Positions 1 through 64,000 of a stretch of 64,000 nucleotides of DNA are shown piece by piece. The position numbers and the translations under genes are program-made. This DNA comes from Shewanella seohaensis. GTDB lineage: Bacteria > Pseudomonadota > Gammaproteobacteria > Enterobacterales > Shewanellaceae. The stretch's first letter is position 1. Each line of letters starts with the position of its first letter. Below the pieces are notes generated by a model. The model made no database searches. It had not been told where the DNA came from and saw nothing but the letters and a program-made list of their open reading frames with translations. The stretch lies in the NCBI RefSeq assembly GCF_025449215.1, contig NZ_CP104900.1:4278001-4342000 (forward strand). The letters are read 5' to 3'.

Positions 1-419
1 TTGCCAATATTTAAGGTGACTTTTACCTGCGGAAATTGCCGATAGAAGGCCCCTAGAATCCGAGGCATCACGTATTTTGCCGTGGTCACTAGACCAATAT
101 TGATATGGCCCACACTGCCGCCCCTCGCCTGCTGGATAAAGGCATCAAAGTCTTCGAAACGACTCAAGGTATCGCAGGCGACCCGATAGAGCTCTTGCCC
201 GACTAAGGTCGGCTGCATTCGCCCCTCTGCGCTTACCAATAGAGGCTCACCCAAAATATCGGCCAACTTCTTAAGCTGAAGAGAGACTGTCGGCTGGGTA
301 AGATGCAAGGCGCGCGCGGCGGCCGAGATATTGCCAAGCCTGACCACCTGCACATAGACCTCGAGCAAGCGAAAGCTTAAGTGCCGAAGTTTAAGTTGGC
401 CTTGGGATGATTTATCCAT
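1..419 (-). CDS. LysR-family transcriptional regulator (N-terminal part)
   Basis: The gene is cut by the window edge; about 139 N-terminal residues are visible. They contain a winged helix-turn-helix at roughly residues 29-58 (GNISAAARALHLTQPTVSL), typical of LysR regulators, and the start of the co-inducer domain. The gene is divergent from the SbtA-like bicarbonate transporter, with about 120 bp between the starts. A LysR protein beside its divergent target is the usual arrangement, and CbbR/CmpR-type regulators often control bicarbonate transporters. Control of sbtA is therefore a reasonable inference, not something the sequence proves. Confidence 0.9.
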   Translation of the reverse strand, partial: MDKSSQGQLKLRHLSFRLLEVYVQVVRLGNISAAARALHLTQPTVSLQLKKLADILGEPLLVSAEGRMQPTLVGQELYRVACDTLSRFEDFDAFIQQARGGSVGHINIGLVTTAKYVMPRILGAFYRQFPQVKVTLNIG

Positions 420-537
420 AGATTTTTATCTATACCTAATCTGCAAACAATTTATTTTTCAATATAGCGAATTGGGTTCAGAATCTCCAGCCATCGATGC
501 CCGTGGAACTTTCTCGGCGCATTATTCTGTTGATGTC

Positions 538-1514
538 ATGATTAATGAGATACTTATGCCAGATATTGTCATTGCGTTTTTCGCCTTAGGTTTACTCGCC
601 GGTTTGGTTAAATCCGATCTTAAGGTCCCCCCGCCATCTACGAAACCCTCTCGATTTTGTTAATGCTGACCTTAGGGCTTAAGGGCGGTATGGCGCTGCA
701 TGGTCATACCCAAAACCTAGTGATCACCGAATTGGTTGCCGTTGTCGCCTTAGGCTTACTGATCCCCTTAGTGCTTTACCCTGTGCTGACGCACTTAGTG
801 CAACTCGGTCGAACCGATGCCATTAGTATCGCCGCCCATTATGGGTCGGTGAGCGCGGGCACCTTTGCCGTGGTTCTCGCCATGGTGGAAAAATCAGGGA
901 TGACATTAAGACCCGAAACCACCCTATACCTAGTGCTGCTCGAACTGCCCGCAATTGTGGTTATGCTCTGGCTGCACAGATACTTAAGCTCAAAACAGGC
1001 GGGGCAAGATGCCGCGCCAACGGCCCATAAATCCAGTGTGTTGCACGAGGCACTCACCAGCCGTGGCGTCGTGCTACTAGTAGGTGGTGTCGTGATAGGT
1101 TGGCTCTATGGCCCGACGGGACTAGCCCCTCTCACACCTGTGCTGCTCGGCGGCTTCAAAACCCTACTGGCACTGTTTTTACTGGAGATGGGCTTAGTCA
1201 CGGCGAAAGTCTGTTTACCGCTGCCACTGCAACAATGGCGCCTGTTAGTATTTGCCACCGTAACGCCGTTTATCTTGGCATGGTGTGGTATCGGTGTCGG
1301 TTTGTGGTTGGAATTGCCCGAAGGCAGCATCTTAATACTTGCGGCCTTAAGTGCTAGCGCCTCCTATATTGCAGCGCCTGCCGCTATCCGCGCCGCGATT
1401 CCCGAGGCCAATATCGGTTTAGCGATGCTGGCATCGCTGGGGATTACCTTCCCGGTAAACGTGCTAATCGGTTTGCCCCTGTATCAGCACTGGGTGCTAC
1501 AAATTACCGCTTAA
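538..1514 (+). pseudogene. SbtA-like sodium-dependent bicarbonate permease, frameshifted
   Basis: This is a hydrophobic transporter of the SbtA/DUF897 family, expected to import bicarbonate with sodium. The first frame carries FFALGLLAGLVKSDLKVP and the second continues LMLTLGLKGG, both family hallmarks. The break is at the C6 run 627-632. One additional C gives an uninterrupted protein of about 325 aa reading KVPPAIYETLSILLMLTLGLKGG across the join (the first part is SDLK), which is normal for the family. Starts at 538 or 556 are both possible; the upstream TTG at 472 is unlikely. The next frame runs to 1514 with many membrane segments. The divergent LysR gene is the likely regulator. A sequencing artefact is more likely than true inactivation. 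Confidence 0.82.
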
Positions 1515-1525
1515 ACTTCGCCCAT

Positions 1526-1554
1526 AAAAAAGGGAGACGACAGTCTCCTTTTTA
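1526..1554. terminator. Bidirectional terminator between sbtA-like gene and diguanylate cyclase
   Basis: A stem of AAAAAGG(G)AGAC pairing with GTCTCCTTTTT has A and T runs on both sides. It lies between two convergent genes, so it can serve both. Confidence 0.75.
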
Positions 1555-1594
1555 GCTTTTAAAGCTACTTATCACTGAACCAACGCCCAATCCA

Positions 1595-2566
1595 CTAGGG
1601 CTTATGTAAGTGGTGCAAGGCTTTGTTTTCATACATAGCCCGGTCGGCGGTATCGAGTAAATCCTCAAGGTTCATATCGGATTCTGGCGACCAATGGGCA
1701 ACACCGATACTGGTTTCTAACGGGCGCTGCTGCGGACGTTGCTGATTATATTGCTCAAGCAATAACTTAAAACGCTCGATGGCATAACCGACGGTGTCAG
1801 GCTGCACAAAACTGAGCAGCACCACAAACTCATCTCCGCCCAATCTGGCTATCACATCGGACTCTCTAAACGCTGCCATTAAAATATGGGCAAAATCATA
1901 GAGCACTTGGTCGCCCTTACGATGACCAAAGCTGTCGTTCACTTCTTTAAAAAAGTCGAGATCAAAAAACACTAACGCCGCTTTTGCGTTAGTACGTCGA
2001 CAACTGGCAAGAGATTGATAGGCCAGCAGTTCGAACCCACGCCGATTAGAGATCATGGTGAGCGGATCTAAGGTATTTTGCGCGATAAACAGCAGCTCGG
2101 CCTCAACCATTTGCCCCAGATCCGTTAAGGTTTCAATGTCATCGTCGCTAAACTCCCGCGGCTCATTGCCGATTAAACACAGCGTCCCGACCCGATATTC
2201 CCCTTGAATGGTAAGAGGATAACCCGCATAAAACCGGATATGCGGAGGCTCGGTAACTAAGGGGTTATCGAAAAAACGGGGATCCTTGAGGGCATCGTTA
2301 ACGATAAACACGCCATCATGGTTAATAGCATGGGCGCAAAAGGAAATATCCCTTGGAGTTTCAGTCACCTCTAACCCTTGGCGAGACTTAAACCACTGAC
2401 GATTCGCGTCGACTAGGGTCACCACGCAAATCGGCAGGGCAAAGATCCGCCGCGTTAGCCGAGTGATCCTGTCGAATCTCTCCTCGGCATCGGTATCGAG
2501 TACATTCAGCGCCCTTAGGGTGGCTAAACGTTGTAACTCATTCTCAGGAATGGGAGGTAGTTGCAT
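1595..2566 (-). CDS. GAF-GGDEF diguanylate cyclase
   Basis: A 323-aa soluble protein with no membrane segment. Residues about 25-160 form a GAF sensor domain (CVVTLVDANRQWFKSRQGL and FCAHAI are typical). Residues about 165-320 form a GGDEF domain with an intact RLGGDEFVVLL active site near residue 243, so it should make cyclic di-GMP from GTP. An RxxD motif (RESD) sits exactly five residues upstream of GGDEF, which fits the inhibitory I-site of product-inhibited cyclases. The ligand of the GAF domain cannot be read from the sequence. It is a single gene with its own terminator. Confidence 0.93.
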   Translation of the reverse strand: MQLPPIPENELQRLATLRALNVLDTDAEERFDRITRLTRRIFALPICVVTLVDANRQWFKSRQGLEVTETPRDISFCAHAINHDGVFIVNDALKDPRFFDNPLVTEPPHIRFYAGYPLTIQGEYRVGTLCLIGNEPREFSDDDIETLTDLGQMVEAELLFIAQNTLDPLTMISNRRGFELLAYQSLASCRRTNAKAALVFFDLDFFKEVNDSFGHRKGDQVLYDFAHILMAAFRESDVIARLGGDEFVVLLSFVQPDTVGYAIERFKLLLEQYNQQRPQQRPLETSIGVAHWSPESDMNLEDLLDTADRAMYENKALHHLHKP

Positions 2567-2625
2567 AGTACACTCCGCTAATGGCTCTCTAACAAGCTTA
2601 GACTAACTGCAAGGCTCACGTTGAT

Positions 2626-5490
2626 TTACTCAAGGATTGCCTGATAAATCACAACCACTCGCTCCGCGTGGGCCGCCACATCATCAAAGGCCAACTTACC
2701 GGCTTTTTGTTGCAGGGTGAGACGATGATTTTCATCCCGTAGCCAGCAATAACTCTGGGTTAAGTGCTGCGCACTCATGAGCGGCAAAAGCTCAAGCTCG
2801 GCCAGCACACCAAAAATACGCACGTTATCAGACCAAATCGACAACTCGGGATATTCATGTGCATGGGCAAGCACTAAATATTGGGCGATAAACTCAATAT
2901 CCGTGATCCCGCCGGGGCTCTGTTTCAGATCGAATTCACCATCGCTGACCTTGAGTAAATGGTCGCGCATCTTTTGGCGCATCTCACGCACGGCCTTTTT
3001 CAGCTCGTCCTTGTCCCTTGGTTGCTCAAGCACGGAGGCGCGGATCTGGCTAAATTTAGCCGCTAAACTATTATCGCCAAACACAAAACGTGAACGCACT
3101 AAGGCTTGATGCTCCCACGTCCAAGCCTCCTGCGCTTGATACTCACCAAAGCGCGCAATCTCACTCACCATTAAGCCCGATGCGCCAGACGGACGCAGGC
3201 GCATATCCACTTCATATAACTCACCCGAGGTGGTTCGGGTCGAGAATAAGTGCAGAATACGTTGAGCCAGTTTCAAATAAAAATGGCCCACTTCTATCGG
3301 TCTATCGCCATTGGTAAGACTGTTGGCCATATTTTCGGGCGCTTCGTAGAGGAAAACTAAATCCAGATCCGAACCGTAACCCAGTTCGATACCGCCTAAC
3401 TTGCCATAGCCTATGACCGCAAAGCCGGTGTCGTTGCCTTCCTCAAGATAACTGGGCACACCATGGCGCACCGCCACTTGTTGCCATGCCTGCATCACCA
3501 CTTGCTCGATAATGGCTTCGGCCAAGAAGGTTAAGTGATCGCTCACCTGCATCACAGGTAAAACGCCAGTCACATCGGCGGCGGCAATTTTCAGCTGTTG
3601 TGACAACTTAAACTGGCGCAGCGCCTCCATTTGCTGCTCCATATCATCTTCAGGTACTCGCAGCAGATACTGGCGCAGCTCACTCGGATAATCATCGAGC
3701 GAGGTTGTGTCGTACAGATGCGCTGGGTCGATAAGCTCATCGAGCAACATCGGGAATTTAGCAAGCTGCGCCGCAATCCAAGGACTGGCGCAGCACAGGC
3801 TCACAAGCTGTTGCCGTGCGCCGGGGTTTTCGCACAGCAACTCAAGATAGGTCGTGCGCGTCAGAATTTGCTCTAACACCTTTGAGACCGGCTCAAAGGC
3901 CGCTGAAGGGCTCGGCTGATTGAGTAACTCCTCGAGTAACCTTGGCATTAATTTATCGAGGGTCTCACGGCCACGGGGACCAATCGAGCGTTTAGTCACG
4001 GTGTCGCGCCAACTGCTGAGCAGCGGCCAGAGTTTATCGTCGTCAATCTGCTGCTCGGCGAGGAGATTGATCGCGTGATCGTCCTGCTGCACATTCCACA
4101 GCTGCGCAGTCCAATGCTCGGCTTTCTCCTCGCCTTCTTCGCCGCCCACTGTGGCTTTAAAATGACGATGAATTTTCGCCATCGCCGCCTCGATATGGGT
4201 GCGAAGATCGGTTTCGTTGGTCATATCCAGCACTGCGCAAAGTCTTGCCCAATCGAGGGGATTATTTGGTAGAGTCTGGGTTTGCTTATCATCAATCGCC
4301 TGTAACAGGTTCTCGACTCGACGCAGTAATAAGTAGCTGTGTTTTAGCTCATCGACCGCCAAGTATTCGAATTGCCCTAGGCTGTAAAGGGTGTCCATGG
4401 CCCCAAATAGGCTCTGTTGGCGCAGGGCGGGTTCACGACCGCCGCGGATCAGCTGGAAGCTTTGCACCACGAACTCCACCTCACGTATCCCGCCCGCACC
4501 GAGTTTAATATTGTCGGTTAACTGGCGGCGACGCACTTCTTGGGCAATGAGTTGTTTCATTTTGCGCAGGGATTCAATCGCCGAGAAGTCGATATAACGG
4601 CGATAAACAAAGGGGCGCAGTAAGCTGTGTAATTCGTCGGAAAAATGGTTCCAAGGTCCGAGCGAACGGGCTTTGACCATGGCATAGCGTTCCCAATCCC
4701 GCCCTTGCTCTTGGTAATAATCCTCAAGGCCACTAAAACTCACCACCAATGGACCACTCTCGCCGTAGGGACGCAGGCGCATGTCGACGCGGAACACAAA
4801 CCCATCGACGGTAATTTGGTCGAGTAAATTAACTAGCCGCTGCCCCATACGGATGAAAAACTGTTGATTATCGAGACTTCGGCGCCCACCCACGGTTTCG
4901 CCATGTTCAGGGAAGGTAAAGATAAGGTCGATATCGGAGGAAAAGTTCAGCTCACGCCCACCGAGCTTGCCCATGCCCAAAATAAGCAAAGGCTGCGGGT
5001 TGCCTGCCTTATCCATAGGCGTGCCATATTGGGCACACATTTCTTTATAGAGCCAATCCCTTGCCCCAATAACTAACGCTTCGGCGAGTGCCGAGAGGTC
5101 TAACAGTGATTCTTCTAAGCTGGCGTAATCTAAAAAATCTCGCCAGGCTAAACGCACCATTTGATAGTTACGGAATCGGCGTAATTGACGTTTTGCGAGG
5201 TTTTCAGTCGTCGCACTATTTAACTGTTCGTGTAACTGGGCATCAAAGGTCTGCCGTTCCACTTGCTGCAGATCGCCCGCGAATAAAGTGTTAATCCACT
5301 CGGGTGACCGAGTTAACTGCGCTGCGATATAATCGCTTAATCCTAAAACGTTTTTCAGTTCCTGCTGCTGCGCAGGCGTTAAATTTGCCAGTCCTTCTGA
5401 CCATACTTCGGCGAGGCGTGCCCAATGCCGCTCTGCGGCTTGAGTAACGAGGGGAGACAATGACTTATTACTGTCTTTTTGTACGGCCAT
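2626..5490 (-). CDS. glnE: Glutamine synthetase adenylyltransferase/deadenylylase
   Basis: This 954-aa protein covalently switches glutamine synthetase off (adenylylation) and on (deadenylylation) in response to PII and glutamine. Two nucleotidyltransferase domains are seen: [18 protein letters not shown] near residues 174-191 (N-terminal, deadenylylating) and [18 protein letters not shown] near residues 690-710 (C-terminal, adenylylating). Each is followed by a helical regulatory region. The start at 5490 is chosen because AGGGATT lies just upstream and the product matches the E. coli length (about 946 aa); an in-frame ATG at 5583 would add 31 unlikely residues. A 13-bp palindrome lies about 27 bp upstream of this start. 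Confidence 0.97.
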
Positions 5491-5516
5491 AATAATCCCT
5501 AACAAATTTAAACGTC

Positions 5517-5529
5517 GACATATTATGTC
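5517..5529. promoter_or_regulatory. Palindrome GACATATTATGTC upstream of glnE (site A)
   Basis: A perfect 13-bp palindrome with one central base, GACATA-T-TATGTC, about 27 bp upstream of the glnE start and in a position that could overlap its promoter. The identical sequence recurs at 9397-9409, and its complement form at 9431-9443. No known regulator is recognised for it. Confidence 0.5.
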
Positions 5530-5747
5530 ATAAATGATATAGAATGAAGCCACATCAGGTTTGATGCCATTGCCATGCCTCAAGGCAAATTTCCCTCCAT
5601 GGCAAATGCAAGCTCAGCCCAACAGAAAGTGGCCCCCTCTTTCTTGGCTGTTTAGGGTACTATAACCTGTGAGGCAAACATATTGGGCAAGTAGATTATT
5701 ATTGTCCGCCCATATTTGAGTTTTATTTCAGCACTTTTGGAGAAAAC

Positions 5748-6725
5748 ATGGCAGGAATGCTAATGCGGGTTCTCACGTCGATACTCATTTTGGCCGCGAC
5801 CTTATCGCTTACGGGTTGTGGCGATGACAGGCCAGAGAAAATTGAGAAGTATCAACAACTCACTCAGCAGCGCCTCTCGACACTCAATACCATGCTCGAG
5901 GACGGTCAGGTACGTAACGCCAATCTGCTCAAGCAATATAGCAGTTTGCTCAAACAGCAAAAGCCCGATTTCGCGCCACTCTTGGATGAATTAGCCAAGG
6001 ATTCAACCGCCGAAGGGCCAATGTATACGTCGCTGAAGCGCCGCTTAGACGATGCCAAGAACCCGGCTAACTTTACCGATCTCGACCAGCAACTCGCCGA
6101 GGTTGAGAATCTCTATCAAGCGGCCGATCCCAGCCTGTATAACGACATGCTTTCCGATCCGGTCAACGTGATTGCCGATATGTCGGATGGCAAGCTTGCC
6201 CGCGTTAATGCCATCAGCCGTGAAGCGGCGGCCCTTGCCAATAATGCCGAAGATTTTGGCCCTGGTAGCCAATTGGTGGGTAACCCAGCCTACGGCAGCT
6301 GGCAGACAGACTCGAGCGGCATGTCCTTCTGGGCTTGGTACGGCATGTATTCGATGTTTTCGAATATCTTCCACCGCCCCATTTATTACGACCGTTGGTC
6401 GGGTAACCGTGGCTACAGCTATTACAACGACGTAGGTCGCTATCGCTATACCTCGCCAAAACAAGCACAGGCGCAGGAAAAAACCTTCGAGCAGACCAAA
6501 AAACGTTTCGATTCTCAAGGGAAACGCTTCGACAGCCCCTATTCAAAATCGCGCACGGGTGCCACGGCTCTCTCCCGTGAGAGCAGCAGCGCGCCTAAAA
6601 CCAATACCACAGCGAATAAGTCGAGCGCGCAGTCGGGCAGCAAATTCCGCTCAAATTATTCTAAAGACAGTAGCTTCCGTAATTCCAGCAACCGCACGAC
6701 CCGCAGTGTGCGCCGAGGCAAGTAA
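5748..6725 (+). CDS. Putative lipoprotein opening the yjf-like cluster
   Basis: A 325-aa protein with a signal peptide ending in LTGC, a lipobox, so Cys-24 or so should be lipidated in the envelope. The middle is helical and acidic. A region around residues 185-230 is rich in Gly, Tyr, Trp and Ser. The last 70 residues are a low-complexity Ser/Asn/Arg/Lys tail ending in RRGK. No catalytic motif is recognised. GGAG precedes the ATG at 5748. It lies 15 bp before the DUF350 gene and so is probably the first gene of that operon. It may stand in for E. coli YjfM, but I do not see real similarity to DUF1190. Confidence 0.75.
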   Translation: MAGMLMRVLTSILILAATLSLTGCGDDRPEKIEKYQQLTQQRLSTLNTMLEDGQVRNANLLKQYSSLLKQQKPDFAPLLDELAKDSTAEGPMYTSLKRRLDDAKNPANFTDLDQQLAEVENLYQAADPSLYNDMLSDPVNVIADMSDGKLARVNAISREAAALANNAEDFGPGSQLVGNPAYGSWQTDSSGMSFWAWYGMYSMFSNIFHRPIYYDRWSGNRGYSYYNDVGRYRYTSPKQAQAQEKTFEQTKKRFDSQGKRFDSPYSKSRTGATALSRESSSAPKTNTTANKSSAQSGSKFRSNYSKDSSFRNSSNRTTRSVRRGK

Positions 6726-6740
6726 ACTAAAGGATCTCCC

Positions 6741-7640
6741 ATGACATTATTTCAGGATTTCGGTATCACACCAGAGCTAGTCACCATACTGGCAATTGAC
6801 CTCACTATTGCGGTTATCTTGTTGACATTAATGCGTTATTTGCAGGGTTGGAGCGTCAGAGTCAACAGCAGTAAAGAACTGGCTGAACGCGATAACTTTG
6901 CCTTTGGGATCAGCACCGCCGGCGCCGTTGCCGCGCTCGGCATAGTGCTGACCGGTGCTATTACTGGCACAGCTGCGCCCTCGTATTTAACCGAAGCCAT
7001 TGGCATGAGCGCCTACGGGTTATTTGGTTTAGTGCTGATTAAACTCGGACGTTTTTTACACGACAAAATCGCGCTAAATGAGTTAGATAAGAATCAGCAA
7101 ATCCTTAAAGGCAATGTGTCTGTCGCCATTGTAGATGCGAGCGCCGCCATCGCTACCGCGATCATTATTCGCGCCGTCCTGCTATGGGCCGAGGATTTAA
7201 CACTCGATACCTTTATTGCCATCTTCAGCGCCTTTGCGATTTCGCAGTTGATGCTAGTGCTACTCACCCGCCTACGCGAAAAACGCTTCGCGAGTCGTAA
7301 TCAAGACTCTTCCATGCAGCAAGCTCTCGCCCAAGGCCACACTGCGTTAGCCATTCGCCACGCAGGTTTTATGATCGCCATGGCGTTAAGCTTTAATGCC
7401 GCGAGTCATTTTATCCTGTTCAACCCAACCGCCTATGTGACCAACATCATCGGCTGGTTAGTGTTCTCTATCATCATGTTGGTGGTACTGACACTGCTGC
7501 TATTCGTAATCAAAAAGCTGGTGCTGGCACGAATCGATTTAGCGGATGAGGTAGAGAGACAGCACAACATTGGTATCGCTGCCGTGGAAATGGCCATCAG
7601 TATTGCTATCGCACTTATTCTCACGGCCCTAATGGCGTAA
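6741..7640 (+). CDS. Double DUF350 (YjfL-like) membrane protein
   Basis: A 299-aa integral membrane protein with about eight hydrophobic segments arranged as two similar halves, as in tandem DUF350 proteins. E. coli YjfL has one half. The charged loop between the halves contains REKRFASRNQDSSM. Its biochemical role is unknown. The family recurs with PspA-like proteins and polyamine-linked enzymes, as it does here: the next gene starts 4 bp downstream and encodes a membrane spermidine-synthase-like enzyme, so the two are almost certainly co-translated. Confidence 0.85.
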   Translation: MTLFQDFGITPELVTILAIDLTIAVILLTLMRYLQGWSVRVNSSKELAERDNFAFGISTAGAVAALGIVLTGAITGTAAPSYLTEAIGMSAYGLFGLVLIKLGRFLHDKIALNELDKNQQILKGNVSVAIVDASAAIATAIIIRAVLLWAEDLTLDTFIAIFSAFAISQLMLVLLTRLREKRFASRNQDSSMQQALAQGHTALAIRHAGFMIAMALSFNAASHFILFNPTAYVTNIIGWLVFSIIMLVVLTLLLFVIKKLVLARIDLADEVERQHNIGIAAVEMAISIAIALILTALMA

Positions 7641-7644
7641 TCCA

Positions 7645-9378
7645 ATGCACGAATCCCAAATAACCGGCTCTGCGACTCAAACGGTAAAAACGAGTCGCCT
7701 AAGCTGGTTCGATGATGTCCTACTATTGGGCATTATGGCCGTACTCGCTGGGTGCGGCCTGATCTACGAATACCTGTTGTCCCACTACGCAGGCCGGATC
7801 TTAGGCGCGTTAGAAGCCGCCATTTACACTATGATCGGCCTGATGATCGTCTCCATGGGTCTTGGTGCCTTTGCCGCTCGCAAAATTAAAGATGCTTTTA
7901 CTGGCTTTGTGGTGCTCGAACTCACGGTCGCGCTCTGCGGCTCGCTGGCGATTTTAATTACCGCAGCCGTGATAGGTTTTGGTCAGCAGCTACCGATGCT
8001 TATCGCCTCCACCTTAGGCTTACCACCGGATCAACTGCCCGAGGGTGGCATGATTGGCTCGCTGCAAAAGCTGAGCGAATATCTGCCCTATGTCTGGGGC
8101 GTTTTGCTCGGCTTGATGATCGGGATGGAAATTCCGCTGATCGCGAGGGTGAGGCAATCTCTATCAGATGAGCACTTACTGCATAATGCCGGTACTATTT
8201 ATGGCGCCGACTATATTGGCGCAGGGATTGGCGCGGCCATTTGGGTCGGCTTTATGCTGGCCATCGATATTCAACTCGCCGCCGCGCTGACCGCCAGCTT
8301 TAACTTGCTCGCGGGCTTTGTGTTTATCTGGCGTTTTTGGCCCAAGATCCAAAGGGCGAAATTATTGCTCGCGGGGCATTTTGTGGTCACGGGCGTATTA
8401 TTGCTGCTCGCCATTCAAGGGCCGAATTGGGAGCAACAGTTCAACAATCTGCTCTATAAAGACAAAGTGGTTTACGCTAAGGCCTCGCGCTTTCAACAAC
8501 TCACCTTTACCGAGCGCTTACGCGGCAATGGCCTCTCCCCCATATACTCTTTGTATATCAATGGCCGATTACAGTTTTCGAGTATCGATGAGCATATCTA
8601 CCATGCGTTTTTAGTTCACCCAACACTAGCTGCTAGCGCTCGCCACAACAAAGTATTAATCATTGGTGGTGGTGATGGACTGGGCCTAAAGCAAGTGCTG
8701 CGTTGGGAACCTGAGCAAGTGACCTTGCTCGATCTTGATGCCGCATTGGTGCAACTCTTTAAAACGCCCGATACGGATATGCCTAAGCGCCTAAGCCAAG
8801 CCCTGTTAGCCCTCAATGGCAATGCCTTTAACGATCCTCGCGTTAAAGTGATCCACGACGACGCTTTTAATGGGGTCGATAAATTGATTGCCGCAGGAGA
8901 TAAATACGATGCCATTATTGTGGACTTGCCCGATCCTAGCCATCCCGATTTAAATAAGCTCTATTCGGATTATTTCTATCGCAAGCTCAAGGAACTAATG
9001 AGCAGTGATGGCGCTCTGACTGTACAGTCAACCTCGCCCTATCACGCGCAAAAGGCCTTTATCTCGGTCGCGAAAACCTTGGCTTTAGCGGGGTTTGACG
9101 TAAAACAGTATCACCATAACGTCCCAAGCTTTGGAGAATGGGGCTGGAGCATTGCCACTGTATCGGGAAAAGATGCCCAGCATCGCTTAGGCGAGCTGAC
9201 AACACTGCCGATAGCGGATGACTGGTTAACCTTAGGTTTAGTCAAAGGCGCCTTTGAATTTCCTGCCAATTTTTATCAGGACGCCGCCAATATTAAGCCT
9301 AACGAACTCGGTTCGTTGCAGTTGTACCATTATCATCAACAGGCATGGTCCGAAACCCAAGGACTGGATCTTTTTTAA
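7645..9378 (+). CDS. Membrane-anchored spermidine-synthase-like aminopropyltransferase
   Basis: A 577-aa two-part protein. Residues about 25-250 form around seven transmembrane helices. Residues about 270-560 form a Rossmann methyltransferase/aminopropyltransferase domain with LIIGGGDGLGLKQVLRWEP near 333-350, an acidic LLDLDAA strand near 363, and IIVDLPDPSHP near 424. These correspond to the decarboxylated-AdoMet pocket of spermidine synthase. The true acceptor is unknown; membrane-fused members could modify a lipid-linked or transported amine. No AdoMet decarboxylase gene is present in the window. It follows the DUF350 gene at 4 bp. Confidence 0.85.
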   Translation: MHESQITGSATQTVKTSRLSWFDDVLLLGIMAVLAGCGLIYEYLLSHYAGRILGALEAAIYTMIGLMIVSMGLGAFAARKIKDAFTGFVVLELTVALCGSLAILITAAVIGFGQQLPMLIASTLGLPPDQLPEGGMIGSLQKLSEYLPYVWGVLLGLMIGMEIPLIARVRQSLSDEHLLHNAGTIYGADYIGAGIGAAIWVGFMLAIDIQLAAALTASFNLLAGFVFIWRFWPKIQRAKLLLAGHFVVTGVLLLLAIQGPNWEQQFNNLLYKDKVVYAKASRFQQLTFTERLRGNGLSPIYSLYINGRLQFSSIDEHIYHAFLVHPTLAASARHNKVLIIGGGDGLGLKQVLRWEPEQVTLLDLDAALVQLFKTPDTDMPKRLSQALLALNGNAFNDPRVKVIHDDAFNGVDKLIAAGDKYDAIIVDLPDPSHPDLNKLYSDYFYRKLKELMSSDGALTVQSTSPYHAQKAFISVAKTLALAGFDVKQYHHNVPSFGEWGWSIATVSGKDAQHRLGELTTLPIADDWLTLGLVKGAFEFPANFYQDAANIKPNELGSLQLYHYHQQAWSETQGLDLF

Positions 9379-9394
9379 CGGATAAAGATAGTGC

Positions 9395-9445
9395 TTGACA
9401 TATTATGTCTCGGTGCTATCTTTGAACACAGACATAATATGTCAA
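9395..9445 (+). promoter_or_regulatory. Promoter with paired 13-bp palindromes upstream of the yjfI-like gene
   Basis: TTGACA at 9395-9400 and TATCTT 16 bp downstream form a plausible sigma-70 promoter. The -35 box is the left edge of the palindrome GACATATTATGTC (9397-9409, site B). A second copy, GACATAATATGTC (9431-9443, site C), lies about 34 bp further on, just past the likely start of transcription and 13 bp before the ATG. One operator over the -35 box and one near +1 is an architecture typical of repression. The protein that binds is not identifiable here. Confidence 0.6.
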
Positions 9446-9456
9446 TAAGGACAAAT

Positions 9457-9870
9457 ATGAATATCCATACTCTTGCTAATCACCTCAACAGCCTTGGCAA
9501 TAACAGCCAGACCGGCTTCCAATTCGATTGCTATCCAATTGATGGTGAAGTCGAAGTGTTGCAAGTGAATGTGGTCGGCCGTGAAGAAATCCCGGTATTC
9601 GTATCGGTTACGGACAACCAAATTCTCTGCATCAGCTACCTGTGGGGCGAGAACGAAGTAAACCAAGAACGTCGCAGCGAAATGTTTGAGACCATGCTCG
9701 AATTAAACATTCCAATGCCATTGTCAGCCTTTGCCAAAATTGATGACAAATACGTGGTTTACGGCGCGCTGTCTCTGCAATCTAGCATGCTCGAAATCGA
9801 GCAAGAGTTAGCAGTCTTATCCGATAACTGCTTAGAAGTTATCGATGAAATGGTCGACTATCTGAAATAA
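9457..9870 (+). CDS. yjfI: DUF2170 family protein (YjfI-like)
   Basis: A 137-aa soluble protein of the DUF2170 family, whose E. coli member YjfI lies immediately upstream of the PspA paralogue YjfJ, the same order as here. No catalytic residues are recognised. The ATG at 9457 is chosen because AAGGA lies just upstream; the longer frame from 9391 would run through the promoter and operator. The stop is 12 bp before the PspA-like gene. Confidence 0.85.
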   Translation: MNIHTLANHLNSLGNNSQTGFQFDCYPIDGEVEVLQVNVVGREEIPVFVSVTDNQILCISYLWGENEVNQERRSEMFETMLELNIPMPLSAFAKIDDKYVVYGALSLQSSMLEIEQELAVLSDNCLEVIDEMVDYLK

Positions 9871-9882
9871 GGAGCCACAATT

Positions 9883-10572
9883 ATGGGCATTCTGAACAAA
9901 ATTTTAACAGCGTTTCGCGGTGGTGCCACCGAAGTTGGCCAAAGCATCGTAGACGCAAACTCGACTCGAATTTTCGAACAGGAAATCCGTGATGCCGAGA
10001 AACATTTAACCAACGCCAAGCGCGAACTGACCGATGTGATGGCGAAAGAAATGCAAGCCAGCCGCGAAGTTGACCGCTTAAAGCGCTCAATTGCCGAACA
10101 CGAAGGCTATGTAACTCAAGCATTAGATAAAGGCAACGAAGCCTTAGCCATTGAAGTGGCTGAAAAAATTGCTCAATTAGAGCAAGAGCTGGCAGAGCAG
10201 CAAAGCGCCAATGACAGCTTTAGCGCCCATGCACTGCGCCTGAAAGACTTAGTGAAGAAGACCGAGCGTCAACTGTCTGATTATCAACGTCAGTTAAGCA
10301 TGGTTAAAACCACCGAAAGCGTACAAAAAGCGACGGCGACCATTACCGACTCTTTTGCCTCAAGCAACTCTAAGCTGCTGAATGCCAAAGATTCATTAGA
10401 GCGTATCAAGGCGCGTCAACAACAGTTTGACGACAGATTGAAAGCCGCAGAAACCTTAGCCGAAGAAGGCAGCGATAAATCATTGCAGGCCAAATTAGCC
10501 GAGGCAGGCATTGGTGAGCAAAAATCGAATGCCAACGCCGTGCTCGAACGTATCAAGGCACGTAAAAGCTAA
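9883..10572 (+). CDS. yjfJ: PspA/IM30-family protein (YjfJ-like)
   Basis: A 229-aa, almost wholly helical protein beginning MGILNKILTAFRGGATEVGQ, the amphipathic membrane-binding helix of PspA/Vipp1 proteins, followed by long coiled coils to about residue 215. PspA-type proteins are ESCRT-III-like and protect or remodel the inner membrane under stress. There is no pspF/pspB/pspC nearby, so this belongs to the YjfJ branch associated with DUF2170, DUF2491 and DUF350 rather than to the classical Psp system. It is followed by a strong terminator. Confidence 0.92.
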   Translation: MGILNKILTAFRGGATEVGQSIVDANSTRIFEQEIRDAEKHLTNAKRELTDVMAKEMQASREVDRLKRSIAEHEGYVTQALDKGNEALAIEVAEKIAQLEQELAEQQSANDSFSAHALRLKDLVKKTERQLSDYQRQLSMVKTTESVQKATATITDSFASSNSKLLNAKDSLERIKARQQQFDDRLKAAETLAEEGSDKSLQAKLAEAGIGEQKSNANAVLERIKARKS

Positions 10573-10589
10573 TTCATGATTGACCAAAC

Positions 10590-10636
10590 GCCGAGCACCG
10601 ATGGGACCATCACCCCCTATTGTGCTCGGCTTTTTT
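10590..10636 (+). terminator. Intrinsic terminator after the PspA-like gene
   Basis: GCCGAGCAC at 10590-10598 pairs with GTGCTCGGC at 10622-10630 across a 23-nt loop, followed by six T. The DUF2491 gene 85 bp downstream would need read-through or its own promoter. Confidence 0.85.
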
Positions 10637-10721
10637 GTTTTTTGTTTTAGACACACGGATATGCCCAATCAGCCACTCATGGTGTGAGCTTTGGCATGGT
10701 GCGCACTGTTTAGGAGCGAAT

Positions 10722-11375
10722 ATGGGATTTTTTAACAGTATTTTTGGTAAAAAGACGCCGCCAGCGCGTGAACTCAATCATCCCTCTGCGCTCAAGATCG
10801 GCGATATGGTCTCCATCGACAATAGTTTTGCTCTGCCGCCACAATTGCGCGGTCAACAACTGAAAGTCGAAGCGGTGAATACCTATGAGTTTGAACGCAA
10901 TCAGCAAACCGAGTGGGTGCTAAAAGGTCACGGTAGCGAGACGCTATTTTTGAGTCTTGAAGAAGACGATGAAACTTACCTCGCCTTCTCCCTTAAAATT
11001 ACCCGTGCACAGGTAGAACAATTATTCGATTTAGAGCAATTCAGTACCCTGTTCGATGAACCAGGCCACGCCGAACTTACCACCCAAGAGTTATCGCCTC
11101 AGCTAGCCGAGCAGCTCGAACAATGGCTGGGTAAACAATACCATCAAGTAACCTTTGCGCTGTTTGGCTATTTTCACCGTGAAGACTACCGCGGCCTAAA
11201 ACCGCCGCAGGATGCCAATGGTGCAACCGGCGAGCCCTTCGAATATTATTTACTGCTCGACGATGACGAAAGCCGCGCGGTAGAAGTCGAAGTGTACGAA
11301 GGCGGTGATACGGACGTAGTACTGACCTTATACCGCCCCCTGTCGGACATTCGCGACTACTGGCCCGGTCAATAA
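10722..11375 (+). CDS. yjfK: DUF2491 family protein (YjfK-like)
   Basis: A 217-aa cytoplasmic protein starting MGFFNSIFGKKTPPARELNHP, a short amphipathic start as seen in membrane-peripheral proteins, followed by an acidic beta-rich body with many Glu/Asp. It matches the DUF2491 family (E. coli YjfK) and keeps the yjfI-yjfJ-yjfK order. TAGGAG precedes the ATG at 10722, which is preferred over an upstream in-frame start inside the terminator. Function unknown; probably part of the same membrane-stress module. Confidence 0.82.
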   Translation: MGFFNSIFGKKTPPARELNHPSALKIGDMVSIDNSFALPPQLRGQQLKVEAVNTYEFERNQQTEWVLKGHGSETLFLSLEEDDETYLAFSLKITRAQVEQLFDLEQFSTLFDEPGHAELTTQELSPQLAEQLEQWLGKQYHQVTFALFGYFHREDYRGLKPPQDANGATGEPFEYYLLLDDDESRAVEVEVYEGGDTDVVLTLYRPLSDIRDYWPGQ

Positions 11376-11482
11376 AGTTTGGCATAGGATAAAGTGCGCG
11401 ACTCGCACTTTATCGCTTAAGCCATTACAATCCCAATTGAATTCGCTCGAAATGTACGGTTGATAGCAACAGGTAACGCCTA

Positions 11483-11812
11483 ATGAGTAAAACGAAACAC
11501 CCTCTCCCAGAGCAATGGCAAAAGAACCAGCAAGCCGCAAAAGCGACGCAAGTGGCCTTCGATCTCGATGAAAAGTTTCAATATTCTATTCGTAAAGCCG
11601 CGCTCGATGCGGGTGTCAGCCCTTCCGATCAAATCCGTACCATTTTAGGCTTAAGTGTTTCAAAACGTCCGACTCGCCCCCGCTTAACCGTCTCACTAAA
11701 CGCCGAAGATTATGTACAACTCGCTGAAAAATATGGTCTTAGCGCCGATTCTCAGCTTGAGATTAAACGCCGCGTGCTTGAAGACTTAGTACGCTTTGTC
11801 GCCGAAGATTAA
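11483..11812 (+). CDS. Small conserved protein of unknown function
   Basis: A 109-aa charged protein. It has two similar segments of strand, helix, helix (VAFDLDEKFQYSIRKAALDAGV and LTVSLNAEDYVQLAEKYGL) reminiscent of ribbon-helix-helix DNA-binding folds, but I cannot assign it. It lies between the DUF2491 gene and the potassium channel in the same direction, so it may belong to that cluster, perhaps as a regulator. Confidence 0.65.
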   Translation: MSKTKHPLPEQWQKNQQAAKATQVAFDLDEKFQYSIRKAALDAGVSPSDQIRTILGLSVSKRPTRPRLTVSLNAEDYVQLAEKYGLSADSQLEIKRRVLEDLVRFVAED

Positions 11813-11839
11813 TCGCAGTTACGCCTCTAAGCATTTAAG

Positions 11840-11867
11840 CGCCCGACAAACCTAAGTCGGGCGATTT
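11840..11867 (+). terminator. Hairpin after the small unknown gene
   Basis: CGCCCGAC and GTCGGGCG form an 8-bp GC-rich stem with an 8-nt loop, followed only by ATTTAT. It is a weak or partial terminator before the channel gene. Confidence 0.5.
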
Positions 11868-11936
11868 ATCACAAAGTTAATTTACTCATAGCGTAAACTC
11901 TTTTACCTTAGACATTCGCCTTAAAACACAGGGATC

Positions 11937-12769
11937 ATGTTAGGCATGACAGATAAAACCCCTTGGTCGCTCCGCTCTTTGGGTAATCCATCTCCCTTCG
12001 AATTCGCCATGATGCTGTTGTCGCTGCTGTCGGTCATCATAGTGTTAGTGATGACCTTTGGCCGACTCGACAAAGAAACCTACCGGTTACTGTTTTTTAT
12101 CGATACCACGATTTGCATGATTTTTATGGTTAACTTTTTCGTTGGCCTATTTCGCGCACGCGATAAAGTATTTTATCTGCGCCATCATTGGATTGATTTT
12201 ATCGCCAGTATTCCCGCCATCGAGGCACTGCGTATCGCGAGGGTGTTCCAAATTCTGCGGGTGATACGCTTAATTCGCATGAGCCGTTCTTTCCTTATTC
12301 CATTGATAAAGCAGCGAAAACAAGCAACCCTCGCCAGCTTACTGGTCGCTATGGTGACCATTTTAACCTTCGCTTCTATCATCATTCTGATTGTCGAAAG
12401 TGGCACCGAGGGCGCCAATATCCAAACTGCCGAGCAAGCCATTTGGTGGGCCTTAGTGACTATTTCGACCGTGGGTTATGGCGATTTTTATCCCGTCAGC
12501 ACTGCAGGGCATATTGTTGGCGGCATAGTGATTGTCAGTGGCGTGAGTTTTTCGGGGTGATTTCGGGTTATATGGCCTCGGTATTTGTCGCTCCCGATGA
12601 AAGCGAGCGCCAAGAACGTCAAGACGCCCATAAGGCAGAGATTAAAAGCGAACTCGAAATGGCTCTTGCCAGAATGGAAGAAAATCAGCGGCAGATGGAG
12701 CAAAATCAAGCGCAGATGCTGGCCAAAATTGCCGAGTTAAAACAGGCATTGGAAGCCCAAAAAAATTAG
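11937..12769 (+). pseudogene. Voltage-gated-like potassium channel, frameshifted
   Basis: Reading across one missing base gives a channel of about 277 aa. It has S1-S4-like segments with an Arg-rich fourth helix (RIARVFQILRVIRLIRMSR, residues about 100-118), a pore with the filter TVGYG near residues 178-182, a last helix, and a cytoplasmic coiled coil rich in Glu/Gln/Lys to 12769. The break is at the T5 run 12548-12552; six T would restore GVSFFGVISGYMAS. The starts at 11937 and 11946 cannot be separated. It closes the yjf-like cluster and may respond to membrane stress with its neighbours. The deletion is probably a sequence error. Confidence 0.82.
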
Positions 12770-12822
12770 GAAGGCATGGCCTTCCTAAGCTTCATTCTAT
12801 GGGTTGATGACCAATCGGCCAT

Positions 12823-14349
12823 TTACCAATAGGTCGTTTGCGTCATCGCGTTTTGTCTCGACGCCTCCATCGCAAAGAGTAAGCTTTGCTGCTTAGCCTC
12901 AAGCCAGTCGCTTAAGTCGATGCCAAGGGTTTGCGCCGCCAGCGTTAATTGCTGATAACAAGCTAAGGTTCTAATCCCTAACACTAAATCCTGCCAAGGT
13001 GCCCTAAAGGCATCGCGGGATTTTGCCTCATACAAAAGCCCATACGCTTGTCCAACTTGAATACTCTCATCCAGTAACGACGCGCACTGCAAATAATCCT
13101 CGGCTGTCATGGTCTTATCGCTTGGCATGGCCGAGAGTACCGCCTGCCATGAGGCTTCCTGCGCATGATCAGCATGCTGGGATAACCCAAGCTCTGCGGG
13201 CAGTTCGATATTCCCCGCGCTGAGCGCCAATAGGATCTCAACAATCGCTAACTGCAATTGACCGTATTCAACACTTTGCCAGAGTGAGTCTAACCGCCCA
13301 GAGATATCCATGGCTTCAAATTGCAGCTGTAGTTGTTGCATCAAAGCTTGACGGGCGTCGTGCCGAGCCAATAAGCCTTTTTGACTGCCAAGCAAGGCTG
13401 CGAGGGCCTGTGCCTCTTCAATGAACACCAGTTGCGATTCAATCAGATTAAAGTGCTGCATCAAAGTAGTGTTAGCGAGGCCAAACTGGCTTAGCGTCAT
13501 CCGTAATAAACGGATACAGGCGCGCATCCGCCACCACAGGGCTATTACGGCTTCGTTGTCTTGTTCTTCAACAATCATGGCTTCGAGCAGCTGCCAACGT
13601 TCGAGTGCAGTTTCCAGTAGCACTTGGCAGGTAGCCGTTAAATCCTGTTGGTGGGGCTGATGAAGGTTGAGATCCTCTGGCACGGGCAGCGGTAAAAACT
13701 CTAGCGCACTCAAGGTTAACGGCTTAGATTGCCCCGCGAGTCGATAGCCGCGCTGCGCCTTACTGGCTTTACCTAAACGAACAGGAACGCTATAGGCCAC
13801 TTGCATCGCCAAGGTTAATAAGGCACTGGCATCCCCCGACAATAGCTCAAATTCGAGTTCGCATAGGGCTTCATGCTGACCATTAGCGGTAATATCACCC
13901 GTATCCAAAGCAACCTCAATAAGGCTCTCTTCAAGAGTCACATGCCAGGCGCGGCGATAAAAATCGGTGTGAAATACACAGCCAAGCGCCGCTTGCACTG
14001 AGGCTAAATCGGCATTCGCGGGCCAGATAGTGGCGGGAAAGAGGCTTAAATTTGGGCTGTCGGCTTCAATGGTGACGTTATATTCGGGACGCGAATGGAT
14101 CCCGCCCACAACTTGCCCCGCCGTCTTAATGGTTTGCTCTTTGTGACCATCAAACCCGCGTACCCTTAACCCCATGTCCCATTGGCGTAATTGTAACCCG
14201 GGGGTATCAAAGTAACCGTTGCTTAAGCGACGCTTTCCCTGCGGAGTGGCGTTTGGCAGGCTATCTAACTTATTTATCAAGGATTCTTGAAACTTAGGAA
14301 GGAAAAACAGTTTTAATTCTATCTCTGCATTCATTGCGGCACCGCTCAT
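12823..14349 (-). CDS. CYTH-CHAD protein, inorganic triphosphatase (YgiF-like)
   Basis: A 508-aa protein. The N-terminal half is a CYTH tunnel domain with the metal and phosphate signature EIELKL near residues 9-14. In E. coli YgiF this domain hydrolyses inorganic triphosphate. The C-terminal half (about 225-500) is a helical CHAD domain with scattered conserved His/Arg/Lys; CHAD domains bind polyphosphate. It lies divergently next to the Pit accessory and Pit transporter genes, so the region deals with phosphate. Starts at 14349 and 14334 are both possible. Confidence 0.88.
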   Translation of the reverse strand: MSGAAMNAEIELKLFFLPKFQESLINKLDSLPNATPQGKRRLSNGYFDTPGLQLRQWDMGLRVRGFDGHKEQTIKTAGQVVGGIHSRPEYNVTIEADSPNLSLFPATIWPANADLASVQAALGCVFHTDFYRRAWHVTLEESLIEVALDTGDITANGQHEALCELEFELLSGDASALLTLAMQVAYSVPVRLGKASKAQRGYRLAGQSKPLTLSALEFLPLPVPEDLNLHQPHQQDLTATCQVLLETALERWQLLEAMIVEEQDNEAVIALWWRMRACIRLLRMTLSQFGLANTTLMQHFNLIESQLVFIEEAQALAALLGSQKGLLARHDARQALMQQLQLQFEAMDISGRLDSLWQSVEYGQLQLAIVEILLALSAGNIELPAELGLSQHADHAQEASWQAVLSAMPSDKTMTAEDYLQCASLLDESIQVGQAYGLLYEAKSRDAFRAPWQDLVLGIRTLACYQQLTLAAQTLGIDLSDWLEAKQQSLLFAMEASRQNAMTQTTYW

Positions 14350-14565
14350 TTTGTCATCAAATATTCATTGATGCGTCACTTTTAGTTCATAATGTCACAA
14401 ATGTGTCATAAAAATCCCGTAGGATTTGGTTTTGAAGTTGGTATATAACCCGTTAGAATAAAGCTGTGATTTTTTCTCAAAAAACACAGTTTCAATACGC
14501 GGACGCATAGGGTAACATGCGCCCGCTTTTTCCAATCATGGAACAATCTAAATAGGTAAACGGCA

Positions 14566-15246
14566 ATGCCAGTAAACTCTATTTTGGGCGTGTTTGCAAA
14601 ATCGCCAATCAAGCCTCTTCAAGAGCACATGGACAAAGTCTACGATTGCGCATCGTTACTGGTCCCCTTTTTCGAAGCCACCATCACAGGTAACTGGGAT
14701 GGCGCAGTTCAACTTCGTAAGCAAATCAGTTTAGCGGAAAAGCAAGGTGACTCACTCAAGCGTGAAATTCGCCTCACTCTGCCAAGCGGCTTGTTTATGC
14801 CAGTTGAGCGTACAGATCTATTGGAACTACTGACTCAACAAGACAAAATCGCTAACAAAGCAAAAGATATCTCTGGTCGTGTTATCGGCCGTCAATTATT
14901 AATCCCTCAGGTCATGCAAGTGCCATTTATTGCGTATCTACAACGTTGTATCGACGCAGTAGGTCTTGCAAAACAAGTCATTAACGAACTCGAAGATTTG
15001 CTTGAAGCAGGTTTCCGCGGTCGTGAAGTCGACTTAGTGGCTAAAATGATCAACGAACTCGATATCATCGAAGAAGATACTGACGATCTGCAAATTCAAT
15101 TACGTCGTCAACTATTTGCATTGGAATCAGAATTGAATCCTGTCGATGTGATGTTCCTCTATAAAACGATTGAATGGGTCGGCGGTCTTGCAGATCTTGC
15201 CGAACGAGTCGGTTCGCGTCTTGAGCTCATGCTGGCTCGCGTTTAA
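14566..15246 (+). CDS. DUF47/TIGR00153 phosphate transport accessory protein
   Basis: A 226-aa helical protein of the PhoU-like DUF47 family (TIGR00153), starting MPVNSILGVFAKSPIKPLQEHMDKVYDC. Members are encoded just upstream of Pit transporters and are thought to modulate them. The gap to pit is 25 bp, so the two form an operon. Cytoplasmic; the mechanism is not shown by the sequence. Confidence 0.92.
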   Translation: MPVNSILGVFAKSPIKPLQEHMDKVYDCASLLVPFFEATITGNWDGAVQLRKQISLAEKQGDSLKREIRLTLPSGLFMPVERTDLLELLTQQDKIANKAKDISGRVIGRQLLIPQVMQVPFIAYLQRCIDAVGLAKQVINELEDLLEAGFRGREVDLVAKMINELDIIEEDTDDLQIQLRRQLFALESELNPVDVMFLYKTIEWVGGLADLAERVGSRLELMLARV

Positions 15247-15271
15247 TAAATAAGGTTATCAAGGTATCAAT

Positions 15272-16561
15272 ATGGTTGATGCAGGTATGGAGGTGGCTAA
15301 CGTCTTAGCCACTAATGGGCCGTGGCTTATTGCCATTGCGGCCGCGTTTGGTTTTCTAATGGCGTGGGGTATTGGTGCGAACGACGTGGCCAATGCAATG
15401 GGAACCTCTGTGGGTTCCAACGCGATTACTATTAAACAAGCGATTATTATCGCAATGATCTTCGAATTTGCTGGTGCTTACTTAGCCGGCGGCGAAGTAA
15501 CCAGTACGATCCGTAACGGTATTATTGATTCAAGCTACTTTACCCAAACCCCTGAATTGCTGGTATACGGCATGATTGGCTCGCTGTTAGCCGCGGGGAT
15601 TTGGTTAGTTGTCGCATCAGCCTTAGGCTGGCCAGTATCGACCACTCACTCAATCGTGGGTGCGATTATCGGCTTCGCGGCTGTGGGTGTTGGCACTGAT
15701 TCAGTCGCTTGGGAAAAAGTAGGTGGTATCGTTGGCTCTTGGGTCATCACCCCTGCAATCTCTGGCTTTATGGCTTTCATTCTGTTCCAAAGCACACAAA
15801 AACTGATTTTCAACACAGATAACCCACTCGCTAACGCGAAACGTTATGTGCCTTTCTACATGGCATTTGCGGGCTTTATCATGTCGTTAGTCACTATCCT
15901 TAAGGGTTTATCACACGTTGGTATTCACTTAAAAGGTGCCGAAGCATACATGCTAGCCGGTGTGATTGCGCTGATCGTGGGTATCGTGGGTAAAGTGGTG
16001 ATTTCTCGTTTAAAAATGGATGAGAAAGCCACCCACAAAACCATGTACGCTAACGTTGAAAAAGTGTTTGCTATCCTGATGGTTCTGACCGCCTGTTGTA
16101 TGGCGTTCGCCCACGGTTCAAACGACGTAGCTAACGCGATTGGCCCATTAGCGGCGGTTGTCTCTGTGGTAAACAGTGGCGGTGAAATTGCGTCTAAATC
16201 TGCATTAGTTTGGTGGATCCTGCCTTTAGGTGCCGTGGGTATCGTGATGGGTCTGGCAATCTTCGGTAAGCGCGTGATGCAAACCATTGGTAAAAACATC
16301 ACTCACTTAACGCCAAGCCGTGGTTTTGCTGCCGAATTAGCCGCTGCCTCGACTGTCGTTATTGCTTCTGGTACTGGTTTACCTATCTCTACTACCCAAA
16401 CCTTAGTCGGTGCGGTATTAGGTGTGGGTATGGCCCGTGGTATTGCTGCAATCAATATCGGCGTAGTGCGTAATATCGTTGTGTCTTGGGTGGTCACCTT
16501 ACCTGCGGGTGCAGGTCTGTCGATCATCTTCTTCTTTATGATTAAAGGTATCTTTAACTAA
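15272..16561 (+). CDS. pit: Low-affinity inorganic phosphate transporter, Pit family
   Basis: A 429-aa membrane protein with about ten helices and the two inverted Pit signatures, GANDVANAMGTSVGSNAIT near residue 33 and HGSNDVANAIGPLAAV near residue 284. It should import metal-phosphate with protons or sodium. The paired DUF47 gene upstream supports this. Length and motifs are complete. Two hairpins follow the gene. Confidence 0.95.
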   Translation: MVDAGMEVANVLATNGPWLIAIAAAFGFLMAWGIGANDVANAMGTSVGSNAITIKQAIIIAMIFEFAGAYLAGGEVTSTIRNGIIDSSYFTQTPELLVYGMIGSLLAAGIWLVVASALGWPVSTTHSIVGAIIGFAAVGVGTDSVAWEKVGGIVGSWVITPAISGFMAFILFQSTQKLIFNTDNPLANAKRYVPFYMAFAGFIMSLVTILKGLSHVGIHLKGAEAYMLAGVIALIVGIVGKVVISRLKMDEKATHKTMYANVEKVFAILMVLTACCMAFAHGSNDVANAIGPLAAVVSVVNSGGEIASKSALVWWILPLGAVGIVMGLAIFGKRVMQTIGKNITHLTPSRGFAAELAAASTVVIASGTGLPISTTQTLVGAVLGVGMARGIAAINIGVVRNIVVSWVVTLPAGAGLSIIFFFMIKGIFN

Positions 16562-16575
16562 GAAGCCCAAGGTGA

Positions 16576-16664
16576 CTATGGCAAGCTTGCCGTAGAAACG
16601 CACAAACACACAGGAATCGCTAGCATGGATGCGGCAAAGTTGAGGGAAGTCTATGACTTCCCTC
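16576..16664 (+). terminator. Two hairpins between pit and the ygiM-like gene
   Basis: CTATGGCA-AGCT-TGCCGTAG (16576-16595) and a perfect 10-bp stem GAGGGAAGTC-TAT-GACTTCCCTC (16642-16664) follow pit. Neither has a long T run, so termination is plausible but may be partial. Confidence 0.5.
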
Positions 16665-16725
16665 TTGCATTGCAGGCCTCAAATCCCTAGCATGTGGTCA
16701 CTATTTCGTTGATGAGAATACAAAA

Positions 16726-17303
16726 GTGTTAAGAATGCTGACTCTGGTGGGAATGATGTTACTCTCCCCAACCTGCTGGCCGAAGGCCAACCCCGCTATA
16801 TCTCGGACAACGTGTTTCTTTATATTCTCAATGGTCCGAGTACAGACTACCGTATCTTAGGCTCAATTGAAGCGGGTCAACCAATTACCTTATTAGGCGA
16901 AACCCAAGGCGATTACTCCAAAATTGTCGACCACAAGGGCCGTGAAGGTTGGATACCGACTAACATGATTAGCTCGGCACCCAGTTTCCGCGAGCAAGTA
17001 TCGTCACTCACCAGTGAACTGGCTGAAGCCAAAGCTAAACTGGACGAAGTGATGAGCTCAACCGATAACCATGCCGATGAAGTGGCCGAGCTTAAAGCCA
17101 AGCTGACCGAAGCCGAAACTATGCTCAGCAAAACTACTCAAGAGCGTGATAGTTTGAAAGTGGCCGTGGATCGCAGCGCTCAAGAAGCACAATTTGCCCT
17201 CTGGCGTGAAGGTGGACTGATCGCCGCCGCCGGTTTAGTGGTCGGGGTGATTTTGGTTTATCTACCAAGACCGCAGCGCCGTAATAAAAAGCGTTGGATG
17301 TAA
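16726..17303 (+). pseudogene. TIGR04211-type SH3/anchor protein (YgiM-like), frameshifted
   Basis: Reading through one missing base gives about 190 aa. In order: a signal peptide (LTLVGMMLLSPNLLAEG after correction), a bacterial SH3 domain (residues about 30-85, with GREGWIPTNM), a coiled coil (about 90-150), and a C-terminal membrane helix (GLIAAAGLVVGVILVYL) followed by basic residues. This is the layout of E. coli YgiM. The break is in the C4 run 16766-16769; five C join the signal peptide to the SH3 domain. Starts at GTG 16726 or ATG 16735. It sits near the CYTH-CHAD gene, as ygiM sits near ygiF and glnE in enterics. Role in the envelope unclear. Confidence 0.82.
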
Positions 17304-17333
17304 ATTTTTACGCGAATCCGCTGAAAGTAAAAT

Positions 17334-17368
17334 CAAAAGCCAGTGTTTTCAAACACTGGCTTTTTTGT
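17334..17368. terminator. Terminator after the ygiM-like gene
   Basis: AAAAGCCAGTGTTT pairs with AAACACTGGCTTTT around a 2-nt loop, followed by T. A strong bidirectional hairpin. Confidence 0.85.
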
Positions 17369-17436
17369 CAATTGAGCGTTACATCTGGCGCGTAACAAGC
17401 TAATCAAACAATCTTCACATTCTTTCACGCTATAGT

Positions 17437-17464
17437 GTTGTCCGTCACATTTTGGTTGTATAAT
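17437..17464 (+). promoter_or_regulatory. Candidate putA promoter
   Basis: A consensus -10 box TATAAT at 17459-17464 is preceded by GTTGTC at 17437-17442 (16-bp spacing), a moderate -35. It lies about 110 bp before the putA start, leaving a long leader. Confidence 0.4.
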
Positions 17465-17575
17465 CTGCGCGCGCAAAGCTTCATATTGTATACAAAATAT
17501 CAAATGCGTTTCGCGCCCCCATTTTTGTTTCAACAATAGAGCCCAAAACAACTGGCCAAGATGGAAGCGATTACT

Positions 17576-20500
17576 ATGTTCAAAGCGAGTGAAGTGCTGG
17601 CAGGCCGCTACGATTCTGCCAATCTCGACGAACTGTTCAAAGCCGTCACCGACAACTACATTGTCGATGAAGAACAATACTTGTCAGAGCTAATCAAACT
17701 AGTGCCCTCCAGTGATGAAGCCATCGAGCGCGTCACTCGTCGTGCCCACGAACTGGTCAACAAAGTTCGTCAATTCGATAAGAAAGGTTTAATGGTTGGC
17801 ATCGACGCCTTCCTGCAGCAATACAGCCTAGAAACACAGGAAGGGATTATCCTGATGTGTTTAGCCGAAGCCCTGCTGCGTATTCCCGATGCGGCCACCG
17901 CCGACGCCTTGATTGAAGATAAACTCTCAGGCGCGAAATGGGATGAACACTTAAGCAAGAGCGATTCGGTTCTGGTTAACGCCTCCACTTGGGGCCTGAT
18001 GCTCACTGGCAAAATCGTCAAACTCGATAAAAAAATCGATGGTACGCCAAGCAACCTGTTAAACCGTTTAGTGAATCGTCTAGGTGAGCCTGTGATCCGC
18101 CAAGCCATGATGGCGGCGATGAAGATCATGGGTAAGCAGTTCGTTCTCGGCCGCACCATGAAAGAAGCGCTCAAGAACAGCGAAGACAAGCGTAAATTAG
18201 GTTACACCCATTCCTACGATATGCTGGGTGAAGCCGCGCTGACGCGTAAAGATGCCGAAAAATACTTTACCGATTATGCCAATGCGATTACCGAGTTAGG
18301 CGCGCAAAGCTATAACGAAAACGAATCTCCACGCCCAACTATTTCTATCAAGCTGTCGGCACTGCACCCACGTTACGAGGTCGCTAACGAAGACCGTGTA
18401 CTGACCGAGCTGTATGACACCGTTATTCGCTTAATTAAGTTAGCCCGTGGCTTAAATATCGGTATTTCTATCGACGCCGAAGAAGTTGACCGCCTCGAAC
18501 TGTCGCTAAAACTGTTCCAAAAACTGTTTAATTCTGACGCCACTAAGGGTTGGGGCTTACTCGGTATTGTGGTGCAAGCTTACTCTAAGCGCGCCCTGCC
18601 GGTGCTGGTATGGTTAACCCGCCTAGCGAAAGAGCAAGGCGACGAAATCCCCGTTCGCTTAGTGAAAGGCGCCTACTGGGATAGCGAGCTGAAATGGGCA
18701 CAACAAGCTGGCGAAGCTGCTTACCCACTCTACACCCGCAAAGCCGGTACTGACGTTTCTTACTTAGCCTGTGCGCGTTACCTGTTATCCGACGCCACCC
18801 GCGGCGCGATTTACCCACAATTTGCCAGCCACAACGCGCAAACCGTTGCCGCGATTTCCGATATGGCGGGCGATCGTAACCACGAGTTCCAACGCCTACA
18901 CGGTATGGGACAAGAGCTGTACGACACTATTCTGTCGGAAGCTGGCGCGAAAGCGGTACGTATCTACGCTCCAATCGGTGCCCATAAGGATCTGCTGCCC
19001 TACTTAGTGCGTCGCCTGCTGGAAAACGGTGCGAACACCTCGTTCGTACACAAGCTGGTCGACCCGAAAACCCCTATCGAGTCTTTAGTGGTTCACCCAC
19101 TGAAAACCCTGACAGGCTACAAAACCCTGGCTAACAACAAAATCGTTTTACCTACCGACATCTTCGGTAGCGATCGCAAAAATTCCAAGGGACTCAATAT
19201 GAACATCATTTCAGAAGCAGAGCCATTCTTCGCGGCCTTAGACAAATTCAAATCGACGCAGTGGCAAGCGGGCCCTCTGGTTAATGGTCAAACCTTAACT
19301 GGCGAGCACAAAACCGTGGTGAGCCCATTCGATACCACCCAAACCGTGGGTCAAGTGGCCTTTGCCGACAAAGCGGCTATCGAACAAGCTGTCGCCTCTG
19401 CCGATGCCGCGTTTGCAACTTGGACTCGTACTCCGGTTGAAGTGCGCGCCTCAGCCCTACAAAAGCTGGCGGATCTGTTAGAAGAAAACCGCGAAGAACT
19501 GATTGCCCTCTGTACCCGTGAAGCGGGCAAGAGCATTCAAGACGGTATCGACGAAGTGCGTGAGGCCGTAGACTTCTGCCGCTACTACGCGGTGCAAGCT
19601 AAGAAGCTGATGTCAAAACCTGAACTGCTCCCAGGCCCAACGGGTGAGTTAAACGAACTCTTCCTCCAAGGTCGCGGTGTGTTCGTCTGTATCAGCCCAT
19701 GGAACTTCCCATTAGCTATCTTCTTAGGCCAAGTTTCGGCAGCCCTCGCTGCAGGTAACACTGTAGTGGCTAAACCTGCTGAACAGACTTCTATCATTGG
19801 TTACCGCGCAGTGCAGCTCGCACACCAAGCGGGTATTCCAACGGACGTGCTGCAATATCTACCAGGCACTGGCGCTACCGTAGGTAACGCACTGACGGCT
19901 GATGAGCGCATCGGCGGCGTATGTTTTACCGGTTCAACTGGCACAGCCAAACTCATCAACCGCACACTGGCAAACCGTGAAGGCGCAATTATTCCGTTAA
20001 TCGCCGAAACTGGTGGTCAAAACGCTATGGTGGTTGACTCTACTTCTCAGCCAGAACAAGTGGTTAACGATGTAGTGTCTTCATCCTTCACCAGTGCGGG
20101 TCAACGCTGCTCGGCGCTGCGTGTACTCTTCCTACAGGAAGATATTGCAGACCGCGTTATCGACGTACTCCAAGGTGCAATGGATGAGTTAGTGATTGGC
20201 AACCCAAGTTCAGTGAAAACTGACGTAGGCCCAGTTATCGATGCGACCGCGAAGGCGAACCTTGACGCCCATATCGACCACATCAAGCAAGTGGGTAAGT
20301 TGATCAAGCAAATGTCTCTGCCAGCGGGTACCGAGAATGGCCACTTTGTGTCACCAACTGCCGTTGAAATTGACTCAATCAAAGTGCTTGAAAAAGAACA
20401 CTTTGGTCCAATCCTGCACGTGATCCGTTACAAGGCATCTGAACTTGCCCATGTGATCGATGAAATCAACAGCACAGGCTTTGGCTTAACTTTAGGCATC

Positions 20501-20755
20501 CACAGCCGTAACGAAGGCCACGCCCTCGAAGTGGCTGACAAGGTTAACGTAGGTAACGTGTACATTAACCGTAACCAAATCGGCGCAGTGGTTGGCGTAC
20601 AGCCTTTCGGCGGCCAAGGTCTGTCGGGCACAGGTCCAAAGGCCGGTGGTCCACACTACTTAACTCGCTTCGTGACTGAAAAGACTCGCACTAACAACAT
20701 CACCGCTATCGGTGGTAATGCGACCCTGTTGTCACTGGGTGATAGCGACGCCTAA
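17576..20755 (+). CDS. putA: Bifunctional proline dehydrogenase / P5C dehydrogenase
   Basis: A 1059-aa enzyme that oxidises proline to glutamate in two steps at the inner membrane face. Residues about 90-510 hold the FAD-dependent proline dehydrogenase (SIDAEEVDRLELSLKLF, RLVKGAYWDSE). Residues about 560-1050 hold the NAD-dependent aldehyde dehydrogenase with the Glu motif AETGGQNAMVV and the catalytic Cys motif TSAGQRCSALRV. It lacks the N-terminal ribbon-helix-helix of E. coli PutA, so it is not expected to repress its own gene. The start at 17576 is preferred because GGAAG is well spaced there; 17561 would add five residues. Confidence 0.96.
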   Translation: MFKASEVLAGRYDSANLDELFKAVTDNYIVDEEQYLSELIKLVPSSDEAIERVTRRAHELVNKVRQFDKKGLMVGIDAFLQQYSLETQEGIILMCLAEALLRIPDAATADALIEDKLSGAKWDEHLSKSDSVLVNASTWGLMLTGKIVKLDKKIDGTPSNLLNRLVNRLGEPVIRQAMMAAMKIMGKQFVLGRTMKEALKNSEDKRKLGYTHSYDMLGEAALTRKDAEKYFTDYANAITELGAQSYNENESPRPTISIKLSALHPRYEVANEDRVLTELYDTVIRLIKLARGLNIGISIDAEEVDRLELSLKLFQKLFNSDATKGWGLLGIVVQAYSKRALPVLVWLTRLAKEQGDEIPVRLVKGAYWDSELKWAQQAGEAAYPLYTRKAGTDVSYLACARYLLSDATRGAIYPQFASHNAQTVAAISDMAGDRNHEFQRLHGMGQELYDTILSEAGAKAVRIYAPIGAHKDLLPYLVRRLLENGANTSFVHKLVDPKTPIESLVVHPLKTLTGYKTLANNKIVLPTDIFGSDRKNSKGLNMNIISEAEPFFAALDKFKSTQWQAGPLVNGQTLTGEHKTVVSPFDTTQTVGQVAFADKAAIEQAVASADAAFATWTRTPVEVRASALQKLADLLEENREELIALCTREAGKSIQDGIDEVREAVDFCRYYAVQAKKLMSKPELLPGPTGELNELFLQGRGVFVCISPWNFPLAIFLGQVSAALAAGNTVVAKPAEQTSIIGYRAVQLAHQAGIPTDVLQYLPGTGATVGNALTADERIGGVCFTGSTGTAKLINRTLANREGAIIPLIAETGGQNAMVVDSTSQPEQVVNDVVSSSFTSAGQRCSALRVLFLQEDIADRVIDVLQGAMDELVIGNPSSVKTDVGPVIDATAKANLDAHIDHIKQVGKLIKQMSLPAGTENGHFVSPTAVEIDSIKVLEKEHFGPILHVIRYKASELAHVIDEINSTGFGLTLGIHSRNEGHALEVADKVNVGNVYINRNQIGAVVGVQPFGGQGLSGTGPKAGGPHYLTRFVTEKTRTNNITAIGGNATLLSLGDSDA

Positions 20756-20779
20756 GTCCTAATGACTTATTGATAAACG

Positions 20780-20806
20780 AAAGCCAGACTCTGTCTGGCT
20801 TTTTTA
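20780..20806 (+). terminator. putA terminator
   Basis: AAAGCCAGAC-TCT-GTCTGGCTTT followed by a T run, 24 bp after the putA stop. It marks the left edge of the conserved backbone before the accessory block. Confidence 0.88.
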
Positions 20807-21405
20807 TTGGCGAATAAATACTTACAGCTAAATGCAATTCCATAAATAATTATATCAATCAATTACTTTGGCATCATTTGAGGGATGATTTTTAGATATC
20901 TGAATATTATGGGAGTCTTCGCATTTTTCATTTGAGTTTATCAATCAAAAGCAAAGTCGTGGGGCTTCACCCCACACCCGACCAAGGAGGACTGCTCGTC
21001 CTATCAAAAACGTCCATGTTAAATAGCCAGCTCGATATCCCTATCTCGCGCTCAAAGCGACTTTTAGCCTTCGCCCTTGGATGCTCCAAGACGCCCCTAG
21101 CGAAGTTACTGCGTTGGTTAGTGGCTTCGCAGGGGAAGGTGAACTCCTGAAATTACAGTGCCAGCTGTTAATCTGAAAAGAGTTCTACCTGTCCTTCTTT
21201 GTGAGCAGCTGAAGGGCGCTGAATATAAGGTCTTGGATATGTTCATGCCGCCATAGTGTGGCGGCATGAGAGAAAGCGGGGTTTATGGTGGTTTAGTCAT
21301 TGCACAAGTAAATGAATCTCAAATGATTCCAATGGGATTACGCTTCGGTTAGCATAAGATTAACTGCTTATAAATGATGACTTCATAAATAACATGGAGA
21401 TACAA
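20807..21405. other. Gene-free stretch upstream of the OLD-type gene
   Basis: No convincing gene is present. It holds the inverted, truncated repeat copy 1 (20953-21145), a perfect hairpin CATGCCGCCA-TAGTG-TGGCGGCATG at 21244-21268, and A+T-rich sequence before the OLD-type gene that should contain its promoter, although no clear -35/-10 pair stands out. Confidence 0.6.
20953..21145 (-). repeat. Structured interspersed repeat, copy 1 (inverted, truncated)
   Basis: On the minus strand this copy shares the palindromic tail TCGGGTGTGGGGTGAAGCCC with copies 2 and 3. It also shares GTTCACCTTCCCCTGCGAAG with copy 3, and the GTAACTTCGCTAGGG block. The head containing GGCACAGATCTTCGGGGA is missing. 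The interior differs from the other copies. Confidence 0.8.
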
Positions 21406-23253
21406 ATGAGTTTCCCTATCACGGTTACTGCCAATATTGATAGCCAAGCAGTAAATAGCACTCTAGAAATAATTCTTCACAATGGATTGACTACCCTAAT
21501 TGGCCCAAATGGTTCAGGAAAAACACATATTTTACGTTCATTAAAATATGCCCTCCTTCCCCATTTAGAAAACAAAAAGGTTCGTTTCTTGTCTGCTGGC
21601 AGAATGAGCCCACTTGAGAACTACCGCTCAGATTACGGTGGATATGGTGGAAATCCAGATTTTGATCGTGCTCGACTAGGAAGCTCATCTGATACAAGCA
21701 GAAGACATTCAATTGAAACTTTAAACGGTGATTTTCAAACCTTATCCCAACGTGCAGATATACTAATTAAAATCCAAGAGCGATTACGCAAGCTCTTCAA
21801 CAAAGATATCGTGCTCGATTGGGATTCCAATGGCCTCAAAGCATCATTCATTAATCTAGATAATCCTGATAGTCAGTATTCATCAGGTAAAGAAGCCTCA
21901 GGTTTAATTCATTTAGTTGGGATATTATCTGCATTGTATGATGATGAAGTAGGGGCATTACTTATTGATGAACCAGAGGTTTCTCTCCATCCACAACTTC
22001 AATCATTCCTTCTGCAAGAAATAATTAATGCATCTGGACATCCAAATGAAGGTGGATATAAAAAAATCATAGTAATTGCGACCCACTCTACAGAAATGTT
22101 TAAGATCAATAAACCATCAGATCTACCATCAATTATCTTTTGTCACGGCATATCAAAACCACCAGTACAAATCCCAACAGATGCTGGCGAATTAAACAAT
22201 AGAAAAGTAAAAGAACTTATCGCTCGACTAGGTCAGGAGCATAAACTCGCCCTATTCTCAAAGCGCCCCTTACTTGTGGAAGGCCCATCCGATATTTTTA
22301 TATGTAGTGCCTTATCAAATATTTTTGATATTCATCTTGAAGCGGCTGGCTCTCAACTTTTACCTGTCATAGGTAAAGGACAGATGTCAGTCGTCGCAAA
22401 GCTCTTTAGGTTAATGGGCAAAGAACCTGTAGCCTTGGTTGATGCTGATGGTATTGCAGATGGAACAGCTCTCGTCAGTGGTTACTTAGTTGGGAATACA
22501 TATGCTGATGAACTTGCAAGTGAGTCTGGGGCAGCCACGGCAAATGATATGGCTACAGATATTTACAATGACTTCTGCAGACTTGTTACCAATGAATGGA
22601 ATAGCATAGCCATATTAGCTGAGCAACATCCATACTGGATTAACAAATCTCAAGATGATGATCTTATAGTTTCAAAACGCAGAGCAACATTCTGTACACT
22701 TTTTACACATGAAGATGAAGAACTGCCCCAACCATTCATTTCAATTAAAAGAAGACTTACAGCACTTTTAAACATTTTGGAAAAATGCGGTCTCTTTATT
22801 CTTAGGAAAGGATCCATTGAATCATATTACTTAACATCAGATCAAAATACCTCTATAGGTAAACCGAATGCTGCCATTGATGAAATTGACTCATTCTACA
22901 GCATTAACAAGTCTGATTTAACAACGTCATATGGAGATGTCATCAGATGCATTACTCATGCTGCAATGACTCAAAAAATAAGTGAGGCCGAAGCACTAAG
23001 AGCACTAATCCTTGCCATTGTATCTCCTGCGCATGAGATGTTTAAGAGCACTCCTACATCAACTCACTTCAATGCTTTAGCTAGGTCAATCCTTGGCGGA
23101 CGTTCAGAAATGTTTGATCTAGCAGTTAAAAATGACAGGCTCATCATTACTATTAAAAGTAATATCCTTGACGTTGATAGCTTCCCTGTTGAACTCAGCA
23201 GGGATGACAATGTACCTCAAGTTATTAACAGAGCTCTAGGTATCACCTCTTAA
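21406..23253 (+). CDS. OLD-family ATPase/TOPRIM endonuclease (probable defence gene)
   Basis: A 615-aa protein with a complete ABC/SMC-type ATPase followed by a TOPRIM domain. Walker A GPNGSGKT is at about 33-40, a degenerate signature SSGKEASGL at about 165, Walker B LLIDEPEVSLHPQ at about 185, and the switch His IATHS at about 225. The TOPRIM Glu (LLVEGPSD) is near 290 and the DAD motif (ALVDADG) near 346. This is the layout of OLD overcoming-lysogenization-defect nucleases. No UvrD-like GajB partner follows, so it looks like a stand-alone (class 1-like) member. The start at 21406 has GGAG six bases upstream. It is A+T-rich compared with its neighbours and bounded by repeats, so it was probably acquired. 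DNA cleavage and anti-phage activity are inferred. Confidence 0.85.
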   Translation: MSFPITVTANIDSQAVNSTLEIILHNGLTTLIGPNGSGKTHILRSLKYALLPHLENKKVRFLSAGRMSPLENYRSDYGGYGGNPDFDRARLGSSSDTSRRHSIETLNGDFQTLSQRADILIKIQERLRKLFNKDIVLDWDSNGLKASFINLDNPDSQYSSGKEASGLIHLVGILSALYDDEVGALLIDEPEVSLHPQLQSFLLQEIINASGHPNEGGYKKIIVIATHSTEMFKINKPSDLPSIIFCHGISKPPVQIPTDAGELNNRKVKELIARLGQEHKLALFSKRPLLVEGPSDIFICSALSNIFDIHLEAAGSQLLPVIGKGQMSVVAKLFRLMGKEPVALVDADGIADGTALVSGYLVGNTYADELASESGAATANDMATDIYNDFCRLVTNEWNSIAILAEQHPYWINKSQDDDLIVSKRRATFCTLFTHEDEELPQPFISIKRRLTALLNILEKCGLFILRKGSIESYYLTSDQNTSIGKPNAAIDEIDSFYSINKSDLTTSYGDVIRCITHAAMTQKISEAEALRALILAIVSPAHEMFKSTPTSTHFNALARSILGGRSEMFDLAVKNDRLIITIKSNILDVDSFPVELSRDDNVPQVINRALGITS

Positions 23254-23483
23254 TAAACAGACCAGCAGTCCTCGGAAAGACAGGACAGGCACAGATCTTC
23301 GGGGATTAATAGCTCGCACTGTTGCGTCAGAAGTTCACCCTCCCTCGGAGTTGCCGCAGGGCATTTGCGGTCGTTGCGTGAGCGAGGCATGGATAATGGA
23401 ATGGACCCATCCACTTTTAATCGGCCTCGCAATGGGCCACGATGTAGTCGCTAAAACTCATCAGAAAGAGGACGGGTCCACCT

Positions 23484-24491
23484 ATGAAGATTACTACAAT
23501 TGGTTTAGATATCGCAAAGTCTGTTTTTCATGCTGTTGGTGTCGATAAAGCTGGCAAGTTAATCAAAAAGAAAATGCTTAGACGCAAAGACTTGCTTCCC
23601 TCTCTTGCTCAAATTGAGCCGTGCCTAATTGTGATGGAAGCCTGTGGTGGAGCAAATTACTGGGCCAGAGAATTTCAGCTGTTGGGCCATAACGTCAAGC
23701 TAATCGCACCTCAATTTGTCGTGCCTTTTCGGCAAGGTAACAAAAATGACTACAACGATGCCTTAGCCATCGCTGAAGCTGCGCAGCGACCCAACATGCG
23801 GTTTGTAAAACCCAAAAGCGTCGAGCAGCAAGATGTGCAACTGCTCCACCGTATGCGTGAGCGATTAACTAAGCAATCAACAGCGTTAATCAACCAAGTG
23901 CGAGGCATGTTAGCAGAATACGGCATCGTGATAGCCAAAAGTAAATCGGCTTTTAAAGTACAGTTCCCAGATATTTTAGCGGATGAAACCAATGCGCTGA
24001 CCACCAAAGGTCGGGCCATTTTTTATCAGTTATATGAAGAGTTTAGTGATATAGAAAAACGGCTTAAGGGTTGTGATGCCCAAGTACTCACTGAAACTAA
24101 AAACAATGTGATTTGCCAGCGTTTAGAGACTATCCCAGGTATTGGTCCCGTCACCGCTACCGCCTTTTATGCCGCCGCAGGTGATGGTAAAGATTTCACT
24201 AATGGTAGGCACTTTTCAGCTTGGTGTGCCAAGCAACACAGCAGTGGAGGTAAAGACAACCTCCTTGGAATAAGCAAACGGGGAAATGCGTATTTACGCA
24301 CCCTGTTCATTCACGGCGCCAGAGCGGTGTTGCAACACAGCCAGAATAAGCAAGATAAGTTTAGTTGCTGGGCAATCCAGTTAGCAGAGCGCCGAGGCTT
24401 TAACCGAGCTTGTGTGGCCGTCGCCAATAAGCTCGCCAGAATGGCATGGGTTATCGCGGCGCATGACGAAGAATATCGACTTCCAGTATAG
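23484..24491 (+). CDS. IS110/IS1111-family DEDD transposase
   Basis: A 335-aa recombinase. The RuvC-like DEDD domain has Asp-9 in TTIGLDIAK, Glu near 52 in VMEACGG, and Asp residues near 89-93 in NKNDYNDALAIAEA. The C-terminal transposase_20 domain contains LETIPGIGPVTA (helix-hairpin-helix-like) and the serine region CAKQHSSGGK near 254, the second half of the composite active site. The length is complete and there are no frameshifts, so it may be active. GAGGA precedes the ATG. Confidence 0.95.
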   Translation: MKITTIGLDIAKSVFHAVGVDKAGKLIKKKMLRRKDLLPSLAQIEPCLIVMEACGGANYWAREFQLLGHNVKLIAPQFVVPFRQGNKNDYNDALAIAEAAQRPNMRFVKPKSVEQQDVQLLHRMRERLTKQSTALINQVRGMLAEYGIVIAKSKSAFKVQFPDILADETNALTTKGRAIFYQLYEEFSDIEKRLKGCDAQVLTETKNNVICQRLETIPGIGPVTATAFYAAAGDGKDFTNGRHFSAWCAKQHSSGGKDNLLGISKRGNAYLRTLFIHGARAVLQHSQNKQDKFSCWAIQLAERRGFNRACVAVANKLARMAWVIAAHDEEYRLPV

Positions 24492-24742
24492 TGCTGAATA
24501 GATTCAATAAACGTTAATAATTAACCAACCAGCAAGTTGCTAAGACACTTGATTTGATGATGAGACAGTCAGACTGATCTACTGAAAACCTTAGTCGGGC
24601 ATAGGCTCATAATGAAGCCGCAAGGATGATAAGGGCAGTAGAAGCAGATATCCATCAGGGCCAGAGAGATCCCTCAACAACAGGCCGGATATATGGGTGC
24701 AATGAACTCTTCTCAAAATCGCTATCGAATGTCTTGCAAACC
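24492..24742 (+). ncRNA. Probable guide (bridge/seek) RNA region of the IS1111-type element
   Basis: In IS1111-group elements the structured target-guiding RNA is encoded in the long non-coding stretch after the transposase; this stretch is about 250 nt. It contains GGCATA (24598-24603) and ATATCCAT (24648-24655). Both match the complement of the rejoined target GGCATGGATATGCC around the insertion. The exact ends of the RNA and its loops cannot be set by eye. Confidence 0.5.
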
Positions 24743-25001
24743 GGATGGGTCCATATATGCCGAGATAGCGTCAGTCGAATCAGGGACGAGCGTCTGACGC
24801 GATAGCATAAGAACGCTTAATGGCCAAGGGGCTTTCAACTCCGTTGGGGACGCCGGGGGATATCCAAAAGGGGAACAGGCGCTTTTCCCCTTTTGGTCGG
24901 GTGTGGGGTGAAGCCCCACGACGTTGATTCACCTCGGCCGAAAGGCCGCAATTACTCATATACCCACCGCGATAAGCTTGCCAATTCAAACACCAAAAAA
25001 G

Positions 25002-25625
25002 ATGGAACAACCACAACTCTTTTGCGGAACGATGATGGTAAAAATACTCCATTACATTCAATGTCTTATAGTATTTTCTATTACAATACTTTTGAGTTAC
25101 ATGATTTTCAAAAAAATCGCAGAAAACCAACCGTTAGCTGCGGTCCTATACTTCTTGGTTGCGTTATTAGTCACCATTCCTTTTTTCCTACGTATAAACC
25201 CGTTCACTCTTTATGAAGGATATTGGGAGACAATTTGTGCAATATTTATGGTTGTCGGTATTATTGCTGCAATCATAGCCAGTCCAATATTTGACTTTTC
25301 AAGTACAAAAACAGACTTAAGCCTGATGACACAATCAATCACCAATAAGAATTGTCCATATGAAAAGCAACGTGATGTTCAAAAGAGAAATGAATATTAC
25401 AATTTGAATGAAATCCTGTTGAAAAAGTGTGCACTTCAATCTAACCGTGATCAACTTGAATTTGTTATAAACATTTCAAAAGCAACATATTTAGATCCAG
25501 TTACGGGGACAATTGATAGCTTATACAACGATTTAAATTTGCGTGAAAAACCAATGACCTGCCAAGATATTGCAAAAATCATGGACTCATTATGTCCCGG
25601 CCACTTAATAATTAGAACGAACTAA
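25002..25625 (+). CDS. Unknown membrane protein with three helices (accessory)
   Basis: A protein of about 207 aa (197 aa if it starts at 25032). Three transmembrane segments occupy the first 110 residues: HYIQCLIVFSITILLSYMIF, PLAAVLYFLVALLVTIPFFL and AIFMVVGIIAAIIASPIF. A soluble tail of about 95 residues follows, with four Cys and no motif I recognise. Codon use is A+T-rich, like the OLD-type gene and unlike the flanking chromosome. It is the only gene between repeat copies 2 and 3, which are in direct orientation. The open frame reaches back into the repeat (TTG at 24924), but an internal ATG is more likely. Confidence 0.65.
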   Translation: MEQPQLFCGTMMVKILHYIQCLIVFSITILLSYMIFKKIAENQPLAAVLYFLVALLVTIPFFLRINPFTLYEGYWETICAIFMVVGIIAAIIASPIFDFSSTKTDLSLMTQSITNKNCPYEKQRDVQKRNEYYNLNEILLKKCALQSNRDQLEFVINISKATYLDPVTGTIDSLYNDLNLREKPMTCQDIAKIMDSLCPGHLIIRTN

Positions 25626-25654
25626 GTTCTAACCATTAACAAAAAGATGGGACA

Positions 25655-25972
25655 AAAGACAAGACAGGCACAGATCTTCGGGGACTAATAGCTCGCACAG
25701 TTGCGTCAGAAGTTCACCTTCCCCTGCGAAGTTGCTGAAGGGCGTTGAAGAAAATCGCGTGACGCAGATAGGACGTCTGCGTAGCTTTCGGGGGAAGGGA
25801 CGCCCCATCGGAAGCGTTAGCTATTTTCGAATAAGCACGAAGCCACTCATCAATGCATGTAACTTCGCTAGGGACGCCGGGGATTTCCAAAAGGGGAACA
25901 GGCGTTTTTCCCCTTTTGGTCGGGTGTGGGGTGAAGCCCCACGACTTTGATTCACCTCGGCCGAACGGCCGC
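25655..25972 (+). repeat. Structured interspersed repeat, copy 3 (intact, about 318 bp)
   Basis: An uninterrupted copy. It has the head GGCACAGATCTTCGGGGA, a variable core, and a right end with two hairpins: CCAAAAGGGGAA pairing with TTCCCCTTTTGG, and GTGGGG-TGAAG-CCCCAC. It closes with CGGCCGAACGGCCG. It contains no gene; a 72-codon frame inside it is not credible. Confidence 0.8.
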
Positions 25973-26252
25973 CATTTAACGCAATAGCATTAAGGACACT
26001 TAATCCTCAAGCGCCCCGCTCCGAGGTATGACCCCAACGCATTTTTCTCACTCACTTACCTCACATGAATTTCCTCAAAACTGAGTCTCACTAAGCAAGA
26101 CGTTTGAAAGCCAATGTGAGCGGCTTCAAATTGTGAATAGGTGAGATTTGAAAGCGATATGAGGGGATTGCGCCTAAGAGATAAAAACCTTCATAATCGC
26201 CATTCAATCAACCGATTTTTTACTTTCTCAAAGTCACTTTCTCAAGGCAGCT
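25973..26252. other. Gene-free stretch before the DUF599 gene
   Basis: No gene is supported. The sequence leads up to the DUF599 gene and presumably carries its promoter; I see no clear -35/-10 pair. It marks the right edge of the accessory block. Confidence 0.5.
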
Positions 26253-26987
26253 ATGACATTCTCGCTATTAGATATTTCTGCATTAACGTGGTTTATCGTT
26301 TCTTGGGCTGGCTATACCGCTTTTGCCCGACGCAAAGCGAAGGATACCGACTGTATTGCCCGTGGCCTGCATAAACATCGAATTTACTGGATGCTCGAGC
26401 TGATGACTCGAGGCGTGCGGGTAGGCGATGCGGCGTTATTAGCGAACCTTGAGCGTAATATTGCCTTTTTTGCCTCGACCACGTTGTTCGTGCTCGCGGG
26501 GGTATTAACCTTATTTGCCCAGGTTGAACGCCTCGAAGCCGTGATTGCTACGATTCCCTATGCTACGCCGCCGAATCACTCCTTAGTCCAAGTGAAGTTA
26601 GCGCTGTTGGTGGTGATCTTCGTGATGGCGTTTTTCCAATTTACTTGGTCAATGCGCCAATACGGCTTTGTGAACGTGATGATAGGCGCAGGCCCCATGG
26701 ATAGCGAAGGCGCCAATGACAACCTCAAAGCCTACGCGCGGCAAATGGCGACGGTGCAAGACCAAGCCGCCCATTCCTATAACTATGGCCTGCGAGCTTA
26801 CTACTTTTCGATGGCTGTGCTCTGCTGGTTTGTGCACCCGATACTGTTTATTTTGGCTAGCCTGTTTGTGGTGGTCACCCTGTATCGCCGCGAATTTAAA
26901 TCCCGCGCCGTAATAGCCATTACCGCCGCCAAGGCACATTTAGGTAGCGAATATCAGGCGCGAGAAACCCAGCGCCAAGCCAAGTAG
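26253..26987 (+). CDS. DUF599 family membrane protein
   Basis: A 244-aa protein with about four transmembrane segments. The N-terminal SALTWFIVSWAGYTAF is typical of DUF599, and conserved GLRAYYFSMAVLCWFVHP lies near residue 190. Function unknown. AAGG precedes the ATG at 26253. Codon use returns to the chromosomal pattern here, so this is the first backbone gene right of the accessory block. Confidence 0.82.
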   Translation: MTFSLLDISALTWFIVSWAGYTAFARRKAKDTDCIARGLHKHRIYWMLELMTRGVRVGDAALLANLERNIAFFASTTLFVLAGVLTLFAQVERLEAVIATIPYATPPNHSLVQVKLALLVVIFVMAFFQFTWSMRQYGFVNVMIGAGPMDSEGANDNLKAYARQMATVQDQAAHSYNYGLRAYYFSMAVLCWFVHPILFILASLFVVVTLYRREFKSRAVIAITAAKAHLGSEYQARETQRQAK

Positions 26988-27082
26988 TCGCCAGCTAACC
27001 TAAGACTGTGCCAGCCAAAGCGCAGTCTGATTCTTGTTCTATACTCATTGGGTTAATCACCAATCAATAATGGGAGTGAGCC

Positions 27083-27262
27083 ATGAGTGATAATCTGTTA
27101 ACTGTGGATGAAGTATGCAAGTTGCTGGATAAGAGTCCGGCAACGATCAAACGCTATGCGCGGGAAAACCTGCTCAGTAGTGTGAAAGACGGTGAAGAAT
27201 TGCGATTCCCCGAAGAAGAGGTCAAACGTTACTTAGCCTTTTCGCAGCGCTTAGGAAGATAA
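27083..27262 (+). CDS. Small helix-turn-helix (excisionase/MerR-like) DNA-binding protein
   Basis: A 59-aa protein starting MSDNLLTVDEVCKLLDKSP, with GGGAGTGAG as a good ribosome site before the ATG. The pattern TVDEVCKLLDKSPATIKRYA followed by ELRFPEEEVKRYL is the MerR-type/excisionase winged helix that reads DNA as a small adaptor or regulator. It stands alone between DUF599 and the convergent CYTH gene. Its target is unknown. It is short enough to be missed by length cut-offs. Confidence 0.75.
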   Translation: MSDNLLTVDEVCKLLDKSPATIKRYARENLLSSVKDGEELRFPEEEVKRYLAFSQRLGR

Positions 27263-27313
27263 GCCGCCGCGCCTTTTGTCGATTCATCCCCAAATGGACT
27301 TGGGATGCCTCGC

Positions 27314-27943
27314 TTATCCTTGTATAGCCATCTGTAACTGTCTGTAAGATAAGAACTCCCGCTGTGATTCCTCTAGCCCAAGCTCTGCGGCTAAGGCGAG
27401 GAGCTGCGCCTCATAGATTGGCAGCTTAGCTTCATCATTAGTCATAATAGCAAGCTCGGCAAAGTCACCTAAGCCTTCGAGCCAATCAAGCGTTAAGTGA
27501 AATTCCCCGAGAAAATACACGCTGCGACGTTTTTTAATCTCAAGCACACATTGATAGCCTAACGTCCGCAGCATACTTTTGGCCTTGTTGGCATCCGTGA
27601 TATTAACCGCCTCACAGCGGTCCTTCTCGGGCCCTTTCACTATCCACAGCATGATGCCAGAGGGCTGCATCTCGCGAATACATAGGCTTTTATGCTCCGC
27701 CGCTAACGACACTGAGGGCGAATCAAAATAGCAGTCATGCTCAAGATTATCCTCGAGCATCACCTCGGGGGATTTGGCACTTAAACGCGCCCAAAAGGCC
27801 TCACGGTCCGTGAGTCGATACTTAAGCTCTACCTCAAACTTACCGTTAAAATGGGCGTTAATTTGCGGAGCGAATTCTTTTGCTGCCAATTCTTTTGGTG
27901 CCAATTCTTTTGGCACCATGTCTGCTGGCATTGGGTTACTCAT
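27314..27943 (-). CDS. CYTH domain protein (class IV adenylate cyclase/ThTPase-like)
   Basis: A 209-aa CYTH protein with the signature EVELKYRL near residue 37, RRSVYFL strands, and a final acidic helix. Family members act on triphosphates (CyaB adenylate cyclase, thiamine triphosphatase, tripolyphosphatase), and the exact substrate cannot be read from sequence. The first 30 residues hold a short tandem repeat (PKELAPKELAAKEFAP) encoded by three 15-bp units at 27873-27917. The core domain might start later than the annotated ATG. Confidence 0.8.
   Translation of the reverse strand: MSNPMPADMVPKELAPKELAAKEFAPQINAHFNGKFEVELKYRLTDREAFWARLSAKSPEVMLEDNLEHDCYFDSPSVSLAAEHKSLCIREMQPSGIMLWIVKGPEKDRCEAVNITDANKAKSMLRTLGYQCVLEIKKRRSVYFLGEFHLTLDWLEGLGDFAELAIMTNDEAKLPIYEAQLLALAAELGLEESQREFLSYRQLQMAIQG
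27873..27917. repeat. 15-bp in-frame tandem repeat, three units
   Basis: AATTCTTTTGCTGCC, AATTCTTTTGGTGCC and AATTCTTTTGGCACC follow one another inside the 5' end of the CYTH gene. Each unit adds five residues without changing frame. Confidence 0.8.
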
Positions 27944-27995
27944 ATAAAGGCTTCACTCCTGCTGCGCGTATTTCTCACCCATTCGACATCCAGAC

Positions 27996-29746
27996 TCAAG
28001 CTAAGCGACGATAGAGCGCCTGATAGGCGGGACACGTTTGAAGTAACTGCTCATGGTTGCCCGACGCCACAATTTGCCCCTCGGCGAGGAGGTGAATTTG
28101 GTCCATCTTGGCCATCGCCGTTAATCGATGGCTGATCATTAGCAGGGTTTTATCCTTTGCAAATTCAAGCAGTAAACTTAAGATCTCCCGCTCGGTGCGC
28201 TTATCTAAGCCCTCGGTTGGCTCATCTAACAGTAACAAAGGCGCATCACGCAGCAATGCCCTTGCCACACCAATACGGCGCTGCTCACCGCCCGATAACT
28301 GCCGGCCGCCCTCACCAATCCACATATCGAGAGGCTTGTCACCTTTAAGTAATTCGCCTAAACCTACCTGCTGTAATACTTGGATAAAACGCTCGTCATT
28401 GGCGGTACGCTTTTGCCCTTCTGGCACAGGCAAGGCAATGGCAAGGTTCTCCCGCAGCGTGCCCGCGTACAGGTAAATTCGCTGGCTCACGACTGTCATC
28501 GCCGATCTTAAGGCGGCCTCGCTATAGTCCGTCAGCGGCTGACCATCTAGGCAAATTTGGCCTCGCTGCGCCTGCCATTCACGGGTAATTAAGGATAATA
28601 AACTGGATTTACCGCAGCCCGTCGCGCCCAATAACGCCACCTTTTGCCCGGGCTGTACCGTTAAGGATAAGCCCTGCAGAACGCTCTGATTGTCGTGATA
28701 GCCAAAATGGATATCCGTCATCTGCAGCCCGCCCGATGTCGCCTTAAGCGTTGAATCTTCGCTAAAACGAATATCGCTTTCCTGCTCGGTGATTTCGTGA
28801 ATTCGTGTCGCCGCCAGCACGCAGCCTGACAAATGTTGGAAAGCGCCCGCGATTGGCATCATCATTTCGACGCAGGCCATAGTAGCAAACACCATCAAGG
28901 CGAACATGGGGCCGGGAGGCACGGCATCGCCCACGCCATTGGCGGCTAAAAATAGCATCATGATGAGTGCAGAGCCCGTCGCTAGGATCAGCATGGCTTG
29001 GCTCAAGGCGGTGATATTCGCCATCGCCCCTTGGCTGGCAAATAACGCCTGCTCGGCCTCATCGAGCTTGTGTCTGTATCTGGCGTTCGCACCAAATAAA
29101 CTCAACTCAGCTTGGCCCTGCAGCATCTCAAGCAACTGCACTCGATATTGGCGTTTGGTCTCCAACATATTGCGACTTGGCTCATGCCCAAGCCGATAAA
29201 ACAGTAGTGGTAGCAGCAGCCAAACCACCACTAAAAACAGGCATAAACTTAGGGCCAGCTTGGCATCAAACCATGCGAGGAACAGATATAACAACGCAGT
29301 CATCAGCAAGGAAGCCGCCATCGGCGTCAACAATCTTAAATACAGATGGTCGAGCGTATCTATATCCGCCACGAGGCGGTTGAGCATATCCGCACGGCGC
29401 AGCCCCTGCAGATTTTTAGCGCTGAGTGGGAAGAGTTTTCGCCACGCCCAAACTCTGAGTTCAGTCAGTAATTTAAAGGTCGCCTCATGGGTCGCGAGAC
29501 GCTCACCGTAACGACTGGCCGTTCGCGCGATAGAAAGGAATCGTACGCCCCCGCGGGAGTAAAAAAGTTAAAGGATTGGGAGCCAATAACCGTTAATCCC
29601 GCCACCGCCGTCGCCGATAAAAACCAGCCCGACAGCGACAATAAACCAATCCCCGCCATGAGTGTGGTTAGGGTGAGTACTAGCCCAACGGCCATCATTA
29701 ACCATTGGTGGGAGAACAACCGGATAAAGGGAAGGAGTATTTTCAT
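27996..29746 (-). pseudogene. cydC: CydC subunit of the CydDC ABC exporter, frameshifted
   Basis: Reading across one missing base gives about 583 aa, the normal CydC length. The N-terminal half is the six-helix membrane domain and the C-terminal half is an ATPase with Walker A LGATGCGKSS, signature LSGGEQRR and Walker B LLLLDEPTEG. CydDC exports glutathione and cysteine and is needed to assemble cytochrome bd. The break is at the C5 run 29548-29552 (plus strand); six would join TPAGG to VRFLSIARTASRYGERLA. The start ATG overlaps the cydD stop by four bases, so translation is coupled. Probably a sequence error. Confidence 0.9.
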
Positions 29747-31730
29747 TGTGCGGCTCCCTCGGTTGTCCCTAACGCGATATCGCTGTGGCTATCGGGCATG
29801 GGTGATTCCAGCCCAATATCGGCTACTGATTCAGTATTTTCATGCAACATGGTTTGGAATAACCCCACCTCAGTTGACAGCGTCGCAAAATCCCCCCGCT
29901 GGACTTTTTCGCCCTTATCGAGCACTAGGATGGACGACATATGGTCCAGCTGATCGACTCTGTGGGTCACCATAATGGCCATCTTACCCGCCATCGCCGC
30001 TTTTAAGGTGCGGCTAACGAGTTGTTCGCTGACACTGTCTAAACTCGCCGTCGGTTCATCGAGAATAAAGACTTGCGCCGCCTGTCCCAATGCCCGCGCA
30101 AGCGCAATACGTTGCGCCTGCCCGACCGATAAGGTCGATGACTGCTCGCCTATCAGCGTGGCTAAACCTAGGGGTTGGCTGCGGACAAACTCATGGATAT
30201 TGGCCTGCTCCAGCAATTGCCATATCTGCTCATCCGTCATTTCGGGATTGGCTAAGGCGACGTTTTCTCGCACTGTGCCATGGAATAACTGCGGCTCCTG
30301 CCCAAGCCATGCTAACTGCTGTCGCCAATGGGCAAGATCTAAGCTTGCGAGTTCAACCCCATCAATTAGCAGCTTGCCTTTATAGGGCAAAAATCCTAAT
30401 AAGGCATTGAGTAAACTGGTTTTACCGGCGCCGCTTGGGCCTACCAGAGCCAAATGTTCGCCCTGCTTCAACTCAAAACTGATGGGGCCGAGTAAACGGC
30501 TGCCATCGGTACTAAAGACTTCTAGATCTTTTACGCTAAGGTGAGTCAGCTTATCGAGTCGCGTCTGCTGCCCTATCTTTTCCTGCGAAGAACCTAGTCC
30601 AGAACCCGACTCTAGCTTAAAACCCGACTCTAGCTTAAAGCCCGATGGCTCAGGATGATCCAGCAGCGTCATCAATGCTTGGGCAGCGCCAATCGCCTGC
30701 GCTTTAGCATGGTAGTGAGTGCCCATATCCCTAAGCGGCTGATAAAACTCAGGCGCCAAAATTAAGATAAATAAGCCAACAAACAGGCTAAAAGGTAAAC
30801 CTTCATTCGCATTAGGCCCAAGTTGAGCGTGCGCGCCATAGTAACCAAAATCGAGGTGACCTAAATAACTGAAACCAAAGTAAACCGCTAATACGGCAAT
30901 CGATACCGCGGCAAAAAACTCTAGCACCGCCGAGCTTAAAAAGGCCATTCGCAGCACAGACATAGTACGGCTACGGAACTCCTCCGAGGCTTTTTCGATC
31001 ACCTTAAGCTCAGCATCACCCCGATAGAAGAGTTTTAAGGTCGAAAGCCCTTTTAATCTATCCATAAAGTGGCCACTTAATCTGGCTAAGGCATTGAAGT
31101 TTTTACGGTTAGCATCGGCCGCGCCCATACCGACGAGGATCATAAACAGCGGGATTAGAGGCGCGGTTAATAGCAAAATCAGCCCCGCCGCCCAGTTGAT
31201 GGGAAACACGGCGATGAGGATCAATAAGGGGATCACACCAGCAAGGGTCATTTGCGGTAAATAACGGGCATAAAAATCTTGTAAATCTTCCACTTGCTCT
31301 AAGACTATGCTCGCCCAACTGCCTGCGGGTTTACCTTTAATAAACGCGGGGCCGAGCCGAGTTAACTTATCCATTACCGCACTGCGGATTTGTTGGCGTA
31401 AGCGTTTGCCCGCTTCAAAACTGGCGCGCTCGCGTCCATAGGCGAGTATTGCTCGCAACAACATTAAGCCAATCAAGGCCATAAAATGTGGCAGATAATC
31501 GCTTGCCCCCACAGCCGGCTGAATTGGCGTGCTATTCACTCCATCAGTAAATGCCTGCAAGGCATTGCCAACAATGACGCCATCGAGGAGTGTAGCTATC
31601 AGATAAGCCTGTGCTATCAATGCAATAGCGCTTAACATTCCACACCATACGGAGAGCTTAACAAACCAGCCACAGGCCTTTTTTGCGACTTGAGCCAAAC
31701 GAGAAGGGACTTTTCTAACGACTTATCCAT
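29743..31730 (-). pseudogene. cydD: CydD subunit of the CydDC ABC exporter, frameshifted near the N-terminus
   Basis: The ATPase (Walker A VGPSGAGKTS, signature LSVGQAQR, Walker B VFILDEPTAS) and membrane domain are intact. Only the first codons are out of frame. From ATG 31730 the frame reads MDKSLEKSLLVWLKSQ, which resembles the E. coli start MNKSRQKELTRWLKQQ. One extra base in the T6 run 31679-31684 joins it to KKACGWFVKL, giving about 662 aa. The C-terminus is extended by about 35 acidic residues. The linker before the ATPase holds an 18-bp tandem repeat (SGFKLE twice) at 30605-30640. A long structured leader lies upstream. Confidence 0.88.
30605..30640. repeat. 18-bp in-frame tandem repeat in cydD
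   Basis: Two units of CCCGACTCTAGCTTAAAA/G encode SGFKLESGFKLE in the linker between the membrane and ATPase domains. Copy number could vary without breaking the frame. Confidence 0.75.
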
Positions 31731-31769
31731 GGTGCTCCAACAGAAACTAGCAAAGCAGTAGGTTGTAGA

Positions 31770-31889
31770 AATAGGCTAACACTGAGTGACCCCGAGGGGC
31801 TTGCAAGTGTTGAAAAGGTTCGATAGGGACGCAGTATCGCAGGCATCCAAGGTAGATGAAACCTTAGCGGAAGCTTTTGTTAGCCTATT
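31770..31889 (-). ncRNA. Candidate structured leader upstream of cydDC
   Basis: A perfect 12-bp inverted repeat, AATAGGCTAACA (31770-31781) and TGTTAGCCTATT (31878-31889), encloses 96 nt. Inside, three smaller hairpins can form: CGATA/TATCG, AAGGT/ACCTT and CCCCGAGGGG. An alternative pairing AACACT/AGTGTT competes with the outer stem. The region lies 40 bp upstream of the cydD start and would be in its 5' leader on the minus strand. It matches no riboswitch I recognise. Confidence 0.4.
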
Positions 31890-31976
31890 CACAAAAATGA
31901 GATAAAGATCAATAAATTCCCAAAGTGCGGGAACCCAGAGTCAACTCTCGCCGCCAGCTTAATCAATCGGCCTTAA

Positions 31977-33023
31977 TTATTGCTGAGCGCCGTATTTGAC
32001 TAACACATGCCAGAGCAGCTTGAGCTCGTGTGCCACCTGAGCACGGTTCCCCCGATCGCGCCAATGCTGGGGCGAATGGTATAAATCCCGCGCCGCCACG
32101 CCAATGGCATAGGCATCGACACGCTCGTCGATAGCAATGCGACTCGCCAAAGATGGCATAGTCGGTCCACGGAAATCACTGGGGATCTGCGCCGTGTGCA
32201 GGCTAAAACCATTATGGTATTGCAGCTCGATATCATAGCGATCACAGAGCTTGCTCAAGGTGGCACCGATTTCAGTCCCTTTAAAACTAGGATCTGCCAC
32301 CAGCATGGCAATGTCTTCATCGAGGGACACATCACCGTGGATCTGCGCCTCAATATAATGGTCGAGATTGTTCGACATCGGCCGTTCAAAGCGCGATAGC
32401 AAAGATGAATTCAGTTGATGCGCCAAATATTGGATCACGTTGAGCGGTTTAAAATCCACTTTCCCCAAGGCATAGTGGCGCTCAAAACTCTCGGTGAGCA
32501 GCGCCGCTAATACATCATCAAAGCAGGATAAAGTCCCCTTTTCCTTCGGGTTACGGTAGGAGTCTAAATAAGTGAACGTCGAGCGTGTGAGCAACTGCGA
32601 ATGGGTCAGCAAATAACAGCTGCCAAAACGCGGGGCTGGGCCATCCTGCCACATGCCTAAATCCAAGGCGCCATACTTAGGCCGAGACTTAGTCCCCTTG
32701 TAAGCATCGCCAAAGAGTTGATTTTCCCAATGATCCCTTGGCCCACCTAACTCGGGGGATAACTGTCCGTTGGAGATATGGGTTTCGAATTGGCTGCGGT
32801 ATTGACCATCACGCAATAATCCTTCGGCCACTGTGATACCGCGACTATCGATTCTGTCGGGATGAAAATGCAGTGCGACTCGACCACAGTGTAACAATTG
32901 CTTCAGCGCCGCTTGCATCTCCTGCATGGGAATGTTGGACATCTGCTGCACGTTTCGAATAACCGCCACGGCCTGTTCACTTCGACCACGTGCGAGGCGT
33001 TCAATATGCTGTATTGCTGTCAT
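31977..33023 (-). CDS. DUF3626-like protein of unknown function
   Basis: A 348-aa cytoplasmic protein, probably DUF3626. Visible features are CGRVALHFHPDRIDSRG near residue 50, a Gly/Arg-rich stretch SPELGGPRDHWENQLFG near 90, and RFGSCYLLTHSQLL near 135. These resemble a compact catalytic core, but no known active site is assigned. The start at 33023 is preferred because GGTGG lies upstream; an in-frame ATG at 33047 is possible. Confidence 0.65.
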   Translation of the reverse strand: MTAIQHIERLARGRSEQAVAVIRNVQQMSNIPMQEMQAALKQLLHCGRVALHFHPDRIDSRGITVAEGLLRDGQYRSQFETHISNGQLSPELGGPRDHWENQLFGDAYKGTKSRPKYGALDLGMWQDGPAPRFGSCYLLTHSQLLTRSTFTYLDSYRNPKEKGTLSCFDDVLAALLTESFERHYALGKVDFKPLNVIQYLAHQLNSSLLSRFERPMSNNLDHYIEAQIHGDVSLDEDIAMLVADPSFKGTEIGATLSKLCDRYDIELQYHNGFSLHTAQIPSDFRGPTMPSLASRIAIDERVDAYAIGVAARDLYHSPQHWRDRGNRAQVAHELKLLWHVLVKYGAQQ

Positions 33024-33418
33024 AATCCACCTGCCATGGAGCGTCAATATGCCTAAGAGGACTCATCCTAAGAATTCAATGCTGCTGAATTCAAGCTACA
33101 AAGGGAAAATTTCCCAGTTATCTTTACTAATCCGATTGATGACTAACGTCTTTGCAACCTATTGAGGATGTTTGTTAATTTTACCCCAAGTTAGATTACT
33201 TAGAAGCAATGAAATTAACACAAGCGTGATCTTTCCCTAAATACTGAACAAGATACTGATAGGTCGATAAATTAGCCACTCCTGAATCGGCTTTTGCGCC
33301 AGATAGACAACAAACCACTTTCAAACATGGCGATCTAGCGCCTCTTCATGTAAGCTGCACGCCCGCCAATTCGGCCATACTACTGCTGCGACACTTTGCT
33401 GCCACAAGAGACCCATTA
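33024..33418. other. Intergenic region between DUF3626-like gene and rhlE
   Basis: About 400 bp without a gene, between two divergently transcribed genes. An inverted repeat GAATTCA-ATGCTGC-TGAATTC sits at about 33072-33092. Both promoters should be here. RhlE-type helicase genes often have long leaders, which would fit the spacing. Confidence 0.5.
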
Positions 33419-35064
33419 ATGAGTTTTTCCTCCCTAGGTTTATCTGCACCGATCCAAAAAGCCGTGACTGAACAAGGTTATGACACACCCTCTCCTATTC
33501 AAGCACAGGCGATTCCCGCCGTACTGACGGGTAAAGACGTGATGGCTGCGGCCCAAACGGGGACAGGAAAAACCGCAGGCTTTACCCTGCCGTTGCTCGA
33601 ATTACTCTCTAAAGGCAATAAAGCCAAGGCGGGACAAATCCGCGCCCTAGTGCTAACCCCCACGCGCGAGTTAGCGGCTCAAGTAAGCGAAAGCGTTGAA
33701 ACCTATGGTAAATACCTGCCATTGCGCTCAGCGGTGGTCTTTGGTGGCGTGCCAATTAATCCCCAAATTCAAAAGCTACGCCACGGGGTAGATGTACTGG
33801 TCGCCACGCCTGGACGCTTATTAGATCTTGAGCAGCAAAAAGCGGTGAAGTTTAATCAACTCGAAGTCTTAGTGCTGGATGAAGCAGATCGCATGTTGGA
33901 CATGGGATTTATTCGCGATATCAAAAAGATCCTCGCCATGTTGCCCGCTAAACGACAAAACCTGATGTTTTCGGCGACCTTCTCCGATGAAATCCGTGAG
34001 CTGGCCAAAGGCCTAGTAAATCAACCGGTAGAAATTTCAGTTACGCCACGCAACGCCGCGGCAAACACAGTCAAACAATGGATTTGTCCCGTCGATAAGA
34101 ATCAAAAATCGGCGCTGCTAATTCAGCTCATCAAGCAGGAAAACTGGCAGCAAGTCTTAGTGTTTTCACGCACTAAACACGGCGCAAATAGACTGGCTAA
34201 GAGTCTTATTCAAGCCGAGATCAGCGCCGCCGCAATCCACGGCAATAAGAGCCAAGGCGCACGCACCAAAGCCTTAGCCGACTTTAAGAGTGGCGAAGTG
34301 CGCGTGCTCGTGGCGACCGATATTGCGGCGCGCGGACTCGATATCGACCAATTACCACAAGTAGTGAACTTCGATCTGCCCAATGTCCCCGAGGATTATG
34401 TGCACCGCATTGGCCGCACCGGCCGTGCTGGCGCCTTAGGCCAAGCGGTATCCTTAGTCAGTAGCGAAGAAACTAAGCTGCTCAGGGACATTGAGCGTTT
34501 GATCAATCGCGTACTTGAAAGGCAGGAGGTTGAAGGCTTCAGCCCTGTGCATGCGCTCCCGAATCGACCCTAAATACCCATGGTAAAGAGAACAAAATCA
34601 AAGCCGTAGCAAGCCAACGTAAGCATCGCAGCGCAGGTAAACCCTCGCCAAGAGCCGGTACAGGCCGCGATGGTCGTAAAACGCCAGACGGCGACGGCGC
34701 TGCGCAGCAAAAGAACTCAAGTCCAAACCAAGGCCAGCGCAATAATCAAGGCCAGCATAAGCGTCCTCAAGCGGCAAAAAACGCTGAGAATAAAAATACG
34801 CACTCAAGTACCGAAGCTGGCCGTACGCCAAAACCACAGGATAAACGTCCTCCGCGCGGCAAAGGCCCGGCTAATAGCGAACATAAAGCCAAAGGCCAGC
34901 CTCATTCAGCGGCGCAACAACTTAGCCCACAGGCTCGCAGCGAGAAACAACATTCTGACTCACGCCGCCAAGGCCGCGCTCAGCCGAATGCTAATTCCGC
35001 CAGCGGTGAGCACAAAAAGCCCTCGCATCGACCTGATAACCGCCCTAATCGCGTAAAATCCTAA
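33419..35064 (+). pseudogene. rhlE: RhlE-type DEAD-box RNA helicase, frameshifted in the C-terminal tail
   Basis: The helicase core (residues 1-380) is intact: Q motif [11 protein letters not shown], motif I AQTGTGKT, motif [10 protein letters not shown], motif III SAT, and motif [12 protein letters not shown]. After ALPNRP the frame stops. One extra C in the run 34568-34570 continues [14 protein letters not shown]... into a basic, low-complexity RNA-binding tail ending RPNRVKS, about 548 aa in total, as expected for RhlE. RhlE remodels ribosome precursors and mRNA, especially in the cold. If the deletion were real the protein would keep its core but lose the tail. Confidence 0.88.
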
Positions 35065-35105
35065 TTCGATTTCGAGCCCCAAAGCCCCGTAATAAGATGC
35101 GTAAA

Positions 35106-35138
35106 AAAGATGCCCAGCACTGAGTGCTGGGCATCTTT
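35106..35138. terminator. Bidirectional terminator between rhlE and the chemoreceptor
   Basis: AAAGATGCCCAGCAC-TGA-GTGCTGGGCATCTTT, a perfect 15-bp stem between convergent genes. Confidence 0.9.
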
Positions 35139-35173
35139 GTTTGAGAACTAACTTATCTACAATCTTGAAGTTA

Positions 35174-36874
35174 TTAGGCTTCACGCACCTTAAATTGCTG
35201 CATGGCTTCGCGTAGGGTGTTGGCCTGCTGCGAGAGGGATTCGCTGGCCTTAGCCGTTTCAAATGCGCTATTAAGTACTGATTCTCCCGAATCACGAATG
35301 GTATTTAAACGCTCGCTGATATCTTCGGCGGTCACTGCCTGCTCCTCACTGGCGGTGGCGACTTGAGCATTGGCCTGCGAGAGCTGAGTTAAGGCATCTA
35401 AGATCTCAAACAAGTTTTGTTTAATTTGCTTAACTTGGAGCGATGACTCATTGATTTGCTGCTCATTTTTACCAAATGAGTCGACGGCCGACTGGGCATC
35501 GAGCACTAAGGTTTGAATAAGCTGACTGATTTCCTGGGTGGCGGTTTGGCTGCGCGTCGCGAGGGCGCGCACCTCGTCGGCAACGACGGCAAAACCCCGT
35601 CCCTGATCGCCCGCCCTAGCCGCCTCAATGGAGGCGTTTAACGCCAGTAAATTTGTCTGCCCCGCAATGGCATCCACCACGGAAACAAAGTTTAAAATTT
35701 TGCCTGTGCTGGCTTGGAGTTGCTGGATAAGTTGGCTCGATTGCTGGGCACTCTCCACTAGTTGCTGAGTGATCCGCTCGCTGGCCTCCACAACGGCGCA
35801 ACTGTCCTTGGCTCGGCCTTCCGCTTGGCCCGCCGAAAAGGATGCCGTTTCGGCGCTGCTAGCAACCTCGGTAATGGTCGCCGCCATTTGTGTCATCGAG
35901 GCGGCGACTTGGTCAGTATCTTCCTGTTGGCTGAGTATTGCCCTGCGATTATTTTCTGCCACCGCATTGAGCTCTGTCACCATAGAGGCAATTTCTTCGC
36001 TGCGCCCAATCACATGCCCCACGGTTTGGCTCAGGGTCAAGGCCATTTGATTCATGCTCAAGGTTAACTCGCCAAGCTCATCCTTAGATTCTGCTTGAAG
36101 CACTCGGCTAAAGTTGCCCGACTCCATCATGGCGGCGGCATTACGCAAGCGTGTAATAGACCGCACTATGTACTGACTAAATAACATACCTATGCCTAAT
36201 CCCAAGATGAGGGCGACCGACGAAATCACCATCAGGCCGTAAATCGCGCTTTTCTCCTCATCCTCAGTGATGGATACCGCGGTTTGGGTCATTTGCTCTA
36301 AACGCTGCGCAAACTGGCTGAGCTGGGTGTTGAATTGGGATTGAGTTCGCTCAAGGTCGCTCACCTGCTGCACCAACGCCGTGGCCTGAGTATGTTGCTG
36401 TATCGCATTCACCACTGTCGCTAGCTGGGCATCATAGTCGCGATAAACGCGAATGATGTCGGTGACTTCTTGGATCAATTGTTGGGTTTTGTCGCGTAAT
36501 TCAGGCGGTTGAGGGAGGGTTAACGCCTCATTTAGCATGGTCTGTGTGGAGAGTAACTCGCCGTTAATTCGCTCTTTATGTTGAATCACTTCACCAATAA
36601 AGCCTTCAATTAATCGCTCCTGGGCTGAGACTGGGATCTCTGAAGCGCGAAAAGCCTTTTCAAGGCTAATCGAACTCTCGAGCTGCAAAATAGTGACCTC
36701 ACTCGATAACTTAACTAGGGGGAGGTTTTCGGCGGTAATAGTGTGGATTTCATCCGTTACCCGCTTCATCTTTAGTAGGCTAAAAGCCGCTAATAACAGC
36801 ATGAGTAGCAGCATGATACCGATAAGGCTGCCCATCTTATATTTGATCCGTAAATCTTTAAAAAAACCAAGCAT
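35174..36874 (-). CDS. Methyl-accepting chemotaxis protein
   Basis: A 566-aa receptor. A first membrane helix is at about 13-33, a periplasmic helical-bundle sensor (4HB-like, Gln-rich) at about 35-205, and a second helix at about 210-232. A HAMP domain follows, then a long cytoplasmic coiled coil whose hairpin tip carries [36 protein letters not shown], split here between two helices. It signals to CheA/CheW; the ligand is unknown. The start at 36874 has GGAG upstream; an in-frame ATG at 36922 would add 16 residues. Confidence 0.94.
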
Positions 36875-37143
36875 AAGCTTTGAACTCCAACTACCAAGGA
36901 TCCCTTTGTCTGTATTTAGCATAGTTGGAGTTTTACGCTTTGCCGCTTAGGCTAAGCGCTTATAAACGAAAAATAAAACCTTTAGCATACCCGATTCACC
37001 TAATCCAAGTAGGCAACTGAGTGTCAATCCCTTACCGGCCCAAGCGTCCCCTTGCAAACCACACGCCCTCAACCGATGAAAACTTGCATTCAGGTGAGAG
37101 ATAACCGAAGATCCAAAAGCCTTTTTATTGCGTTAAGCCCCAG

Positions 37144-38391
37144 ATGACACACTCAGCCTCGACCGACACAACATTGCCCGATAGCCATAGCCAAATCCGC
37201 TCGCAATTTCCTACCCTCTCGCAAATGTTGGGCGACTATCCCCTGTGTTATCTCGATACCGCGGCCACCAGCCAAAAGCCGCAATCCGTGTTAGATGCCA
37301 TGGCGCAGTATTACCTGAACGACAATGCCAATGTGCACCGTGCGGCGCACCAGTTATCGGCGCGCGCGACCTCTAGCTACGAGAAAGTCCGCGATGAGTT
37401 AAAAGGGTTTATTAATGCTAAGCGCCGCGAAGAAATCATCTTCACCCACGGCACCACAGAGTCGATCAATCTAGTTGCCTATGGCTTAACGCCACAGATA
37501 GCTGCGGGCGATCTGATTTTGATCGATACCGCCGCCCACCACGCCAACATAGTGCCGTGGCAAGAATTGGCAAAACGCACGGGCGCGATCATTAAACCCA
37601 TCCCTCTCGATCAGAATGGCAGGCTCGATCGCCATGCCTATCAAGCGCTACTCGCCCTCAAGCCCAAGGTTGTCGCCCTGTGCCATGTGTCGAACGCCTT
37701 AGGCACTGTGAATCCTGTTGTCGAGTTAGTGCAACAAGCCAAGGCGCAGGGTGCTATCACCTTAGTCGATGGGGCACAGGCGGTTGCACACTTAAGCTTA
37801 GATATGGCCGCTATCGATTGTGATTTTTATGTCTTTTCAGGCCATAAGATGTATGGCCCGACTGGCATTGGTGTACTTTATGGCCGCTTCGATAAATTAG
37901 AGACGCTCACGCCACTGTTAACGGGCGGCGAGATGATTAAACGAGTGAGCTTCGATGGCACCGAATTTGGCAGCCTACCCAATCGCTTAGAAGCGGGTAC
38001 CCCACCCATCAGTGAAGTCATCGGCCTAGGCGCCGCTATCCGCTTTTTGCAACAATACCTCACGCCAGAGGTTCAGGCCCACGAGGCAGAACTACTGCAG
38101 TATTTACAGCAGCAGCTTCGCGCCCTCGGAGATGTGCATCTCTATGCGGCCCATAGTGATAATCTCGGTGCGGTTGCCTTTAACCTGGGCGATGAACATC
38201 ATCAAGATGTCGGGATTTTATTAGACCAACAAGGCGTTGCCGTGCGCTGTGGCCATCACTGCGCCATGCCCTTGATGCAAAGCCTTAACTTGAAGGGCTG
38301 CTGCCGAGCATCGATTGGTATCTACACCAATAAAGCCGATATCGACCGCTTTATTGCCGCCTTAGTCTCAGTCAAAGACTTGCTGCTCTAA
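37144..38391 (+). CDS. csdA: Cysteine desulfurase, CsdA/SufS type
   Basis: A 415-aa PLP enzyme that takes sulfur from cysteine for Fe-S clusters and other thio-compounds. The PLP lysine is in FSGHKMYGPTG near 235, and the active-site Cys in CGHHCAMPL near 372 sits on the ordered loop of group II enzymes. The SufE-like partner follows 67 bp downstream, matching the CsdA-CsdE pair of E. coli. There is no sufBCD nearby, which argues for CsdA rather than SufS. Confidence 0.9.
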   Translation: MTHSASTDTTLPDSHSQIRSQFPTLSQMLGDYPLCYLDTAATSQKPQSVLDAMAQYYLNDNANVHRAAHQLSARATSSYEKVRDELKGFINAKRREEIIFTHGTTESINLVAYGLTPQIAAGDLILIDTAAHHANIVPWQELAKRTGAIIKPIPLDQNGRLDRHAYQALLALKPKVVALCHVSNALGTVNPVVELVQQAKAQGAITLVDGAQAVAHLSLDMAAIDCDFYVFSGHKMYGPTGIGVLYGRFDKLETLTPLLTGGEMIKRVSFDGTEFGSLPNRLEAGTPPISEVIGLGAAIRFLQQYLTPEVQAHEAELLQYLQQQLRALGDVHLYAAHSDNLGAVAFNLGDEHHQDVGILLDQQGVAVRCGHHCAMPLMQSLNLKGCCRASIGIYTNKADIDRFIAALVSVKDLLL

Positions 38392-38458
38392 TCCGCTCGC
38401 TAAGGGCTAACATCATTGCGCCATCAGGCAACACGCTAAACAAGAGGACATTTTCGCC

Positions 38459-38902
38459 ATGACATTGCCAATCATGCCCGCTACCACCGAGTTTGATTAC
38501 TCGGTTGAGGAGGCTTCAAGCCTGTTAGCCCGTTTTGAGCAAGCGCCGAACTGGCAGGAAAGATATCGCCAAATCATGTTATTAGGTAAAACCTTACCGA
38601 GTTTAGCGGATGAGTTTCGCCTTGAGTCCGCCCAAGTGAAAGGCTGCGAGAGCGATGCCTGGCTGTACCATCTAGAGCGAGACGCTAAGCATTATTTTCT
38701 GGCCGATAGCGATGCACGGATTGTGAAGGGATTAATCGGTTTACTGCTGAGTGCCTGTCACGGCAAACAGAGCGACGAGATACTCGCCTTTGACCCTTCT
38801 GCCTATTTCAAACAATTAGGGCTAGAGGGTCAATTAAGCCCCTCGCGCACCAATGGCTTACATGCCTTAGCCAAGGCGATGATTGATGCGGTAAAACCCT
38901 AA
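38459..38902 (+). CDS. csdE: SufE/CsdE sulfur acceptor protein
   Basis: A 147-aa SufE-fold protein with the sulfur-accepting Cys in VKGCESDAWLY near residue 61. It takes persulfide from CsdA and boosts its activity. Its position directly after csdA supports the pair. Confidence 0.9.
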   Translation: MTLPIMPATTEFDYSVEEASSLLARFEQAPNWQERYRQIMLLGKTLPSLADEFRLESAQVKGCESDAWLYHLERDAKHYFLADSDARIVKGLIGLLLSACHGKQSDEILAFDPSAYFKQLGLEGQLSPSRTNGLHALAKAMIDAVKP

Positions 38903-39012
38903 ATCAATCTGTGGGTTAAATCGGTAAAAGAGGGATTTAATCAAAGACTTCTACGCCTTAACAGGGTATAAAGAAGTAAAAATTAGCTTCATCTGAAGGA
39001 GAGCGCACGCCC

Positions 39013-40176
39013 ATGAAGGCTGTTAATCAAGATCGTCGAACGCTGTTAAAAGGGATTGGCGCCGCCACGCTACTTTGTCCCTTTGCCAGTTTCTCCAGCC
39101 TTGCTGCGCCGCGCTCTCGGCGCTTATATATCGATGGTTTATCCTTTCTGCCCGATGATTTAGCCGATGTTCCGGCATCGGGGCTCGATGCCTTTCTGTG
39201 TGATATCTCTGCCATCGAAACCATTGAACAAGCCGACGGTACCTTAAACTACAAGCGCACCTACAAAGCCTGTATGGAAAGCATCCAGCAAGCCGCGAAA
39301 CGCGTCAGCGAACACCCTGACATTCTCCTGCAAGGCTTAACTGGACGCGATATCCAATTGGCGCGGGACAGCAATCGCACTGCGGTTTTCTTCCAAATCC
39401 AAGGAGCAGATTGCGTTGAAGAAGACAGCGAGGCCAACCAATGGGCCCGCGTCGATGAGTTTCACCGCCAAGGTCTGCGAGCACTGCAACTTACCCACCA
39501 TTACGGCAATACCTTTGCGGGCGGCGCCCTCGATAACGATGCCAATGGCGGACTCAATAAACCTCTTACGGCCCATGGCCGTGCACTGATTGAAAAACTC
39601 AATCATGCCAATATCTTAGTCGATGTCAGCCACTCCAGTGCCCAAACCGCGTTAGATGTAGCCAAACTCAGCCGCGCGCCCATAGTCCAAAGCCATGGCG
39701 CAGCGCGGGGTATTGTCAAACATGCCCGTTGTAGCCCCGATGAAGTGATCCGCGCCATTGCCGATTCAGGCGGCGTATTCGGGGTCTTTATGATGAGCTT
39801 TTGGCTCACTAATAATGCCGTTCCAACTGTCGATGACTATATCCGCCAGTTAGAATATGTCGCCCGAGTCGGCGGGGTCGATTGTGTTGCCATCGCCAAT
39901 GATTACCCGCTCAGAGGCCAAGAAAATCTGTTAGCCCTGAATAACGACAATGCCCAGGGCGTGAAGGAATATCAGGAATGGTGGTACAGCCTAAGGGCTA
40001 AAAAAGTGTTAGGTTTTGATGCGGAGCCAAGGCATGTGGTGATTCCCGAGCTAAACCATATCGAGCGAATGAGCCGTATCGACGATGCCTTAGCTAAGGC
40101 CCGCTTTAAGTCGACCGATCGCGACCGTTTTATGGGCGGAAACTGGCAAAGAGTGCTCAATCAAGTACTCATCTAA
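39013..40176 (+). CDS. Membrane dipeptidase family (peptidase M19), Tat-exported
   Basis: A 387-aa protein of the renal-dipeptidase family. It starts with a twin-arginine signal (DRRTLLKGIGAATLL), so it should be exported folded with metals. Zinc ligands are suggested by DVSHSS near 204 and SHGAARGI near 230. The family hydrolyses dipeptides, often with D-residues. GAAGGAG precedes the ATG. The physiological substrate is not clear. Confidence 0.87.
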   Translation: MKAVNQDRRTLLKGIGAATLLCPFASFSSLAAPRSRRLYIDGLSFLPDDLADVPASGLDAFLCDISAIETIEQADGTLNYKRTYKACMESIQQAAKRVSEHPDILLQGLTGRDIQLARDSNRTAVFFQIQGADCVEEDSEANQWARVDEFHRQGLRALQLTHHYGNTFAGGALDNDANGGLNKPLTAHGRALIEKLNHANILVDVSHSSAQTALDVAKLSRAPIVQSHGAARGIVKHARCSPDEVIRAIADSGGVFGVFMMSFWLTNNAVPTVDDYIRQLEYVARVGGVDCVAIANDYPLRGQENLLALNNDNAQGVKEYQEWWYSLRAKKVLGFDAEPRHVVIPELNHIERMSRIDDALAKARFKSTDRDRFMGGNWQRVLNQVLI

Positions 40177-40235
40177 GCCCGCGCTAACTCAGTCAGGGTT
40201 AAATTGCGAAAAATTACTCGAGAAAACGGACCGTC

Positions 40236-41408
40236 ATGCTGACTACCCTAGCCATCTCTAACTATCGCACCTTGCGGGAGATAGTCTTACCCCTTGGGCG
40301 CTTAAACTTAGTGACCGGCGCTAACGGTAGTGGGAAATCCAATTTATACAAAGCATTACGACTACTCGCTCAAACAGCGCAGGGTGGCGTTGTTAATGCT
40401 TTGGCGCAGGAAGGCGGCTTAGACTCCTGTTTTTGGGCGGGACCTGAAAATCTCACCAAGGGCATGTTAGCGGGCGATACGCCAATTGAAGCTACAGTCA
40501 GACAAGCGCCAAAACGCCTAAAACTCGGATTTGCGGGCGAAGATTTTAGTTATCTGATTGAACTTGGTCTCCCCAAACCCGACTCCACCACTCTGTTTGG
40601 GTTAGATCCGCAAATTAAACGCGAGGCGATTTGGAATGGCCCCAAATATCGCCCCGCCAGCGTGTTAGTCGAGCGGCGCGGCCCTATGGTGAAGAGTCGC
40701 AGCCCTGAGGGACAAGGTTGGCTCACCTTGAGCGCCCATCTGCAAAGCGGTGACAGCATTTTTACCGAACTTGCCGATCCGGAGCGTAGCCCTGAAGTAT
40801 TAACGCTCAGGGACAGCATTCGCGCATGGCGCTTTTACGATCACTTTCGAACCGATGCCGAAGCCCCGGCGCGTCGTCCACAGCTCGGGACAGCCACACC
40901 CGTATTGCACCATGACGGTCGAGATCTCCCCTCTGCCATACAAACCATTTTTGAGATTGGCGATAAAGCCGCATTCGATCATGCGGTGACCGATGCTTTT
41001 CCGGGGGCCAAGGTGCGTATCACGCCCCAAGCGGGTGGGATACTCCAACTCGAATTCCACCAGCAGGGCTTATTAAGGCCACTACATGCCAGTGAACTCT
41101 CCGATGGCACCCTGAGGTATTTATTGCTTATTGCCGCATTACTCACCCCAAGGCCACCCGAGCTAATGGTATTAAACGAGCCCGAAACCAGCCTGCATCC
41201 CGATTTATTGCCCGCTTTGGCTCGGCTTATCGCCAAGGCTTCCGAGGTGTGTCAGCTTTGGGTCGTGTCCCACGCTAACCGCTTGATTAATGCCTTGAGT
41301 CAGTTTGAGCACTGCAATACTTTGGCACTGGATAAAAATCTAGGGCAAACCCAAATAGTGGGGCAGGATTTACTCAATACGCCGAGCTGGCAATGGCAAC
41401 TCAAATAG
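40236..41408 (+). CDS. AAA/ABC-type ATPase (RecF-like, AAA_21)
   Basis: A 390-aa ATPase with Walker A TGANGSGKSN near 28, signature LSDGTLRYL near 288, Walker B LMVLNEPETSLHP near 310 and the switch His VVSHANR near 344. It is closer to the AAA_21 group than to RecF, and has no TOPRIM or nuclease domain. The Walker B reads NEPE where DEPE is usual. Such single ATPases occur both as housekeeping and as defence genes; base composition here is like the chromosome, which does not suggest transfer. Confidence 0.82.
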   Translation: MLTTLAISNYRTLREIVLPLGRLNLVTGANGSGKSNLYKALRLLAQTAQGGVVNALAQEGGLDSCFWAGPENLTKGMLAGDTPIEATVRQAPKRLKLGFAGEDFSYLIELGLPKPDSTTLFGLDPQIKREAIWNGPKYRPASVLVERRGPMVKSRSPEGQGWLTLSAHLQSGDSIFTELADPERSPEVLTLRDSIRAWRFYDHFRTDAEAPARRPQLGTATPVLHHDGRDLPSAIQTIFEIGDKAAFDHAVTDAFPGAKVRITPQAGGILQLEFHQQGLLRPLHASELSDGTLRYLLLIAALLTPRPPELMVLNEPETSLHPDLLPALARLIAKASEVCQLWVVSHANRLINALSQFEHCNTLALDKNLGQTQIVGQDLLNTPSWQWQLK

Positions 41409-41432
41409 CCGCCAAGATATAGCGTCTTTGCA

Positions 41433-41762
41433 TTATACCGTTTCAGCATCGTAAAATACTGCCAGCCATAGGGTTTCGCCCTCTGAACTGGTCGAAGCGA
41501 CTCTGTGCTTTTGATGCGGCGCTAGGGTGAGATAATCCCCTGGTTTAAGGGTAACTAACTGAGCATCTTCGAATTCGAGCTGCGCCTCCCCTTTGAGCAA
41601 CATCACCCACTCATATTGAGATTGATCGTACCACTCCCCCACAGGCGTTGAATGGCCTTGCGAGATAATGCGCTCTATCTTCACCTTGCCATTGCAAGCA
41701 AGGGTTTCGAACACTTCTTGTGATAAATCACCGGGAAGTGACTGATAAAAATTTTGTAGCAT
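41433..41762 (-). CDS. Cupin-domain protein
   Basis: A 109-aa single-domain cupin with the two half-motifs around GEWYDQSQYEWVMLLKGEAQLE and PGDYLTLAPHQKHRV. The second keeps the metal-binding His residues. A small beta-barrel protein, possibly an isomerase or sensor; the substrate is unknown. It converges on the AAA ATPase gene. Confidence 0.85.
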   Translation of the reverse strand: MLQNFYQSLPGDLSQEVFETLACNGKVKIERIISQGHSTPVGEWYDQSQYEWVMLLKGEAQLEFEDAQLVTLKPGDYLTLAPHQKHRVASTSSEGETLWLAVFYDAETV

Positions 41763-41908
41763 CTTGAATCCTTATCATGGCTCGAGAGCAAGATAATCTA
41801 TTGAGAAACCAAAGTATAAACCGTTATCATAGGCGCTCTTAGGGCTATGAGCCTTATGAGATGACAAGATAAGACAGTTGTATCATATGGATATGGAGAA
41901 GTTGACCT

Positions 41909-44176
41909 ATGTCGTTGTTTCGCGCGTTTAAAGCTAAGTTATTTAATACCAAAGAAAAAAGCTGCGCCCATCAAGACATACCTCTTCAAACTTCTCCCAA
42001 TCCCGCTCCGCTCCCATCCAGTACCTTCAAACCCTATTTTAGTCTTGCCATTCAATCGACTCCGGCGCAAGCCACTCATTCAGAAACCCACGAAGAATTT
42101 ACCCGCCACAACTTCGACAGCCCGCAAACGATCGAACTGCTCGGTTGGGAACGAGAGCATGAATCCTGCACCTTTCACGAGACCCAATTTGACCGCATCG
42201 AGATACACGGCCCTGTGCAAGATTTTTATCTCGGTCAGGATAAGACCTGTAGCCTAGTGCTGGATTCTGATGCAGCGACAACTCAAGCCCGCTGGCAAGT
42301 GGCACTGGTAAACCCGCAGGAATTAGTGATCTGCCGTTTTTATATCGATGCTAGGTACAGAGTACAAGGCGATATGCAGGACTTCGGCAGTCTCACTGGC
42401 AAACTGCAACGGACATTCCACCAGATTGAGACCGAGCAAGGTCAGAATCTACTCAGAATTGTCACCCAATCCCCCAACCTCACTCAGGCCGTCGATTGCA
42501 ATTACTTTGGTGAGCGCAACGGCATCACTCGCCAATTCAATGCCTTAGGTGTGTTGCTGTTCGAAGGACATTTTATTGAGGAGCAACAGCTCGGACGCCA
42601 GACTTGGTATGACAATGAAGGCAAAATCAATCAAGTCGAGGAGCGTCACGCCGAGGGAATGTTACTGACCCGCTACTATAGCAATGGTCAGATAAAAGAA
42701 ACCGCCGAAAAGGATAGCGAAGATAATTATATCAATCAGTTAACTCGCTATTATGAATCAGGCGCCCTGTGGCTGATACGCCCTATGCAGGCGGGAAAAA
42801 TCCATGGCACAGAGCATATCTACTATGAAGATGGCAAGCTGCAGGCCGAGCTAAGCTATGACATGGGGGAGTTGGTTAAAGAGCTTTGGTACCATACCAA
42901 CGGCAATCTTAAGCAAGAAGTTCATCTCGATGCCGCGGACAAAAGCCTCGAAACCTATTACGAAGATGGCCAACTCGCCTGGCGAGAACGCCTCAATCCA
43001 CAGGGGTTAAATTGCGGTCTACGTCAGGAATGGCACCCCAATGGCGTGCTGGCAAATCAACTCAATTTTGTTGATGGTGTTGCCCATGGCAACAGCGAGA
43101 AATGGTATCCAAACGGACAGCTTGAACAATGCATCCCCTTTGAAAATGGCCATGAGCAGGGGCTTGCCACTTGGTACCATGAAAATGGTCAACTCTCCCT
43201 TGAGATCTACCTTGAAAAGGGTCTAAGAGAAGGCCTTTTCCGCAGCTATTATGCAAGCGGCGTATTGTCAGCCGAGGGCCAATATCAGCGTAACCTCTCA
43301 ATCGCGCCCTTTATCGAATACTATGAAAACCAGCAAATTCAAATGTATTTGCCCCACACTCAAGGCAATCGCGATGGCACTGCCCGCTGGTTTTATGAAG
43401 ACGGTACTATCAAGACGATTGCGGAGTATTTTGTCCGCGACGGCCAAGGTTACCTTAAGGAAAGCTCCTCCTATAACAAGCAAGGGGTTCTCGAATCCTT
43501 TGAGAGCCACTCCAACACACGTTGTGGCTATCACCTTGAGGATAATCAACGGGAATATTATCAAACGGGCCACCCCGATACTCGCATCGAATACTATGAG
43601 GATGGGGCTATCCGTTGGCTGCTCACTCGCCTAGACGAGAACCTATTCAGCTCAAAAGCCTTTTCAAAACAAGGCGAATTACTCGAGTCTGGTTTTGTGA
43701 AAGTGATAGATAACGATTATCAGGATGTCGGCCACTGGCAACGTTTTACACCGCAAGGCCAACTACAGCGCGAAGCCTGGCTCAGTGACGATGGCAAGCT
43801 CAATGAAACCCGTCACTATTTTGATGCCGCCGAGCAGCAACAGACGATGGCAGCGGAAACCAAGGTCGATGACAATAACATTGTCGAGGCAATAGCTAAG
43901 TCTAACGATACTAAGGAGCCACAAACGTCGGCGCCTATCCTTAGTTACCATTTGAAATTTGACCCAGATAGCCAACTCTATGCCATGAAACGCTATCATC
44001 CAAATCGTCAAATCGCCGAAGAAGGCAACTTACATTTTCGGGGGCAAGAGCACTTTTGGGTGGGGATCCACAATCAGTACGATAAACAAGGCCGACTCGA
44101 ATTATCCGAAACCTATACGATGAATGGTGAACCGATAGAACAGTCCAGCGGTTCAAATCATAGAGTCTTGAATTGA
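41909..44176 (+). CDS. Large MORN-variant (YwqK-like) repeat protein
   Basis: A 755-aa protein built mainly of about 20 copies of a 20-24-residue repeat (YYEDGQL, WHPNGVL, WYHENGQL and similar) between residues about 245 and 600, with further copies towards the C-terminus. This is the MORN_2/YwqK pattern. There is no signal peptide or catalytic domain in view; the N-terminal 240 residues are unassigned. YwqK repeats occur in antitoxin-like and immunity proteins and in effectors, but no toxin gene is adjacent. Function unknown. Confidence 0.8.
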   Translation: MSLFRAFKAKLFNTKEKSCAHQDIPLQTSPNPAPLPSSTFKPYFSLAIQSTPAQATHSETHEEFTRHNFDSPQTIELLGWEREHESCTFHETQFDRIEIHGPVQDFYLGQDKTCSLVLDSDAATTQARWQVALVNPQELVICRFYIDARYRVQGDMQDFGSLTGKLQRTFHQIETEQGQNLLRIVTQSPNLTQAVDCNYFGERNGITRQFNALGVLLFEGHFIEEQQLGRQTWYDNEGKINQVEERHAEGMLLTRYYSNGQIKETAEKDSEDNYINQLTRYYESGALWLIRPMQAGKIHGTEHIYYEDGKLQAELSYDMGELVKELWYHTNGNLKQEVHLDAADKSLETYYEDGQLAWRERLNPQGLNCGLRQEWHPNGVLANQLNFVDGVAHGNSEKWYPNGQLEQCIPFENGHEQGLATWYHENGQLSLEIYLEKGLREGLFRSYYASGVLSAEGQYQRNLSIAPFIEYYENQQIQMYLPHTQGNRDGTARWFYEDGTIKTIAEYFVRDGQGYLKESSSYNKQGVLESFESHSNTRCGYHLEDNQREYYQTGHPDTRIEYYEDGAIRWLLTRLDENLFSSKAFSKQGELLESGFVKVIDNDYQDVGHWQRFTPQGQLQREAWLSDDGKLNETRHYFDAAEQQQTMAAETKVDDNNIVEAIAKSNDTKEPQTSAPILSYHLKFDPDSQLYAMKRYHPNRQIAEEGNLHFRGQEHFWVGIHNQYDKQGRLELSETYTMNGEPIEQSSGSNHRVLN

Positions 44177-44237
44177 TTGAATATCAGCAAGTCAATGAGG
44201 CGATGACCTGCTGATAACTCTATTGCAAACGTAAGGG

Positions 44238-44612
44238 TTAGAGCGCGAACGTCGCTATGGTCTTTTGGATCCCCACCACATCGGTGCCGCGTTTCAGCTC
44301 TTTGACCAGAGGAACACTTTGGCCAGAGATCCAGATCCTAAGCTCGGCATCCATATCGAAATGGCCTGTGGTTTCCACTTCGAAATGGGTGATGGATTTA
44401 TAGGGCACTGAGTGATAGCTAGTTTTCTTGCCCGTCAGCCCTTGCTTATCGATTAAAATCAAGCGTTTGTTGGTAAATACAAACAGATCGCGGATCACTT
44501 TATAGGCCAGTTTTAATTCTTCCTGAATCCCCATAATTGGGCGCAGCTCTTCGGCCAATTCCTGTAAATCGACCTCAGACGCATTCCCCAGTAACCCATC
44601 TAACAATCCCAT
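44238..44612 (-). CDS. Bacterial PH-domain protein
   Basis: A 124-aa protein matching the bacterial pleckstrin-homology fold (PHb1/YvbH-like), with KLAYKVIRDLFVFTNKRLIL and SYHSVPYKSITHFEVET typical of the family. It begins with a short hydrophobic helix. Bacterial PH domains are oligomerisation modules; the cellular role is unknown. Single gene. Confidence 0.85.
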   Translation of the reverse strand: MGLLDGLLGNASEVDLQELAEELRPIMGIQEELKLAYKVIRDLFVFTNKRLILIDKQGLTGKKTSYHSVPYKSITHFEVETTGHFDMDAELRIWISGQSVPLVKELKRGTDVVGIQKTIATFAL

Positions 44613-44704
44613 GCTGACATCCTTTATTATTGAAATTTTTCAATAAAATATCCTGTAGTTAACCAAGTGGCAACATGGAGAGCGACAACGACCCTAAAAA
44701 CAAA

Positions 44705-44734
44705 AAGGGAGCATTGAATACTCAATGCTCCCTT
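44705..44734 (-). terminator. rlhA terminator
   Basis: A 13-bp perfect stem AAGGGAGCATTGA/TCAATGCTCCCTT with a 4-nt loop. On the minus strand it is followed by T residues, 20 bp after the rlhA stop. Confidence 0.88.
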
Positions 44735-44753
44735 GATCACCCTTCAAGCTGAA

Positions 44754-46670
44754 TTAAACGGCTTTTTGGCCGCGAACCTGACGGTTTTCACCGACGACCA
44801 TCATCTCGCATTTTGGACAATCGAAAACTAACTTAAGCACATCGTTACCTATCTCAAGCACCATAGGATCCGCCTTAATGCCCGGCACTTCCTTAGGACA
44901 GAGATTGAAGTTAAATCGCAGGCAATGCTTAGTGATCATTAACGGCACATCTTCAGTTACACCGTTTTTCTCGTAGGTGTCCTGAATTTCAATCACGCCA
45001 TGGCGTTGGTAAAAATCTTTCGCCTTTTCGTTTGCCACGTTACCCAAGTAACTTAAGTGTTTGAATGGATAAACGGCATCTTGGTTATATTTCCAAGGTT
45101 TTGGACGCTGGTAACCTTCAACACGGGCAAGTTCTAATGCTGCTACCGCATCACGGCGCAGGCCGTTGAGCACAGATGCAGGCAGGAACCAAGGCTCGGC
45201 AGTTTCGATACTGATCTGGCGCGCTGTAAAATCGGTACTGCCCAGTTTCGACAATTGAGTACGGATAGTCTGCAAGGTTTTTTCAGCGTCGGTGGCGGGC
45301 GTCTTTTCGACTGTAAGCTCAACCGTTGCACTGAGGCCGTAAATATCCGTTAAGGTCAGCGCCACGCCCGTAGCAGTATCGGTTAAACGCATGTCGACGC
45401 CGATAATACGCTTGGCTGACTCCTTAGAAAGTAAAGTCTCGAAGGCTTGATTATGGTTACGGTATAAGGTCATACCGACACGCAGATCGCGCGGCACCTG
45501 CAATACATGCAGCTTATGACCTTCGGCACGGTTAACACGCAGTCCCTGCAATTTATCATCGGACTGTTTGGCCATCGCATAATTTGGCGGAAAATACGCT
45601 AAACCATCGCCGTTATTAAACTCGTGGGTTGAACTGACTTGAATAAAGTCTTTTCCGATGGCGACCACTTTCCCCACATCTTGCCCGATATATTTTGGCG
45701 AGCGGAAGTCTTTAATCCCTTGGCTACGCTCATTCACAAAGTAATCTGTGCTGCCACGGTTAAAGGTTTTTTCAGGATCCGGAGTAAAAGTATGTTCAGT
45801 ACGGCCATGGGATGACGCTACAAACTCAGGGCGACGCGCCATAATGGCATCGAGCTTTTGACGATAATGGGCGGTCACGTTTTTAACGTAACTTAAGTCC
45901 TTTAAACGCCCCTCAATTTTGAAGGAGCGCACACCGGCATCAATCAAGGCTTCGAGGTTATCGGTTTGGTTATTGTCTTTTAATGAAAGTAAGTGCTCAT
46001 TTTGCGCCAACACATCCCCTTGGCGAGTCTTAAGATTGCCCGGCAGACGACACATTTGCGAACATTCACCGCGGTTTGCACTGCGGTTACTGAAGGCATG
46101 ACTTAAGTTACATAAGCCGCTGTAGGCCACACACAGGGCGCCGTGAATAAAGAACTCAATCTGCATATTGGTGTGTGCCGCAACCTCACGGATTTGGCTT
46201 AAGCCTAACTCACGCGCCAATACTACTTGTGAAAAACCCACTTGCTCTAAGAAGGCGACTTTCTCGGGATTACGGTTATCCATTTGCGTACTAGCATGCA
46301 GCGCAATCGGCGGCAGGTTAAGTTGCAATACACCCATGTCCTGCACAATCAGTGCATCGGCGCCCGCGTTATACACATCCCAAATCAGCTTTTCAGCGGT
46401 TTCGAGTTCATCGTCCATCAGAATAGTGTTAATGGCCACAAACACTTGCGCATGATACTTATGAGCAAAAGTACACAGACGGGCGATATCTTCCACACTA
46501 TTACCCGCGGTCGCACGCGCGCCGAATGCGGGGCCACCGATATAAACCGCGTCGGCACCATGGCGAATGGCTTCAATGCCATAATCGGCATTTTTTGCAG
46601 GCGCCAATAACTCTAAGCGGTTATTAACGTGAGAAAGTGTCTCAGGTGTGTAAATCTCTGGCTGGCTCAT
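44754..46670 (-). CDS. rlhA: 23S rRNA 5-hydroxycytidine C2501 synthase (U32 family)
   Basis: A 638-aa peptidase-U32-family protein very close in sequence to E. coli RlhA (YdcP, 653 aa), which hydroxylates C2501 of 23S rRNA. It shows HGADAVYIGGPAFGARA, IVQDMGVLQL, FIHGALCVAYSGLC and NRGECSQMCRLP, with Cys residues that bind the Fe-S cluster of this family. A late pair of Cys (DCPKCEMM) is near the C-terminus. The U32 group also contains TrhP and YegQ; length and similarity favour RlhA. Confidence 0.92.
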   Translation of the reverse strand: MSQPEIYTPETLSHVNNRLELLAPAKNADYGIEAIRHGADAVYIGGPAFGARATAGNSVEDIARLCTFAHKYHAQVFVAINTILMDDELETAEKLIWDVYNAGADALIVQDMGVLQLNLPPIALHASTQMDNRNPEKVAFLEQVGFSQVVLARELGLSQIREVAAHTNMQIEFFIHGALCVAYSGLCNLSHAFSNRSANRGECSQMCRLPGNLKTRQGDVLAQNEHLLSLKDNNQTDNLEALIDAGVRSFKIEGRLKDLSYVKNVTAHYRQKLDAIMARRPEFVASSHGRTEHTFTPDPEKTFNRGSTDYFVNERSQGIKDFRSPKYIGQDVGKVVAIGKDFIQVSSTHEFNNGDGLAYFPPNYAMAKQSDDKLQGLRVNRAEGHKLHVLQVPRDLRVGMTLYRNHNQAFETLLSKESAKRIIGVDMRLTDTATGVALTLTDIYGLSATVELTVEKTPATDAEKTLQTIRTQLSKLGSTDFTARQISIETAEPWFLPASVLNGLRRDAVAALELARVEGYQRPKPWKYNQDAVYPFKHLSYLGNVANEKAKDFYQRHGVIEIQDTYEKNGVTEDVPLMITKHCLRFNFNLCPKEVPGIKADPMVLEIGNDVLKLVFDCPKCEMMVVGENRQVRGQKAV

Positions 46671-46857
46671 ACTTCACTGGCTCAAAATGAACAATCACGA
46701 AAAAGGTGACGAGTATAACAAAAACTCAAATCCAGCTCTATCTGCAAATCATTTTTCGCTGGATTAAAGCGAGGCGAGATAAGGAGCTGAGACAACAAAC
46801 TTGCACCCCAGAGCCGAGCAGAGTATCTTTGCCGCGCATTGTTTAATAGGCGCGATT

Positions 46858-47535
46858 ATGACTGATTTTATTTACCAACCACCGACAACTCCCTGGCTCG
46901 ATGTGCTTTACCAAGATAAAGACATTATCGTGGTCAACAAGCCTTCGGGATTATTGTCCGTGCCAGGTCGCGATCCCGCCCATTACGACAGTGTTTACGC
47001 CCGGGTAAAAGCCGAGCATCCGCATTGCCAAATCGTCCATCGCCTCGACATGGCGACCTCTGGTGTCATCGTGGTTGCGCTCATTCGTAGCGCCGAGCGC
47101 GAGCTAAAACGCCAATTTCACGATAGAGAAACCAGCAAAACCTATCTCGCCAGAGTCGCGGGATATGTTAAGAATGCGACGGGTAGCGTGGATTATCCGC
47201 TGATCTGTGACTGGCCAAATCGCCCAAAACAGAAGGTTGACCACGAGATAGGTAAACTCTCATTAACTCACTTTGAGGTGTTAAGCCGCGCCAAACGCTC
47301 GACTCTCGTTAAGCTAAAGCCGATTACTGGACGCTCACACCAACTCAGGGTGCATATGATGGCACTTGGGCATCCTATTCTCGGCGACGGCTTTTATGCC
47401 GATCCGCTGGCAAAATCCTTAGCACCGCGATTATTACTCCACGCCGCAGAACTGACCATTAAACACCCGTACACGGGTGAGAGCATGACGTTCAGTGCCG
47501 AGGCCCCCTTTTGTGAGCCAGAAGGTGAGCAATGA
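46858..47535 (+). CDS. rluA: Dual-specificity rRNA/tRNA pseudouridine synthase RluA
   Basis: A 225-aa enzyme making pseudouridine at 23S rRNA 746 and tRNA 32. The catalytic Asp is in VHRLDMATSGV near 62, and GRSHQLRVHM near 160 is the RluA-family substrate loop. There is no S4 domain, as in RluA, unlike RluC/RluD. The start at 46858 (MTDFIYQPP) fits the family; the frame extends upstream to 46801 without support. Confidence 0.92.
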   Translation: MTDFIYQPPTTPWLDVLYQDKDIIVVNKPSGLLSVPGRDPAHYDSVYARVKAEHPHCQIVHRLDMATSGVIVVALIRSAERELKRQFHDRETSKTYLARVAGYVKNATGSVDYPLICDWPNRPKQKVDHEIGKLSLTHFEVLSRAKRSTLVKLKPITGRSHQLRVHMMALGHPILGDGFYADPLAKSLAPRLLLHAAELTIKHPYTGESMTFSAEAPFCEPEGEQ

Positions 47536-47630
47536 TCACTAAAAACAATAAAAACACCTAAAAGCAGTAGCCATTCACCATAAAAGAACGTAACTTTATG
47601 ACAATTCATTATGTTATAGAGAGTTTATTT

Positions 47631-48092
47631 ATGGAAACCGCATTTCAGCGCGATCAGCTTGATAACCATATCCTCGAAGCCTTAATGCAAGACGCACGCA
47701 CCCCGTTTGCCGAGCTTGCCAAACGTTTCGGCGTGAGTGCGGGTACTATCCATGTGCGTGTCGAGAAAATGAAACAAGCGGGGATTATCACGGGTGCCCA
47801 GATCACCATCAATCCCAAGGCCCTTGGGTACGATGTCTGCTGTTTTATTGGAATTAATCTCAAAAGTGCTGGCGACTACCCCGCCGCCATCGCCAAGCTA
47901 AACGCCCTAGAAGAAGTGGTAGAAGCCTACTACACCACAGGTAACTACAGCATTTTTGTCAAAGTCATGTGCCAATCCATCGATGGCCTGCAACACGTGC
48001 TGATTAACCGCATCCAATCAATCGACGAAATTCAATCGACTGAAACCCTTATCAGCCTGCAAAACCCTATCACAAGAGCGGTGAAGCCTTAG
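47631..48092 (+). CDS. asnC: Lrp/AsnC-family regulator AsnC
   Basis: A 153-aa transcription factor nearly identical in layout to E. coli AsnC (152 aa): helix-turn-helix FAELAKRFGVSAGTIHVRVE near residues 20-45, then a RAM ligand-binding domain (YYTTGNYSIFVKVMC). AsnC senses asparagine and regulates asnA, but no asnA gene adjoins it here. The ATG at 47631 has GAGAG upstream. It follows rluA by about 95 bp. Confidence 0.93.
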   Translation: METAFQRDQLDNHILEALMQDARTPFAELAKRFGVSAGTIHVRVEKMKQAGIITGAQITINPKALGYDVCCFIGINLKSAGDYPAAIAKLNALEEVVEAYYTTGNYSIFVKVMCQSIDGLQHVLINRIQSIDEIQSTETLISLQNPITRAVKP

Positions 48093-48298
48093 TTACGGCT
48101 CTCACAAAAAGCCTTCAAACAGAATGCTATATCGCAAAATGATGACTTAAGTCTTTTTTCCACTAAAAGTGTTAACCGTACGATACTTTTGTGTTACAAC
48201 TTAATTGCTAGCCATTAAATGCGCAGCATAACAATAACAATTTAGCTACACGGTGCTGTTGTCAGTACCAAAAGCATTAATTGACAAGGAATGAAGTT

Positions 48299-51200
48299 GT
48301 GAAGACAAAATTATCTATCGCTATCTCGGCGGCACTATTATCAAGTGCAGCAGTTGCTAACAGTGGGTTCACTTTTGAAACTTACTCACCAGAAATCACC
48401 GCTCAAGACCAATATACCAAACCTAAACTAGCTGGAACTAACCTTACTGCTCCGCAACGTTTTATCGTTGAAATGGAATCACCTGCTCTAGCCAAATATA
48501 AGGGTGGCATTGGCTCTTACGCTGCGACAGCCACAACTAAGAAGGGACAAAAGCTAAACGTTCAGTCTTCCGAAGTGAAGAGTTATTCAAACTACCTAGC
48601 AAAAGAGCAAAACAATTTTGCAGCAGCTTTAGCCAAGACTATTCCTAACGCTAAAGTAGAGCGTCAATTTCAAACCTTATTCAATGGTGTAACTGTTGTT
48701 GGTCAAGGTCTAACCGCTGACACTTTGGCAAAAATGCCTGGCGTGAAATCTGTTTATCCAGAAAGTATGTACGAAATTAGTATGGACGCATCACACCAAG
48801 TCATTAATACCCAAGCCATGTGGAATGCTGTTTCTGGTATGGAGAATGCTGGTAAAGGTATTCGAGTTGCGGTCATTGATGGTGGTATCCGTCCAGAAAA
48901 CCCAATGTTCGCCGATGCAGGTTTTACAGCACCAAGCGGTAATTTACCGAAGGATGACTACTGCTCAACTGTAGATGCTTCTTTCTGTAACAATAAGTTA
49001 ATTGTTGCGCGCTGGTCACAACCAACATTCCAAGTATGCCCAAACGAATATATGAGCCCTCTCGGGTATGGCGGCCATGGTACGCACGTTGCGGCACGGC
49101 TGTTGGTAATAAAGTATCAACAACATTTAAAGAGATCCCTGTTGAATTATCAGGTGTTGCACCTGCCGCCTATTTAATGGTCTATAAAGCACTCTATAGC
49201 AAGGCAGACTGTACTGGTGGTAGTGGTTCTAACATTATGCTGATGGAAGCGTTAGAACACGCTGTAAATGATGGTGCAGACGTTATCAACAACTCATGGG
49301 GTGGAGGTCCTGGTGGCGATCCTGCAAGCAGCCCTTACAAAACCATGTTCGAAGCCGCAGAAGCTGCAGGGGTAGTTGTTGTGACTGCCGCCGGTAATGA
49401 TGGCAACGGTCCACAAACGATTGGATGCCCAGGGTGTATCGAGTCAGGTATCACAGTGGCAAACACAACGACTGGACGTTATTTTGCTAATAGCTTCAAT
49501 ACAGGCGCTGATGACCTCTTAGCTATCCCTAGCTCCGATGCTAACTTAGTAGCAGATATTACTGGCACTGTAATTGCTGCAAAAAATTTAGATGCTGAAA
49601 ATGCGAATGGCTGTAAAGCATTTGCCGCTGATTCTTTTAAAGATGGCATCGCCTTAATCTCTCGTGGCAGTTGTAATTTCACATTGAAAGCTGCAAATGC
49701 CAAAGCAGCGGGGGCTAAAGCCGTTGTTGTTTATAACAACGCAGCAGGCGCTCCAATCACCATGTCAATGCCTGGTGAAGAGTTTCCTGCTGTGATGATT
49801 ACAATGGATGCAGGCTTGGCCATTATTGAGTCAATGGGCGAAGCTGCAACTACAGGCACAATCGTTGCCAAGACTAAACGTATTATGGTTCCTGAACTTG
49901 CAGATAACCTAAACAGCACTAGCTCTCGCGGCCCAGATGGTAACCAAAATATCTTAAAGCCAGATATTGCTGCTCCCGGTACAAATATCCTATCCGCATT
50001 CTCACCAGACGATGGCGGTGAAGACTTCAATATGATCTCAGGAACGAGTATGGCAAGCCCACATGTTGCAGGTGCTGCAGCATTGATGAGCCAACTCCAT
50101 CCAGATTGGAGCGCAAACGATATTAAGACTGCCCTCACATCAACAGCTAAGTTTGATGGCATTCTTGATGATGATGCTGTTACGCCAGCTACACCATTCG
50201 ATATGGGTGCTGGACGTATGGATTTAGATGCTGCCGCGAAAGCAGTTCTTACTTTTGATAAACCATCCATTGCATCAGATTCTTGTGTTGGTCCGTGTAC
50301 CTTCACTCGAACTGTATACAATAAAGCCGATACCAAAACATCTTGGAATTTATCCGCCTCTTCTGATAGCACAGGAATTACAGTATCTCCTGCAACCCTC
50401 GAATTAGCAGCTGGAGCTTCTGCCACCTTTACAGTGACAGTTGACTCTACGTTTGCGGAATACGGTGAGTGGATCTTCGGTAATATCATGATTACCAGCG
50501 CGGATGGTTTACAAGATGCCCATTTACCGTTAGCTGTTTTAGCCAAAGAATCAAGTGACTCTAACCTGATTTCAACCTACACCACCAAAACAGATATCAA
50601 TGCAAGTGATGTTATTCCCGTTGTGGCTTCGATCAACAATACCGTATTTGAAAATACAGTCACAGTTACCGCGCAAGCTCCTGTAGGAACGAAACTCACC
50701 TCTAAAGATGACGTTAAAGTCACACTTACAGGTGCAACACAAAATGGATTACAAGTAAACGAAGACCTGGGCTCTGTGACCTGGGTTGGTAAGCTCGACC
50801 TACCTCAAATGAACACGGTAAAAGGTGCACAACGATTCCCAAGTATTGTTGATTTAGGGGTGAAACCTATTGCCTGTTCGGATGGTTGTGATGAACAATC
50901 CTTCACCTTTACCGTTCCTAGCTTTAAATACAACGGTGTAAGCTACACCAAAATAACGATTTCTGACAACGGATTGGCAATTGTTGGCGGTGGCAGCGCG
51001 AGTGGAACCTATGCAAACAAGGAATTACCTGACGGCAGTAACCCTAACAATATCCTAGCACCATTCTGGTCTGATTTTGACTTGTCTGATAATACAGCGG
51101 GTGATACTGGTGGCGGTAACTTAGCAGTAAGTGTATTCACTGATGGCGCAGGCGCTAAATGGCTTGCACTAGAATGGAATAAAGGCCAGCTCTATGGTGA

Positions 51201-52155
51201 TACTTCTGGTGCAGCCTACACCTTTAGCATCTGGATAAAAACAGGCGATACTGAAGAAGTCGTATTCAACTACATCAATATTCCTAATATGCCGGCGAAT
51301 GTCACTATCGGTGCCGAGAATATCGGTGGCACGATTGGTACAACTTATCATCACAATGGTTCAGGAAGTAGTATCACTACTGGTGATTCGTTAGCGTTGA
51401 AGACAACGACAGCTGGTAATGTCACTATTAACTATGATGTAAAAGCAACAAGCCTAAATGTAGGACAAGCTGATACAGCAGAAACAAATGAGGAAACCTC
51501 AGTCTCAATTGATGTGCTAGCTAATGATGATAAACCGGATATGAAAGTTGCACGAGCATCTATCACTGGTGATGGTATCACAGCAAACGCGCAACGTATT
51601 TTTGAGATTATGCCCAAAGGTGCCTTAGGTAATATTAGTATCGTTAAAGCACCATCACATGGCACTGCAACAGTTAATGCCACTGGAGGTATAGATTATA
51701 CGCCTGCGGTAGATTACTTCGGTTCTGATAGTCTTAGTTATACCTCTCAAGATGAGGACGGCAATACTGGTGCTGCCGCAATGGTTTCAATTACCGTCAA
51801 TAATGTGAATGACGCTCCCGTTGTAACACCACAACCCCATAGCGGCACAGTTGGTGAAGCCATTACGCTAAAACCAAATCCATTCGATGTTGATGGTGAC
51901 AAATTAACATACGTGTGGACCCAAACTGGAGGAGAAAGTCTGAGCTTTACTCCAACTAACGAGAATATAACTGTTACACCTAAAAAAGCAGGAGTGTACA
52001 CCTTCACTGTTGTAGCTAATGATGGCAAGCTTCAAAGCAACACAGGCGAACTCACTCTTACCGTAGCAGACAAGCCTGAATCAGGTGGTGGTGCTCTGGG
52101 TTGGTTAACTGCCTTGTTATTACCTCTGGCGGCAATGCGTCGTCGTATGAAGTAA
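48299..52155 (+). pseudogene. Secreted S8 subtilisin-like protease with GlyGly-CTERM, frameshifted
   Basis: About 1285 aa when read across one missing base. In order: signal peptide (1-25), I9 prodomain (about 55-160), S8 catalytic domain with Asp in VAVIDGGI, His in GGHGTHVA and Ser in SGTSMASPH, a PA domain inserted between His and Ser, Fn3-like and Ig-like modules, and a cadherin-like repeat (DYFGSDSLSYTSQDEDG). It ends in GGGALGWLTALLLPLAAMRR, a GlyGly-CTERM sorting tail cut by rhombosortase. The break is at GG 49093-49094; GGG gives HVAGTAVGNK. The GTG at 48299 has AAGGA upstream. An extracellular degradative protease. Confidence 0.9.
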
Positions 52156-52173
52156 GCTGTTCATCTATAAGCA

Positions 52174-52202
52174 AAAGGGAGTCTATATGACTCCCTTTTT
52201 TA
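52174..52202. terminator. Protease gene terminator
   Basis: AAGGGAGTC and GACTCCCTT around a TATAT loop, with A and T runs on either side, between convergent genes. Confidence 0.88.
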
Positions 52203-52246
52203 TTGTGTAGATGCGTAGGATCGCGATGGTATCAACAAGAACCGGA

Positions 52247-53017
52247 TTACGAACGCAGCCCTATTCCCCGTGAGATGAGGTAATACGCAACGCCCCAGAG
52301 TACGGCACAAAAGCCCACCATAATACCAATAGAAAGCGGAATGCTGATATCGGCAAATCCTAAGAAACCGTAACGGAAGACGTTGATCATATAGACTACA
52401 GGGTTCAGTGCCGAAACGCCTTGCCAAAAGGATGGCAGCAACGACAGTGAATAGAATACTCCGCCGAGGTAGGTTAAGGGCGTAAGCACAAACGTCGGGA
52501 TGATGCTGATATCATCGAAACTCTTGGCAAATACCGCATTAATTAATCCCCCTAAGGAGAACAGCACTGAGGTTAAAAATACCGTCATGACCACAAGGCC
52601 CGCATGGTGCAAGCTGATGTCGACAAAGAACATGGCGACTAGCGTGACGATTAACCCAACGCATAAGCCCCGAGCGACACCGCCACCCACATAGCCTGCA
52701 ATCATCACATAGTGAGGCACGGGCGCGACCATTAACTCCTCGAGATTGCGCTGAAATTTCGCGCTATAGAAAGAGCTCGCCACATTCGAATAGGAGTTAG
52801 TAATCACCGACATCATGATTAAACCTGGCGCGATAAACTCCATATAAGATACGCCACCCATATCGCCAATCCGGCTACCGACCAAGTTACCAAAAATCAA
52901 AAAATACAAGGTCATAGTGATCGCTGGCGGAACTAAGGTCTGGATCCAAATCCGGGTAAAACGATTGATTTCCTTGGTTAATATGCTTTTGAAGGCGATA
53001 AAATACAGCTGTTTCAT
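52247..53017 (-). CDS. ABC-2 type permease (YadH-like)
   Basis: A 256-aa permease with six membrane helices and the ABC-2 signature near residues 160-190 (SFDDISIIPTFVLTPLTYLGG). It pairs with the ATPase gene whose stop overlaps its start by four bases, as in E. coli yadGH. The substrate is unknown. Confidence 0.9.
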   Translation of the reverse strand: MKQLYFIAFKSILTKEINRFTRIWIQTLVPPAITMTLYFLIFGNLVGSRIGDMGGVSYMEFIAPGLIMMSVITNSYSNVASSFYSAKFQRNLEELMVAPVPHYVMIAGYVGGGVARGLCVGLIVTLVAMFFVDISLHHAGLVVMTVFLTSVLFSLGGLINAVFAKSFDDISIIPTFVLTPLTYLGGVFYSLSLLPSFWQGVSALNPVVYMINVFRYGFLGFADISIPLSIGIMVGFCAVLWGVAYYLISRGIGLRS

Positions 53018-53951
53018 GCCTTAGCTCCTTGGGTTTTCTTCACTAACTCGACGAAGAGTTCTTCTAAACGATTGGATTTGTTACGCATAGACAAAACCTC
53101 TACCTTAGCGGCGGTTAACTGCGTAAACACATCATTGAGATTGTGATCCTTTGCCACATCCACCTCTAAGGTATGCGGATCGGTTAAACGGCACACCATC
53201 CCATCGAGTGTGGGGGCGACATCGATGTCGCGGCGTAGGTCGAGGATAAAGGTTTCGAGATTCAGCTTACTCAGCAAGGCCTTCATGCTCGTGCACTCCA
53301 CCAGCACGCCCTTATCGATAATGCCGATATTGCGACAGAGCATTTCTGCTTCTTCAAGGTAATGAGTGGTCAGAATGATAGTCACGCCCTGTTGGTTGAT
53401 TTGCTTGAGGAATTCCCACATTGAGCGGCGTAACTCAATATCGACCCCTGCCGTTGGCTCATCTAAGATCAGTAACTTAGGTTCGTGCATCAGGGCGCGG
53501 GCAATCATTAATCGCCGCTTCATCCCCCAGAGAGAGTGCGAGATTGGCTGTTGCGCTTATCCCACAAATCCAGCTGGCTTAAGTATTTTTCGGCTCGCTC
53601 AAGAGCCACGGCCTTAGGCACGCCATAATAACCTGCCTGATTCACGACGATTTGCAGTACCGTTTCAAACTGGTTGAAGTTAAATTCCTGTGGCACTAAA
53701 CCTATGCACAGCTTGGCTTCCTCGAGCTGCTTATCGATATCAAAATCAAACACCTGCACAGAGCCAGCGGTTTTCTGCACCAAGGAGCTGATAATACCAA
53801 TAGTGGTCGACTTACCTGCGCCGTTCGGGCCGAGTAGAGCAAAAAAGTCTCCCTGTTCAACGGTAAGGCTAATCCCCTTTACCGCTTCTACACCGCCTTT
53901 GTAGGTTTTTTTTAGCCCCTCGAGTACGAGAGCATGGGCATGATTGACCAT
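53014..53951 (-). pseudogene. ABC transporter ATPase (YadG-like), frameshifted at the signature motif
   Basis: About 312 aa when read across one missing base (E. coli YadG is 308). Walker A LLGPNGAGKST is near 40. The signature is split: the first frame ends RTLSGG and the second starts MKRRLMIARAL. Walker B LLILDEPTAG and the switch His TTHY follow. The lost base is in the C5 run 53524-53528 on the plus strand. The ATG at 53951 has AGGTAG upstream; an earlier ATG at 53981 is in frame. Energises the YadH-like permease. Confidence 0.88.
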
Positions 53952-54159
53952 AGTGCTACCTGATCCTGAAAGAATGAACAAAACAATAAGATGGTGTCGA
54001 AAACAGCAAATGCAACACGCTAGGCTGTATAAAAACGAATTATGACTCTAGTTGATTGAATCAATACAGATTAATTTATTAAAAATAACTAATAGATCAC
54101 CAAACGCGGATACGTGCCCCCAAACAACATTTGCGTTGCCAACTTTCGGCACAAAACAA

Positions 54160-54181
54160 AACTCCCGCCTAGGCGGGAGTT
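54160..54181 (-). terminator. hpt terminator
   Basis: A perfect 22-bp palindrome AACTCCCGCC-TA-GGCGGGAGTT followed by T-rich sequence on the minus strand, 20 bp past the hpt stop. A stem of about nine pairs forms in RNA. Confidence 0.85.
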
Positions 54182-54201
54182 TGAGTCATAACGCATCGGG
54201 C

Positions 54202-54732
54202 TTATTCGAGCGGCACCACTTTGGCGATATAAGGCAAGTTGCGGTATTGTTCAGCATAATCGATGCCGTAACCCACAATAAACTCGTCTGGGATCGTAAA
54301 ACCGATAAAGTCGACTTTAACATCCACTTCACGGCGCTCGGGTTTATCCAACAGAGTGCACAGGGCTAAGCTCTTTGGCTCACGCAATAACAGCATTTCG
54401 CGCACTTTGTTTAAAGTGTTGCCCGAGTCAATTAAGTCTTCCACAATCAGCACGTCGCGGCCCGCGATATCCGATTGCACATCCTTCAGCACTTTCACAT
54501 CCCGTGAGCTGGTCATGGCATTGCCATAGCTCGAAACCGACATAAAATCGATTTCAACATGGCCTTTAATACGGCGGCACAGATCAGCCATAAATACGAC
54601 TGAACCTTTTAACAATCCCACCATCAGCAAACGCTCGCTGTTGGCATAGTGGGCATTGATTTGCTCGGCCATTTGATCCAATTTTTGGCTGATCTCTTCG
54701 GCGGAGATCATCACTTCGGTGGTGTGTTTCAT
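54202..54732 (-). CDS. hpt: Hypoxanthine phosphoribosyltransferase
   Basis: A 176-aa purine-salvage enzyme. The PRPP loop [13 protein letters not shown] is near 100-112, and the start MKHTTEVMI matches E. coli Hpt (MKHTVEVMI). In the given sequence its frame is open back through ubiX without a stop, but the start, length and homology all mark a separate protein. The ATG is 7 bp after the likely true ubiX stop. Confidence 0.93.
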
Positions 54733-54739
54733 ATCAGTC

Positions 54740-55398
54740 TCAATTGTCGATGTCATTGGGGAGTGTTTGTCATAGCCCCAGCGACTCGTTAATGCATGGT
54801 CAACGCCCAAATGATCGAGGATTCGAGCGACCATGAAGTCTACCAGATCTTCTACGGATTTGGGATTATGATAAAAGCCCGGCGCCGCCGGCATAATAGT
54901 GGCACCTAAGCGTGACAGGGTTAGCATATGCTCTAAGTGTATGGCATTAAACGGAGTTTCACGCGGAACCAAGATCAGCTGACCGCGCTCTTTTAATACC
55001 ACGTCCGCCGCCCGTTCGAGCAAATTATTGCTCATGCCGGTAGCAACAGCCGCCAGTGTCCCCGTCGAACAAGGGCAAATCACCATTTGTTTAGGGGCTG
55101 CACTGCCTGAAGCTGGCGGCGAAAACCACTCATCCTTGCCTAATACCACTAACTCGCCAGATAAGGTTATCTTCTTCTGTGCCAGCACCTCGAGCAATTG
55201 TGCCTTGGCTTTATCGCTGTTCGCACTAAGCTGCAAGCCATGCTCAGTGGCTAGCACCACACGGGCCGCGCTTGAGATCATTAAAAACACTTGATAGCCC
55301 GAGGCCAACAAGCATTCTAACAATTTCAAGCCATAGGGCGCGCCCGAGGCACCGGTCCAGGCTAAGCTAATGGCTTTCTCAGATTTGGCATAGGCCAT
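54740..55398 (-). CDS. ubiX: Flavin prenyltransferase UbiX
   Basis: About 219 aa. It makes the prenylated FMN cofactor of UbiD decarboxylase in ubiquinone synthesis. The phosphate-binding start [10 protein letters not shown] and [25 protein letters not shown] and [12 protein letters not shown] are family hallmarks. As given, no stop separates it from hpt. An extra C in the run at 54758-54761 (minus strand C4 to C5) would end it at HSPNDIDN with TGA at 54740-54742; an extra base at 54776-54779 would end it even earlier. The start at 55398 directly follows the mpl stop (gap of 1 bp). Confidence 0.85.
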
Positions 55399-55399
55399 A

Positions 55400-56797
55400 T
55401 TAGTCCGCCTGCTGAACAAACTGTGGGCTGACTTCGAGCGCCGCCAACAGTTTCTTATGTAAGCCGCCAAAGCCACCGTTACTCATCACCACGATAGTGT
55501 CACCCGCTTTTGCCGAGGCAGAGACTTTAGCGACAACATCATCAATTTGATGTAGGACAGTCACAGGGATCACCGCCGCTTCCATCGCCTCTTTCATGTT
55601 CCAATCGATAGTATCGGCTTGATATAAAAAGGCTTCGTCCGCTTGCAGCATGGAATGAGCCAGCGTGTCTTTGTGCACCCCACTCTTCATCGTGTTCGAG
55701 CGCGGCTCTAATACGATAGTAATTTTGCTTTGACCGACCTTGGCACGCATGCCCTTAATAGTGGTCGCAATCGCTGTTGGATGGTGAGCAAAATCATCGT
55801 ATACACTCACGCCGTGGACAGTACCCAGCAGCTCCAGACGACGTTTCGGCGGTACAAAGCGAGTTAATGCCGCGATAGCAGCACTCGGTTTAACCCCAAC
55901 ATGGCGCGCGGCCGCGATGGCCATTAGCGCGTTTTCAATATTGTGCTGACCAATCAGCGCCCATTCGAGCACACCTTGGGATTCGCCATCGAAGAAGACT
56001 TCAAACTCGTGGCAATCATCACTTAAGGCCTTAGCATGCCAACCCTTAGTCACCTCAGCGGTGTGGAAGGTCTCTTGCTCGCTCCAGCAGCCCATCTCAA
56101 TGGTTTGTTTTACCGCGTGGGAATCGGCAGGCCAAATCACTTTGCCTTGTCCTGGCACGGTACGGATCAGATGATGGAATTGTTTTTGGATCGCCGCTAA
56201 ATCGGCAAAAATATCGGCATGGTCAAATTCGAGGTTATTGATCACCAGCGTACGGGGATGATAATGCACAAATTTAGAACGCTTATCGAAGAAGGCGCTG
56301 TCGTATTCATCGGCTTCGACCACAAAAAACGCCGATTCCCCTAAACGGGCCGACACGCCAAAGTTTTGCGGCACGCCGCCAATCAAGAAACCGGGTTGAT
56401 AACCACAATCCTCTAAGATCCACGCCAGCATACTCGAAGTGGAGGTTTTTCCATGGGTACCAGACACGGCTAACACCCAACGCTCAGGCAGAATATAATC
56501 GGCTAAAAACTGTGGTCCAGAGGTGTAAGGGAGCCCAAGGTTTAATACCGCTTCGACGCAAGGATTGCCTCGGCTCATGGCATTACCGATCACCACGAGA
56601 TCGGGATAACTACCCGCTTCACCTAACTGACTTGGATCAAAACCTTGAATGAGTTCAATATCTTGCTCTTCAAGCTGCGTACTCATCGGTGGATAGACGT
56701 TGGCATCCGAGCCTGTCACTCTGTGCCCTTTTGCCCTAGCCAAGAGTGCTAGGCCACCCATGAAGGTTCCACAAATTCCTAAAATATGTACGTGCAT
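55400..56797 (-). CDS. mpl: Murein tripeptide ligase Mpl
   Basis: A 465-aa Mur-ligase-family enzyme joining UDP-MurNAc to the recycled tripeptide L-Ala-gamma-D-Glu-meso-DAP. It begins [20 protein letters not shown] (Rossmann), has the ATP loop [12 protein letters not shown] near 108-119, the metal ligand region [13 protein letters not shown], and the third domain with EPRSNTMK. These features distinguish Mpl from MurC. AmpG, the importer that feeds this pathway, is encoded at 62.4 kb. Confidence 0.95.
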
Positions 56798-56965
56798 ACC
56801 GCTCGCTCTGATGTTTTTGAATTCAAGGCTATTCTAATCCATAGCACCGCAGATTGGCAGTTTAGGATCTCGGAAAAGCCACTTGTTTGGCAAAGATACT
56901 GATAGAGAAAGGGATTTTTACAATTGAGTGAAGTTTAGCTAACAGAATTGTGCCACCAAGCTCAC

Positions 56966-57601
56966 TTATCCGCGCAAGCTGGCATAGAGCTTTGGATATT
57001 GACTGCGGTGACGATTAAAGAGGAACTGACGCAGGGCTTCTCGCTCTTCGGCTTCGGCCTGAAACCTGACAATCGCTAGTCCTTGCTCGTGGCGAATCGG
57101 CTCGATTTTAACCCGCATGGTTTCACCATCTGGTAACTGTAACTGCAGTTCTTGGCTATCGACCAACTGCTCAAACTGCTGCTGGGATTTAGCACGAATC
57201 GCCATGCCAGAACTCGACAAAGACACCACAGACCATTGTTCACCCTGATCTTGGTCGAAAATCCACACATCTTCTGGCTGAGTCAAACGCCAACTCCGCT
57301 CCGCCCCAGTGGCGTCGAATACTTCCGGGACACCTAAGGTGGGCAGCAATTGGCCAAAATCATCGAGGCGCATCTCTAAGGGAAACCATAGTTTATAGGG
57401 GCCGACCTCGGCCAGCAGGGTCAACTTGGCCTTGCCCAATAGCGAGGCCAGCGCTTGCGGCACATCGGTTTTGACCGTTAATACATGGTTAACCAAGGGC
57501 TCAGGATGAGCATCCTCGGCGTTATGGGTTATGCGATTAGGAGAAAATAACTCTCTAAAGCAAGCTAATTCCTCTAAGGTTAAATGCGGCTCATCAACCA
57601 T
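56966..57601 (-). CDS. Probable PilZ-type protein
   Basis: A 211-aa cytoplasmic protein. The C-terminal half (about 110-200) has a beta-barrel pattern with SLSSSGMAI, which resembles the second c-di-GMP motif of PilZ (D/NxSxxG) with the Asp replaced, and an Arg-rich ERSWRL upstream. Binding of c-di-GMP is therefore uncertain. A GGDEF cyclase is encoded at 1.6 kb. Single gene. Confidence 0.6.
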   Translation of the reverse strand: MVDEPHLTLEELACFRELFSPNRITHNAEDAHPEPLVNHVLTVKTDVPQALASLLGKAKLTLLAEVGPYKLWFPLEMRLDDFGQLLPTLGVPEVFDATGAERSWRLTQPEDVWIFDQDQGEQWSVVSLSSSGMAIRAKSQQQFEQLVDSQELQLQLPDGETMRVKIEPIRHEQGLAIVRFQAEAEEREALRQFLFNRHRSQYPKLYASLRG

Positions 57602-57798
57602 ACTGCAACCTACTCAGATGAATCCCTTGTACAAAAAATTACCACCAAAGCATGAGCCTGTACATTTTTTCATCTATAAATTTGCAAAAAAAGAAAAGTA
57701 GGCTAGCAAGGCTAAGGTCTGACTCCTATTAGCCATTTGCACTATTTAGTGAAGATTAACCACTCGTTGAGCGCTGCTGACTCGCGGATTGAGCTAAA

Positions 57799-58662
57799 TC
57801 ACTTATCCTTTTGCTGATTGGCTGGAGGCGCGAAGAGGATTTTACAGCGCTCCGTGAATGTCAGCCCCCGCGCCGTCACCTCGCTGAACATATCGCGCCA
57901 TTCGCTAAAGGTCACTTTGAGTGGATTAAAACTGTTGACGGGTTTAGTGATCCCGTAAATCACTGTTTCCTCTTCGGGTACAAAGGTACCGAAGAGTTTG
58001 TCCCAGATAATCAAAATACCGGCATAATTTTTATCAATATATTGTGGATTACGCCCATGGTGCACTCTGTGATGTGATGGCGTATTAAACAACCACTCCA
58101 AGGGGCCAAGTGTTCTCACCGCTTGGGTATGCACAAAAAACTGCAATCCCAAGTTCAACAGAACCACAAAAACCACCCAATTAGGGTCGAAGCCTAAGAT
58201 CACCAGCGGCAACCAAAATACCCACATGCCAGCGAAGGGATACATCAAACTCTGACGAAACGCGGTGCTAAAGTTCATATTTTCTGAGCTGTGGTGCACC
58301 ACATGGGCCGCCCACATCCACCGCACTCTATGGCTCGCACGGTGGAACCAGTAGTAGCAAAAATCTTGGGCAATCATCAGCAGCACAAAGCTGAGTGGTC
58401 CCATTTGAATATCGAATAATTTCCAACCAAATACCGCTAGGTACAACTTAGCGATCAGCAAACCCGTGAGGATATCCGCGCCTTGGTGCATGGCGGCGAG
58501 ACTAAAATTACACAGCACTTCCTTCGTGTGGTAACGGGCACTCGCTGGCAGTTTTTGTCTTCTGTCGCCGAAATACCATTCCAGCAAAATGCAGACAAAA
58601 AACAGTGGAGCCAGTACCAGCAGCAACACGTCGGGATGATTGATTAACGCGGCGATATCCAT
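57799..58662 (-). CDS. Sterol desaturase / fatty-acid hydroxylase family enzyme
   Basis: A 287-aa membrane di-iron enzyme with about four helices and the His clusters WFHRASH, HVVHHSSE and HHRVHHGRN that bind the two irons. The family hydroxylates or desaturates lipids, but the bacterial substrate is not known. It is 44 bp downstream of the DUF2804 gene, so the two may act together. Confidence 0.9.
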   Translation of the reverse strand: MDIAALINHPDVLLLVLAPLFFVCILLEWYFGDRRQKLPASARYHTKEVLCNFSLAAMHQGADILTGLLIAKLYLAVFGWKLFDIQMGPLSFVLLMIAQDFCYYWFHRASHRVRWMWAAHVVHHSSENMNFSTAFRQSLMYPFAGMWVFWLPLVILGFDPNWVVFVVLLNLGLQFFVHTQAVRTLGPLEWLFNTPSHHRVHHGRNPQYIDKNYAGILIIWDKLFGTFVPEEETVIYGITKPVNSFNPLKVTFSEWRDMFSEVTARGLTFTERCKILFAPPANQQKDK

Positions 58663-58706
58663 ATACCTTTATCCTATTGTTATTATTGTATTAAAGCGTA
58701 AATCAC

Positions 58707-59738
58707 CTACCAGCGGGCGTAATGGTCCTCGGTCAATCCCAACACATTGTTGAGCTGGAATTTACGTCTCTGATTGTCAATGATAAAACCGCTAAAAAGC
58801 CCCAGATATTGACGGAAATTACTCTTCAGCAAGATAAAATTGCGTTTCTCACTGCGGCAATTTCGCGCCGTAAACTCTAAATCGACGCGGCCATCATGAC
58901 TATGAATACGCCAGAGATCTGTGCCCTGCTGTCCATGACGGTCAAACTCAAATTGCACAGGTCCGAGTAAATGGCGCTCGCCATTGATCCAAAACACGTT
59001 TTCATTGGCACCGGTTTCATTAACACCCGCAGCAAGATTTAATCCAATCACCCCTTCATCGATTTGGGCATTGATGGATGCCCAGCGCCAGCTGGTATCT
59101 CGGCGCATAAAGCCCGCGGAAAAATCATAACCTGCGAGGGCAAAATTCAATGGTTGCGGTTCATGGTCTATGGTGAGTTGCCCTTTGACCGATAAGCCAT
59201 TGTGTTTTTGGGTATAGGTCCAGCCGTTGTATCCCGTGGGACTACACATGGCCATAGGTAAACTTAAGGGTAAGGCATGCAGGGTTAAATCGGCTTGAAT
59301 GCTTTTAGTATCAATGACTAAATGCCAATTACCCTCTTGGATCTTAAAGGTCACGCTAGCGCCTTTACCGCCGATTGCGGCAACCCCGTTGGCGGGTGAA
59401 GGCGTCATCCGGTAGCCAATCCCAAAGGGTTTTAGCCAGTCCTGTTGAGTTAAGCTGTTATTTTTAATGTCATATAAATAACAGAAACCACTCCCCAGAT
59501 AAGCGATATCCGCCAGTGCAATGCCAATGATGTAGCGCGGCGTGATAATCGAAATAAACTGGAACTGCTTAAAATCGAACCGTTTTGCCCAGGCCGATGC
59601 GGGCTTGTCCATGGTATCGAAATAGGCAAAATCCGCTAAACCTAAGCTACCGACTATGCCATCGAAATGGCCGAAATGTGGCTGACCTTTGGCATTGATT
59701 AAACTGTCGGGGGCGATTTGGGTAATAATCCTAGACAT
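58707..59738 (-). CDS. DUF2804 family protein
   Basis: A 343-aa beta-rich protein of the DUF2804 family. Characteristic stretches are GHFDGIVGSLGLADFAYFD, MTPSPANGVAAIGG and the C-terminal LTEDHYARW. No signal peptide. Function unknown; the following gene codes for a lipid hydroxylase/desaturase in the same direction, so a role in lipid modification is possible but only inferred. Confidence 0.82.
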   Translation of the reverse strand: MSRIITQIAPDSLINAKGQPHFGHFDGIVGSLGLADFAYFDTMDKPASAWAKRFDFKQFQFISIITPRYIIGIALADIAYLGSGFCYLYDIKNNSLTQQDWLKPFGIGYRMTPSPANGVAAIGGKGASVTFKIQEGNWHLVIDTKSIQADLTLHALPLSLPMAMCSPTGYNGWTYTQKHNGLSVKGQLTIDHEPQPLNFALAGYDFSAGFMRRDTSWRWASINAQIDEGVIGLNLAAGVNETGANENVFWINGERHLLGPVQFEFDRHGQQGTDLWRIHSHDGRVDLEFTARNCRSEKRNFILLKSNFRQYLGLFSGFIIDNQRRKFQLNNVLGLTEDHYARW

Positions 59739-59899
59739 AAACTCGCCTTTGCTTGTGCAGTCGAAGGAGCATTTATGCTCTCTTATTTAATGTTGAATTT
59801 TTACTCTAACCTGTCGCCCATTGCATTAAAAGAGTGCAAGCTCAAATTGTTGTGATTTTGTTGCCGGCAAGAATTCGGTTTAATCCCACCTACGGATCA

Positions 59900-59922
59900 T
59901 AAAAAAAGCGCCCGAAGGCGCT
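59900..59922 (-). terminator. Terminator of the outer-membrane protein gene
   Basis: AGCGCC-CGAA-GGCGCT with seven T downstream on the minus strand, about 70 bp past the stop. Confidence 0.85.
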
Positions 59923-59992
59923 AATCGACACAAACTTATCCGCTACATAATAGCGAATGACTCAGTAAACCTGATTCCGTAAACCTAAGTCG

Positions 59993-60556
59993 TTAGAAAC
60001 GATAACTCATGCCGAAGTTTACCCCTTGTAGCTCGAGTTCTTTCATTGGCACATATTGGTATTCAAGGTTTAGCCCAAAGCCCGACTGAAACCGATATTG
60101 CCAACCGACCGCGCCGTAAAAGCCTACATCGTCCGAATCCATCTCTTGCTTATCCATCTCATAACTCACTTGGGTGTAAGCAGCGCCGAGTTTGGCGTAC
60201 AAACTATTACCACGGGAGAGCGCATATTCGCCGTAGGCGCTAGCTCTAACACCCTGGAAACGTAAATCTTTTATCTCGCTGAACGTACTAACGAGCGCAC
60301 TTGCCACACCACCAGAACCCGTTAAATACCCTACTTCAACGCCAAAGATGTCGTTAAGCATATAGCGGTAATACAAGTCGCTGGTGAAGGTATCGCCCGC
60401 ATCATATTTGCCGCTCTTAGTTTCAAATTCTTGAGTGCCGTAGCCTAAGCTGCCACCTAACACATGGGGAGAATCGCCAGCATTCGCCTTGCCCACAACA
60501 GCCCCGGTAAACAGCGCGAACGACAACAGCCAAGTATTAATTGTTAAGTATTTCAT
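59993..60556 (-). CDS. Outer-membrane beta-barrel protein
   Basis: A 187-aa protein with a signal peptide cleaved after KANA, about eight alternating amphipathic strands and a terminal Phe (FGMSYRF), the outer-membrane insertion signal. It resembles OmpA-like small porin-family barrels (OMP_b-brl). It has no peptidoglycan-binding domain. Divergent from yajG with about 135 bp between them. Confidence 0.88.
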   Translation of the reverse strand: MKYLTINTWLLSFALFTGAVVGKANAGDSPHVLGGSLGYGTQEFETKSGKYDAGDTFTSDLYYRYMLNDIFGVEVGYLTGSGGVASALVSTFSEIKDLRFQGVRASAYGEYALSRGNSLYAKLGAAYTQVSYEMDKQEMDSDDVGFYGAVGWQYRFQSGFGLNLEYQYVPMKELELQGVNFGMSYRF

Positions 60557-60691
60557 ATTGTTTAAATTCAGTATTCAGATGTTGGCACATCATAACCTTT
60601 GCACCTGTATAAGGACTGAACCCGAGTGCATTGTGGTAACGGGGGGATTTCTGGTATGCTGTAGCCACTTTTTACTTGCATGAGATCCCCC

Positions 60692-61258
60692 ATGAAAAAG
60701 TTATTATTGACGCTGACTTTCCCCCTGCTCTTCGTGGGCTGCGCGAGCCAAAATCCAACTCATATGGCATTTAGCCCACAGGTTCCCGATATTAGCCAAC
60801 AGACCAACAGACCCGTACAGATCTCATTGGATACCATTGATACCCGTAACGTTGAGTACGTGGCGCGCTTTATCGAAGAAGGCACTAAGACTCGCCTCGT
60901 AGGCCCGAGTGAGCCACCAAAATTATTGCTCGATGAAGTTTTCCGTAACGGTTTTACCCAAGCGGGCTACCAGATTGATCCAAGCGCGACCAACTCTGTG
61001 CAAGTTCAGTTAGAAGAACTGCAAATGGATGTCACCAAAAAGACCTTCGGTTATGAGGCCAAACACAGCGTGCTGATTGCCGTACAAGCCCGTAATTCCA
61101 GTCAAGAATTAGTCAAACGCTACAAAGCCAAGGGCACTTTAAAAGGCCCGTTAACGCCAGACTTTGCCACTCTAGAGCTGGATATGAACAAGTTACTCGG
61201 TCAACTCACCGGGGAAATTTTGAATGACCCTGAGTTAAACCAGTTCCTGCAACAATAA
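60692..61258 (+). CDS. yajG: YajG-family lipoprotein
   Basis: A 188-aa lipoprotein with signal MKKLLLTLTFPLLFVGCAS and lipobox Cys near residue 17. The body matches YajG (IDTRNVEYVARFI). YajG precedes ampG in enterics, and here ampG lies 1.2 kb downstream, so the order is kept with two genes inserted. The start at 60692 has GAGAT upstream and is preferred over the ATG at 60680. Confidence 0.9.
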   Translation: MKKLLLTLTFPLLFVGCASQNPTHMAFSPQVPDISQQTNRPVQISLDTIDTRNVEYVARFIEEGTKTRLVGPSEPPKLLLDEVFRNGFTQAGYQIDPSATNSVQVQLEELQMDVTKKTFGYEAKHSVLIAVQARNSSQELVKRYKAKGTLKGPLTPDFATLELDMNKLLGQLTGEILNDPELNQFLQQ

Positions 61259-61291
61259 TAGTGCTAATCGATAATTAATAAGGAAATCATA

Positions 61292-61879
61292 ATGTTTCGT
61301 TGGATATCTGCACTCTTAGTTCTGTGTGCCAGCTATAGCAGTTGGGCAGCAATCGACATTCAACCCGATACCTTGTATCCCCAAGTCGAGTTTGATACCA
61401 GCCTAGGTAAGATTGTGGTTGAACTCGATAGAACCCGCGCACCGATTACCGTCGATAACTTTCTGACCTATGTAGTCAAAGGCGAGTACAACAATACGAT
61501 TTTCCATCGCATTATCAGTGACTTTGTCGTTCAAGGTGGCGGACTAAACCCGCAATTAGAAGAGTTACCCGCAGGCAAGCCGATATTTAACGAGTCTGGC
61601 AACGGCTTATCCAACAGCATGGGGACTATTGCGATGGCGCGCGACAACGATCCCCACTCGGCTACCCGTCAGTTTTACTTCAACGTGGCGGATAACACTA
61701 AGCTGGATCCATCCAAACGTCGTTGGGGTTATGCGGTATTTGGTGAAGTGATTGAGGGCAAACAAGTGCTGGAAGCCATGGCCGTGGTCGAGACCACGAC
61801 CAATGCGAAACTCAATTGGCCCGATGTGCCAGTGACACCTATCATATTGAAAACAGCTAAATTACTGCCGAAAAAATAA
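61292..61879 (+). CDS. ppiA: Periplasmic cyclophilin-type peptidyl-prolyl isomerase
   Basis: A 195-aa cyclophilin with an N-terminal signal (LLVLCASYSSWA) and core motifs FHRIISDFVVQGG, SATRQFYFNVADN and the C-terminal YAVFGEVIEGKQV, which fit PpiA. It helps proline isomerisation in periplasmic folding. It is 33 bp after yajG and probably co-transcribed. Confidence 0.9.
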   Translation: MFRWISALLVLCASYSSWAAIDIQPDTLYPQVEFDTSLGKIVVELDRTRAPITVDNFLTYVVKGEYNNTIFHRIISDFVVQGGGLNPQLEELPAGKPIFNESGNGLSNSMGTIAMARDNDPHSATRQFYFNVADNTKLDPSKRRWGYAVFGEVIEGKQVLEAMAVVETTTNAKLNWPDVPVTPIILKTAKLLPKK

Positions 61880-61948
61880 TCGAAAATAATTTGAGCAAAA
61901 GCCCTAATCCTCTGTCTATACTCAAAAGGCAACAGAAAGGAGGCAAGG

Positions 61949-62269
61949 GTGACGATTGAAGAATTTATCGATAATAAAGCGCCCCAGCTTGCTATGTATG
62001 GCAAAGCATTTTTGAGTGACGAGCTCGATTTCCATGAAGTCCAGCTCTATCTTTGGGACACACTCGAGGAATGGCAATTACTCATTCCAAGTAGTGAAGC
62101 GCAAACAGAAACAGAAACCGTGTTTTGGCATTTGCTCCATAGCTTTAACAAGTGGCCAGACTGGGTGATCCGCGGCAATCAGTACCTGTATCAGCAGTTG
62201 CATGCGTGCTGCGACTTCCTTAGTTTAGGAGGCCAAATGCCCTCAGGGTGCGTTGGTATTCGACCTTGA
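61949..62269 (+). CDS. Conserved small protein of unknown function
   Basis: A 106-aa acidic protein starting at GTG 61949 with AAAGGAGG upstream, a strong ribosome site. Trp-rich helices (LWDTLEEWQLLIP, WHLLHSFNKWPDWVIRGNQYL) occupy the centre. No domain recognised. It lies between ppiA and ampG in the same direction. Confidence 0.72.
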   Translation: MTIEEFIDNKAPQLAMYGKAFLSDELDFHEVQLYLWDTLEEWQLLIPSSEAQTETETVFWHLLHSFNKWPDWVIRGNQYLYQQLHACCDFLSLGGQMPSGCVGIRP

Positions 62270-62284
62270 GCAATACACTCTCTA

Positions 62285-62310
62285 AAGACTCAGCTTGCTG
62301 GGTCTTTTTA
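62285..62310 (+). terminator. Terminator before ampG
   Basis: AGACTCA-GCTTGC-TGGGTCT with one G-U pair, followed by five T, just after the small unknown gene. Confidence 0.75.
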
Positions 62311-62417
62311 TTTTCCCCTGCCGCACAGAAACCCATCGAGCATCAAAAGGATACGCATTAATCCTTGAATCCCACCGCATCTTACCCGTAAGCTAGGCGG
62401 ATTCGACTCCTCGGCTC

Positions 62418-63809
62418 ATGCTTATGTTCGTAATCGGTTTAAATCGGCGCATCTTAGAATTCTTTAGCGTTTACTACCATAAGCGCGTGTTGATACTGCT
62501 GTTACTCGGCTTTTCTGCCGGCCTGCCATTAATGTTGGTCTTTTCAACCTTGTCTTTTTGGCTACGGGAAGCGGGAGTCGACCGTACTTCTATCGGGTAT
62601 TTCAGCTGGATAGCGCTGGCTTATGCCTTCAAATGGGCCTGGTCGCCCTTGGTGGACAGATTATCTCTGCCCATACTGACGCGCTTTTTAGGTCGTCGGC
62701 GCAGTTGGATGTTGTTCGCCCAGCTGCTATTGGTCGGCGCGATTTTGGGTATGTCCTTTAGCGACCCACTGCAAGATCTCGAACGCTTGGCCGTATTTGC
62801 CCTGATGGTCGCCTTTGCATCCGCCACCCAAGATATTGTGATTGATGCCTTTCGTATCGAATCTGCCCCCGAAAAAATGCAGGCCGCGCTTGCTGCCGCC
62901 TATCAGGTGGGCTATCGCAGCGCCATGATTGTGGCGACCGCTGGTGCGCTCAGCATCGCCGCTTGGGTTGAGCCAGGCAATACCGAATATAACCTGCTCG
63001 CTTGGCAAACTTCCTATTTGGTGATGGCAGGACTGATGTTTGTCGGGGTGTTAACAACGCTTTTTAGCCGCGAGCCACAGGTCGATACCCGCGCCGCCGA
63101 TGAGACCGAATTAGCGGTAAAACAACGCTTGAGCGAGCGTTATCCCAAGCCCGTTGCGGCGAGCCTCTCATGGATTTATACCGCCAGCATACTGCCCTTT
63201 ATCGACTTTTTTAAACGCTATGGCCGTAGCGCCATTTTGATTCTATTGCTGATTTCCTGCTATCGCATTTCGGATATTGTGATGGGGATTATGGCCAACG
63301 TGTTCTACGTGGACATGGGATTTAGCAAAGAAGAAATTGCTTATCTGAGTAAGATCTATGGCCTTATCATGACCTTAGTTGGCGCAGCCTTTGGCGGTAT
63401 CCTATTAGCCCGCTTTGGCACCATGAAGATTTTATTCCTTGGCGCCCTCTTGGTCGCCGTGACCAATTTGCTGTTTGCCTGGCAGGCGATGATTGGTTAC
63501 AACGTCCAATTTTTAACTTTTGCGATCTCGGTCGATAACTTTAGTGCCGGTATTGCCACCGCCGCCTTTATCGCTTATCTCTCAAGCCTCACCAGCAGCG
63601 GCTACAGTGCGACCCAATATGCGCTACTCTCCTCAATTATGTTGCTCTTCCCTAAGTTTATTGCTGGCTTCTCGGGCGCCTATGTCGATGCCTATGGCTA
63701 TGTTAACTTCTTTGTCGCCGCCAGTGTGATAGGTTTTCCCGTATTGCTGCTTATTCATTTAGTGAATAAATACGTGCCCCATGGCAGCAAAAGCAACACC
63801 GAATCCTAA
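62418..63809 (+). CDS. ampG: AmpG-type muropeptide permease (MFS)
   Basis: A 463-aa MFS transporter with 12-14 helices. The segment LLLGFSAGLPLMLVFSTLSF and ASATQDIVIDAFRIE near 145 are typical of AmpG, which imports anhydro-muropeptides for cell-wall recycling. Mpl, which reuses the imported tripeptide, is encoded at 55.4 kb, and yajG lies upstream as in enterics. Start between 62418 and 62427; no strong ribosome site decides. Confidence 0.9.
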   Translation: MLMFVIGLNRRILEFFSVYYHKRVLILLLLGFSAGLPLMLVFSTLSFWLREAGVDRTSIGYFSWIALAYAFKWAWSPLVDRLSLPILTRFLGRRRSWMLFAQLLLVGAILGMSFSDPLQDLERLAVFALMVAFASATQDIVIDAFRIESAPEKMQAALAAAYQVGYRSAMIVATAGALSIAAWVEPGNTEYNLLAWQTSYLVMAGLMFVGVLTTLFSREPQVDTRAADETELAVKQRLSERYPKPVAASLSWIYTASILPFIDFFKRYGRSAILILLLISCYRISDIVMGIMANVFYVDMGFSKEEIAYLSKIYGLIMTLVGAAFGGILLARFGTMKILFLGALLVAVTNLLFAWQAMIGYNVQFLTFAISVDNFSAGIATAAFIAYLSSLTSSGYSATQYALLSSIMLLFPKFIAGFSGAYVDAYGYVNFFVAASVIGFPVLLLIHLVNKYVPHGSKSNTES

Positions 63810-63816
63810 GTAATAA

Positions 63817-63849
63817 AAAAGCCCCTCGTCTTTGACAGCGAGGGGCTTT
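63817..63849. terminator. Bidirectional terminator between ampG and yajQ
   Basis: AAGCCCCTCG and CGAGGGGCTT around a 10-nt loop, with A and T runs outside, between convergent genes. Confidence 0.9.
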
Positions 63850-63906
63850 GAGATATCTATCAGCACACTGACTCGAGGTGAATCAAATGCTGGCTAGGCT
63901 TTGCGA

Positions 63907-64000
63907 TTAATCGCGGAAGTTATTGAACTGGAAAGGCTGACCCAGATCCGCTTGACGCACTAACGCCATCACAGCTTGTAAATCATCGCGAGCTTTACCC
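63907..64000 (-). CDS. yajQ: YajQ-family nucleotide-binding protein (C-terminal end)
   Basis: Only the last 30 residues are in the window: [20 protein letters not shown], then [10 protein letters not shown]. They are almost identical to the end of E. coli YajQ ([20 protein letters not shown], then FKNFRD). YajQ binds nucleotides and, in some bacteria, c-di-GMP. The gene runs off the window edge. Confidence 0.88.

Follow-up and report, generated by a model that had tools for sequence, protein, structure and literature searches.

We consider it somewhat probable that inverted RNA-coding repeats bound replaceable gene slots in Shewanella genomes and that these slots are refilled by homologous recombination within the repeats. 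The repeat family, its RNA-like covariation, its polarity and its cargo composition were each computed directly. The window (the whole 64,000-nucleotide stretch of Shewanella seohaensis DNA that was analysed, from a genome of 4.75 Mb in a single contig) carries, between putA and a DUF599 gene, three related ~320-bp repeats that alternate with two A+T-rich genes, with the following features:

17561..20755, + strand: putA, left core gene of hot-spot 1 (ORF; name from the initial annotation)
about 20949..21200, - strand: repeat copy 1, inverted, with an altered interior (tail 20955-20980; covariance hit)
21394..23253, + strand: cargo 1, a 619-aa AAA ATPase with an OLD-like TOPRIM domain (PF13304, PF20469)
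23276..23394, + strand: repeat copy 2, 5' part (sequence comparison, covariance hit)
about 23395..24758, + strand: IS110-family element within copy 2 (PF02371, PF01548; ends read from the sequence)
23484-24491, + strand: IS110-family transposase (PF02371, PF01548)
24759..24953, + strand: repeat copy 2, 3' part (tail 24897-24922)
25002..25625, + strand: cargo 2, a protein with hydrophobic stretches (ORF)
25655..25976, + strand: repeat copy 3, intact (structured core 25721-25874, tail 25920-25945)
26253..26987, + strand: DUF599 gene, right core gene of hot-spot 1 (PF04654)

The initial annotation had placed three copies here, the first inverted and the second split by an IS, and sequence comparison, Pfam matches and covariance hits bear this out. 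Four covariance hits were obtained in the window, all within the three copies and two of them corresponding to the two parts of copy 2; the core of copy 3 scored 153.6 bits and the hit in copy 1 (21094-21135, minus strand) 22.5 bits. The parts of copy 3 follow in the order 5' extension, structured core, hairpin, tail and CTCGGCCG hairpin. Copies 2 and 3 have the conserved ends ascribed to them, with 94-95% identity at both (69 and 98 bp), and the junctions read from the sequence place the IS110-family insertion in the CATGGAT hairpin loop of copy 2. With the IS set aside, each interval holds one A+T-rich gene, as had been described: GC content is 0.386 for cargo 1 and 0.346 for cargo 2 versus 0.517 for putA and the DUF599 gene each. 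Over the C-terminal 300 aa, putA orthologues are 95-99% identical in three relatives and 93% identical in a fourth. The best PADLOC model for cargo 1 was GajA (67.7 bits). For cargo 2, the longer frame from 24924 was scanned and gave no Pfam or PADLOC match; position 25002 is more likely to be its start than the mechanical TTG start at 24924. That TTG adjoins the repeat tail.

The repeat is present at 18-20 copies per genome in four related genomes. In the source genome, blastn returned 27 matches to copy 3, and the tail was found 17 times at up to 3 mismatches versus 0 times for a backwards control pattern. Matches by blastn were obtained in 21 of 24 Shewanella genomes (the source genome included) versus 0 of 16 genomes of other genera. 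The exact tail occurs in 99 stretches and, among the 80 matches listed, all are Shewanella; plasmid, phage and viral collections gave no match to the repeat or its tail. A covariance model built from Shewanella copies only (R1) matched 10 of 119 genomes sampled from the order, six of them Shewanella and four from other genera, three of the latter with a single hit each.

Covariation was assessed in 31 of the 42 non-redundant copies by using a hand-drawn structure of 34 pairs, which was formed in 92.2% of cells. Changes on both sides were found at 17 pairs, a number reached by 5 of 500 shuffles. The covariation score was 0.342 versus 0.133 in shuffles (reached by 0 of 500) and at most 0.082 in slid versions of the structure, over which the drawn structure is favoured by having been derived from the tested sequences themselves. 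Further pair types (41) were no more frequent than in shuffles (285 of 500). A separate count over the 42 copies gave 144 G-U cells versus 6 A-C cells, or 33 and 6 without three G-U-dominated columns; within the hand-drawn structure the cells numbered 52 and 7. This excess of G-U over A-C points to an RNA, on the strand that runs from the 5' extension to the tail, and the covariation supports a probable RNA character for the repeat. In folding, copy 3 surpassed all 100 shuffled versions (z = -3.53).

GGA is present in the first-hairpin loop of all 42 copies, on a stem that varies, and AUGGAU in that of 28; the second hairpin is varied, and the regular expression used cut it short in some copies. 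Each copy has on average 3.40 occurrences of the motif A(N)GGA(Y), compared with 1.15 for shuffles and 1.05 for the opposite strand; for plain GGA the copies have 7.10 and the shuffles 6.25, and 7.10 lies within the shuffle range (highest 7.29). GGA in hairpin loops is a signature of CsrA/RsmA, and a csrA gene is present in the source genome. Abstracts of published work on CsrA/RsmA state GGA binding. The repeat RNA is probably made; to judge by its GGA loops it may be bound by CsrA, and it may matter to the cargo.

The repeat core is a diverged relative of the TwoAYGGAY motif (RF01731); membership is not claimed for the window copy. Rfam returned no relevant match for the window copies; copy 3 had no hit to RF01731 up to an E-value of 10 and its own genome gave 0 hits (gathering cut-off: 43 bits). 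The window copies miss the Rfam model, and the window family is tied to RF01731 only through relatives. These are four loci where R1 also matches and RF01731 scores above the cut-off (48.9-57.1 bits), i.e. L193 (another family; 55.9 and 54.1 bits), L205 (another family; 54.8 bits), L199 (57.1 bits) and L194 (48.9 bits; L186 is the same place); at four further R1 places (L155, L198, L160 and L179) RF01731 scored below it. With up to nine candidates per genome scored, RF01731 matches were found in 17 of 274 genomes of the class and none in the source genome. The source table for TwoAYGGAY (PMC2864571, Weinberg et al. 2010) gives it as probably RNA and probably not cis-regulatory, and no function is stated in the portion of that paper available to us.

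To describe polarity, neighbouring cores <10 kb apart were taken as pairs in ten genomes, leaving out three single-hit genomes; four of the ten are close relatives with common sites, so the pairs are not all independent. Facing pairs had their 5' ends inward in 24 cases and outward in 0, with 7 and 5 same-direction pairs in the two orientations, and the chance expectation, computed for six genomes, was <1 close neighbour per genome. Loci fetched earlier, partly from the same genomes, gave 23 inward versus 0 outward pairs, and the tails formed outward terminal inverted repeats in 23 of 23 opposite-facing pairs. Six of the 24 facing pairs are vacant, with cores 68-205 bp apart, and in the other 18 the cores are separated by at least 936 bp. 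Homologous recombination alone does not explain this polarity; candidate explanations are insulation by the RNA or the tail, or descent from a vacant palindromic unit.

A similar polarity is seen for RF01731, with 5 close opposite-facing neighbours with 5' ends inward and 0 outward among the matches listed; all 5 are in two genomes of one genus outside Shewanella (G330 and G440), and one same-direction pair lies elsewhere. The low-GC genes of these two genomes are found next to the pair instead of inside it, a point against the main reading, so the cargo rule does not simply extend to them; two wider intervals there contain genes of ordinary GC. The rule holds at L193, in another family, where a gene of GC 0.34 lies between two elements in a contig of GC 0.56 and matches PADLOC Ppl (83 bits).

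Within Shewanella, all 31 units had a lower GC content between the repeats than elsewhere in the locus (medians 0.366 versus 0.482), in line with the earlier claim that the repeats accompany accessory genes. The first 23 pairs yielded 34 cargo ORFs of at least 150 aa (IS110 transposase excluded), 30 of which were scanned with PADLOC; the total scanned was 52 proteins, some from alleles without a full pair. Scores >100 bits were obtained for 12 of these 52 versus 0 of 10 flanking genes, whose best score was 75 bits (a helicase). The matches >100 bits were PD-T4-2 A and B, a retron-type RT_VI, a DNA methylase, caspase PDC-S65, PDC-S20 (twice), PDC-S21, capP, beta, Old and PDC-S54, the PDC models presumably representing candidate systems. 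The remaining 40 of 52 scored <100 bits, weak or without assignment, which weighs against the main reading. Both orientations occur among the cargo genes.

What lies at a given core-gene site differs from genome to genome. At hot-spot 1 (putA-DUF599), twelve alleles were compared and four have tails on both sides: the window, with cargo 1 (the OLD-like gene) and cargo 2; PS-2 (L052), with another OLD/AriA-like gene; G061, with a 271-aa gene; and G055, a vacant pair. G015 has a left tail and PDC-S54. Seven of the twelve are without a tail, against the main reading; these hold a three-gene operon (G040, G045, G002 and G006), other genes (G058 and G007) or almost nothing (G052). The twelve alleles of hot-spot 2, which we take to follow dnaJ, comprise three pairs, four single tails and, again against the main reading, five without a tail; in G055 the tail is absent and the core is still found by the covariance model. 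At hot-spot 3, whose neighbour gene is presumably fructose-bisphosphatase, tails are present on both sides in 9 of 10 alleles and on one side in one; the cargo differs, one allele is vacant (L067) and a NERD gene is common to five. Repeats at the hot-spots are thus common and not obligatory. Hot-spots 1-3 all have conserved core flanks with differing defence genes between them, as in a core defence hot-spot, and Rfam found no tRNA in the ten loci scanned. A supposed empty site between L098 and L050 was rejected, as it proved to be two different fillings.

The initial annotation had suggested looking for an empty site between putA and the DUF599 gene, and in the close relative G055 a vacant facing pair stands there. 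Neither outcome that it had named as refuting was found: the repeats are associated with accessory genes, and the putA-DUF599 content differs among close relatives.

Breakpoints were counted in 60 pairs with alike outer flanks among 177 elements. The pairs cannot be treated as independent, and a flank match may in some cases reflect a repeat and not orthology. For 41 of the 60, similarity ended within the 300-bp repeat; for 12 it ended outside the tail, and for the other 7 either deeper inside or at no point in the 800 bp compared. Four pairs were viewed in detail: the flank, tail and first hairpin are nearly identical and divergence starts within the repeat, the 5' part becoming alike again before the cargo in one of them. 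At one site, repeat interiors were exchanged while the outer flank and tail stayed. At the vacant G055 site, the left repeat with its flank is 91% identical to G015 over 373 bp, and the right repeat with its flank 88% identical to the window over 610 bp. A table of flank-against-element identities was noisy from indels and was not relied on alone. No target duplication was found, the mean best shared flank being 3.97 bases (32 units) versus 4.03 for mismatched flanks. Similarity that ends inside repeats, with no target duplication, is a trace that homologous recombination within the repeat would leave. One genome per species was compared, so no exchange was caught in the act. Frequent movement of cargo between sites was not evident, which also counts against the main reading: in a search of 100 low-GC ORFs from eight sites, a single two-gene family was found at two sites, with 53% and 66% identity.

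Differing cargo at the same sites and similarity ending inside the repeat are direct observations; that the exchanges were RecA-type recombination with incoming DNA is what we infer from them. Under the reading that we favour, a resident repeat pair would face across an intergenic site between core genes, with 5' ends inward and 3' tails outward, enclosing no more than a short spacer when vacant and otherwise GC-poor cargo, one to a few genes that are often anti-phage. The cargo would be replaced by homologous recombination with crossovers falling within the repeat, such that the outer tail and flank remain at the locus and the inner part of the repeat is exchanged together with the cargo. Further cassettes may sit between two same-orientation copies, e.g. 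the second window gene.

An improbable but serious alternative is that the repeats serve as boundaries at the level of RNA or transcription, whether as terminator, insulator or CsrA-binding RNA, and are retained by selection at the edges of low-GC genes, with ordinary hot-spot turnover proceeding through the flanking core genes and the repeats as bystanders. The RNA-like covariation, the conserved GGA loops and the tail, a terminator-like hairpin when read outward in copies 1 and 3, would all suit such an element; fixed polarity is natural for a boundary, and cargo also turns over at tail-less alleles. This reading is opposed by the 41 of 60 pairs whose similarity stops inside the repeat, by the exchanged interiors at one site and by the vacant pairs, which have no gene to insulate.

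It is unlikely that two facing repeats together make up a non-autonomous transposon, either a MITE or a mobile insertion cassette carrying passenger genes, with the tails as its ends and an enzyme moving it in trans. Vacant and filled units do carry outward inverted-repeat tails at both ends, and copies are scattered over the genome; this stands against shared flanks of 3.97 versus 4.03 bases, which give no target duplication, the use of the same sites by several species, and an outer flank and tail that stay while the inner part changes. A transposase-like protein at hot-spot 2 of G058, RAYT-like by motifs as we take it and without a Pfam match, was considered as the mobiliser and rejected: among the nine genomes searched, no intact copy was present in G015, G160 or G059, all of which bear repeats (18 repeat cores in G015). 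As regards REP/BIME elements, which have an associated RAYT, GTAG was absent at the tail in the sequences inspected and the RAYT-like candidate is dispensable. The initial annotation had proposed modular swapping by recombination or by a mobilising enzyme; recombination is supported by similarity that ends inside the repeats, and the enzyme is not, given the lack of target duplication and the one tested candidate, which is not intact in G015, so its interpretation as a whole is partly supported. That the repeats are integron-like recombination sites with the cargoes as gene cassettes is hardly credible: structured repeats do lie next to cargoes of a single gene, and tandem arrangements occur (copies 2 and 3 of the window; L203), but the repeats face each other instead of all running one way, cargo genes lie in both directions, similarity ends are spread over the repeat, and the excess of G-U over A-C points to RNA.

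We regard as quite doubtful the bolder proposal that facing TwoAYGGAY-type RNA pairs serve immune genes as a dedicated device for docking and insulation. A vacant pair would be a long imperfect palindrome, prone to breakage, and the break would tend to be mended from incoming DNA that shares its arms. Once filled, a slot would be stable, and the element RNA, via CsrA-like GGA loops, could couple expression of the slot to cell state. If true, this would be a first function for TwoAYGGAY.

A given slot is filled differently in different Shewanella species, by genes many of which resemble anti-virus genes, and the repeats offer a sequence handle on how small tRNA-less defence slots without an evident integrase may be refilled. 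They also link RNA motif RF01731 to defence-gene slots, and the many family-less cargo genes become candidate defence genes. Core-gene defence hot-spots, facing REP dimers and the TwoAYGGAY motif are already known. No title or abstract returned by searches of an open-licence library, in which most subscription papers are missing, described such repeats as cargo boundaries or this combination as the boundary of small exchangeable slots.

MITEs and mobile insertion cassettes have inverted ends and passenger genes and lack a transposase. The Shewanella units share these traits but are without target duplication, and the one candidate partner transposase examined was not supported. The core defence hot-spots of Pseudomonas aeruginosa, as far as described in the part of PMC10250203 available to us, likewise carry varying anti-phage genes at fixed sites between core genes, no one mobilising element standing out, and that account leaves the question of refilling open; they span 1-224 kb (median 26 kb) and are flanked by tRNA/tmRNA, whereas the Shewanella slots are about 1-6 kb and repeat-bounded. 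REP elements, in the available part of PMC3733652, measure 20-40 bp and bear a GTAG or CGTC tag; like the present repeats, they are palindromic and intergenic, the dimers often facing and sometimes with DNA between the partners; the Shewanella repeat differs in its length (about 300 bp), its branched covarying core and its gene cargo. CsrA-sequestering RNAs of the CsrB/RsmY type carry several A(N)GGA motifs, some in hairpin loops (PMC3171408, in part), as does the repeat, although it is present as many dispersed copies and not as a few sRNA genes. TwoAYGGAY itself shares with the repeat what appear to be two hairpins with GGA loops, and Rfam and R1 matches coincide in four loci; the Shewanella repeat adds a 3' hairpin and a tail and forms facing pairs around cargo.

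The site occupied by the IS110-family element, both in the window (23395-24758, splitting repeat copy 2) and at five further loci (L034, L036, L040, L041 and L177), is the AUGGAU hairpin loop of the repeats. CATGGAT lies directly before the element in 6 of the 6 left ends found, and repeat sequence continues beyond it in all 8 right ends found.

The repeat tail was also found attached to a different upstream sequence, which carries the motif GTTGCACCAGTGACC and replaces the usual core, as if the tail were a shared module. A TTTGAC or TTTGAT unit, or several of these, often comes after the tail (L061, L066, L079), and the L061 tail has five TTTGA units behind it. In G017, another Shewanella genome, the repeat belongs to a tandem array (L155, 5102-6515) in which a 459-bp unit with an additional 5' domain occurs 3.1 times. 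Hot-spot 1, the putA-DUF599 site, has a different hairpin-rich repeat, with CCCCATGGACGGGG, at its right.

Tail with GTTGCACCAGTGACC-type upstream sequence: L035, about 6712-6960 and 12060-12289; L049; L108
Hairpin-rich repeat with CCCCATGGACGGGG: L111, 5420-6480; reverse strand of L141, upstream of DUF599

Neither a PADLOC nor a Pfam match was obtained for the following low-GC cargo genes (the 295-aa gene was scanned by using its L166 copy), which are candidates for undescribed defence genes.

295-aa gene: L033 and L166
899-aa gene: L035
271-aa gene: L111
Cargo 2 gene: window 25002-25625

The transposase-like protein from hot-spot 2 of G058, 352 aa long (L168, 4092-5147, minus strand), gave no match in the Pfam scan. 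Its full-length or fragment matches number 1 to 22 per genome across nine genomes, and its motifs suggest that it is RAYT-like.
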